Assembly (NCBI GenBank): GCA_028709085.1
Contig: JAQVXQ010000016.1
Span: forward strand, 1 to 35,040
Source: Salinivirgaceae bacterium
GTDB taxonomy: Bacteria > Bacteroidota > Bacteroidia > Bacteroidales > Salinivirgaceae
Direction: 5' to 3'
DNA length: 35,040 nucleotides
Positions 1 through 35,040 of this stretch are shown in pieces (position 1 is the first letter of the stretch; each line of letters begins with the position of its first letter). The notes beneath the pieces are model-generated. The model was not told the origin of the DNA and searched no databases. It saw only the letters and a list, made by a program, of their open reading frames with translations. Both the position numbers and the translations under genes were made by a program.

Positions 1-195
1 GTAATTAAAAAGTACGATGTTGAATATTTAGGTCGAAACGTTGAATTGGGTTGGGTTTATGCGAACCCATTAACAGGGTATATCTATGTGCGAAATTTAA
101 AAATCTACGAATCCACTACGCTGCCTTCACTAGCCTCAAGTGACAGCCTGTTTTTCATGGCAAAAGGAGTACGTCTGAATATTGCCATGCACTAA
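1..195 (+). pseudogene. Upstream in-frame fragment of the AsmA/DUF748-like gene, ending in a premature TAA
   Basis: Frame 1 is open from base 1 to a TAA at 193-195 and continues directly into the long downstream reading frame. The translated fragment ends ...KGVRLNIAMH, then stop, then LLTKTIEISSLQIDQPKV. This is the continuous pattern of an AsmA/DUF748 N-terminal region (a strand, a 'Ll..tieI..l.id.P.v.L' motif, then the next strand). The stop therefore sits inside a domain, not at a natural gene end. The most economical reading is a nonsense mutation (for example AAA to TAA, since Lys fits at that site) or a base-calling error. The true start lies before the window. Confidence 0.75.
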
Positions 196-2229
196 TTGCT
201 TACAAAAACGATCGAGATTTCATCGTTGCAAATCGATCAGCCAAAAGTGCAACTGATTCAAAATAAGAGTGCGTTTAATTTCACCGATTTAATTCATAAG
301 TTTTCAATAAAACCAACCGACACAATACAGTCGAAAGTAAAGTTTAACCTATTGAATTTTAAAATTGCAGATGGTAATCTGCAATACTGCGAAACAATAA
401 TCCCAATAAATTATATCATTAAAGATATAAATATCAACAGCTTAGGGATGCGTTGGAATGTTGATTCAATACCAATGAACTTCGCATTCAAATCCCAAAC
501 AGGCAAAGGAAGCATAGTAGGTAACATTACAATAAATACCAAAAGTAACGATTACAATCTTGCATTTCAAGCAAGCAAATTCGATTTGAATATTTTAGAT
601 CAATACCTTGCTGAATTAACCAACTACAGTACACTTAGCGCAACGCTAGATGCTGATTTCAGTTCCAAGGGAAACTTTAAACATCCCGAAAAGGTTACTA
701 ACAAAGGAGTAATAATTATTAATGATTGTAATCTAGGAAAAAATCACATCGACAGCTACCTTAAATTCTCAACGTTAGTTCTGGCAATGAAAGAGGTTAG
801 TCCACACGATAGCATCTATTGGTACGATTCTATTATTTTGACAAAACCATACATTAAGTTCGAACAATTTGACAATTCAGACAATTTCCAACAAATGTTT
901 GGAGCCAATTGGTCAAATATTTCCAAAATCCAAACTGACTCCACTCGATTTAACCTCATTCTTAAAATTGTTGACTATTTGGAGATTCTTCGAAAGAATT
1001 TTCTCATTAGCGATTTTAAAATTGGCAAGGTGGTCATTAGAGAGGGAGTTGTTAAATATGATGATTACACATTGAGCGAGAAGTTTTCCTTGGAGGCAAA
1101 TCCATTCTACTTGGCTGTGGATTCTATTTATAAAGATCGGAACCGAGTTCAATTTTACGTAAAAACAGGCATTCATCCCTTCGGTAATCTTTCGGCTCAG
1201 ATTGATCTAAACCCTGAGAATAGGAACAATTTTGAACTGAAATATCATTTAAAGGGATTGCCGGTTTCGGTTTTCAATCCGTATCTTATAACCTATACCT
1301 CTTTTCCGCTCAATAAAGGAACGCTCGAACTTGAGGGAAACTGGAATGTGAAAAATGGAGATATAAACAGTATTAATCACCTGATAATTATCGACCCACA
1401 GATTGGAAATCGACTAAAAAACAAGAATAACAATCGGATTCCACTACCCCTAATAACCCACTTAATTTCGAATAATGGTAATGTTATTGATTATGAAATC
1501 CCCATTACAGGTAGTTTTAAAAATCCAAAATTTCGATGGAACGATCTTGTAACCAATGTGTTTCAAAATATTCTCATGGAAACACCAACAATGCACTATC
1601 GAGAACAAATAAAAACCATTGAGATTGAAATAGAGAATTCGCACACACTGAAATGGGAAATGTTACAAACCGCGCTGTCTAAAAAGCAAGAGCATTTCGT
1701 AAAGGATATAGCAACACATTTATTGAAAAACCCGAACACCTCAATCGAAATATTTCCGACTCTTTATACCGAAAAAGAAAAAGAGTACATGGGTGTTTTT
1801 GAAGCAAAAAAGAAGTTTTTTCTCCATTCGAAGAGTAAAGACCTTCAGCTCTTTAGTTTCAACGATTCGATAAACGTAGCCCAGATGTCAATGAGAGATT
1901 CCATGTTTCTTGAATATTTAAACGAACAGATGAAAGACGTTTCGATGGTTACCATTCAAGAAAAATGCAACAGCCTTGTTGGTCAAATCAATATCGATTT
2001 AAAACTTCAGCAACTTTGCGAAAAAAGAGAAAATGATGTTCTCTTGCATTTTAAGAAAAAAGGAGTGGCCAATCGGGTACAGATTCATCCTGTTAAAAAC
2101 ACCATACCGTTTAATGGTTTTTCGTTCTACGAAATAAGGTATAATGGAAAAATGCCCAAATCTCTAGTGGATGCAACTCGAAAGTTGGATAAGCTTAAAT
2201 CCCAGCCGCTTAGCAAAAAAACTCCATAA
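196..2229 (+). CDS. AsmA/DUF748-like envelope protein (main part, broken by upstream stop)
   Basis: This 677-codon frame is the body of a large AsmA-like/DUF748 protein. Such proteins are long beta-rich envelope proteins of the AsmA/TamB type, implicated in outer-membrane biogenesis or lipid transport. It contains repeated amphipathic beta-strand pairs over roughly residues 1-450 (for example LKIVDYLEILRKNFLISDFK and VVIREGVVKYDDY). The C-terminal region of about 470-640 is more helical and charged, as in DUF748 proteins. The only upstream initiator in the frame is a TTG at 196, right behind an in-frame TAA at 193-195, with no ribosome-binding signal. I therefore read it as the 3' part of an interrupted gene rather than an intact gene. 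A hairpin at 2286-2315 follows it. The assignment is to family level only; no substrate can be deduced. Confidence 0.7.
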   Translation: MLTKTIEISSLQIDQPKVQLIQNKSAFNFTDLIHKFSIKPTDTIQSKVKFNLLNFKIADGNLQYCETIIPINYIIKDININSLGMRWNVDSIPMNFAFKSQTGKGSIVGNITINTKSNDYNLAFQASKFDLNILDQYLAELTNYSTLSATLDADFSSKGNFKHPEKVTNKGVIIINDCNLGKNHIDSYLKFSTLVLAMKEVSPHDSIYWYDSIILTKPYIKFEQFDNSDNFQQMFGANWSNISKIQTDSTRFNLILKIVDYLEILRKNFLISDFKIGKVVIREGVVKYDDYTLSEKFSLEANPFYLAVDSIYKDRNRVQFYVKTGIHPFGNLSAQIDLNPENRNNFELKYHLKGLPVSVFNPYLITYTSFPLNKGTLELEGNWNVKNGDINSINHLIIIDPQIGNRLKNKNNNRIPLPLITHLISNNGNVIDYEIPITGSFKNPKFRWNDLVTNVFQNILMETPTMHYREQIKTIEIEIENSHTLKWEMLQTALSKKQEHFVKDIATHLLKNPNTSIEIFPTLYTEKEKEYMGVFEAKKKFFLHSKSKDLQLFSFNDSINVAQMSMRDSMFLEYLNEQMKDVSMVTIQEKCNSLVGQINIDLKLQQLCEKRENDVLLHFKKKGVANRVQIHPVKNTIPFNGFSFYEIRYNGKMPKSLVDATRKLDKLKSQPLSKKTP

Positions 2230-2285
2230 AATGCTCTGCAATGAAAACAAATTCCTTTTGGTAGGGACAGATCGACCTGCAAAGC

Positions 2286-2315
2286 AAAAGCCACCCTTAA
2301 ATCAGGATGGCTTTT
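2286..2315. terminator. Bidirectional terminator between the AsmA-like gene and aspC
   Basis: The arms AAAAGCCA (2286-2293) and TGGCTTTT (2308-2315) pair. They extend inward by CCT/AGG after one mismatch, leaving a 6-nt loop. A/T runs lie on both outer sides, and the hairpin sits between two convergent genes, so it can serve both strands. Confidence 0.65.
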
Positions 2316-2361
2316 GAAATTATATCTAAGCCCTAGTTAAGATAGGTTTGAAATTCTGCTT

Positions 2362-3555
2362 TTATTTCAGCACTGCAACCGCTTTTTCAATTCTGTTTAG
2401 GGCATCCAACAACTCCTCTTCCGAAGCGGCGTAGGAGAATCGGATATAATTATCCGCTCCAAATGCGCTGCCCGGAACAATGGCAACAAAGGCTTTATTA
2501 AGCAAATACATACATAAATCGGCCGATGTTTCAATAACCGTTTCGCCATGTTTTTTTCCTAAAAAGTGGGACACCTCGGCAAAAATATAGAACGCTCCTT
2601 GGGGTACATTTGCTTTAAAACCGGGGATTTTTCTCAATCGTTCAATCACCACATCGCGTCGATGTTTAAAGGCTTCGCACATCATTTTTGGGTACGCACC
2701 ATCGGAGTTAATGGCCGCAGTGGCCGCTTTTTGGGCTATTGAACAAGTTCCCGATGTCATTTGTCCTTGAAGTTTTTGACACGCTTTTGCAATCCATTTA
2801 GGAGCCGCACAATAACCAATGCGCCATCCGGTCATTGCATACCCTTTCGATACACCATTCACCACAATCACCCGATCAACAATACTTTCAAATTGTGCAA
2901 TGCTCTCATGTTTTCCCATATAATTTATGTGCTCGTAGATCTCATCGGATATAACATACACATTTGGATGTTTTTCGAGCACCTGAGTTAATGCTTTCAA
3001 CTCCTCTTTTGTGTAAATGCTGCCCGTTGGATTTGATGGTGAACAAAGCATCAACACCTTAGTTTTTGGAGTAATGGCATCTTCCAGCTGTTTTGGCGAA
3101 ATTTTGAAATCGCTCTCAAGGGTTGTGGATATTACCACACTCTTTCCCTCAACAAGTTTTACCAATTCAACATAACTAACCCAATATGGAGCAGGAACAA
3201 TCACTTCGTCGCCTGGATTTACCAATGTCATTAATACATTGGTTAGCGAGTGTTTAGCACCGCCCGAAACCACAATTTGATCCGTAGAATAGGTGAGATT
3301 ATTCTCTCGCTTTAATTTTTTCGAAATTGCCTCCAACAGGTCTGGGAATCCAGGGACTGGCGAATAAAAGGTAATATTATCATCAATCGCTTTTTGGGCA
3401 GCCTCTTTCACAAAATCTGGAGTGTGAAAATCGGGCTCACCAACACTCAGATTAATTACATTATGCCCCTGCGCTTTTAGTTCACGACTTTTTTGTGACA
3501 TGGCCAGCGTTTCTGAAGCTGCCAACTGATTTACTCTGTTCGATACGTTTTCCAT
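2362..3555 (-). CDS. aspC: Aspartate aminotransferase (class I/II PLP aminotransferase)
   Basis: This 397-aa fold-type I aminotransferase moves an amino group between aspartate and 2-oxoglutarate in the cytoplasm, linking amino-acid synthesis to the TCA intermediates. Visible motifs are the N-terminal NLSVGEPDFHTP, SPSNPTGSIY (about 172-181), VISDEIYEHINY with the PLP-ring Asp (about 204), the Schiff-base lysine in VNGVSKGYAMTGWRIGY (about K237), and the carboxylate-binding Arg in NYIRFSYA near residue 370. The length is normal for the aspartate aminotransferase Ib group (about 390-400). It is a single-gene unit with its own promoter at 3617-3646 and shares a terminator with the convergent gene. 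Substrate choice within class I/II (aspartate, aromatic, prephenate) cannot be fully fixed from sequence. AspC/AspAT is the best call. Confidence 0.9.
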   Translation of the reverse strand: MENVSNRVNQLAASETLAMSQKSRELKAQGHNVINLSVGEPDFHTPDFVKEAAQKAIDDNITFYSPVPGFPDLLEAISKKLKRENNLTYSTDQIVVSGGAKHSLTNVLMTLVNPGDEVIVPAPYWVSYVELVKLVEGKSVVISTTLESDFKISPKQLEDAITPKTKVLMLCSPSNPTGSIYTKEELKALTQVLEKHPNVYVISDEIYEHINYMGKHESIAQFESIVDRVIVVNGVSKGYAMTGWRIGYCAAPKWIAKACQKLQGQMTSGTCSIAQKAATAAINSDGAYPKMMCEAFKHRRDVVIERLRKIPGFKANVPQGAFYIFAEVSHFLGKKHGETVIETSADLCMYLLNKAFVAIVPGSAFGADNYIRFSYAASEEELLDALNRIEKAVAVLK

Positions 3556-3616
3556 AGTTGATTGATATAGTTAGGTATAAGCTAGATTTATTATAACGGC
3601 TTTTTAATTTTAACGC

Positions 3617-3646
3617 CAAAGTTAAATACATTTACACTTAATTCAA
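3617..3646 (-). promoter_or_regulatory. Bacteroidota-type promoter of aspC
   Basis: On the minus strand a TTG (3646-3644) is followed after 19 nt by TAACTTTG (3624-3617), matching the Bacteroidota -33 TTG / -7 TAnnTTTG promoter. Transcription would begin near 3610, giving a leader of about 55 nt before the ATG at 3555. Confidence 0.6.
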
Positions 3647-3670
3647 TATCCTAACTAATATAGTGCGATT

Positions 3671-3874
3671 ATGTTCACAAAAACATTCCATATTTCACAT
3701 TTTATGCAGAAAAAATATTTTGCTTTGTATTTAGAACTCATCCTTTTTGTTTTTTCAATCATCCAATTTATCAAAATTGGGATTATAAGAATGATTGAAA
3801 AAGAGTTGATTTTCAATTACGTTACAAGCGTAATTAACAACGATAAAGAATCAAAGAGAAAAACAAAACAATAA
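3671..3874 (+). CDS. Doubtful small membrane protein
   Basis: This 67-codon frame encodes one plausible transmembrane helix (about residues 15-40, LYLELILFVFSIIQFIKIGI) flanked by basic residues. I do not recognise a family. It lies in very AT-rich DNA next to the divergent aspC promoter, has no ribosome-binding site, and I see no -7 box at a sensible distance. AT-rich DNA readily produces frames of this kind, so it may be non-coding. No other gene is visible between aspC and the tRNA. Confidence 0.2.
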   Translation: MFTKTFHISHFMQKKYFALYLELILFVFSIIQFIKIGIIRMIEKELIFNYVTSVINNDKESKRKTKQ

Positions 3875-4133
3875 ACAAACTGTACAGCGGAACAACATCA
3901 AGAGAGAGTTGACGTAACTAAATAGGATTAAAATTACCAAAATGGAGGTACACAACAAAAATTAGAATATGACTCCATAGTCAAACATTCACCATACATC
4001 TTAGTTGGCTTTGCTAGTTGTGAATAGTAAAAAACTATAAATAATGTCTTTTAGACTTTGGAGAAATGAGAGACTTTTTTTATACCAATAGATCGGCTAA
4101 AAATTTGTGTTTGTTTTAATAATTAAAAACAAA

Positions 4134-4161
4134 AAAAGCCTCACGTTTCCGTAAAGCTTTT
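4134..4161 (-). terminator. Intrinsic terminator of the tRNA-Arg gene
   Basis: Read on the minus strand, AAAAGCTTTACG, a GAAA loop and CGTGAGGCTTTT form a 12-bp stem (two G-U pairs) followed by more T residues. It begins 9 nt after the tRNA 3' end. Confidence 0.8.
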
Positions 4162-4170
4162 AAATTCAAG

Positions 4171-4244
4171 TGATCCCGACAGGATTCGAACCTGTGGCCC
4201 ACAGCTTAGAAGGCTGTTGCTCTATCCAGCTGAGCTACGGGACC
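4171..4244 (-). tRNA. tRNA-Arg (anticodon TCT)
   Basis: A 74-nt cloverleaf is visible on the minus strand. The acceptor stem GGTCCCG pairs with CGGGATC (one G-U). The D-arm starts TAGCTCAGCTGG. The anticodon stem ACAGC/GCTGT encloses the loop CTTCTAA, with anticodon TCT reading AGA/AGG. The T-arm is ACAGG-TTCGAAT-CCTGT, followed by discriminator A. The 3' CCA is not encoded. A -7 box (TATATTTG, 4265-4258) lies just upstream and a terminator just downstream, so the gene is transcribed alone. Confidence 0.95.
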
Positions 4245-4257
4245 CTTTTTGAGGGTG

Positions 4258-4265
4258 CAAATATA
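4258..4265 (-). promoter_or_regulatory. -7 box of the tRNA-Arg promoter
   Basis: TATATTTG on the minus strand matches TAnnTTTG and ends 13 nt before the tRNA 5' end. No clear -33 TTG is seen at the expected distance. Confidence 0.5.
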
Positions 4266-4328
4266 CGAAAAAAGTTAGCCCCTAAAAGCGAAATCTCGTT
4301 TATTTTCGCAAAAAAAGTAATTTTTAAC

Positions 4329-4336
4329 TACTTTTG
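4329..4336 (+). promoter_or_regulatory. -7 box upstream of the DHH phosphoesterase gene
   Basis: TACTTTTG matches TAnnTTTG and lies 29 nt before the GTG start at 4366, which supports that start. No clear -33 TTG was found. Confidence 0.45.
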
Positions 4337-4365
4337 AGCATTGGAAATTAATATTTAAAACAAAC

Positions 4366-5376
4366 GTGATCAAATTAAATAGAACAAATACCCTGCAGTT
4401 CTTCAATCTTCTGAAAGAAACAGAGAACGTGCTTATTTTCTCACATGTCAATCCCGATGGTGACGCCGTGGGCAGTTCGTTGGCATTGGTAGCAGCATTC
4501 AAATCAATAAACATAAACACAAAGGTAGTTTTGCCAAATCGAGCACCCGAGAACCTGCGGTGGCTTCCCAATTTCGAGTGCATAGTCGAGGGATTGTCAA
4601 AATCGAACGTAAAGGCGTTAATCGAAACATCGGATCTTGTAATTTGTGTCGATTTCAATCAATCGAGCAGAGTGGAAAAATATGCAGCATTACTTGACGA
4701 ATGCACAAAACCCATTGTGTTGATCGACCATCACCAGAATCCGAAATTAAATGCAACTATTTCTTTTACAGACACCTCGGTTAGTAGCACGTGTGAATTG
4801 GTGCACTTGATTTTAAAACAAAATCCAGATATTATATTCAATGAGAACTACGCGACCTGCATTTATGTTGGCATTATTACTGACACGGGTGTATTTAGTT
4901 ACAGTTCGAGCCATGCTGAACTTTTCCAAACCGTAATTGAATTAATCAACCTTGGAATAAAAAAGGATTACATTACACAACAAATATATAACACCCAGTC
5001 AGAAAATCGATTGCGATTTCTTGGTTATACCTTAAACGAGCGAATGATAGTGATGCCCGAGCTGAATACTGCTTATATTTTTCTTACGCTCGAAGATCAA
5101 AAGAAATTTAACTATCAACCTGGTGATGCCGAGAATTTTGTAAACTATCCACTTACAATCAAAGATATTCGATTCACAGCCCTTTTTCAAGAACGCGAGA
5201 ATGATGTAAAAATATCGTTTCGATCCGAAGGGCAGTTTAAAGTGAACCAATTTGCAGAAAAATATTTCAACGGCGGAGGACACGTGAATGCAGCAGGTGG
5301 AAAAAGCCACATATCAATAACTGAAACGCTCGAAAATTTTATAAAGCACACTAAAGAACACGCTCATGAGATCTAA
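4366..5376 (+). CDS. nrnA: DHH/DHHA1 phosphoesterase, NrnA-like (oligoribonuclease / pAp phosphatase)
   Basis: This 336-aa cytoplasmic Mn2+-dependent phosphoesterase of the DHH superfamily probably degrades nano-RNA and/or dephosphorylates 3'-phosphoadenosine 5'-phosphate. Motif I is SHVNPDGDAVGSS (His27, Asp31, Asp33). Motif II is the Asp in VCVDFNQSS (about 97). The DHH signature is LIDHHQNP (D122-H123-H124). The C-terminal DHHA1 substrate-binding motif GGGHVNAAGG lies near residue 305. The length matches NrnA (about 310-340). I kept the GTG start at 4366: it gives the expected N-terminus and follows a -7 box. The 3' end overlaps the next gene by 11 nt, so the two are translationally coupled. 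The exact substrate is inferred from family. Confidence 0.88.
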   Translation: MIKLNRTNTLQFFNLLKETENVLIFSHVNPDGDAVGSSLALVAAFKSININTKVVLPNRAPENLRWLPNFECIVEGLSKSNVKALIETSDLVICVDFNQSSRVEKYAALLDECTKPIVLIDHHQNPKLNATISFTDTSVSSTCELVHLILKQNPDIIFNENYATCIYVGIITDTGVFSYSSSHAELFQTVIELINLGIKKDYITQQIYNTQSENRLRFLGYTLNERMIVMPELNTAYIFLTLEDQKKFNYQPGDAENFVNYPLTIKDIRFTALFQERENDVKISFRSEGQFKVNQFAEKYFNGGGHVNAAGGKSHISITETLENFIKHTKEHAHEI

Positions 5377-5926
5377 ACACATTTTTTTGATCATCGCAGT
5401 TGTTTCAATAATCTCAATAATATTGAGTTGTAATAATCAACGTAACAATAACAAAAACAGTCTGACAAAAAAGGAGGTTGGAGAAATTTTAATCGATGCC
5501 AATAAACTTCAGATTGCAGACGATACTCAACGTGTGGTAAGTTATATACGGCTCAACGATTGGAAAATGCAAAGAACCAAAACAGGCATTTGGTACGAAA
5601 TAATAGAAAGTAACAATGGTCCGAAAATCAAAAATGGCGATGTTGTGGCACTTTCGTACCGCATCCATTTACTGAATGGGAAAGAGTGCTACAGTAGCGA
5701 CAAGACAGGTCCCAAGGTTTTTAAAGTAAGCAAAGGCGGTGTTGAATCGGGACTAGAAGAAGGAATTTTGCTATTAAAAGGAGGCGATAGCGCTCGATTT
5801 ATTATACCACAATTTCAAGCACACCATTTACTAGGCGATGGTGACGAAATCCCTCCCTTATCGACCATTATATATACCCTGCGAGTGATTGAAGTTGCAT
5901 CAAAAAATGAATCTACAAAGCAATAA
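5366..5926 (+). CDS. FKBP-type peptidyl-prolyl isomerase lipoprotein (GldI-like)
   Basis: This 186-aa protein has a lipoprotein signal peptide (hydrophobic residues 5-20, lipobox ILSC with Cys22). A low-complexity Asn-rich linker follows, then an FKBP domain (about 75-178: IKNGDVVALSYRIHLLNGKE, SGLEEGILLLKGGDSARFII, IPPLSTIIYTLRVI). FKBP lipoproteins assist folding of exported proteins. Homologues in gliding Bacteroidota are called GldI, but nothing here shows motility. The start ATG lies inside the end of the DHH gene (11-nt overlap). The domain departs from catalytic FKBPs at several aromatic pocket positions, so isomerase activity is not certain. Confidence 0.8.
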   Translation: MRSKHIFLIIAVVSIISIILSCNNQRNNNKNSLTKKEVGEILIDANKLQIADDTQRVVSYIRLNDWKMQRTKTGIWYEIIESNNGPKIKNGDVVALSYRIHLLNGKECYSSDKTGPKVFKVSKGGVESGLEEGILLLKGGDSARFIIPQFQAHHLLGDGDEIPPLSTIIYTLRVIEVASKNESTKQ

Positions 5927-6029
5927 ACTACAGAAATCAGCAAACTTTTAAAACGCAGTTAATGAATATTTTGAAGTGTTGCGATAGTGAACAGTGATCA
6001 ATTAAGAGTGCTCGGGATGGGTTTCGATC

Positions 6030-6125
6030 AACATCTCAACAACCCAACAACCCAACAACTCAACAATAGTTTTTTCAAGAATTCTCCCCTTTTATAGATT
6101 TTCTCATAGCACTTCGAAAAAAAAG
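6030..6125 (+). repeat. Dispersed intergenic repeat, copy A (8-bp units plus shared tail)
   Basis: Five tandem 8-bp units starting AAC run from 6030 to 6069 (AACATCTC, AACAACCC twice, AACAACTC, AACAATAG). They are followed by a tail containing TTCTCC, TTATAGATTTT and an A-run with GAA. The same order recurs at 10899-10985. The remainder of the 332-bp gap (5927-6258) shows only AT-rich DNA and a -7-like box near 6173. Confidence 0.55.
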
Positions 6126-6172
6126 AATGAACCAAAATCGTAAAAAATCATTTAGTTTAAAATAAAAATTAC

Positions 6173-6180
6173 TATTTTCG
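6173..6180 (+). promoter_or_regulatory. Possible -7 box of the second FKBP lipoprotein gene
   Basis: TATTTTCG differs from TAnnTTTG at one position and lies 78 nt before the start at 6259. No convincing -33 TTG is visible. Confidence 0.3.
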
Positions 6181-6258
6181 TAGAATCGAAAGAATGCCAC
6201 ATTTATTAGGGACATTAGGAAATAATAAAAAAAATCATAATTCGAGAATCAAAAAAAA

Positions 6259-7167
6259 ATGCAACGACTATATATATTCAAACTGTTACCCATTTGGGCT
6301 CTATTATTAACAATAGCTCAAATACTAAACAGTTGCTCAACAAAAAGCTCATATCCACATTACACTTTAATTGAAGGGGATGTATATTACAAACTAATTA
6401 TGTTTGGCGATAGCAGAGAAACTCCAAAACCCAGCGACTTTGTAACGGTTGACATTGCTTACCGCACCATGAACGACAGTCTGTTTTTCAAAGGAAAACG
6501 AACCATGCAACTCACTGAACCTGAGTTTGAAGGATCCATCGATCACTGTTTCCTAGCCCTAGCTGAAAACGACAGTGCATCGTTTATTATTGATGCTCAA
6601 GGGCTGTTCGAGAAAACGCTCAACGGCGAACTTCCCTCCTTTCTTAATCCCAAAGAAACCATTAAAGTAGATATTAAGATGTCTATCATTCGCACAGCGG
6701 AACAATATCGTCGCGAAAAAGAGGAGTTTATGGCATGGATAAAAGACTTTGGAGAGTACGAACGAACCGTTCTCGAAAACTATATTGAACAACGCAATAT
6801 TAATATAAAACCCACAAAATCAGGGCTATATTTCATTCCCATTAAAAGTGGAAACGGGAAAAAAGTTGAAATTGGCGATATTGTCACCGTCAACTACGAA
6901 GGACGTTTTTTAAATGGTAAATTCTTCGATTCAACGATCAAACGTCAACAACCCTTCGAATTTGTGTATGGAACCGAATGGCAAGTAATAAAAGGACTCG
7001 AAGAGGCCATCGGATTGATGAAAGAGGGCGACCGATCGGTTATTATTCTACCGTCCGGTTTAGCATGGGGAACAAAAGGATCTATGACTGGAATCATTCC
7101 CCCATTTACTTCTGTTATGTACGAAATTGAACTTGTCTCGGTGCAACAAAGATCCAGCAGGCTTTAA
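6259..7167 (+). CDS. Two-part FKBP-type peptidyl-prolyl isomerase lipoprotein
   Basis: This 302-aa lipoprotein has a signal peptide with lipobox LNSC (Cys26). The first region (about 35-150) has FKBP-like strands (DFVTVDIAYRTMNDSLFFKG) but lacks a clear active-site pattern. A charged helical linker follows (about 150-185), then a canonical FKBP domain (about 190-295: IGDIVTVNYEGRFLNGKFFD, WQVIKGLEEAIGLMKEGDRS, IPPFTSVMYEIELV). It probably acts in the periplasm as a folding factor. It follows the first FKBP lipoprotein after a repeat-containing gap and is likely a separate transcription unit. A degenerate N-terminal domain plus an intact C-terminal one suggests an internal duplication with divergence (inference). 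Confidence 0.85.
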   Translation: MQRLYIFKLLPIWALLLTIAQILNSCSTKSSYPHYTLIEGDVYYKLIMFGDSRETPKPSDFVTVDIAYRTMNDSLFFKGKRTMQLTEPEFEGSIDHCFLALAENDSASFIIDAQGLFEKTLNGELPSFLNPKETIKVDIKMSIIRTAEQYRREKEEFMAWIKDFGEYERTVLENYIEQRNINIKPTKSGLYFIPIKSGNGKKVEIGDIVTVNYEGRFLNGKFFDSTIKRQQPFEFVYGTEWQVIKGLEEAIGLMKEGDRSVIILPSGLAWGTKGSMTGIIPPFTSVMYEIELVSVQQRSSRL

Positions 7168-7252
7168 TAATAATCGAATTTTACATCTCATAATAATTCT
7201 ATTTGGAATTCGTATTTCTATATAAATCGAGAAACTAAAACGTAAATTTTAC

Positions 7253-7260
7253 TATTTTTG
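7253..7260 (+). promoter_or_regulatory. -7 box of pepD
   Basis: TATTTTTG matches TAnnTTTG exactly and is followed by CAG, as at 13117. It lies 41 nt before the pepD ATG. Confidence 0.5.
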
Positions 7261-7301
7261 CAGATGTACAATCAATAATAATGAATTAAAAAACTATTAT
7301 C

Positions 7302-8762
7302 ATGGGAGTTTTATCAGGATTAAAACCAGCAGAGGTTTGGAAATACTTTGAAGAGATTTGTCAAATCCCTCGACCTTCAAAAAAAGAGGAGAAAATCATC
7401 GAATTTCTAAAACAATTTGGGATTAAACATAAACTAAATACCAAAGTTGACGATGTCGGAAACATCCTAATCTGTAAACCTGCCACAAAAGGCTATGAAG
7501 ATCGAGCAACAATCGTTCTACAAAGCCATATGGACATGGTTTGTGAAAAAAACTCCGATGTTGATTTCAACTTTGAAACCGATGCCATCCAACCCTATGT
7601 TGACGGCAACTGGGTAAAAGCAAAAGGGACAACTCTGGGTGCCGACGACGGTATTGGAGTTGCTGCACAACTTGCAATTCTTGCTTCCGACACCATTGAA
7701 CATGGACACATTGAATGCCTGTTCACCGTTGACGAAGAGACCGGGCTATCAGGAGCCTTTGCTCTGCAACCCGGATTTATAACCGGTAAGATATTGCTAA
7801 ATCTTGATTCAGAAGATGAAGGCGAAGTATTTATTGGCTGTGCCGGAGGCATTGACACGGTGGCAACATTTGAATATAAATCCAAAAGTGTTCCAAGCAA
7901 AAACGACACTTTCCAACTAAAAATTTCTGGTTTAAAAGGAGGACACTCTGGCGACGAAATCAATAAAGGTCTTGGCAATTCAAACAAAATTGCGACTCGA
8001 TTTATGCTCTATGCTACAAAACATTTCGAAGCCCGAATTGCTACTTTCAATGGAGGAAACTTACGCAACGCTATTCCTCGCGAAGCCGTTGTAATTTTCG
8101 TAGTGCCACAGCAACACAGCGCTCAACTTAAAGAGTATGCACAAATCTTTACCAAAGAAATAAAAAACGAACTTCAAAAAACCGAGTCAAATTTAGAAAT
8201 AGCACTTACTGAAACCGATAAAGTTTCATCCGTTATTAATAGAAAAACGCAACGTGCTCTGCTTCATTCACTTCAAGGAGTATGGCATGGAGTAGTTGAA
8301 ATGAGTCGTGATATTGAAGGATTGGTAGAAACATCAACCAACTTGGCAGCAGTAAAGACATTGGATAACAATAAAATATTAGTTACTACCAGCCAACGAA
8401 GTTCTATTGATTCACAACGAACCAATGTGGCTCAAACGGTAGCCTCGGTTTTCAAACTTGCCGAAGCCGAAGTGGAACACGTGGGAGAATATCCAGGATG
8501 GCAACCAAACACAGAGAGTCCCATATTAGATATTTCAGTTGAAGCCTACAAAAAACTTTTTGGCGTTGAACCCGTCGTTCGTGCCATTCATGCAGGTTTG
8601 GAATGTGGACTTTTCTTGGAGAAATATCCCGATTTGGATATGATCTCTTTTGGACCAACACTAAGAGATGTTCACTCTCCCGATGAAAGAATCGATATTG
8701 AAACCACTCAAAAATTTTGGGATTATTTAATTGAAATCATTCAAAACGCTCCAAAAAAATAG
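7302..8762 (+). CDS. pepD: Aminoacyl-histidine dipeptidase (Xaa-His dipeptidase, M20 family)
   Basis: This 486-aa cytoplasmic zinc dipeptidase of the M20C/PepD family hydrolyses Xaa-His and other dipeptides. The metal and catalytic motifs are all visible: IVLQSHMDMV (His76 and catalytic Asp78), TLGADDGIGVA (bridging Asp115), TVDEETGLSGA (catalytic Glu145, metal ligand Glu146) and LLNLDSEDEGE (Asp169). The C-terminal metal His fits in SFGPTLRDVHSPDERI. The dimerisation domain sits between about 200 and 390. The length matches PepD (about 485). It has its own promoter at 7253 and a long hairpin downstream, so it is probably monocistronic. Confidence 0.93.
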   Translation: MGVLSGLKPAEVWKYFEEICQIPRPSKKEEKIIEFLKQFGIKHKLNTKVDDVGNILICKPATKGYEDRATIVLQSHMDMVCEKNSDVDFNFETDAIQPYVDGNWVKAKGTTLGADDGIGVAAQLAILASDTIEHGHIECLFTVDEETGLSGAFALQPGFITGKILLNLDSEDEGEVFIGCAGGIDTVATFEYKSKSVPSKNDTFQLKISGLKGGHSGDEINKGLGNSNKIATRFMLYATKHFEARIATFNGGNLRNAIPREAVVIFVVPQQHSAQLKEYAQIFTKEIKNELQKTESNLEIALTETDKVSSVINRKTQRALLHSLQGVWHGVVEMSRDIEGLVETSTNLAAVKTLDNNKILVTTSQRSSIDSQRTNVAQTVASVFKLAEAEVEHVGEYPGWQPNTESPILDISVEAYKKLFGVEPVVRAIHAGLECGLFLEKYPDLDMISFGPTLRDVHSPDERIDIETTQKFWDYLIEIIQNAPKK

Positions 8763-8773
8763 AGTTTTATCAT

Positions 8774-8864
8774 AAAGTGCTGTCTAAAAATAGAACATTA
8801 CCAATGTCTATGTTGTTCAGGTTCAATATAAACATTATGATTTTCCTTTTTTAGACAGCTCTTT
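8774..8864 (+). terminator. Long inverted repeat after pepD (terminator or element remnant)
   Basis: The arm at 8774-8790 (AAAGTGCTGTCTAAAAA) pairs with 8848-8864 through 17 positions with one mismatch, enclosing 57 nt. A run of T follows, which suits termination after pepD. The wide loop is unusual for a simple terminator. Confidence 0.5.
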
Positions 8865-9041
8865 TTATTTATTATAGATCTATTTTTACCTATTTGGGGA
8901 ATAACGACCTAAATATCAATTATTTAACCCAATTTCAAATGGAGAAATTGACGTTATTCCATCTTATTTAGGTTGTGATAAATACACAAAATCACGTTGA
9001 ACTTGAGAACAAAAACCGACACCCATTTTTATTTGTACAAT

Positions 9042-10073
9042 ATGATTAAAAAACTCCTTCTTATATTCGGTCTCTTTAGTGCAATCATTGTTGCGCTGTT
9101 GACGTGGACGTTTTATTCTACCTTTTATAAAAATGTAGAACTAAAAAGCGGAGCAAATTGCACCATTTTCATTTCAACAGAAACGACCTGGGAAGAAATA
9201 AACTTACAAATTCAAGATGGTTTTAAGATCGACAATCAAACACTATATCAATCGATTATAAACTACAAATCGCTCTCATCGACATTTAAAACGGGACATT
9301 ATACATTTTCAAAACCCATTCCACTGAACCAAATCGTGAATACTCTAAAAAACGGAAATCAAACGCCTATTAAAATAGTATTCAACACCCTTAGAGATTT
9401 ATCGGAACTCGCCGGAATAATCGCAAAACAGATGATGTTTGACAGTACGGAATTGATTGAAACATTGACAAACGTTGATATTCAAAAACAATACAACTAT
9501 AATAAGGAGTCGTTCGGGACAATGTTTATTCCCAACACCTACGAATTTTATTGGACAGTAAGCCCATCCAAATTTGTGGAGCGCATGAATAGCGAACACA
9601 ACCTATTCTGGGACAAACAACGGCTATTAAAAGCAAAAGAAATTAGTTTAACGCCCACAGAAGTCTCCATTCTGGCGTCGATTGTTGAAAAAGAGACCTC
9701 CGTAAAATCGGAAATGTCAACAGTTGCCGGAGTTTATCTGAACCGAATTAAAAGAAAAATGCCTCTACAGGCCGACCCTACCGTTATTTATGCCATGGGC
9801 GACTTCTCCATTCGTCGGGTAACGTTCAAGATGTTAGAAACGGAATCACCCTACAATACCTACAAATATAGAGGGTTGCCACCTGGTCCAATTTGTATTC
9901 CGTCGAGCATTGCCATTGATGCCGTATTAAATCACAAAAAACACGACTATCTCTATTTTTGCGCATCGCCGAATATGGATGGCTCCCATCTTTTTGCAAA
10001 AACCCTTCGGCAGCACAATCAAAATGCAAACGAATATCAAAAGATGTTAAATAAAATGAGAATATACAAATAA
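9042..10073 (+). CDS. mltG: Endolytic murein transglycosylase MltG
   Basis: This 343-aa inner-membrane YceG-family enzyme cleaves nascent glycan strands and is thought to end glycan polymerisation. A single N-terminal transmembrane helix covers about 3-25 (KKLLLIFGLFSAIIVALLTW). A LysM-like segment follows. The catalytic region has ILASIVEKET (catalytic Glu about 216-218), VAGVYLNRIKRKMPLQADPT and YNTYKYRGLPPGPICIP. The C-terminal SPNMDGSHLFAKT is also typical. I start at ATG 9042, not the TTG at 8997, because it places the membrane helix at the N-terminus. It is convergent with queE, with only 5 nt between the two stops. Confidence 0.92.
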   Translation: MIKKLLLIFGLFSAIIVALLTWTFYSTFYKNVELKSGANCTIFISTETTWEEINLQIQDGFKIDNQTLYQSIINYKSLSSTFKTGHYTFSKPIPLNQIVNTLKNGNQTPIKIVFNTLRDLSELAGIIAKQMMFDSTELIETLTNVDIQKQYNYNKESFGTMFIPNTYEFYWTVSPSKFVERMNSEHNLFWDKQRLLKAKEISLTPTEVSILASIVEKETSVKSEMSTVAGVYLNRIKRKMPLQADPTVIYAMGDFSIRRVTFKMLETESPYNTYKYRGLPPGPICIPSSIAIDAVLNHKKHDYLYFCASPNMDGSHLFAKTLRQHNQNANEYQKMLNKMRIYK

Positions 10074-10078
10074 GTCAA

Positions 10079-10726
10079 CTACGGAATCTGCATATATTTA
10101 TGAATTTGTAAAGAAATATTCCATTGTGGATTATTCTTAACATATTCAACCATAGGCCCAATTATGGAATCAAATTGAGAAAATTCGGGTTGTAAAAATA
10201 ATTTACAGTTGGAATTTACACTCTTTTCCCACTTCTCGGCCCACCGAAAATCCTCAAGATTACAAATCACCACTTTTAGCTCATGAGCCAATTTCATATT
10301 CTCCATCAACGGAGGCTTTGCTTGCTTGGGCGATACACATATCCAATCCCATTCGCCGGTCAATGGATACGCACCACTTGTCTCAATAAATGAAGCTATT
10401 GAAGCACGTTTGATGAGGTTTGTAAGTTTTGTAAGATCATACATCGCAGGCTCCCCACCAGTTACAACCACACTTTTAGCTGCCGTTTCCATAACTTTTC
10501 CAACAACCTCCTCAATGGAAATCAACGAATGCAACCATGGATTCCAGGAAATTTTCGTATCGCAGAAATGACAAGCAATATCACACCCTCCCACGCGAAT
10601 AAAATAGGCTGGTTTACCTGCATGAAAACCCTCACCCTGAATACTATAAAACTCCTCTACAATGGGAAGCTTCTCCCCTTTTATTACCGACTCATCGTCG
10701 ATTCTTCTATATAAATCCTTACTCAT
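10079..10726 (-). CDS. queE: 7-carboxy-7-deazaguanine synthase (radical SAM)
   Basis: This 215-aa radical SAM enzyme converts 6-carboxy-tetrahydropterin to 7-carboxy-7-deazaguanine in the queuosine pathway. It shows FYSIQGEGFHAGKPAYFIR and the QueE cluster motif CDIACHFC (Cys48, Cys52, Cys55). The SAM-binding VVTGGEPAMY follows, and VSPKQAKPP lies further on. I begin at the ATG at 10726. The upstream extension to 10780 adds 18 residues that do not look like QueE. No other queuosine gene (queC, queD, queF) is in the window, so the gene stands alone. Confidence 0.92.
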   Translation of the reverse strand: MSKDLYRRIDDESVIKGEKLPIVEEFYSIQGEGFHAGKPAYFIRVGGCDIACHFCDTKISWNPWLHSLISIEEVVGKVMETAAKSVVVTGGEPAMYDLTKLTNLIKRASIASFIETSGAYPLTGEWDWICVSPKQAKPPLMENMKLAHELKVVICNLEDFRWAEKWEKSVNSNCKLFLQPEFSQFDSIIGPMVEYVKNNPQWNISLQIHKYMQIP

Positions 10727-10898
10727 ACAATTACAATATTGTTTATCTCTATCTGTAAAACGGAGAAAACTGAAATACAAAACCCAATCAAAAAAAATGG
10801 AGCGGCAAAGATACCGTAAATTGACAATACTCCGAACAAAAACGAAATTTTCGACTGAATAATATTCTCAAGTACTGGGAACAGGCATTTTTCACATC

Positions 10899-10985
10899 AA
10901 CAAATAAACGACTTAACAACTCAACAAATATCCCTTTATGCTTCTCCAATATTATAGATTTTACCGTAGTTCCAAAAAAGAAATA
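10899..10985 (+). repeat. Dispersed intergenic repeat, copy B (8-bp units plus shared tail)
   Basis: Four 8-bp units run from 10899 to 10930 (AACAAATA, AACGACTT, AACAACTC, AACAAATA). A tail with TTCTCC, TTATAGATTTT, TAG, TTC and A-run-GAA follows in the same order as at 6070-6115. It lies between queE and the hydrogenase regulator. The rest of the 387-bp gap (10727-11113) holds the promoter at 11009-11037. Confidence 0.55.
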
Positions 10986-11008
10986 GCCAAATAAATGGCA
11001 TAAACCTG

Positions 11009-11037
11009 TTGTAATTGAAATCTTAACATTATCTTTG
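11009..11037 (+). promoter_or_regulatory. Promoter of the TM1266-like regulator / hydG operon
   Basis: TTG (11009-11011), 18 nt, then TATCTTTG (11030-11037) match the Bacteroidota consensus. A leader of about 65-70 nt precedes the ATG at 11114. The same -7 octamer is found before the hyd structural operon at 33262-33269. Confidence 0.6.
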
Positions 11038-11113
11038 CAGACGATATCTGAGAGGTGGGTATTTCTCTCCTCAAGGAACAAATAACAACATACTAATCCA
11101 AAGGCATTATCTG

Positions 11114-11362
11114 ATGGAAAAGAGAATTGGCGCTGCATTAATTCTAATTGAAGACAAAGCAGTCATCCCCCACCTTAACGAGATTATATCTCGTCACTCA
11201 CAAATTATTATTGGCAGACAAGGCGTACCCTTACCGAACAAATCAGTAAGCGTTATTACCTTGATTATTGAAGGCACAACCGACGATGTTGGCGCACTTA
11301 CAGGTCAAATTGGAAAACTAAAAGGTCTTCAAATCAAATCGGCGACCCTAAAGTCGATCTAA
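11114..11362 (+). CDS. TM1266-type [FeFe]-hydrogenase system regulator
   Basis: This 82-aa ACT-like (NikR C-terminal-like) protein of the TM1266 family is annotated in other genomes as a putative transcriptional modulator of iron-only hydrogenase. It has the family pattern: an N-terminal strand KRIGAALILIED, ISRHSQIIIGRQGVPLP, the strand SVSVITLIIEGTTDDVGALT, then a helix and a final strand ending GLQIKSATLKS. It has no DNA-binding domain of its own. Any ligand or partner is unknown. It sits 40 nt ahead of hydG in the same transcription unit, which fits a role in hydrogenase maturation or its control. Confidence 0.82.
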   Translation: MEKRIGAALILIEDKAVIPHLNEIISRHSQIIIGRQGVPLPNKSVSVITLIIEGTTDDVGALTGQIGKLKGLQIKSATLKSI

Positions 11363-11402
11363 ATAAAAATCGAACATAACAAAACTCTAAATAGATACCA
11401 TT

Positions 11403-12833
11403 ATGAAATTTACTCCGGAGAAGTATCGAATTGCGGACGAACGCATGAAACCATTCATCGATCCTGACGAAATTTGGGAATACATTAATGCTGCAAAACC
11501 AACACCCGAAACGGTTCAAAACATTATTAATAAATCCAAGAGCAAACAACGACTTAATTTACAAGAAGTTGCCACACTTATTGCTGCTGACGACGAGGAG
11601 TCGGTAAAAGCAATAAAAGCTGGTGCTCGATTTATAAAAACAAGCGTTTACGGAAACAGAATCGTTCTTTTCGCCCCTCTTTATATTGGCAATCATTGCA
11701 CCAACAACTGTACGTATTGTGGCTTTAGAACCGACAATAAAGATCAACAGAGAATGACACTGGAAGATCACGAAATTGTTAAAGAGGTGGAAGCTCTCGA
11801 AGATAATGGACAAAAACGTCTAATCTTAGTTTATGGTGAACACCCAAAATACAGCGCCGAATATATTGCCCATACAGTAAAAACCGTCTATGGCGTTAAG
11901 AAAGGAAATGGCGAAATCCGACGTGTGAACATAAATGCCGCTCCACTGGACATTGAGGGTTTTAAAACAGTTAAGGAATCAGGAATTGGGACATACCAAA
12001 TTTTCCAAGAAACATATCACCCCGAAGCTTATAAATGGTACCATTTAAGTGGAAAAAAGGCGGACTATAACTATCGATTAACCGGACTCGACCGTGCCCA
12101 AGAAGCAGGCGTTGACGATGTTGGAATTGGCGCTCTTTTTGGCTTATACGATTGGCGATTCGAAGTTATGGCATTAATAAGACATACAAACCACTTGGAA
12201 GCATGCTATAATATTGGACCACACACCATTTCGTTTCCTAGAATTACCGATGCAAGCACTTCGCAGATAAAAAAACAATACATGGTTAATGATCACGATT
12301 TTGCACGGATTGTTGCCATTCTTCGACTTGCAGTTCCTTATACCGGGCTAATTCTAACGGCTCGCGAAAATGTGGCAGTACGAAACGAAGTTTTGGATTT
12401 TGGGGTGTCGCAAATCGATGGAGGAACAAAACTCGAACTTGGTAGTTATCACGAAACTAAAAATGAGACTCAAAACTTAAATCGTGAGCAATTTATGATC
12501 AACGACAATCGCTCGTTGAACGAAGTTATTGAAGAACTTATTGAAAAGGGAAACATCCCATCATTCTGTACTGCATGTTATCGACTCGGCCGAACCGGAG
12601 AACATTTCATGGAATTTTCAGTTCCTGGATTTATAAAAAGATATTGTACTCCAAATGCACTTTTGACCTTAGCGGAATATCTCCAAGATTACGCCCCAAA
12701 GGAGACATTTGATAAAGGTTGGAAATTAATTGAGAAAACATTAGAAACTGAATTAAAAGAGCAAAAAAACGTAGCGGAAATTAAAGACCGACTGGAACAA
12801 ATTAAAGCAGGAAAACGAGATCTCTATTTTTAA
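11403..12833 (+). CDS. hydG: [FeFe]-hydrogenase H-cluster maturase HydG (radical SAM tyrosine lyase)
   Basis: This 476-aa radical SAM enzyme cleaves tyrosine to p-cresol and dehydroglycine, and forms the CO and CN- ligands of the H-cluster as an Fe(CO)2(CN) synthon. The SAM cluster motif is CTNNCTYC (Cys99, Cys103, Cys106). The second, HydG-specific cluster is in the C-terminus: CTAC (Cys389, Cys392) and Cys415, an exact CX2CX22C. That motif and the length separate it from ThiH, which lacks it. It is co-transcribed with the TM1266-like gene and ends at a strong hairpin. Its client hydrogenase is encoded at 25369-27144. The partner maturases HydE and HydF are not in this window. Confidence 0.95.
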   Translation: MKFTPEKYRIADERMKPFIDPDEIWEYINAAKPTPETVQNIINKSKSKQRLNLQEVATLIAADDEESVKAIKAGARFIKTSVYGNRIVLFAPLYIGNHCTNNCTYCGFRTDNKDQQRMTLEDHEIVKEVEALEDNGQKRLILVYGEHPKYSAEYIAHTVKTVYGVKKGNGEIRRVNINAAPLDIEGFKTVKESGIGTYQIFQETYHPEAYKWYHLSGKKADYNYRLTGLDRAQEAGVDDVGIGALFGLYDWRFEVMALIRHTNHLEACYNIGPHTISFPRITDASTSQIKKQYMVNDHDFARIVAILRLAVPYTGLILTARENVAVRNEVLDFGVSQIDGGTKLELGSYHETKNETQNLNREQFMINDNRSLNEVIEELIEKGNIPSFCTACYRLGRTGEHFMEFSVPGFIKRYCTPNALLTLAEYLQDYAPKETFDKGWKLIEKTLETELKEQKNVAEIKDRLEQIKAGKRDLYF

Positions 12834-12888
12834 TAAGGCATCTATAAATAAACATGTCTACCCATTTATCAGTGGTGGATAATATCAT

Positions 12889-12956
12889 GGGCTGGTATAA
12901 AAGCAGAATGTTATTAACGATAAACATTAATAATTGACTCACTTTTATATCAGCCT
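12889..12956 (+). terminator. Terminator of the hydG operon
   Basis: GGCTGGTATAAAAG (12890-12903) pairs with CTTTTATATCAGCC (12942-12955), 14 bp with one G-U, around a 38-nt loop. T-rich DNA follows. The remaining part of the 327-bp gap (12834-13160) holds only AT-rich DNA and the promoter at 13096-13124. Confidence 0.6.
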
Positions 12957-13095
12957 ATTTTTTTGTAAAATGAAAAAACAGAGATATTTTATTTCAGTCT
13001 GAAATAAATTAGGATTCCTTATAATTAATTTGAAAATAATTAGAGAATGATGAATCTAATCGTACTTTTGTTATTTATATTATGTGAAAAATAAA

Positions 13096-13124
13096 TTGAA
13101 ACATCACTAAAATCACTATTTTTG
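13096..13124 (+). promoter_or_regulatory. Promoter of the PaaK-like / nucleoside kinase operon
   Basis: TTG (13096-13098), 18 nt, then TATTTTTG (13117-13124). This gives a short leader of about 25 nt before the ATG at 13161. Confidence 0.6.
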
Positions 13125-13160
13125 CAGAAATAATAGAACAAACATTCAAAACAAATTAAC

Positions 13161-14324
13161 ATGTTTGACCACTTTCGTTACCGTACGCTACTAGATACAT
13201 TTGAACGCACCGAAAAAATGATGCGTCTTGATGTTTACAACTATCTAAACAAGCAGCTACGCCACTTAATTCAAACAAAATCTAAAAAGAATCGCAAACT
13301 TATTGATATGTTGACTGCCAATAAGATTAAATGGCACAAATTCCGTGGTCTTGAAGAGATTGAAGCTATCCCCATATCCAAAACCCAATATGCTGACAGC
13401 ACACACAATCCCTTAAAATACAGAAAACCAGTAATGGCGGCAGCGTTACAGCGCGTATTATCATGGCATCGCTGCTCGGAGAAAAAAATAATATGGATTA
13501 CACCCAATAGAACTAAAATCCAAGAGAGTGGATTTACCCGTAATTGTAAAGTTATTCCCTATCCTCAAGATTTTGATACAATAATTAAGATTCTTCACAG
13601 AAATAGTAAATATGTACTTGTTGCACGACCCGCAATTTTAGCCCAACTTGCGTTTCATATTAACAAATACAAAATTGCCCCCCCCAAACCATCTTTACTA
13701 ATCGCCTTCAATCACGATATAACCATTGGAGCCGAAACGCTACTAAAAAAGACATTCAACGTTCCCATTGTCCGACTCCTTACAGACACGCATTACGGAT
13801 CGTTGATCGCAACCTGTCAATATGATTATTACCATCTATTCGAACCCATTGCTATTCAAGAAGTTGTAAACGAAAGAGGACTTCCTGTAACCTCAGGAAG
13901 GGGAACCTTGGTTTCAACTCCACTCCACACTTCAAAACCTACTCTTTTGCGATTCGATACCGAAATCGAAGTTATTCCAAACCAAAACGCAGTATGTCCG
14001 TGCGGACTATCGTACAGAACAATTGATAATTTATCATACGTTTCGCGTCCCACCCTAAAAAGTGTTGACAATCAAGACCTTTTAATTCCATTGCCCGAAG
14101 AACTTCACCCTAACATTGTAGGGGTCAATTATGAACAAAGTTATGCTGGCGAAGTTCTCATTACCGTTAAAGAAAATGAAATTGGAAGCCTCAATCCCAA
14201 CGACTATAAAGAATGGTTTCACAACTATTGGAAATTAGATATTCGAATTATTCTTTTAATTGACAATCGTAGTACATTCTTGGGCGACCGAGGTCTGTCG
14301 AACTACCAAATCAAAACAACATAA
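13161..14324 (+). CDS. Degenerate PaaK-like (phenylacetate-CoA ligase / F390 synthetase-like) protein
   Basis: This 387-aa protein has the layout of a PaaK/F390-synthetase-type adenylate-forming enzyme but has lost its signatures. No TSGTTG-type P-loop is seen in the N-terminal half. LLIAFNHDITIGAETLL (about 180-196) and LLTDTHYGSLIATCQ lie where the family has 'ggE.l' and the YG.TE motif. LLRFDTEIEV replaces the RYRTGD motif. A VCPCGLSYRTI segment matches the family CPCGR motif. It is therefore probably not a normal ligase. The promoter at 13096 and a 10-nt gap to the nucleoside kinase gene make the two co-transcribed. No substrate can be proposed. An unrelated fold is possible but less likely. 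Confidence 0.55.
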   Translation: MFDHFRYRTLLDTFERTEKMMRLDVYNYLNKQLRHLIQTKSKKNRKLIDMLTANKIKWHKFRGLEEIEAIPISKTQYADSTHNPLKYRKPVMAAALQRVLSWHRCSEKKIIWITPNRTKIQESGFTRNCKVIPYPQDFDTIIKILHRNSKYVLVARPAILAQLAFHINKYKIAPPKPSLLIAFNHDITIGAETLLKKTFNVPIVRLLTDTHYGSLIATCQYDYYHLFEPIAIQEVVNERGLPVTSGRGTLVSTPLHTSKPTLLRFDTEIEVIPNQNAVCPCGLSYRTIDNLSYVSRPTLKSVDNQDLLIPLPEELHPNIVGVNYEQSYAGEVLITVKENEIGSLNPNDYKEWFHNYWKLDIRIILLIDNRSTFLGDRGLSNYQIKTT

Positions 14325-14334
14325 ACTTGCAGTC

Positions 14335-16011
14335 ATGATCAAACAACGAGAAATAGAGGTAATAATTCAAAACACGGATCAACGACATAAATTCCCCTTA
14401 GGAACTTCACTGGACGAAATTATCGCAGAGTTAAAGATAAAACTGAAATATCCCATAATTGGAGCCATGGTAAACAATAAGTTAAAGGAGCTCGATTATG
14501 CAATATTTAAACCAAAGACCATAAAATTCATCGATTTAACGCACCCTGATGGAATGCGTATGTATGTCAGATCATTGAGTTTCATTTTAATAAGAGCAGC
14601 CAAAAACTTATTCCCCAATCGACGACTTACCATAGAACACTCCGTTTCGAACGGATATTATTGCGAGTTTGAAGGCGACAATAAAGAGTTATCCATCGAG
14701 GACATTATTGCGCTTCAGAAAGAGATGAGGCTCATTATTGACTCTAATTTCCCCTTTGTACGAGAAGAAATATTAACCGAAGAAGCAATAGCCCTGTTCG
14801 AAAAGCACGGTTCCCAAAATAAGGCCGATTTATTTAAAACACGTAAATTATTGTACACCAGCGTTTATATTCTTGATGGAGTACCCGATTATTTTTATGG
14901 ATACCTAGCCCCATCAACAGCATATATCAACATATTTGATCTATATAAATATTATAACGGAATGTTGCTAAGAGTTCCAACCATTAGCAATCCCGATCAA
15001 GTTGCCCCAATTGTTATTCAAGATAAAATGTTTGAAATTTTCCAAGAGCATAAACGATGGAACGAAATTATAAAAGTTGACACCGTAGGACAATTAAACC
15101 AAGCAACCGAAAATGGGACAATTTCTGATCTCATAATGGTGTCCGAGGCACTACAAGAGAAAAAAATGGCTGCAATCGCAGATTTAATCAATGATCGCAA
15201 CCCAATGCCAAGGATTATATTAATTAGTGGTCCCACATCATCAGGAAAAACAACATCGGCAAAACGGTTAGAGGTTCAATTAAAAGTACTTGGAATATTT
15301 CCCCAAACAATTTCACTTGACAACTATTTTGTAAATAGAATAGATACCCCAAAAGACAAGAATGGAGAATATGACTTTGAAAATATCAAAGCCCTAGACA
15401 TTGCACTTTTCAACAAACAATTATTACAACTCCTTAAAGGCGAAGAAGTTGAAGTTCCAAGATTTAATTTTGGAACGGGAGAACGATTTTATGCTGGAGA
15501 CTTTCTACACCTAGACTCCAAAAGCGTTCTTGTGATAGAAGGAATTCATGCGTTAAATCCGCTATTAACCAACAAAATACCCAGTAATGCAAAATTCAAG
15601 GTTTATGTTTCGGCACTAACAGCCCTTTGTATGGACGAACACAATCGGATTCCGACCACCGATAACAGGCTGATTAGAAGAATAGTACGCGATCATCAAT
15701 ACCGTGGATATTCGGCACAAGAAACCATTAAACGATGGCCAAGTGTTCGCCGAGGCGAGGAGAAATATATATTTCCGTTCCAAGAAGAGGCCGATGTAAT
15801 GTACAATTCAGCTCTTTTATTTGAACTTGGCGTTTTAAAACAATACGCAGAGCCAATTCTTAGGGAAGTCTCCCCTAAAACCCCTGAATATGCTGAAGCA
15901 GCAAGACTATTAAAGTTTTTCACATACCTTTCATCCATTCCAGAGAAAGAGATTCCTCCCACAAGTATTTTACGAGAATTCCTCTTTGGAAGTAGCTTTA
16001 GATACCATTAA
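14335..16011 (+). CDS. Nucleoside kinase (TGS + ThrRS-like domain + uridine kinase/PRK domain)
   Basis: This 558-aa protein joins a TGS domain (about 5-68), a threonyl-tRNA synthetase second-domain-like region (about 70-250, with EHSVSNGYYCEFEG) and a uridine kinase/phosphoribulokinase-type kinase (about 290-500). The kinase has the Walker A ISGPTSSGKTTSAKRL (about 298-312), SLDNYFVNR and VIEGIHALNP (Walker B). It should phosphorylate a nucleoside or related sugar with ATP. This architecture is a known conserved bacterial family and is not a fusion artefact. I start at ATG 14335, 10 nt after the previous stop; an earlier ATG at 14260 lies within the upstream gene and adds non-family residues. 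The natural substrate is uncertain. Confidence 0.85.
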   Translation: MIKQREIEVIIQNTDQRHKFPLGTSLDEIIAELKIKLKYPIIGAMVNNKLKELDYAIFKPKTIKFIDLTHPDGMRMYVRSLSFILIRAAKNLFPNRRLTIEHSVSNGYYCEFEGDNKELSIEDIIALQKEMRLIIDSNFPFVREEILTEEAIALFEKHGSQNKADLFKTRKLLYTSVYILDGVPDYFYGYLAPSTAYINIFDLYKYYNGMLLRVPTISNPDQVAPIVIQDKMFEIFQEHKRWNEIIKVDTVGQLNQATENGTISDLIMVSEALQEKKMAAIADLINDRNPMPRIILISGPTSSGKTTSAKRLEVQLKVLGIFPQTISLDNYFVNRIDTPKDKNGEYDFENIKALDIALFNKQLLQLLKGEEVEVPRFNFGTGERFYAGDFLHLDSKSVLVIEGIHALNPLLTNKIPSNAKFKVYVSALTALCMDEHNRIPTTDNRLIRRIVRDHQYRGYSAQETIKRWPSVRRGEEKYIFPFQEEADVMYNSALLFELGVLKQYAEPILREVSPKTPEYAEAARLLKFFTYLSSIPEKEIPPTSILREFLFGSSFRYH

Positions 16012-16096
16012 ACCACCATTTTATAAGTACATTAGTAACATTCATCAATATTCAGTACAATAAATCAACAAAAACAGATATATTGAGCATAAATTA

Positions 16097-16127
16097 TTTG
16101 AAATAATACGATGTTTTCATATCTTTA
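16097..16127 (+). promoter_or_regulatory. Promoter of the SPOR protein / beta-barrel pair
   Basis: TTTG (16097-16100), 19 nt, then TATCTTTA (16120-16127), one mismatch from TAnnTTTG. The leader to the ATG at 16183 is about 50 nt. Confidence 0.5.
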
Positions 16128-16182
16128 GCCATTGAAAAAAGTTTTATAGACAAAACAATAAACACAAACATACTGCACTAAT

Positions 16183-17658
16183 ATGTTGAAACCTTTATAC
16201 ATTTTATTCAATATGGGAATCGTGTTGTTAATCTCTGCGATTTTTGGCGGTATTGATATCAAACATAGTTTTCCAAAGAAAGTCAATTCTGGAAGCCAAT
16301 TCACCGTTGAAATATCAATTAACAAAGGCGATGTCGATCGATATGCCAGATTAACCTTAGAGATTCCCAACGGGATAACAGCAAAAGCTCGGGAAACAAG
16401 TGGTGGACAATTTTCTTTTGACGATCAAAAAGCAATTGTGCACTGGTATAGCCTACCCTACGACGAAGTTTTAAAAGTAGTATTGGTATTCACCGTTGCT
16501 CCTCCAATATCGGGCGATTTCATAATCTCGGGATCATTCCGATACATTGATGACAACAAAATTCAAGAAAAACCCATTGAGCCCCATAATTTAAAAGTGG
16601 TTCAAGTTGAAGGAGTTACGGATCTATTGGCATCAAAACGATACAAATATAAACAGATTACATTAAAGCCCATTGACTGCATTCGTCAAAAACCTTATAT
16701 GAACGAAGAGAATGAAATTGTAGTCAACCTCTTGGTTAGTAAAAGTGATTTGAAAAGTTTTGGGAAAATTGAAGAACAAATACCACGAGGATACAGAGCA
16801 GTTGCAACTCGTACAAAAGGATCGATATTTCAAGTCAGTGGACGTATAATAAAATTCCTATGGATGGAATTACCAAAAGAAGATACACCTGATAATAAAA
16901 TGTTTGTGGTTACCTATAAACTTATTCAGACCGAAGAGTATCCAAATCAAGCATTTATAATAAACGGAAACTTTTCGTACTCCCAAGATGACAGAACGCA
17001 AACCATAAGCATTGCGGAACGAAATGTTGACCTAAATGAATTTGCTACAGAACAATTAGAGGAGCAAGAACTCACCAAAGAACAACAACTGGCCGAACTG
17101 GAAGATGAGAAGAAAGAGAAAAAAGTAGATGTTCTTGCTGATGGAGATAACTTTACAGGAATTTCAGGATTGGCAACAAGCGATAATCTTGGGAATTTAC
17201 AAAGTCAAGATAATAAAACCTTTGATCAGTCACTAACCCCCGAAGAACGAGAAAAATATGCTGCAATAGCACAACGAGCTAAAGAACAAGGGACAGACGT
17301 AATCAATGAACAATCGGCAGAAATTGTTGGAGAACTAAAACGACCTGAAATAACATCAACCCCAGGAGCAGAGAAAGGAATATCCTATAAAGTTCAAATT
17401 GCAGCAAGCCACAAACTTGTGAAAAAAGATTATTTTAAAAAGTTCAACATTCACGAAACCGTTCATATTGAACTTCACGAAGGATGGCATAAATATACCA
17501 TTGGTAATTTCAATGTTTACAAACAAGCACGCGATCATCGAGTTAAAATATGGAACTCAACCCCCATCGACGATGCGTTTGTTTGCGCATATTCAAGTGG
17601 GAATAGAATTACTGTGCAGGAAGCATTGATGATCGCAAATCAGCAGTGGTTTAAATAA
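16183..17658 (+). CDS. Exported protein with C-terminal SPOR-like domain
   Basis: This 491-aa protein has an N-terminal hydrophobic segment (about 4-22), probably a signal peptide or anchor. Two similar immunoglobulin-like beta modules follow (about 25-145 and 160-285). Each contains a 'G.f...g..i.w..lp.de..kv..t' pattern (SGGQFSFDDQKAIVHWYSLP against KGSIFQVSGRIIKFLWMELP), so they look duplicated. A charged, Glu/Lys-rich disordered linker spans about 290-400. The final 90 residues (KVQIAASHKLVKKDYFKKF, WHKYTIGNFNVYKQARDH) are SPOR-like, a fold that binds denuded peptidoglycan. It precedes an outer-membrane barrel gene by 15 nt, so the pair likely spans periplasm and outer membrane. The function is unknown to me. 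Confidence 0.6.
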   Translation: MLKPLYILFNMGIVLLISAIFGGIDIKHSFPKKVNSGSQFTVEISINKGDVDRYARLTLEIPNGITAKARETSGGQFSFDDQKAIVHWYSLPYDEVLKVVLVFTVAPPISGDFIISGSFRYIDDNKIQEKPIEPHNLKVVQVEGVTDLLASKRYKYKQITLKPIDCIRQKPYMNEENEIVVNLLVSKSDLKSFGKIEEQIPRGYRAVATRTKGSIFQVSGRIIKFLWMELPKEDTPDNKMFVVTYKLIQTEEYPNQAFIINGNFSYSQDDRTQTISIAERNVDLNEFATEQLEEQELTKEQQLAELEDEKKEKKVDVLADGDNFTGISGLATSDNLGNLQSQDNKTFDQSLTPEEREKYAAIAQRAKEQGTDVINEQSAEIVGELKRPEITSTPGAEKGISYKVQIAASHKLVKKDYFKKFNIHETVHIELHEGWHKYTIGNFNVYKQARDHRVKIWNSTPIDDAFVCAYSSGNRITVQEALMIANQQWFK

Positions 17659-17673
17659 TGTAAAATACTGAAA

Positions 17674-18999
17674 ATGCAGACAAAATATATCATATTCATA
17701 CTTATTCTTTTTTGTTTTTATAATATTAATTCTTGGGCTCAAATAGATGAAGATTACGAATCTATTTTGCTTGAGGAAGAGGATACCGAAACCGCATTAT
17801 TTAGTTCTGCATTTAAACCCATATTTGGATTAGGTCAAGGAATTATTACGTTCTATGGCGACATTAAAAACAATTACGCCTCCCCCTTAAATGGCCAATG
17901 GGGAACCACCGTTAGTATTTCTCGCTCGCTAGGACGATATTTTGATGTGGATTTATATGCTCTTTTTGGAAAAGCCTCGGGAGAACGTAGATCGGTTGAA
18001 GATTTGACGTTAAATAAAAACTTCAAAACAGATTTATTTATGGGTGGAGTTTCAATGACATACAATTTCAACCATATTTTAAAAAGAAAACGTCCCATAC
18101 ATCCCTTTATTTCAGTCGGTATTGAAACCCTACAATTCACACCTCGGGGTGATATGAAGGACAACGAAGGAAATCCATACGTATATTGGCCAGATGGAAC
18201 AATTAGGTTAGAAAATAACGAAATAGTTTCTCGAAATTTTGAATATGAAACTAACCTACGAGAAGTAAATCCCACCAATAGTGACTATTCATTAATGACC
18301 TTTGCCGTTCCCATAGATATTGGTATAAATATGACTATTACCGACCGAATGACCTTAAGATTGGCAAATTCATTGCGGTTAACATTCAGTGATTATATTG
18401 ATGACACCCCCAGCGACAATGGTTTTTATTCCAACGACATACTAAATTACACCTATGTCTCGTTGAGACTCGATCTATTTAGTCCAGCGAGTGAAATTGC
18501 TGCTGTGGATCAATTTAAAAACCTAAAATTTGTTGTAACAGACGGCGCCGATGAAGATGGTGATGGAGTGGATGATTTTAACGATGAATGTCCTGGAACA
18601 ACCAACGGGGTAATTGTAGACTTTAGAGGATGTCCATTGGATTCTGATAACGACGGAGTTCCCGATTATAGAGACGAACAGCCCAATACTCCCCCAAACA
18701 CAATTGGAGTAGGTTCTACTGGAGTACGATTGACCACACATCACTTGGTGGCCATATTGTTTGACCCGAAATCGGTAAATCGAAAAGATTTAGACACCTA
18801 CTATCATGAATCCCGTCAAGAACGCGGGGGCAAAAAATACGATAAAATGCCCGATAAATTTAAAACGGTCGATAAAAATAATGACGGATGGATTTCACCA
18901 ACAGAAATGCGGGATGCAATTGATAAGGTATTCGATTTCAAATCCACGTTAACAGTCGAAGACGTAAATGAATTACTGGAATACTTCTGGGTACAATAA
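17674..18999 (+). CDS. Outer-membrane beta-barrel with thrombospondin type 3 repeats and an EF-hand
   Basis: This 441-aa protein has a signal peptide (about 1-22, ending SWAQ). A beta-barrel-like region follows (about 45-275, alternating aromatic strands such as FGLGQGIITFYGDIKNNYAS and YTYVSLRLDLFSP). Two calcium-binding thrombospondin type 3 segments come next (DGADEDGDGVDDFNDECPG and DSDNDGVPDYRDEQPN, about 290-345). In related proteins an OmpA peptidoglycan-binding domain usually follows. Here the C-terminus instead has a canonical EF-hand loop DKNNDGWISPTE (about 400-411) in a helical context. It is co-transcribed with the SPOR-like protein, which may supply the peptidoglycan link. It ends at a perfect 24-bp hairpin. 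The function is unassigned. Confidence 0.65.
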   Translation: MQTKYIIFILILFCFYNINSWAQIDEDYESILLEEEDTETALFSSAFKPIFGLGQGIITFYGDIKNNYASPLNGQWGTTVSISRSLGRYFDVDLYALFGKASGERRSVEDLTLNKNFKTDLFMGGVSMTYNFNHILKRKRPIHPFISVGIETLQFTPRGDMKDNEGNPYVYWPDGTIRLENNEIVSRNFEYETNLREVNPTNSDYSLMTFAVPIDIGINMTITDRMTLRLANSLRLTFSDYIDDTPSDNGFYSNDILNYTYVSLRLDLFSPASEIAAVDQFKNLKFVVTDGADEDGDGVDDFNDECPGTTNGVIVDFRGCPLDSDNDGVPDYRDEQPNTPPNTIGVGSTGVRLTTHHLVAILFDPKSVNRKDLDTYYHESRQERGGKKYDKMPDKFKTVDKNNDGWISPTEMRDAIDKVFDFKSTLTVEDVNELLEYFWVQ

Positions 19000-19004
19000 T
19001 ACTC

Positions 19005-19059
19005 CATAATAGAAAAAGGCTGAAATAATTTCTAATTATTTCAGCCTTTTTCTATTATG
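19005..19059. terminator. Perfect 24-bp bidirectional terminator
   Basis: The arm at 19005-19028 is fully complementary to 19036-19059, with a 7-nt loop. The stem contains AGAAAAAGGCTGAAAT, so a U-run follows on either strand. It lies between the convergent barrel and smpB genes. Confidence 0.9.
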
Positions 19060-19069
19060 CTATTTCAAT

Positions 19070-19519
19070 TTAAAGGATCTTATGGAAACGATCGTTTTCA
19101 CGTTTCATATCCTTTTCTTTTATTGAATCTCTTTTGTCATACACTTTTTTCCCTCTTGCCAAGGCGATCTTAAGTTTTGCATATCCTCGATCGTTGATAA
19201 AAAGAGTAACTGGAACAATCGTTAAACCACGCTCTTTAATTTTCCGTTCCCATTTTTTCAATTCCTTTTTGTTCAATAATAATTTTCTATCGCTTCGAGG
19301 ATCGTGGTTATAGTGGGTTGCTTTTTCATATTCTGAAATATGCACCCCTTTTGCGTAGAGCTCACCTTTGAAAAACACACAATATGAATCTGACAAAGCA
19401 GCTTTTCCCTGCCGAAGAGATTTTATCTCTGTTCCTTTTAAACATATACCTGCAATATAGGTCTCAATAAACTCATATTCGTAGGAAGCTCTTCTATTTC
19501 TAATTTGAATCGTTGACAT
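19070..19519 (-). CDS. smpB: SsrA-binding protein SmpB
   Basis: This 149-aa partner of tmRNA delivers it to stalled ribosomes for trans-translation. Family motifs are visible: YEFIETYIAGICLKGTEIKS, SLRQGKAALSDSYC, EYEKATHYNHDPRSDRKLLL (the conserved N-x-D-x-R-x-R/K-K-L-L segment), LTIVPVTLFINDRGYAKLKI, and the basic tail ALARGKKVYDKRD...KEKDMKRE that becomes helical in the ribosomal mRNA channel. The length is typical (about 150). No ssrA (tmRNA) gene is visible nearby. The MBL hydrolase gene lies just upstream with a 48-nt gap, so the two may be co-transcribed. Confidence 0.95.
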   Translation of the reverse strand: MSTIQIRNRRASYEYEFIETYIAGICLKGTEIKSLRQGKAALSDSYCVFFKGELYAKGVHISEYEKATHYNHDPRSDRKLLLNKKELKKWERKIKERGLTIVPVTLFINDRGYAKLKIALARGKKVYDKRDSIKEKDMKRENDRFHKIL

Positions 19520-19567
19520 TAATACGGTTGTTACTTTAAAAATTGCTAAAATACAATTTATCTATTA

Positions 19568-20404
19568 TTATAGTTGAGAGATATCAAAAGTCTCTTTAAT
19601 TTTATATCCTTTTGGAGTAAATTCAATGGTACACGCCTCTATGGAAATATCGTGTTGAAACATTAAAATATGTTCACCATCCACTATTTCCTTCAGAATT
19701 TCGTTTTTCTCCTTTATAGTATCAAGAGGGAAGATATCGTATGCTGATAGATATATGGGAGCCAAATTTGCTGAAAGTGGTATCAAATCGCCAACAAATA
19801 CAACTTTCCGAGTACCAAGAGTTACAATGGGAACCAACATTCCGTTTGTATGTCCACGGTGTTGACGCACTTCAACATTTGGAAAAAGTTGACAATCATT
19901 CTCAATTAAATTTAATCGATTGAAATCGTTTAACGGTTTAATTATATCATTGGGATATGCGGAAAATTCACGCTCATTTGGATTCATAGCCCATTCCCAT
20001 TGGCTTTTCGAAACCCACATTTGAGCATTTGGAAACTGTAGTTTTATATTTCCTTTTGTATCATTAACTAATGCCCCACCACAATGATCCCAATGAAGAT
20101 GCGTAAAAAGTACATCTGTAATATCCTCCGATGAGTAGCCAAACTGGGCCAAACTAGATAATAAATTATTCTCACCATTTAATTTATAATATTTTAAGAA
20201 ATTATCTGGAATTCGAGTTCCAATTCCAGTGTCAATCAGGATACGTTTATCGCCAGAATCAATTAAAAGGCTTCGTGTTGCAACATTACACAAGTTTTGT
20301 TCATCACAAGGATATTTCTTTTGCCATAAGGTTTTAGGAATAACACCAAATGCAGCACCCCCATCAACCATAAAATTTCCACACTCTATTGAAAACAATT
20401 TCAT
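19568..20404 (-). CDS. MBL-fold metallo-hydrolase (lactonase/AttM-like)
   Basis: This 278-aa metallo-beta-lactamase fold hydrolase has the dinuclear zinc motif VLFTHLHWDHCGG (HxHxDH), a further ligand in RQHRGHTNGM, and VVFVGDLIP carrying the bridging Asp. The last ligand is probably in LMFQHDIS. The overall arrangement is like the N-acyl-homoserine lactonase/AttM-AiiA branch, but Bacteroidota members of this group act on varied substrates and no specificity residue can be read here. It has no signal peptide, so it is cytoplasmic. It precedes smpB on the same strand and is divergent from the M16 protease. Confidence 0.8.
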   Translation of the reverse strand: MKLFSIECGNFMVDGGAAFGVIPKTLWQKKYPCDEQNLCNVATRSLLIDSGDKRILIDTGIGTRIPDNFLKYYKLNGENNLLSSLAQFGYSSEDITDVLFTHLHWDHCGGALVNDTKGNIKLQFPNAQMWVSKSQWEWAMNPNEREFSAYPNDIIKPLNDFNRLNLIENDCQLFPNVEVRQHRGHTNGMLVPIVTLGTRKVVFVGDLIPLSANLAPIYLSAYDIFPLDTIKEKNEILKEIVDGEHILMFQHDISIEACTIEFTPKGYKIKETFDISQL

Positions 20405-20712
20405 TCTTTAGGTCTTTAATAATTTAGTAAATAACATCCAAAACAGTAGAAAAAGAATGTGTTGGATTCCAAAATGTAAATTTACAATATATCTTTATCA
20501 TTTTCTTCTTTTAAATTTTAATCAGGTCATTTTTCCCAAATACTTTTAATCAAAATTTCAATTGTATAGTAGAATCTTATGAACAAATGAAATTTATTTT
20601 AGTTCCATAAAAAAGAAAAAAAACACTAATCACATTAAGATAAAATCCATACCTTTCGCATTCAATGAATTGTTATTTAATTATACTTATTATTAACCCA
20701 AAATTAATATTT
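20405..20712. other. Intergenic region between divergent MBL hydrolase and M16 protease genes
   Basis: These 308 bp are very AT-rich with A-runs. I see only a -7-like box TACCTTTC (20650-20657, one mismatch) on the plus strand for the protease, and a loose TACATTTTG on the minus strand near 20472 for the hydrolase. No RNA gene, repeat or further coding frame was found. Confidence 0.35.
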
Positions 20713-23712
20713 ATGAACAAAATTAGAAAAATGCTTGGTGCAATAACTGCACTTGGCGTTATTGGCATGGTTAGCGCAACATTTACAGCCTGCAACACAC
20801 AAAGCGTTAATGTTCCTGGATACAAATTAATTGAGAAACGATTTGTTAAGGAAGTAAACGCTGATGTTTACTATTTTGAACATCTAAAAAGCGGTGCACA
20901 TGTATTGAAATTTGACACCAAAGATGCAAACAAAACCTTTGGCGTTGGTTTTAAAACGGAACCAAATTCACATAGTGGCACTTCACACATTATTGAGCAT
21001 TCCGTATTGAACGGTTCAAAAAACTTTCCTGTAAAAAGTCCGTTTGAGGAGATGGGAAAAACGTCGCTTAAAACCTTTTTAAACGCCTTTACTGCTTCTG
21101 AATGGACATTCTATCCAGTAGCAAGTATGAACGAAAAAGACTACTTCAACCTCATGACCGTATATCTTGATGCCGTTTTCTTCCCGTTCATTAAAGACGA
21201 TCCACGTATCTTTATGCAAGAAGGATGGCACTACGAACTCACTGATAAAGACAGCCCAATTGTTTATAAAGGTGTTGTTTACAATGAAATGAAAGGTGTA
21301 TTCTCAAGTCCACAACGAGAATTAAGTTTTCAAATCTCTAAAAATCTATTTCCAGATAATGGATATGGATTATCATCAGGTGGGTATCCTTTAGAAATTC
21401 CTAATCTGACTTACGAAGCATTTGTGGAATACTACAGCGAGCATTATCACCCAGCAAACAGCTGTATATTCGTATATGGTGATGCTGACATACATAAAGA
21501 ACTTGAGTTGATAGACAAAAATTATCTCTCGACCTTCGATAAAATTGAAATTGACAGCAAAATTAAACTTCAAGAACCTTTTGCCGAATTTAAAAAAGTA
21601 ACTGCCCCTTATGCGTCATTAGAAGGAGCCCCAACAGAAGATCAAACATTTTTGAGTTTAAACTGGGTATATGGATTAAATACGGATAATGAAATTAGTT
21701 GGGCTTTAGATATTTTGGCCGATGTATTGGTTAGACAGGAATCGGGTCCAATTCGCTTGGCTTTACAAGAAGCAGGAATTGGTCACGATGTTAGCGCTTA
21801 CGCAAACAATAGCCAACAAAATGTTTTCAGCATAAATGTTCAAAATGCTAATGCAGCAGATGCTGATAAGTTTAAAGAGATTGTTATTGCTGAATTAAAA
21901 AAAGCAAGTGAAAACGGTATTGACAAAAATGCTATTGAAGCGTATGTTAACCGAATGGAATTTAATCTACGCGAAGGCAATGATTCGCAAAAAGGACTGT
22001 CAAGCATGCTTGAGAGTTTTCAACATTGGATTTTTACAAATGATCCTTTTGCCGGACTACAATGGGAAAATCAATTGCTAGAAGTTAAGGAAGCGATTAA
22101 AAACAACTTCTTGGAAAAAACAATTATGGATGGTCTTGTTAACAATAATTTTGGTTTGTTAATGGTGCTTGAACCAAAACCAGGTTTAGAAAAAGAGATT
22201 AACAAAATCACCGAAGAGAAATTGGCCGCTTACAAAGCATCGCTTAGCGATGAGGAAATTGAAAACCTTATTAAAGAGACTCAAGAATTAATTGAACATC
22301 AGAAAAAAGAGAATACAGCCGAAGAGCTTGCTGTTCTCCCAAGATTAAGCCGTGAGGATCTGAATCCAAAAGCAGATTGGTTTGCCGTTACTGAAAAAGA
22401 GGTAAACGGAATAAAAGTTATTCATTACGACGATTTCACAAACGGTATTGTATATGCTGATATGATGTTCGACATGAGAGTATTACCAACTGAATATATT
22501 CCATATGCAAAACTTCTTGCTCGATTATTGGGAAAAATGGATACGAAAAACTATTCATTTGGAGATCTTGAAAAAGAGATTAACAAAAACACAGGTACAT
22601 TCTATTCATCAATGAGCACCTATTTCGAAAACAATGACGATTCGAAAATAATACCGAAATTCGTAGTAGTATCGAAGTCAATTCCTTCGAAAGCTGAAAA
22701 AATGTTCGAATTGACAACTGAAGTTATTTACAACACCGACTTCACGAATAAAGAGCGATTAAAAACAATGTTGACACGACATTTGTCGCAATTAGAATCG
22801 AGCGTTAAAAACAATGGACTAGGATATGCCGTGAACAGAGCAGCATCTTATTTTTCTAATGGTGGAATGCTTCGCGAAATAACAGGCGGAATGGAATACA
22901 ACTGGTTTATTGGCGATTTAGTTGCAAGTTTTGATAAAGATGCAGACAAAATCATTGAAAACTTAAATAAAACCATCAATTTATTGTTCACAAAAGAGAA
23001 CTTGATTCTTGGTACAGCATGTAATGCATCCGATTATAAGACGTTGAAAAGTGAGTTTGAAGAATTTTCGGCAAAACTAAATTCAAATGAGCCTGCGTTT
23101 CAAGTTTGGAATTTTGACATGAAAAAGAAAAATGAAGCTTTAGTTAGTTCATCAAAAGTTCAGTATGTTGTTAAAAATTACGACTTTAAGAAATTAGGAT
23201 ATAATTGGGATGGAAAAATGCAGGTTTTAAACAGTATTCTTTCGAGCGAATACCTACAAAGTACAATTCGTGTACAAGGCGGTGCTTATGGCGGATGGTG
23301 CAGTTTTTCAGAAACAGGTCATTTGTATTTTGCATCTTACAGGGATCCAAATCTAAAAGAAACGCTTGACAACTATGACAAAACTCCTGAGTATATCGAT
23401 GCATTTGAAGCCGACGAAGAAAAAATGTTGGGATACATTATTGGAACAGTTTCATCGTTAGATTATCCATTAACAGCTTCAATGAAAGCAAATGTAGCAT
23501 ATGGTCGTTATTTTAAGAAGACAACGAAAGAATCTTTACAAAAAGAACGCGACGAAATTCTTAGTACTACAGCAGCTGATATTAGAACATACTCAAAACT
23601 GGTAGCCGATGTGTTGAAACAAAACAACATCTGCGTTTATGGAAACAAAGAAAAAATCGAAGCCAACAAGTCCCTATTTGGAAACTTAGTGAGTATCGAA
23701 AAAAGAAAGTAG
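20713..23712 (+). CDS. M16-family zinc metalloprotease, PreP-like (M16C), predicted lipoprotein
   Basis: This 999-aa insulinase-family peptidase resembles presequence protease (PreP/Cym1), which degrades peptides in a closed chamber. The inverted zinc motif HIIEH (near residue 92-96) sits in SGTSHIIEHSVLNGSKNFP. The distal Glu ligand fits in YKGVVYNEMKGVFSSP. The four homologous M16 domains and the M16C-associated linker (about 480-540, charged helical hairpin) fit the length. I start at ATG 20713: it gives a lipoprotein signal peptide with lipobox FTAC (Cys27). The ATG at 20665 adds 16 hydrophobic residues ahead of it. A membrane-anchored periplasmic M16C enzyme would clear peptides from the periplasm (inference). 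A terminator follows at 23731. Confidence 0.9.
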   Translation: MNKIRKMLGAITALGVIGMVSATFTACNTQSVNVPGYKLIEKRFVKEVNADVYYFEHLKSGAHVLKFDTKDANKTFGVGFKTEPNSHSGTSHIIEHSVLNGSKNFPVKSPFEEMGKTSLKTFLNAFTASEWTFYPVASMNEKDYFNLMTVYLDAVFFPFIKDDPRIFMQEGWHYELTDKDSPIVYKGVVYNEMKGVFSSPQRELSFQISKNLFPDNGYGLSSGGYPLEIPNLTYEAFVEYYSEHYHPANSCIFVYGDADIHKELELIDKNYLSTFDKIEIDSKIKLQEPFAEFKKVTAPYASLEGAPTEDQTFLSLNWVYGLNTDNEISWALDILADVLVRQESGPIRLALQEAGIGHDVSAYANNSQQNVFSINVQNANAADADKFKEIVIAELKKASENGIDKNAIEAYVNRMEFNLREGNDSQKGLSSMLESFQHWIFTNDPFAGLQWENQLLEVKEAIKNNFLEKTIMDGLVNNNFGLLMVLEPKPGLEKEINKITEEKLAAYKASLSDEEIENLIKETQELIEHQKKENTAEELAVLPRLSREDLNPKADWFAVTEKEVNGIKVIHYDDFTNGIVYADMMFDMRVLPTEYIPYAKLLARLLGKMDTKNYSFGDLEKEINKNTGTFYSSMSTYFENNDDSKIIPKFVVVSKSIPSKAEKMFELTTEVIYNTDFTNKERLKTMLTRHLSQLESSVKNNGLGYAVNRAASYFSNGGMLREITGGMEYNWFIGDLVASFDKDADKIIENLNKTINLLFTKENLILGTACNASDYKTLKSEFEEFSAKLNSNEPAFQVWNFDMKKKNEALVSSSKVQYVVKNYDFKKLGYNWDGKMQVLNSILSSEYLQSTIRVQGGAYGGWCSFSETGHLYFASYRDPNLKETLDNYDKTPEYIDAFEADEEKMLGYIIGTVSSLDYPLTASMKANVAYGRYFKKTTKESLQKERDEILSTTAADIRTYSKLVADVLKQNNICVYGNKEKIEANKSLFGNLVSIEKRK

Positions 23713-23730
23713 AAATATAAAATAATTCGT

Positions 23731-23764
23731 AAAAAGGATACTGTACAATTACAGTATCCTTTTT
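23731..23764 (+). terminator. Terminator of the M16 protease gene
   Basis: AAAAAGGATACTGTA (23731-23745), loop CAAT, then the exact complement at 23750-23764 ending in a T-run: a 15-bp perfect stem. Confidence 0.9.
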
Positions 23765-23799
23765 TGCGTTGTAAAACAATTATTTTTAGAAACCGAACT

Positions 23800-24711
23800 A
23801 TGTTCCTTCTATCTTGGCATCCCTCCTTTATTCTACCTTTACCAAAGGATCATCAATTTCCAATGGTGAAATACGAAAAAGTAAAAGATTATCTATTAAC
23901 GCGGACCATTGTTACATCCAGTAATTTTACAATTCCAAAATTGGTTCCCATTGAGATTTTGAATCTTGTACATACAGAGGAGTATATTCAAAAAACGGTA
24001 ACAGGAGCACAAACGGAAGCTGAAATTCGCAGAATTGGATTTCCTTATTCCTCAAAAATGGTTAGAAGAGAACGGCTTATATGTGGAGCTATGATTCAGG
24101 CAGCTGAAAATTCGTTAAAACACAGAATTTCATTTAATATGGCAGGTGGCACACATCATGCGTTTGCCGAATACGGAAGTGCCTATTGCATTTTTAACGA
24201 TATGGCGGTAGCAGCCCAGTATTTACTTAGCAAAAGCTTAGTACAAAGGGTGTTAATTGTAGATTTAGATGTTCATCAGGGCAATGGCACTGCATCTATT
24301 TTTGCCAACAAACCGAATGTATTTACATTTAGCATGCATGGAGCTTCTTCTTTTCCACTAAAGAAACAGCAATCGGATTGCGATATTGCACTACCCGACT
24401 CCACAAACAATGCGGAATATCTAACATTATTAAGCACTAATTTAGGCCAAATAACTGAACGTTTTAAACCGCAAATTGTATTATATCAAGCAGGTGTGGA
24501 TTTAATGTGGTGTGATAAGCTTGGCCGTATTTCATTGACCACAAATGGAATAAGAGAAAGGGACCGGATTGTATTTGAGCACTGCCTTTCGAGAAATATT
24601 CCCGTTGCTGGCTGTATTGGTGGAGGTTATGCATCGGATATTAATTTGATTGTTGAAGCGCACTGCAATACTATTATATCAGCAAAAGAGATCCTTCTAA
24701 AATACAAATAA
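23800..24711 (+). CDS. Histone-deacetylase-like amidohydrolase
   Basis: This 303-aa member of the arginase/deacetylase superfamily shows MAGGTHHAFAEYGSAYCIFN (the tandem catalytic His pair), VLIVDLDVHQGNGTASIF (zinc Asp and His) and YQAGVDLMWCDKLG (third zinc ligand Asp). The end GGGYASDI carries the conserved glycine-rich loop, in which the family often has a Tyr. Bacterial members deacetylate acetyl-lysine, acetylpolyamines or small metabolites such as acetoin-pathway substrates; the target here cannot be told. I start at ATG 23800, because the TTG at 23764 overlaps the terminator of the previous gene. The length is typical (about 300). Confidence 0.85.
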   Translation: MFLLSWHPSFILPLPKDHQFPMVKYEKVKDYLLTRTIVTSSNFTIPKLVPIEILNLVHTEEYIQKTVTGAQTEAEIRRIGFPYSSKMVRRERLICGAMIQAAENSLKHRISFNMAGGTHHAFAEYGSAYCIFNDMAVAAQYLLSKSLVQRVLIVDLDVHQGNGTASIFANKPNVFTFSMHGASSFPLKKQQSDCDIALPDSTNNAEYLTLLSTNLGQITERFKPQIVLYQAGVDLMWCDKLGRISLTTNGIRERDRIVFEHCLSRNIPVAGCIGGGYASDINLIVEAHCNTIISAKEILLKYK

Positions 24712-24790
24712 CGTATTTCATTTTCATATATTATTATCTGGTAAAATCGTTAAATTCCATACAGAAATATCTGCTGTAAATACCCATTAA

Positions 24791-24830
24791 AAAATAAAAG
24801 CTATTCTCGAAAGAGAATAGCTTTTATTTT
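24791..24830. terminator. Perfect 18-bp bidirectional terminator (end of hyd operon)
   Basis: AAAATAAAAGCTATTCTC (24791-24808), loop GAAA, then the exact complement (24813-24830). It separates the convergent deacetylase and hydC genes and ends the large minus-strand hydrogenase operon. Confidence 0.9.
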
Positions 24831-24847
24831 CATTGTAAATTGAAGTT

Positions 24848-25339
24848 TTATCCTTCGTATCCGTATTCCTCAAGAATTTTACGAACTTGATCTGATGAAA
24901 CACGACCATAGGTTTTCTCACCAACCAACACTACGGGAGCAAGACCACAAGCTCCAACGCAACGTAAGCAATTAAGTGAAAAGACACCATCAGCGGCTGT
25001 TTCTCCAACCTCAAGTTTTAAAAGTCTTTTGAATTCATCCAATACTTTTTCTGCACCACGCACATAACAAGCAGTACCAGTACATACTGATATTGGGTAT
25101 TTTCCACGTGGAATCATAGTGAAATACGAGTAGAATGTTACAACGCCATATACTTTGGCAAGTGCGACATTCAATTCGCTGGCAATAACTTCTTGTACTT
25201 CAGCTGGCAAATATCCAAAGATATTTTGAGCTCTATGTAGCACGTTGATTAACTCACCGGGTTTATTGTTGAACTCACGGCACACTTCAACGAGCTTTTC
25301 TTTATCAGCGCGTTTAAGCGCAACTTTTGATTCAGCCAT
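24848..25339 (-). CDS. hydC: [FeFe]-hydrogenase subunit HydC (NuoE-like, HndA-type)
   Basis: This 163-aa subunit is of the NuoE/24-kDa family, with a helical N-terminal region (about 10-75) and a thioredoxin-like [2Fe-2S] domain. The ligands are C-x4-C in VCTGTACYVRGA (Cys86, Cys91) and C-x3-C in LRCVGACGLAPV (Cys127, Cys131). In trimeric hydrogenases this subunit passes electrons within the NAD(P)H module. It is the last gene of the operon, 29 nt after hydA, and is followed by a perfect terminator. The cluster ligands are complete. Confidence 0.93.
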   Translation of the reverse strand: MAESKVALKRADKEKLVEVCREFNNKPGELINVLHRAQNIFGYLPAEVQEVIASELNVALAKVYGVVTFYSYFTMIPRGKYPISVCTGTACYVRGAEKVLDEFKRLLKLEVGETAADGVFSLNCLRCVGACGLAPVVLVGEKTYGRVSSDQVRKILEEYGYEG

Positions 25340-25368
25340 ATCGTTTATCTATTATATCAGTTCTGAAA

Positions 25369-27144
25369 TTACTCTATTGTTTTAATTACTGTTGCTTTAT
25401 CCACATAGTGCGTATGCAATAAATGGTGTGCTTTTTCGCTCATAGGATGACCTAAGAATTTCTCATAGAGTTCAATAATCATTGGGTTATCATGAGATTT
25501 TCGTATTGGTTTTTCAGCATCTTCGCGATACAAAGCAGCAGCACGTTTTTGGAGTATCTCTGAATGGCCATGGTGTAGAGGTTGACCTCCTCCACCAACG
25601 CATCCGCCAGGGCATGCCATTATTTCAATTGCATGATATTCTGATTTTCCAGCACGAATGTCTTCGAGTAGTTTACGAGCATTTCCTAAACCGTGAGCAA
25701 TACCAATTTTAAGTTCAAAACCATCAATATCAACACTAGCAGAACGGATACCTTCCATACCACGTAGCTGTTGGAAGTCAACCTTCTCTAACTTTTTCTT
25801 GGTAAATACTTCATATGCAGTACGAACTGCGGCTTCAATAACACCTCCTGTTGTACCAAAGATAACTCCTGCTCCTGTGGATTCTCCAAGTGGATTATCA
25901 AAATCTTCGTCTGGCATATTTCTAAGGTCCATGTTAGCCTCTTTAATAAGATGCGCTAATTCCCGAGTCGAAATTGAATAATCTACATCTGGATTACCGT
26001 CAGTTTTAAACTCTTCGCGTTGGCATTCATATTTCTTAGCAAGGCAAGGCATAATTGAAACAACAATCAAATCTTCTCGCTTCACGTTAATTTTGTCAGC
26101 GAAATATGTTTTGGCAATTGCTCCAAACATTTGCTGTGGAGAACGTGCAGTAGAAGGTATGTCAAGCATATCAGGATACTGCTGTTCAAAGAAGTTTACC
26201 CAACTTGGACAACATGAAGTTAGAATTGGTAGTTTTACCGGTTCGCCTTTCAAATGTTTTTCTAAACGTCCTAATAATTCGGTACCTTCTTCCATAATTG
26301 TTAAGTCGGCAGCAAAATCAGTGTCGAAAACATAGTCGAAGCCTAAACGACGTAGGGCTGCAACCATTTTCCCGGTAACTGATGTTCCTGCTGGATATCC
26401 AAACTCTTCACCAAGAGCAGCACGCACTGCAGGAGCAGTTTGTACAATCACTGTTTTCTTAGTATCAGAAAGAGCGCGGATAAGTTGTGGAGTATTATCC
26501 ACTTCTGCTAACGCACCTGTTGGACAAACAGCAACACACTGACCGCAATATGTACATGTCGATTTCACTAAATCCATTTCAAATGCTGGTGCAACTACGG
26601 ACATAAATCCGCGATTTACAGCATGCAATGCACCTACAGTTTGTACGTCATTACACATAGTTTCGCAACGACGACACATTACACATTTATCAAGGTCCCG
26701 AATAATTGATGGAGAATAATCAACTCTGTACGATGACATTTGAGAAATCTCCTCATTGTGAATTTTACGAACACCCATTTTAACTGCTAAGTCTTGCAAT
26801 TCACAATTTCCTGATTTAGGACAAACAAGACAATCTTTTGGGTGATCGGATAAAATAAATTCAAGTACTGTACGTCGAGCATTCAAAACACGCATTGTGT
26901 TTGTTCGAACAACCATTCCTTCAACTACGTCAGTAGAACATGAAGGGGCAAGGTTTCGACGACCTTCAACCTCAACGACACAAATTCGGCAACCTGCCGG
27001 TTTGTTTTCTATGTTCATGTGTTCTAAGTTCATGTAACATAGAACAGGTATTTCAATTCCTAGTTGATGAGCAGCTTTGTAAATTGTAGTACCAGCTGGA
27101 ACCTCAACCTGTTTGTTATCTATAATAAGTTTTACAAAATCCAT
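25369..27144 (-). CDS. hydA: [FeFe]-hydrogenase catalytic subunit HydA (HndD-type)
   Basis: This 591-aa subunit makes or oxidises H2 at the H-cluster. Domains in order are: a plant-type [2Fe-2S] (Cys36, 52, 55, 69); the His-ligated [4Fe-4S] HPKDCLVCPKSGNC (His101, Cys105, 108, 114); two [4Fe-4S] (Cys154, 157, 160, 164 and Cys197, 200, 203, 207); then the H-domain. All three H-cluster signatures are intact: TSCCPSW (proton-shuttle Cys311, ligand Cys312), MPCLAKK (Cys367) and MACPGGCVGGGGQP (Cys511, Cys515). With HydB and HydC it forms an NAD(P)-linked, probably electron-bifurcating hydrogenase. Length and domains are close to Desulfovibrio HndD. Unlike Thermotoga HydA it has no extra C-terminal [2Fe-2S] domain. 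A GGAGG sequence lies 9 nt before the ATG. Confidence 0.96.
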   Translation of the reverse strand: MDFVKLIIDNKQVEVPAGTTIYKAAHQLGIEIPVLCYMNLEHMNIENKPAGCRICVVEVEGRRNLAPSCSTDVVEGMVVRTNTMRVLNARRTVLEFILSDHPKDCLVCPKSGNCELQDLAVKMGVRKIHNEEISQMSSYRVDYSPSIIRDLDKCVMCRRCETMCNDVQTVGALHAVNRGFMSVVAPAFEMDLVKSTCTYCGQCVAVCPTGALAEVDNTPQLIRALSDTKKTVIVQTAPAVRAALGEEFGYPAGTSVTGKMVAALRRLGFDYVFDTDFAADLTIMEEGTELLGRLEKHLKGEPVKLPILTSCCPSWVNFFEQQYPDMLDIPSTARSPQQMFGAIAKTYFADKINVKREDLIVVSIMPCLAKKYECQREEFKTDGNPDVDYSISTRELAHLIKEANMDLRNMPDEDFDNPLGESTGAGVIFGTTGGVIEAAVRTAYEVFTKKKLEKVDFQQLRGMEGIRSASVDIDGFELKIGIAHGLGNARKLLEDIRAGKSEYHAIEIMACPGGCVGGGGQPLHHGHSEILQKRAAALYREDAEKPIRKSHDNPMIIELYEKFLGHPMSEKAHHLLHTHYVDKATVIKTIE

Positions 27145-27153
27145 TATTGGTTT

Positions 27154-27158
27154 CCTCC
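27154..27158 (-). promoter_or_regulatory. Strong Shine-Dalgarno of hydA
   Basis: AGGGAGGAAA (27160-27151) places GGAGG 9 nt before the hydA ATG and overlaps the hydB stop. Such sites are rare in Bacteroidota and are not seen before most other genes here. Confidence 0.7.
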
Positions 27159-28952
27159 CTATTGTATGAATATAGCGTTAAATTTACATTTTTCGATACA
27201 TGCTCCACACTTGATACATAATGATTGATCAATGAAATGAATGCCTTTACGTTCTCCAGTTATAGCTCCTACTGGACAAACACGTGCACATGCAGTACAA
27301 CCAACACAATTGTCGGGTTGAATAACATATTGCATCAGGCTCTTACAAACTCCTGCGCGACATTTTTTATCGTCAACGTGCTCAAGATATTCATCGTAAA
27401 AGTTATCTAGTGTAGAAAGTACGGGGTTTGGAGATGTTTGACCAAGTCCGCAAAGAGCAGTATCTTTAATAACTCGACTCATATTATCGAGCAATTCTAG
27501 GTCTTCGCGAGTTCCATTACCATTACAAATTTTCGTTAGAACTTCGTGCAGACGTTTGTTTCCAATTCGACATGGAGCACATTTTCCGCAAGACTCTTCT
27601 ACGGTAAATTCAAGATAGAATTTAGCTACAGAAACCATACAGTCGTCTTCGTCAACAACAATCATCCCTCCAGATCCCATCATAGAACCGGCAGCAATTA
27701 GTGTATCAAATTCAATGGGCGTATCTAAGTGTTTTGTAGTTAAGCAACCTCCTGAAGGACCTCCAGTTTGCACTGCTTTAAATTTCTTGCCATCTTTGAT
27801 ACCACCACCGATTTCGAAAATAACTTCACGAAGTGTAATTCCCATCGGTACTTCAATCAAACCAACGTTGTTTATTTTTCCAGCCAATGCAAATACTTTT
27901 GTACCCGGCGATTTCTCTGTTCCAATTGAACGGAACCAAGTAGCTCCTTTAATTAAAATTACAGGAATATTTGCAAATGTCTCAACGTTATTCACGTTGG
28001 TTGGTTTTCCCCAATATCCTGATTCAGCAGGGAACGGAGGTTTAACAGTAGGTTCGCCACGCTCTCCTTCCATTGAGTGTATAAGAGCCGTCTCTTCACC
28101 ACAAACAAATGCTCCAGCTCCAAAACGCAATTCTACGTCAAAATCGAATCCAGAACCCAAAATGTCTTTACCCAATAAACCCGATTCTCTTGCCTGTTTA
28201 ATGGCAACTTGTAGTCGTTTAATTGCCAAAGGATATTCGGCTCGAATATAAACTAAACCTTTTGTGGCAGCAGTAGCATACCCACAAATGGTCATTGCTT
28301 CAAGAATTGAGTGAGGGTCACCTTCAAGGATTGAACGGTCCATAAATGCACCTGGGTCGCCTTCGTCAGCATTACAAACTACATATTTTTGATCAGCATG
28401 GTTTTTACTGGCAATTTCCCATTTCAAACCTGTTGGGAATCCCCCGCCTCCACGACCGCGTAATCCTGAATCTTTAATGATTTTGATTACATCCTGAGGT
28501 TTCATTTCTGTTAAACAGCGTCCTAAGGCCTCGTATCCTTCACGTCCGATATACTCTTCGATGTTTTCTGGATCGATAAATCCACAGTTTCTCAAAGCAA
28601 TTCTTAATTGCTTACGATAGAATCCCATGTGTTTAGAGTCACTAACTTTCTCTTTTTTATCCGGATCAACAAAAAGTAATCGCTCTACTTTTCGTCCTTT
28701 AATAACATGTTCTGCTATTATTTCTTTAGTGTCTTCTGGTTTTACTTGAACGTAAAACGTGTTGTCGGGCATAATTTTCACAATAGGCCCTTTTTCGCAG
28801 AAACCAAAGCATCCAGTTTCAATAACTTGTACGGTATCGTTTAAGTTATTTTCGTCAATCTCTTTTTTGAGAGACTCCGTAATTGCAAGCCCTTGTGCAG
28901 CTCGACAACCGGTGCCGCCGCAAACCAGAATATGCATTGAATATTTTGCCAT
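27159..28952 (-). CDS. hydB: [FeFe]-hydrogenase subunit HydB (NuoF-like, HndC-type flavoprotein)
   Basis: This 597-aa NADH-binding flavoprotein subunit has, in order: a thioredoxin-like [2Fe-2S] domain (Cys11, Cys16, Cys48, Cys52); a NuoF core with the glycine-rich FMN/NAD loop GRGGGGFPTG (about 167-176) and the acidic ADEGDPGAFMDR segment; the [4Fe-4S] motif ESCGKCAPCRIG with a fourth Cys in TALCGLGQ; and a C-terminal 2x[4Fe-4S] ferredoxin (CVGCTACARVCP and CIKCGACIEKCK). It exchanges electrons with NAD(P)H and, in bifurcating enzymes, couples this to ferredoxin. It is 14 nt upstream of hydA. Its start has a GGAGG site 9 nt away. All cluster ligands are present. Confidence 0.95.
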   Translation of the reverse strand: MAKYSMHILVCGGTGCRAAQGLAITESLKKEIDENNLNDTVQVIETGCFGFCEKGPIVKIMPDNTFYVQVKPEDTKEIIAEHVIKGRKVERLLFVDPDKKEKVSDSKHMGFYRKQLRIALRNCGFIDPENIEEYIGREGYEALGRCLTEMKPQDVIKIIKDSGLRGRGGGGFPTGLKWEIASKNHADQKYVVCNADEGDPGAFMDRSILEGDPHSILEAMTICGYATAATKGLVYIRAEYPLAIKRLQVAIKQARESGLLGKDILGSGFDFDVELRFGAGAFVCGEETALIHSMEGERGEPTVKPPFPAESGYWGKPTNVNNVETFANIPVILIKGATWFRSIGTEKSPGTKVFALAGKINNVGLIEVPMGITLREVIFEIGGGIKDGKKFKAVQTGGPSGGCLTTKHLDTPIEFDTLIAAGSMMGSGGMIVVDEDDCMVSVAKFYLEFTVEESCGKCAPCRIGNKRLHEVLTKICNGNGTREDLELLDNMSRVIKDTALCGLGQTSPNPVLSTLDNFYDEYLEHVDDKKCRAGVCKSLMQYVIQPDNCVGCTACARVCPVGAITGERKGIHFIDQSLCIKCGACIEKCKFNAIFIQ

Positions 28953-28961
28953 TTTCTGTTT

Positions 28962-28966
28962 CCTCC
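28962..28966 (-). promoter_or_regulatory. Strong Shine-Dalgarno of hydB
   Basis: GGAGGAAAC on the minus strand, with GGAGG 9 nt before the hydB ATG. The spacing is identical to that at hydA. Confidence 0.7.
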
Positions 28967-28967
28967 G

Positions 28968-29366
28968 TTATTTGTTGTCAATTTTGTCGTAGTTTTCAGG
29001 CAATATACCTTCAACTAATTCGCCATTTTTAATGTAAGATTCAATGATTTGGTCCGCTTTTTTCATGTCAACATTTCCAAATACAATTGGTTCTTTACCC
29101 GGAATAGTAACTTCGATAGTTGGTTCAGCGAAATTATACCCCATATCGCCTGTTTGTGTTACTACGCCTTCGATACTGCGTTTCTCAAGCTCATCAACAA
29201 AAAAGTTGAATACCTCTTTCGCTCCAGAAGCAATACCACTAGTGCCCATTCCTACTTTCACTTGCACCAAGTTTTCATAATTGTCGCCTTTTTCACGAAG
29301 ATGGACTTTTGATTGCAAGTCCTCCTTCATTTTGCGTAAATCAGCCAACGATTTTACTTTAGCCAT
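28968..29366 (-). CDS. HndB-like protein: cysteine-free thioredoxin-like ferredoxin fold
   Basis: This 132-aa protein resembles HndB and the N-terminal thioredoxin-like [2Fe-2S] domain of HydB. It has an N-terminal helix (SLADLRKMKEDLQSKVHLRE), then VKVGMGTSGIASGAKEVFNF, where ferredoxin homologues have C-x4-C, and TQTGDMGYNFAEPTIEV, where they have C-x3-C. All four ligand positions carry other residues, and the whole protein contains no cysteine, so it cannot hold the usual cluster. It lies 15 nt upstream of hydB, in the same operon. It is probably a structural or regulatory subunit of the hydrogenase rather than an electron carrier. The HndB assignment rests on fold pattern and gene order. 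Confidence 0.75.
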   Translation of the reverse strand: MAKVKSLADLRKMKEDLQSKVHLREKGDNYENLVQVKVGMGTSGIASGAKEVFNFFVDELEKRSIEGVVTQTGDMGYNFAEPTIEVTIPGKEPIVFGNVDMKKADQIIESYIKNGELVEGILPENYDKIDNK

Positions 29367-29394
29367 TTTCGATTGTTTTTATTGGTTTGAATTA

Positions 29395-29940
29395 CTAATT
29401 ATTTAATATCTCGTTAATGTTCTCTTCAAACATTTCGCTTAAATATCTTATTATCTGAGGGTTGTCAATTGAAACTCCCTCTAATGCCTCTTTTATTTCT
29501 CGAGTGTCGATTACTACCGTTCTGTCTCGAATTATATGTGTATACAGAAAATCCACTTCCGCATTTCCTGTAATGAGTATTGTTAAAACCCCCGCTAAAT
29601 CACCATTGGGAGGTCTATCAATATTATTGTATTCAAAAGTCACCTTTATATTCGTTCCTTTCCCCTCTTCAGAGGTTATAATTAAAGTTCCTCCTGTATG
29701 TTCAGCATTCTGTTTCAACAAAGGAATTCCCATTCCAACTTTTCGTGTAGTGCGTGTCGTGTAAAATGGATCTGTAACTCGCTGTACCACTTCGGGCGAC
29801 ATTCCTCTACCATTGTCTATAATGTTTAATTCATAGATATTTGCATCAATTTGTTCGTCGATTGTGATTTCAATAAACGTCGCTTTTGCGCTTATTGAAT
29901 TATTAACGACGTCTAAAATATGCAATGCTATATCTTTCAT
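29395..29940 (-). CDS. HATPase-domain protein (histidine-kinase-like ATPase, no phosphoacceptor domain)
   Basis: This 181-aa protein has a GHKL ATPase domain at the very N-terminus: N-box LDVVNNSISAKA (Asn13-14), G1 box IIDNGRGM (Asp42), DPFYTTR (about 57-63) and G2 box VGMGIPLL (about 68-75). There is no dimerisation/histidine phosphotransfer domain or sensor. The last 60 residues (about 118-181) form a separate small region I do not recognise. It lies 2 nt after the PHP gene and 28 nt before the HndB-like gene. A stand-alone GHKL ATPase could phosphorylate a partner protein (Ser/Thr or His) or act as an anti-factor. In this operon its partner is probably another encoded protein (inference). 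Confidence 0.8.
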   Translation of the reverse strand: MKDIALHILDVVNNSISAKATFIEITIDEQIDANIYELNIIDNGRGMSPEVVQRVTDPFYTTRTTRKVGMGIPLLKQNAEHTGGTLIITSEEGKGTNIKVTFEYNNIDRPPNGDLAGVLTILITGNAEVDFLYTHIIRDRTVVIDTREIKEALEGVSIDNPQIIRYLSEMFEENINEILNN

Positions 29941-29942
29941 TT

Positions 29943-30695
29943 TTATGCTTTTGTGCCGTAAGACACTATTTTCCTATTATTTTTACCTTGAAACGCATCA
30001 ACAATTTCATCTAACCTAGGATTATTGAGTTCAAATATGGTATAAATATCTCCTATATTATCAATAAAGTGGGCATCGGAGTTTTGCACATATGTGTATT
30101 TTGAATAGTGAGGATTTGTTGTTGTAAACTTCTCTGGATCTGTGAATTTCGACAATTCTAAGGCGTCAATTTTTAAATCAAGGGGAATAAAGCCAAGCTG
30201 ACTAATAATTGAATTCTTTGTTTTATTGATGTGTGCGGGGATAAAAACACCGCCTAGTTCATGAACTTTTTGTTCTACCTCTTCGATAGATGCATTTAAT
30301 CCATTTATTAACAGTGTTTCAATCTCTTCTAATATATTATCGTTTTCATCGACCACAACTTGATAACCAAAATAATCAACATTGTTTTGAAAAAATGGAA
30401 GGTTGGCCTCTAAGTAGGCTTGAAAAACATCTACTTGTTCAAAATTATGAAAGTATGCCAAACAATGAACCTCCTCTTTGGTAGTAACCTCTACTCCGGG
30501 TATTACCGTAATGCCATATTGGGATGCTACCTTTTGAACAACTTTACACATTTTGGTACTATTATGATCTGTTATGGCAATGATATCTAATTTATTATCT
30601 AAAGCAGCTTGCACAATATTCTTTGGGCTCATCTCTAAGTCTCCACATGGAGATAAAACAGAATGAATGTGCATATCAGCTTTAAATAGTGCCAT
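29943..30695 (-). CDS. PHP-domain phosphoesterase
   Basis: This 250-aa metal-dependent phosphoesterase of the polymerase and histidinol phosphatase family has its metal ligands visible: DMHIHSVLSPCGD (His9, His11), AITDHNS (Asp43, His44), GVEVTT (Glu69), EEVHCLAYF (His77), FIPAHINK (His155) and NSDAHFIDN (Asp207, His209). All nine expected positions seem to be filled, so catalysis is likely. In the operon it sits between the DRTGG and HATPase genes with almost no spacing (0 and 2 nt). A role as the phosphatase opposing the ATPases is attractive but is inference. Other options are nucleotide or phosphosugar hydrolysis. Confidence 0.85.
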   Translation of the reverse strand: MALFKADMHIHSVLSPCGDLEMSPKNIVQAALDNKLDIIAITDHNSTKMCKVVQKVASQYGITVIPGVEVTTKEEVHCLAYFHNFEQVDVFQAYLEANLPFFQNNVDYFGYQVVVDENDNILEEIETLLINGLNASIEEVEQKVHELGGVFIPAHINKTKNSIISQLGFIPLDLKIDALELSKFTDPEKFTTTNPHYSKYTYVQNSDAHFIDNIGDIYTIFELNNPRLDEIVDAFQGKNNRKIVSYGTKA

Positions 30696-31028
30696 TTATT
30701 TCAATAAGTTAAATAATAACCCTGTAATCTCAAAGGTCGATTTGTCGGTTATAAGAACGGGGATCTCCTCACCTTCAGCTTGTTTAAGCAAGTCAGCATC
30801 GGGTTTTAATCCTTGAACAATAATAATGGCTGCCAACTCTTTTAACGACGCAATTGCCATGACGTTTTTATGCGTTTGTAGTGTTATCCACACTTCACCT
30901 TCCGACGCCCTTCCCATAACATCACTCAACAAGTCAGAAACGTATCCGCCGGTAATTTCTCGATTTAATCCACTTTTGCCAGCTGCTATGGTAAGCCCTA
31001 AAGTGTTTACAATTTCCTGTACTTTCAT
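30696..31028 (-). CDS. DRTGG-domain protein
   Basis: This 110-aa protein consists of one DRTGG domain, named from a short conserved motif, here REITGGYVSDLLSDVMGRA (about 24-42). The rest alternates strands and helices (VWITLQTHKNVMAIASL, AAIIIVQGLKPD, IPVLITDKSTFEITGLLF). DRTGG domains are found next to CBS domains and in proteins near phosphotransacetylase and HPr kinase; ligand binding is suspected but the function is unknown. The stop directly abuts the PHP start (0-nt gap). A second, more degenerate copy is the first gene of the operon. Confidence 0.82.
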   Translation of the reverse strand: MKVQEIVNTLGLTIAAGKSGLNREITGGYVSDLLSDVMGRASEGEVWITLQTHKNVMAIASLKELAAIIIVQGLKPDADLLKQAEGEEIPVLITDKSTFEITGLLFNLLK

Positions 31029-31064
31029 AAATGTTTATTGTTGATTCCCAGACTGTGGGATTAT

Positions 31065-32441
31065 TTATTTATCGTTATCTAAATCTTCTTCCACTTTATT
31101 AATTGAATAATCACCCCAAATATCTTTCATAATCTGAATTGACTTTATGTGTGTGAGTGATCCCGTATCTTCCATCTGTGATCTCATAAATACACAGTCA
31201 GTCAAACGGGCATTTTTTTGAACTATATCTTCGGATAGTGCTTGACATGTTGGTGCACCACAAACTCCACAGTCGATTCCTGGCAGGTAGGACAACATTT
31301 TTTGCGCTTTTTCTAACTTGTTAAGCGCAATGTTGGTATCCTCATCCATTTTCATCATCGAACGGGGTTCTATTTCTATGACGCGACATTTTTCCTTCAA
31401 ATAATCAGAATATTCCAACAGTGGGTTTTGCACTGGATTTTGAGTCAAAAACTCCTTATGTCGTCGAGCTCGTTTCTTCATTCTTTCAACGGTAATGAAA
31501 CGATTTGATACATTTAATATGCCTCCAGCACAACTTTCGTCACAGGCTCTTATTTCCACAAAATCGACATTGGTAATTTGATCGGTCTCTAATCTTTCAA
31601 GAAAATCGATGGCATTGTGTACCTCATCGATTGCTAAACATCGCCCATCGAATCGATCTGCTTCGCCATTGGTTAGCGACCATCGGATGGAAGTGTGTCG
31701 TAAGGTGGGTTCTTCAATTTTTTCTGTGTCCAGCGGTGTATGGTTTTTCAACAATAATAAGACTCGATTATAAATTAAATCGATATTAATAACTCCATCC
31801 ACCGATGAGTGCTCTTCGCCTACAGGGCTTTTCACTGCTGCAATTTTAGCGGCGCAGGGTGTTATGTAAAATATTCCGATATCTTTGGGATCAACTCCCT
31901 GATCCTCAAGTTTTTTGCGATAATATAGGGCGGAAACATCCAATGGTGGTTTGCGAGTAATAATATTCTGAACCAGAGATGGAAATTTCACTTGGATTAA
32001 TCGAACAATAGCGGGGCAAAATGATGAGATAAGCGGTTTAGTATCGCTGTGCTCTTTCATGTACTCTTTAACGTCATCGACAAGGAAATCGGCACCATGC
32101 TCAACCTCAAAAACATCGGTAAATCCAAGTTCATGGAGACATGCTATTATTTGTTTAATGCTAAATTCGCTATCAAATTGACCTGGAAGAGTGCTTGGAT
32201 ACAGGGCTACTCTATGTTTGTAATTAAAGATCGTGCTGAAATCATCTTGTTCTACTTTAATGGCTTGAACTGGACAAACTTTAAAGCACATTCCACAATC
32301 AATACATTTATGTTCATAAATAATTGCTTTTCCATTGCGCACACGAATCGCTTCAGTTGGACACACTGTCATGCAATGTGTACATCCGTAACATAAGTCG
32401 TTATCAACTTTTAATGCGTGATGAAAAGCTTTTTGTGTCAT
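31065..32441 (-). CDS. Sensory-type [FeFe]-hydrogenase (HydS-like, group C/D) with RnfB-type Fe-S tail
   Basis: This 458-aa protein has three parts. First is an N-terminal 2x[4Fe-4S] ferredoxin (Cys17, 20, 23, 27 and Cys46, 49, 52, 56). Second is an H-domain (about 75-345) with all four cluster-binding cysteines: SSFCPA (Cys142), TPCAAK (Cys196) and ACDESCAGG (Cys300, Cys304). Third is a C-terminal [4Fe-4S] motif CGVCGAPTC plus a distal Cys (Cys391, 394, 399, 416), as in RnfB. In the first H-motif the proton-shuttle cysteine is Phe141 (TSCCP becomes SSFCP). The MPC motif reads TPC and the GGG loop is lost. Such changes mark sensory hydrogenases with low turnover. No PAS domain is present. It overlaps the RsbT-like gene by 1 nt, which ties it to the signalling proteins. 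Confidence 0.85.
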   Translation of the reverse strand: MTQKAFHHALKVDNDLCYGCTHCMTVCPTEAIRVRNGKAIIYEHKCIDCGMCFKVCPVQAIKVEQDDFSTIFNYKHRVALYPSTLPGQFDSEFSIKQIIACLHELGFTDVFEVEHGADFLVDDVKEYMKEHSDTKPLISSFCPAIVRLIQVKFPSLVQNIITRKPPLDVSALYYRKKLEDQGVDPKDIGIFYITPCAAKIAAVKSPVGEEHSSVDGVINIDLIYNRVLLLLKNHTPLDTEKIEEPTLRHTSIRWSLTNGEADRFDGRCLAIDEVHNAIDFLERLETDQITNVDFVEIRACDESCAGGILNVSNRFITVERMKKRARRHKEFLTQNPVQNPLLEYSDYLKEKCRVIEIEPRSMMKMDEDTNIALNKLEKAQKMLSYLPGIDCGVCGAPTCQALSEDIVQKNARLTDCVFMRSQMEDTGSLTHIKSIQIMKDIWGDYSINKVEEDLDNDK

Positions 32442-32863
32442 TAGATACTTGAAATTAAATAGTTTACAAATCTCAATGAAGTTCCTTTATTTACTTCACT
32501 TTCAATCTGCATCTCATCGGTATTTCTTTTAATATTTGGCAATCCCATACCTGCACCAAATCCCATTTCACGAACGGCGGGGCTTGCTGTTGAAAAGCCC
32601 TCTTCCATGGCTAAATCAATATTTTGTATGCCTGGACCTTTATCAATAACATCAATCTCTATTTTTTCAGGTGTTATATTAACCATAACTTTCCCTAAAA
32701 AAGCATGGGCACAAACATTTATTTCTGCTTCATACAATGCAACTACAATGCGTTTAATAATTTTAGCATCCACATTTATCTGCTTCAAAACCTTTTTTAC
32801 ATTGCTTGAAGCAGTGCCTGCGTTGGCAAAATCACCTCCTTGTATTTTATATTCAAATTGCAT
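32441..32863 (-). CDS. RsbT/RsbW-like ATPase (anti-sigma-type Ser/Thr kinase)
   Basis: This 140-aa stand-alone GHKL ATPase is of the RsbT/RsbW/SpoIIAB type. It has VVALYEAEINVCAHA (Glu45-47, Asn49, His53), G1 box VIDKGPGIQ (about 72-80), and G2 box MGFGAGMGLPN with a following helix (about 100-112). Family members phosphorylate an STAS-type antagonist or bind a sigma factor. No STAS protein or sigma factor is encoded in the window, so the DRTGG proteins or the hydrogenase may be its partners (inference). It overlaps both neighbours by one base (TAATG at each junction), indicating tight translational coupling with the DRTGG-like gene and the sensory hydrogenase. Confidence 0.85.
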   Translation of the reverse strand: MQFEYKIQGGDFANAGTASSNVKKVLKQINVDAKIIKRIVVALYEAEINVCAHAFLGKVMVNITPEKIEIDVIDKGPGIQNIDLAMEEGFSTASPAVREMGFGAGMGLPNIKRNTDEMQIESEVNKGTSLRFVNYLISSI

Positions 32864-33207
32864 TAATATAAAGCTTTAAGTCCGGCATTAAATAAAATTC
32901 CGGATGTTTTAAACATAGTGAAATCGCACTCAATGAGTGTCATTTTGTTCTCAATTGCTAGTTGAACCATATCTTCAGTAGCTTTTTTGCCCCGAACAAC
33001 AATTATACATGATATATCGGACATTTCAGCGGTACGAATAGCTTGAAGATTTGCTAAACCAGTAATTAGTATTAAACTATCCGTATCTATTGTAAGTACA
33101 TCACTCATTAAGTCGGATGCAAATGCAAACTCATAATCCATATCTTCACCGGCTTCACCCGCAATTATTCGAGCATTTAATAATTTAGCGATCTCTTTTT
33201 GATTCAT
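32863..33207 (-). CDS. Degenerate DRTGG-like protein, first gene of the hydrogenase operon
   Basis: This 114-aa protein is paralogous to the DRTGG protein at 30696-31028. FAFASDLMSDVL aligns with ITGGYVSDLLSDVM, then ILITGLANLQAIRTAE, CIIVVRGKK, and MTLIECDFTMFKTSGILFNA. The GG of the signature is replaced (EFAFAS instead of ITGGYVS), so it may have lost ligand binding. I start at ATG 33207; the frame extends to 33264, but those 19 residues lie on the predicted promoter. It overlaps the RsbT-like gene by 1 nt. It probably works with its partner ATPase, but no function is established. Confidence 0.72.
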   Translation of the reverse strand: MNQKEIAKLLNARIIAGEAGEDMDYEFAFASDLMSDVLTIDTDSLILITGLANLQAIRTAEMSDISCIIVVRGKKATEDMVQLAIENKMTLIECDFTMFKTSGILFNAGLKALY

Positions 33208-33261
33208 AGAAGTGTGTTCATCATACTTTTTAAAACAATACTGCTGTCCGATTGAGGACAA

Positions 33262-33269
33262 CAAAGATA
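33262..33269 (-). promoter_or_regulatory. -7 box of the hydrogenase operon
   Basis: TATCTTTG on the minus strand matches TAnnTTTG. It lies 54 nt before the first ATG and is the same octamer as before the TM1266-like regulator/hydG pair. No TTG is seen at the -33 position, which suits a promoter needing an activator. Confidence 0.55.
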
Positions 33270-33352
33270 ATCTTACTTTATCACATTTTTAACGAATAAC
33301 ATGCCACGACAACTAATTCATATTCAGTTTAAATAAGGCAAGTTGGCGTTTA

Positions 33353-33368
33353 TGTGAATTATCTCACA
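33353..33368. promoter_or_regulatory. CRP-like operator 1 upstream of the hydrogenase operon
   Basis: TGTGA-ATTATC-TCACA is an exact match to the CRP-type consensus TGTGA-N6-TCACA. It lies about 105 bp upstream of the predicted transcription start on the minus strand. A second palindrome (TCACAC-N6-GTGTGA, 33364-33381) overlaps its right half. Confidence 0.6.
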
Positions 33369-33492
33369 CCCTTGTGTGTGATTTCTCTCTTTTGCTTATT
33401 TCTTAATGACTTGCAGGCATGTTATTAGACTGAATGTCAATACATATAGTTGTATTTGAACAGAAACAACGGGAATTTACTCAAAGCATAAA

Positions 33493-33508
33493 AGTGAATT
33501 ATTTCACA
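33493..33508. promoter_or_regulatory. CRP-like operator 2 upstream of the hydrogenase operon
   Basis: AGTGA-ATTATT-TCACA repeats operator 1 with one change in the half-site. The 19-bp context GTGAATTATYTCACACCCT is shared by both copies, 140 bp apart in the same orientation. The rest of the 485-bp gap (33208-33692) is AT-rich; it holds the -7 box and a terminator at 33617-33646. Confidence 0.55.
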
Positions 33509-33616
33509 CCCTATAAGATCTTATTTAGTGAAAATATTATTTTTTTTGCTAAACTAAAAATAGCTGAAAAAATATAATATTAGAATACGTCATGAACTAT
33601 CCCTAAAACAAAAAAA

Positions 33617-33646
33617 GATGAATGTAAATTCAATATTACATTCATC
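33617..33646 (-). terminator. Terminator of the outer-membrane barrel gene
   Basis: GATGAATGTAA (33617-33627) pairs perfectly with 33636-33646 around an 8-nt loop. On the minus strand it is followed by a T-run. It isolates the barrel gene from the hydrogenase operon. Confidence 0.8.
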
Positions 33647-33692
33647 GATTCAAATATCAAAAATATTATCCCAATACCACAATACGTTGCGA

Positions 33693-34343
33693 TTATCGTT
33701 GATTAAAATAATATCTAAAACTCATTTTCCAATCAGCAGGATTGATTTCTACACTATAGTTTGTAAATTCCGTGTTAAAATATAAACTGTCATCCGAATT
33801 TACATGAATTACACTTATAAAATTAGACTGTAGCGTTATTTCAGCGGAATTGGTTATAAAGTAAGAAACCTCAGGCATTACTGATACTCTGAGACAGAAT
33901 GTATTATAGTCAAAGTCAAAAAGAGTTTGGAAATAACTGCCGGGATCGGAATCATAGATTTTACTTCCTACTTTACCTAGTGCTACTGGAACACTTGCTC
34001 CCCAAGATAGTTTTTCAGTGATAAATGACCTATAACGGCCAAACAAAACAATACCCAATTCTCCAGCTGAAATAACATTATGATTATTGTTAAAATATAC
34101 GCCATAAGTATTGTTCTGATTGTAATATATTCCACCACCAAGTGCAAAGTTAGGCGTAATGAATTTACCAAAAATTGGAGAAATCATTAACTTATTTTCT
34201 TTGTCAAAAGAATCATATCCTTGTCCTTCAGTACTGCTAAAACCAAAAGTTCCTTCTAAAAACTGCTGATTTGAATTTTGAGCTACCGTTGATAATGTAG
34301 TAATAAAAAAAACAACTAAAATATAAAGTGAGTATATTTTCAT
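33693..34343 (-). CDS. Small outer-membrane beta-barrel protein
   Basis: This 216-aa exported protein has a signal peptide (about 1-21, hydrophobic SLYILVVFFITTLSTVA then Q). The rest is made of alternating amphipathic strands with aromatic residues (PIFGKFITPNFALGGGIYY, ISAGELGIVLFGRYRSFI, WGASVPVALGK). The final strand WKMSFRYYFNQR ends in the Phe/Arg-rich pattern of outer-membrane barrels. This matches the OMP_b-brl/PorT-like porin family of eight-stranded barrels. The cargo or role is unknown. It stands alone between argF and the hydrogenase operon, with its own terminator downstream. Confidence 0.7.
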   Translation of the reverse strand: MKIYSLYILVVFFITTLSTVAQNSNQQFLEGTFGFSSTEGQGYDSFDKENKLMISPIFGKFITPNFALGGGIYYNQNNTYGVYFNNNHNVISAGELGIVLFGRYRSFITEKLSWGASVPVALGKVGSKIYDSDPGSYFQTLFDFDYNTFCLRVSVMPEVSYFITNSAEITLQSNFISVIHVNSDDSLYFNTEFTNYSVEINPADWKMSFRYYFNQR

Positions 34344-34372
34344 ATTATTATTTGTTAAACATTAATTAATAA

Positions 34373-34405
34373 AAACAAGCCATCATTATTAATGACAGCT
34401 TGTTT
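34373..34405 (-). terminator. Terminator of the ornithine carbamoyltransferase gene
   Basis: AAACAAGC (34373-34380) pairs with GCTTGTTT (34398-34405), with an inner TCATT/AATGA stem. On the minus strand a T-rich stretch follows. Confidence 0.65.
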
Positions 34406-34424
34406 CAATCGATATTGATCTATA

Positions 34425-35040
34425 TTATGCGCCTAATGTTGCAACCATAACTGCTTTAATGGTGTGCATTCTATTCTCTGCCTCATCAAACACAACGCTT
34501 GCATCTGATTCAAACACCTCTTCGGTAACTTCCATTGATTCAATTCCAAATTTCTGAAAGGTCTCTTCTCCAATGGTTGTTTTGCGGTTGTGGAATGCGG
34601 GTAGACAATGCAAGAATTTACAATTTGGATTGCCCGTTAATTCCATGGCTTGCTTGTTAACCTGATATGGTTTAAGTAGTTTAATGCGCTCAGCCCATAC
34701 TTCGTCAGGCTCACCCATTGAAACCCACACGTCGGTATATAGGAAATCGCATCCTTTAACGCCGTCTTTAACACTCTCGGTGCGTGTAATTTTCGCTCCT
34801 GTTTCTTTAGCAATTTCTAAACACTGGTTGTAAAGATCGTCCGATGGCCAGCACTCTTTTGGAGCAACAGCACGGAAATCCATTCCCATTTTTGCTGCGC
34901 CAACCATAAGTGAGTTTCCCATATTATTGCGTGCATCGCCAAGGTATGCGAAGGTAACTTTTGATAATGGTTTGTCGCAATGTTCACGCATTGTTAGGAA
35001 ATCGGCCAAAATTTGAGTTGGATGAAACTCAGTGGTTAAA
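34425..35040 (-). CDS. argF: Ornithine carbamoyltransferase, C-terminal part (cut by window edge)
   Basis: The frame stays open through the last base of the window, so the N-terminus (carbamoyl-phosphate motif STRT) lies outside. The first visible residues, [20 protein letters not shown], are the typical HPTQ loop. [33 protein letters not shown] (ornithine-binding SMGE) and [13 protein letters not shown] (HCLP) follow. These separate it from the N-acetyl/N-succinyl-ornithine enzymes common in Bacteroidota. It makes citrulline from ornithine and carbamoyl phosphate, or runs in reverse in the arginine deiminase pathway (arcB). Anabolic or catabolic role cannot be decided without neighbours. A TTG within this stretch (35009) is not the real start. 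Confidence 0.88.

Follow-up and report, generated by a model that had tools for sequence, protein, structure and literature searches.

A putative hydrogen sensor of group D [FeFe] hydrogenase anatomy, with a fixed aromatic residue at the proton-shuttle position, in the Bacteroidales

The HydS gene and its homologues

What role might an [FeFe] hydrogenase-like protein have if it carries phenylalanine where catalytic enzymes carry the proton-shuttle cysteine, and if its own operon also encodes a hydrogenase that retains that cysteine? The question is raised by an open reading frame at 31065..32441 of the window, by which we mean the whole stretch of 35,040 nucleotides that was analyzed (features are on the minus strand unless marked otherwise). 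It encodes a protein of 458 amino acids, the Bacteroidales form of HydS, a group D [FeFe] hydrogenase already known as a putative hydrogen sensor. The protein matches the Pfam families Fe_hyd_lg_C (99 bits), FeS PF04060 (44 bits) and Fer4. In order, it contains two N-terminal [4Fe-4S] motifs found by motif and Pfam (Cys17-Cys56, 32274..32393), an [FeFe] hydrogenase H-domain, and a C-terminal PF04060 cluster motif. An AlphaFold2 model (pLDDT 90, pTM 0.88) was similar in fold to CpI and to the Desulfovibrio desulfuricans hydrogenase DdHydAB, with Z scores of about 30 across some 340-365 residues. RnfB was considered as a nearer relative and rejected, the similarity being confined to ferredoxin-type and PF04060 regions.

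All four cysteine ligands of the H-cluster are present, as the earlier note had proposed: Cys142 (32016..32018), which is cysteine in 147 of 147 aligned rows, Cys196 (31854..31856), and Cys300 and Cys304 (31530..31544), the last three identified by sequence and alignment.

The homologues came from three sources: genomes related to the source genome, contigs of the GTDB collection, and plasmids. The main Bacteroidales clade comprises 143 HydS rows, which reduce to 86 representatives below 70% identity with a lowest pairwise identity of 36%. The 31 group C proteins used for comparison are from the same phylum and, in three cases, from plasmids of Clostridia. The scan of the contig collection returned relatives from the Bacteroidota alone, in a homologue set that is without the characterized Thermoanaerobacter mathranii enzyme TamHydS and without broad sampling of the Firmicutes, which are represented by a single group D-like protein (L116) from a plasmid record. 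Viral contigs searched with two queries contained no HydS relatives, and in the literature we found no experiment on any Bacteroidota HydS.

The proton-shuttle position

HydS residues 139 to 143 are Ser, Ser, Phe, Cys and Pro. In the family alignment Phe141 (codon TTT, 32019..32021) falls opposite the shuttle cysteine of the TSCCP motif in HydA of the same operon, which corresponds to C299 of CpI and A137 of TamHydS. The original observation of phenylalanine at the shuttle position is thus borne out. No other cysteine aligns with this position, and no neighboring cysteine fits it.

Counting the residues here against groups C and D, as had been suggested, shows that the position is aromatic in all 143 main-clade proteins (125 Phe, 18 Tyr), in all 86 of the representatives (77 Phe, 9 Tyr) and in all 22 proteins of a second Bacteroidota clade described below (19 Phe, 3 Tyr). 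None of the 31 group C proteins has an aromatic residue; they have Pro (nine), Asp (five), Asn (four), Val (three), Cys (three), Ser (two), His (two), Ala (two) or Lys (one). The Firmicutes protein L116 has alanine, as do the Thermotoga maritima enzyme TmHydS (A131) and TamHydS (A137) (PMC10407848), and "sensory" sequences in HydDB have about 43% Ala, 17% Cys, 10% Pro and 10% Ser (PMC10055695). The earlier description of a bulky phenylalanine as unusual therefore holds against the published group C and D enzymes but not inside the clade, where it is the rule. The possibility that Phe141 is a sequencing or alignment error was rejected, the position being invariably aromatic in the clade. Judged from these alignments, the aromatic residue is a fixed trait of the branch and a true departure from the characterized enzymes, not a peculiarity of one gene. 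A search of running text for phenylalanine at this position (as C299F or C169F), with group D logo figures and supplements outside its scope, returned no report.

Among the PAS-type group C HydS proteins of Bacteroidota, the shuttle residue of L029, L031, L032, L033, L035, L203-L209, L211 and L212 is Asp or Pro. Aspartate is the one substitution reported to retain activity in prototypical enzymes (PMC10055695).

Group D anatomy and the proton path

By sequence, HydS has the anatomy of group D (M2e). It has the four H-cluster cysteines and Ser/Thr at the position of CpI M353, and it lacks both the shuttle cysteine and a PAS domain. The C-terminal PAS domain that marks group C is absent, the protein stopping 42 residues after Cys416, and Phe141 stands in place of the TSCCP cysteine of group A. 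In a phylogenetic tree the group D rows formed one cluster, separated from groups C and A with a support of 99, HydS grouping with L116, the sole Firmicutes group D-like row; the tree was made by a quick method, carries a long-branch warning for L116, and does not have TamHydS among its rows.

None of the five residues of the group A proton path (C299, E279, S319, E282 and R286) has a conserved equivalent in HydS. An alternative path, E252-E289-S249-D265, has been proposed for TamHydS (PMC10407848), and all four of its positions are kept in HydS, as E260, E296, T257 and D272. We paired the residues by alignment and by constant offsets from published residue names (PMC10407848, PMC11803613, PMC13104023, PMC8163306) rather than by aligning the TamHydS sequence itself; the same offsets pair D378/C379 with D390/C391, E392/D393 with E404/D405, and D403/C404 with D415/C416. 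Thr257 to Glu260 lie at 31662..31673, with T257 conserved in 137 of 143 main-clade rows and E260 in 143 of 143. Asp272 (31626..31628) is likewise found in 143 of 143, and Glu296 in 142 of 142. The claim that the normal proton path is blocked is thus correct for the group A path, which is missing, but every residue of the path proposed for group D is there.

Two residues frame the H-cluster pocket differently from HydA. When HydS is aligned with the operon's HydA, Thr194 (31860..31862; Thr in 140 of 143 rows), the counterpart of TamHydS S191, is opposite the methionine of IMPC (CpI M353), and Arg298 (31548..31556, together with Glu296; Arg in 141 of 142 rows) is opposite the methionine of EIMAC (CpI M497; TamHydS L291). 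Arginine at the Met497 position is more unusual than Phe141 and is the one departure beyond the phenylalanine from group D anatomy. This change and the conserved regulatory cassette described below were both missed by the earlier note.

One could suppose that HydS is a decaying pseudo-enzyme in which phenylalanine is one among several tolerated losses, and the absence of all five group A path residues agrees with this. The aromatic residue, E260, D272, R298 and all of the cysteines are, however, near-invariant down to 36% identity, and because near-invariance of this kind indicates purifying selection, the idea is largely refuted and we consider it very improbable. The description in the earlier note stands to this extent: HydS is a putative sensory hydrogenase whose H-cluster ligands are intact and which lacks the group A proton path.

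The C-terminal cluster

The C-terminal [4Fe-4S] motif, CX2CX4CX16C, consists of C391, C394, C399 and C416 (31194..31271; identified from the sequence and PF04060), with Asp390 directly before it. The suggestion that an RnfB-like motif here replaces the PAS domain of group C sensors fails. A Pfam search of HydS found no PAS domain, but groups C and D are described as sharing the motif (PMC8163306), and its four cysteines recur in the PAS-type group C rows of our alignment, although these rows were chosen partly by the first of the four, so that the motif count on its own is circular. The accompanying suggestion, that the signal leaves through the redox state of this cluster, is argued against by TamHydS, whose C-terminal cluster is still oxidized under 1 atm of H2 and in which replacement of one cysteine barely altered activity (PMC13104023). 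The live proposal is that H2-dependent changes in secondary structure carry the signal (cited in PMC13104023).

The operon and a possible mode of action

HydS is encoded in a run of ten same-direction genes between 33264 and 24848, in which neighbors are separated by small gaps or overlap slightly. The first encodes a DRTGG-like domain protein (32863..33264; PF07085 just under the cut-off, likely start ATG at 33207) and the second a GHKL ATPase of the SpoIIAB/RsbW kind (32441..32863; HATPase_c_2). HydS is followed by a DRTGG domain protein (30696..31028; profile match), a PHP domain phosphoesterase-like protein (29943..30695; Pfam) and a second GHKL ATPase (29395..29940; HATPase_c). The remaining four genes encode a 2Fe-2S-ferredoxin-like, HydD-like subunit (28968..29366; alignment), NuoF-like HydB (27159..28952; profile match), the group A6 [FeFe] hydrogenase HydA with TSCCP (25369..27144; NF040763, 912 bits) and NuoE-like HydC (24848..25339; profile match). 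The HydD-like protein of the window has no cysteines; among its relatives, 56 of 78 rows have three and some have one or none.

Of 54 loci whose flanks are complete, about 50 share this order. The first DRTGG gene, the first ATPase gene and hydS are present in all 54, the second DRTGG, PHP and second ATPase genes in 53, hydB and hydA in 51, the ferredoxin-like gene in 49 and hydC in 43. An [FeFe] HydA adjoins main-clade HydS in 51 of the 53 operons with a readable partner. No PAS, response regulator or STAS partner adjoins the HydS gene; STAS proteins are encoded in the genome, none of them near the HydS operon.

Alternatively, HydS might not be a sensor but a partner of HydABC that catalyzes slowly or loads electrons, for instance as an accessory point of electron entry. 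It shares an operon with HydABC, its N-terminal clusters are like those of catalytic enzymes, and TamHydS has a slow, reversible H2 turnover (PMC8163306). We nevertheless think such a role distinctly unlikely, given that the gene lies inside the ATPase/DRTGG/PHP cassette and that in Parabacteroides distasonis (L117, 5209-8980) the cassette occurs without adjacent hydABC. There the order is an upstream small protein, ATPase, HydS (with SSFCP), DRTGG, PHP and ATPase. The HydS homologue of P. distasonis has the accession WP_008779889.1.

We favor the reading that HydS is probably a slow [FeFe] hydrogenase of group D (M2e), most likely serving as an H2 sensor and not as a bulk catalyst. Residues, conservation and operon are observations, to which the following scheme adds H2 sensing, partner contacts and an output that we infer. 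The cubane of the H-cluster would be held by C142, C196, C300 and C304, ligands that are seen in the protein, and the [2Fe] part would be supplied by HydEFG. Phe141, replacing the group A shuttle cysteine, may pack on the azadithiolate bridge and close the group A route, while protons would travel through E260, E296, T257 and D272, as proposed for TamHydS. Binding of H2 would alter the protein's shape along with the redox state of the H-cluster and the N-terminal clusters, changes of the kind reported for TamHydS. The conformational signal might then be read by the SpoIIAB/RsbW-like ATPase and the DRTGG, PHP and ATPase proteins encoded on either side, which could tune the operon's bifurcating HydABC, either its expression or its activity.

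Maturases and a second clade

The H-cluster maturase HydG is encoded in the window (11403..12833, plus strand; 500 bits against a cut-off of 312), and HydE is present elsewhere in the source genome. No HydF above the cut-off was found in the source assembly (G000); this is probably an assembly gap, and two congeneric genomes do have HydF.

The second Bacteroidota clade (L183-L202, L139 and L140) has 22 members, two in the Bacteroidales and twenty in another class of the phylum. These proteins keep the DRTGG/ATPase cassette and the aromatic shuttle residue, and most of them retain the four H-cluster cysteines and the K358 equivalent. E260 (replaced by Gln, Leu, Ile or Val) and D272 are lost in all 22, and the second cysteine of the first N-terminal motif is lost in 20. 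Their flanks (L213-L221, L224, L250-L261) were sufficient at 19 loci, three at contig ends (L259-L261) not being counted. HdrA-fused BfuA-like and [NiFe] subunits adjoin 15 of the 19 (L213-L215, L220, L221, L224, L250-L258), and a NuoG-like BfuA with NfnA/NfnB-like genes adjoins the other four (L216-L219). HydG was above the cut-off in none of the 20 non-Bacteroidales genomes, one of which gave a sub-threshold match; the same search was positive in both Bacteroidales members of the clade and in three main-clade controls. HydF was found in none of the three non-Bacteroidales genomes searched for it. In two of the proteins, L199 and L202, both beside NuoG/Nfn-type operons, histidine replaces the C300 ligand.

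These observations bear on the main rival to our reading, in which HydS is a redox sensor that has Fe-S clusters but lacks the [2Fe] subsite. On this view the diiron unit would not fit beside Phe141 and Arg298, and the protein would sense the ferredoxin/NADH redox state for the bifurcating complex through its cubane and accessory clusters alone. Homologues with the same aromatic residue and the same cassette do occur beside [NiFe]/HdrA or NuoG/Nfn genes in genomes where HydG (0/20) or HydF (0/3) was not detected, and the two with histidine lack even the C300 ligand. Since the aromatic residue and intact cysteines persist in genomes mostly without detected HydG, neither proves a [2Fe] subsite or an H-cluster, and the same holds for the K358 equivalent with the four cysteines as evidence of an H-cluster in the HydS of the window. 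On the other side, E260 and D272 are kept in 143 of 143 main-clade proteins and lost in 22 of 22 of the second clade, thus tracking the [FeFe] operons, an association between related sequences in few lineages that amounts to few independent events and is not proof. Their near-invariance in company with [FeFe] HydA, together with their loss in the second clade, favors a functional proton route in the main clade, and HydA adjoins HydS there in nearly every readable operon. We consider the redox-sensor explanation unlikely for the HydS of the window.

A broader proposal, which we hold tentatively, is that HydS may be one module of a general regulatory cassette for NADH-linked bifurcating complexes, the cassette comprising two DRTGG proteins, the SpoIIAB-like ATPase, the PHP protein and the second ATPase. 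HydS could then sense H2 through an H-cluster in an aromatic/Arg pocket beside [FeFe] HydABC, and act as an Fe-S redox sensor lacking the [2Fe] subsite and the Glu and Asp of the proton path beside [NiFe]/HdrA and NuoG/Nfn complexes.

Comparison with known sensory hydrogenases

TamHydS (group D/M2e; PMC8163306, PMC10407848, PMC11803613, PMC13104023) resembles HydS in its domain order, its C-terminal cluster without PAS, the E252/E289/S249/D265 equivalents, a hydroxyl residue at the M353 position and the lack of the group A proton path. It differs in having Ala137 where HydS has phenylalanine, Leu291 where HydS has arginine, and a described AraC-type regulator where the Bacteroidota have the DRTGG, PHP and second ATPase cassette. 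TmHydS (group C/M2f; PMC10055695) shares the H-cluster cysteines, the loss of the shuttle cysteine (Ala131) and the CX2CX4CX16C motif, but has a PAS domain and Gly/Ser at the M353/M497 positions; the group C rows, unlike HydS, have no E252 equivalent. HydA of the operon has the same H-domain fold and cysteine ligands, but has TSCCP, methionine at both framing positions and no C-terminal cluster.

The published group D model is built on a single enzyme with alanine at the shuttle position. The Bacteroidota branch, with its fixed aromatic residue and arginine at the M497 position yet with the proposed proton path kept, provides natural variants for tests of that path. The second clade, mostly from genomes in which HydG was undetected, provides a natural control for asking which residues have a role in the H-cluster and whether every one of these "sensory hydrogenases" senses H2.

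The source genome contains two more HydS genes, of group C (C100 = L222 and C130 = L223), each followed by a SpoIIE-type phosphatase gene, giving three putative H2 sensors in total. Like HydS, these are putative sensors with a regulatory partner gene; unlike it, they are 578-633 amino acids long with a C-terminal extension, have Cys or Asn at the shuttle position, and have the SpoIIE-type partner.

The upstream region

No match to the Bacteroidetes-type promoter pattern was found near the operon, and the window as a whole matches that pattern no more than by chance. A palindrome, TGTKA-N6-TMACA, occurs in 63 of 96 distinct main-clade upstream regions (including those of loci L036-L115), usually as a pair 17 bp apart, compared with 0.15 expected in shuffles and none in 95 intragenic controls. 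It was found in none of 20 second-clade upstream regions. The window has an exact copy of this conserved motif, TGTGAGATAATTCACA, upstream of the operon (33353..33368) and a second, imperfect match, TGTGAAATAATTCACT (33493..33508). By its look the palindrome may be a Rex- or Crp-like site.
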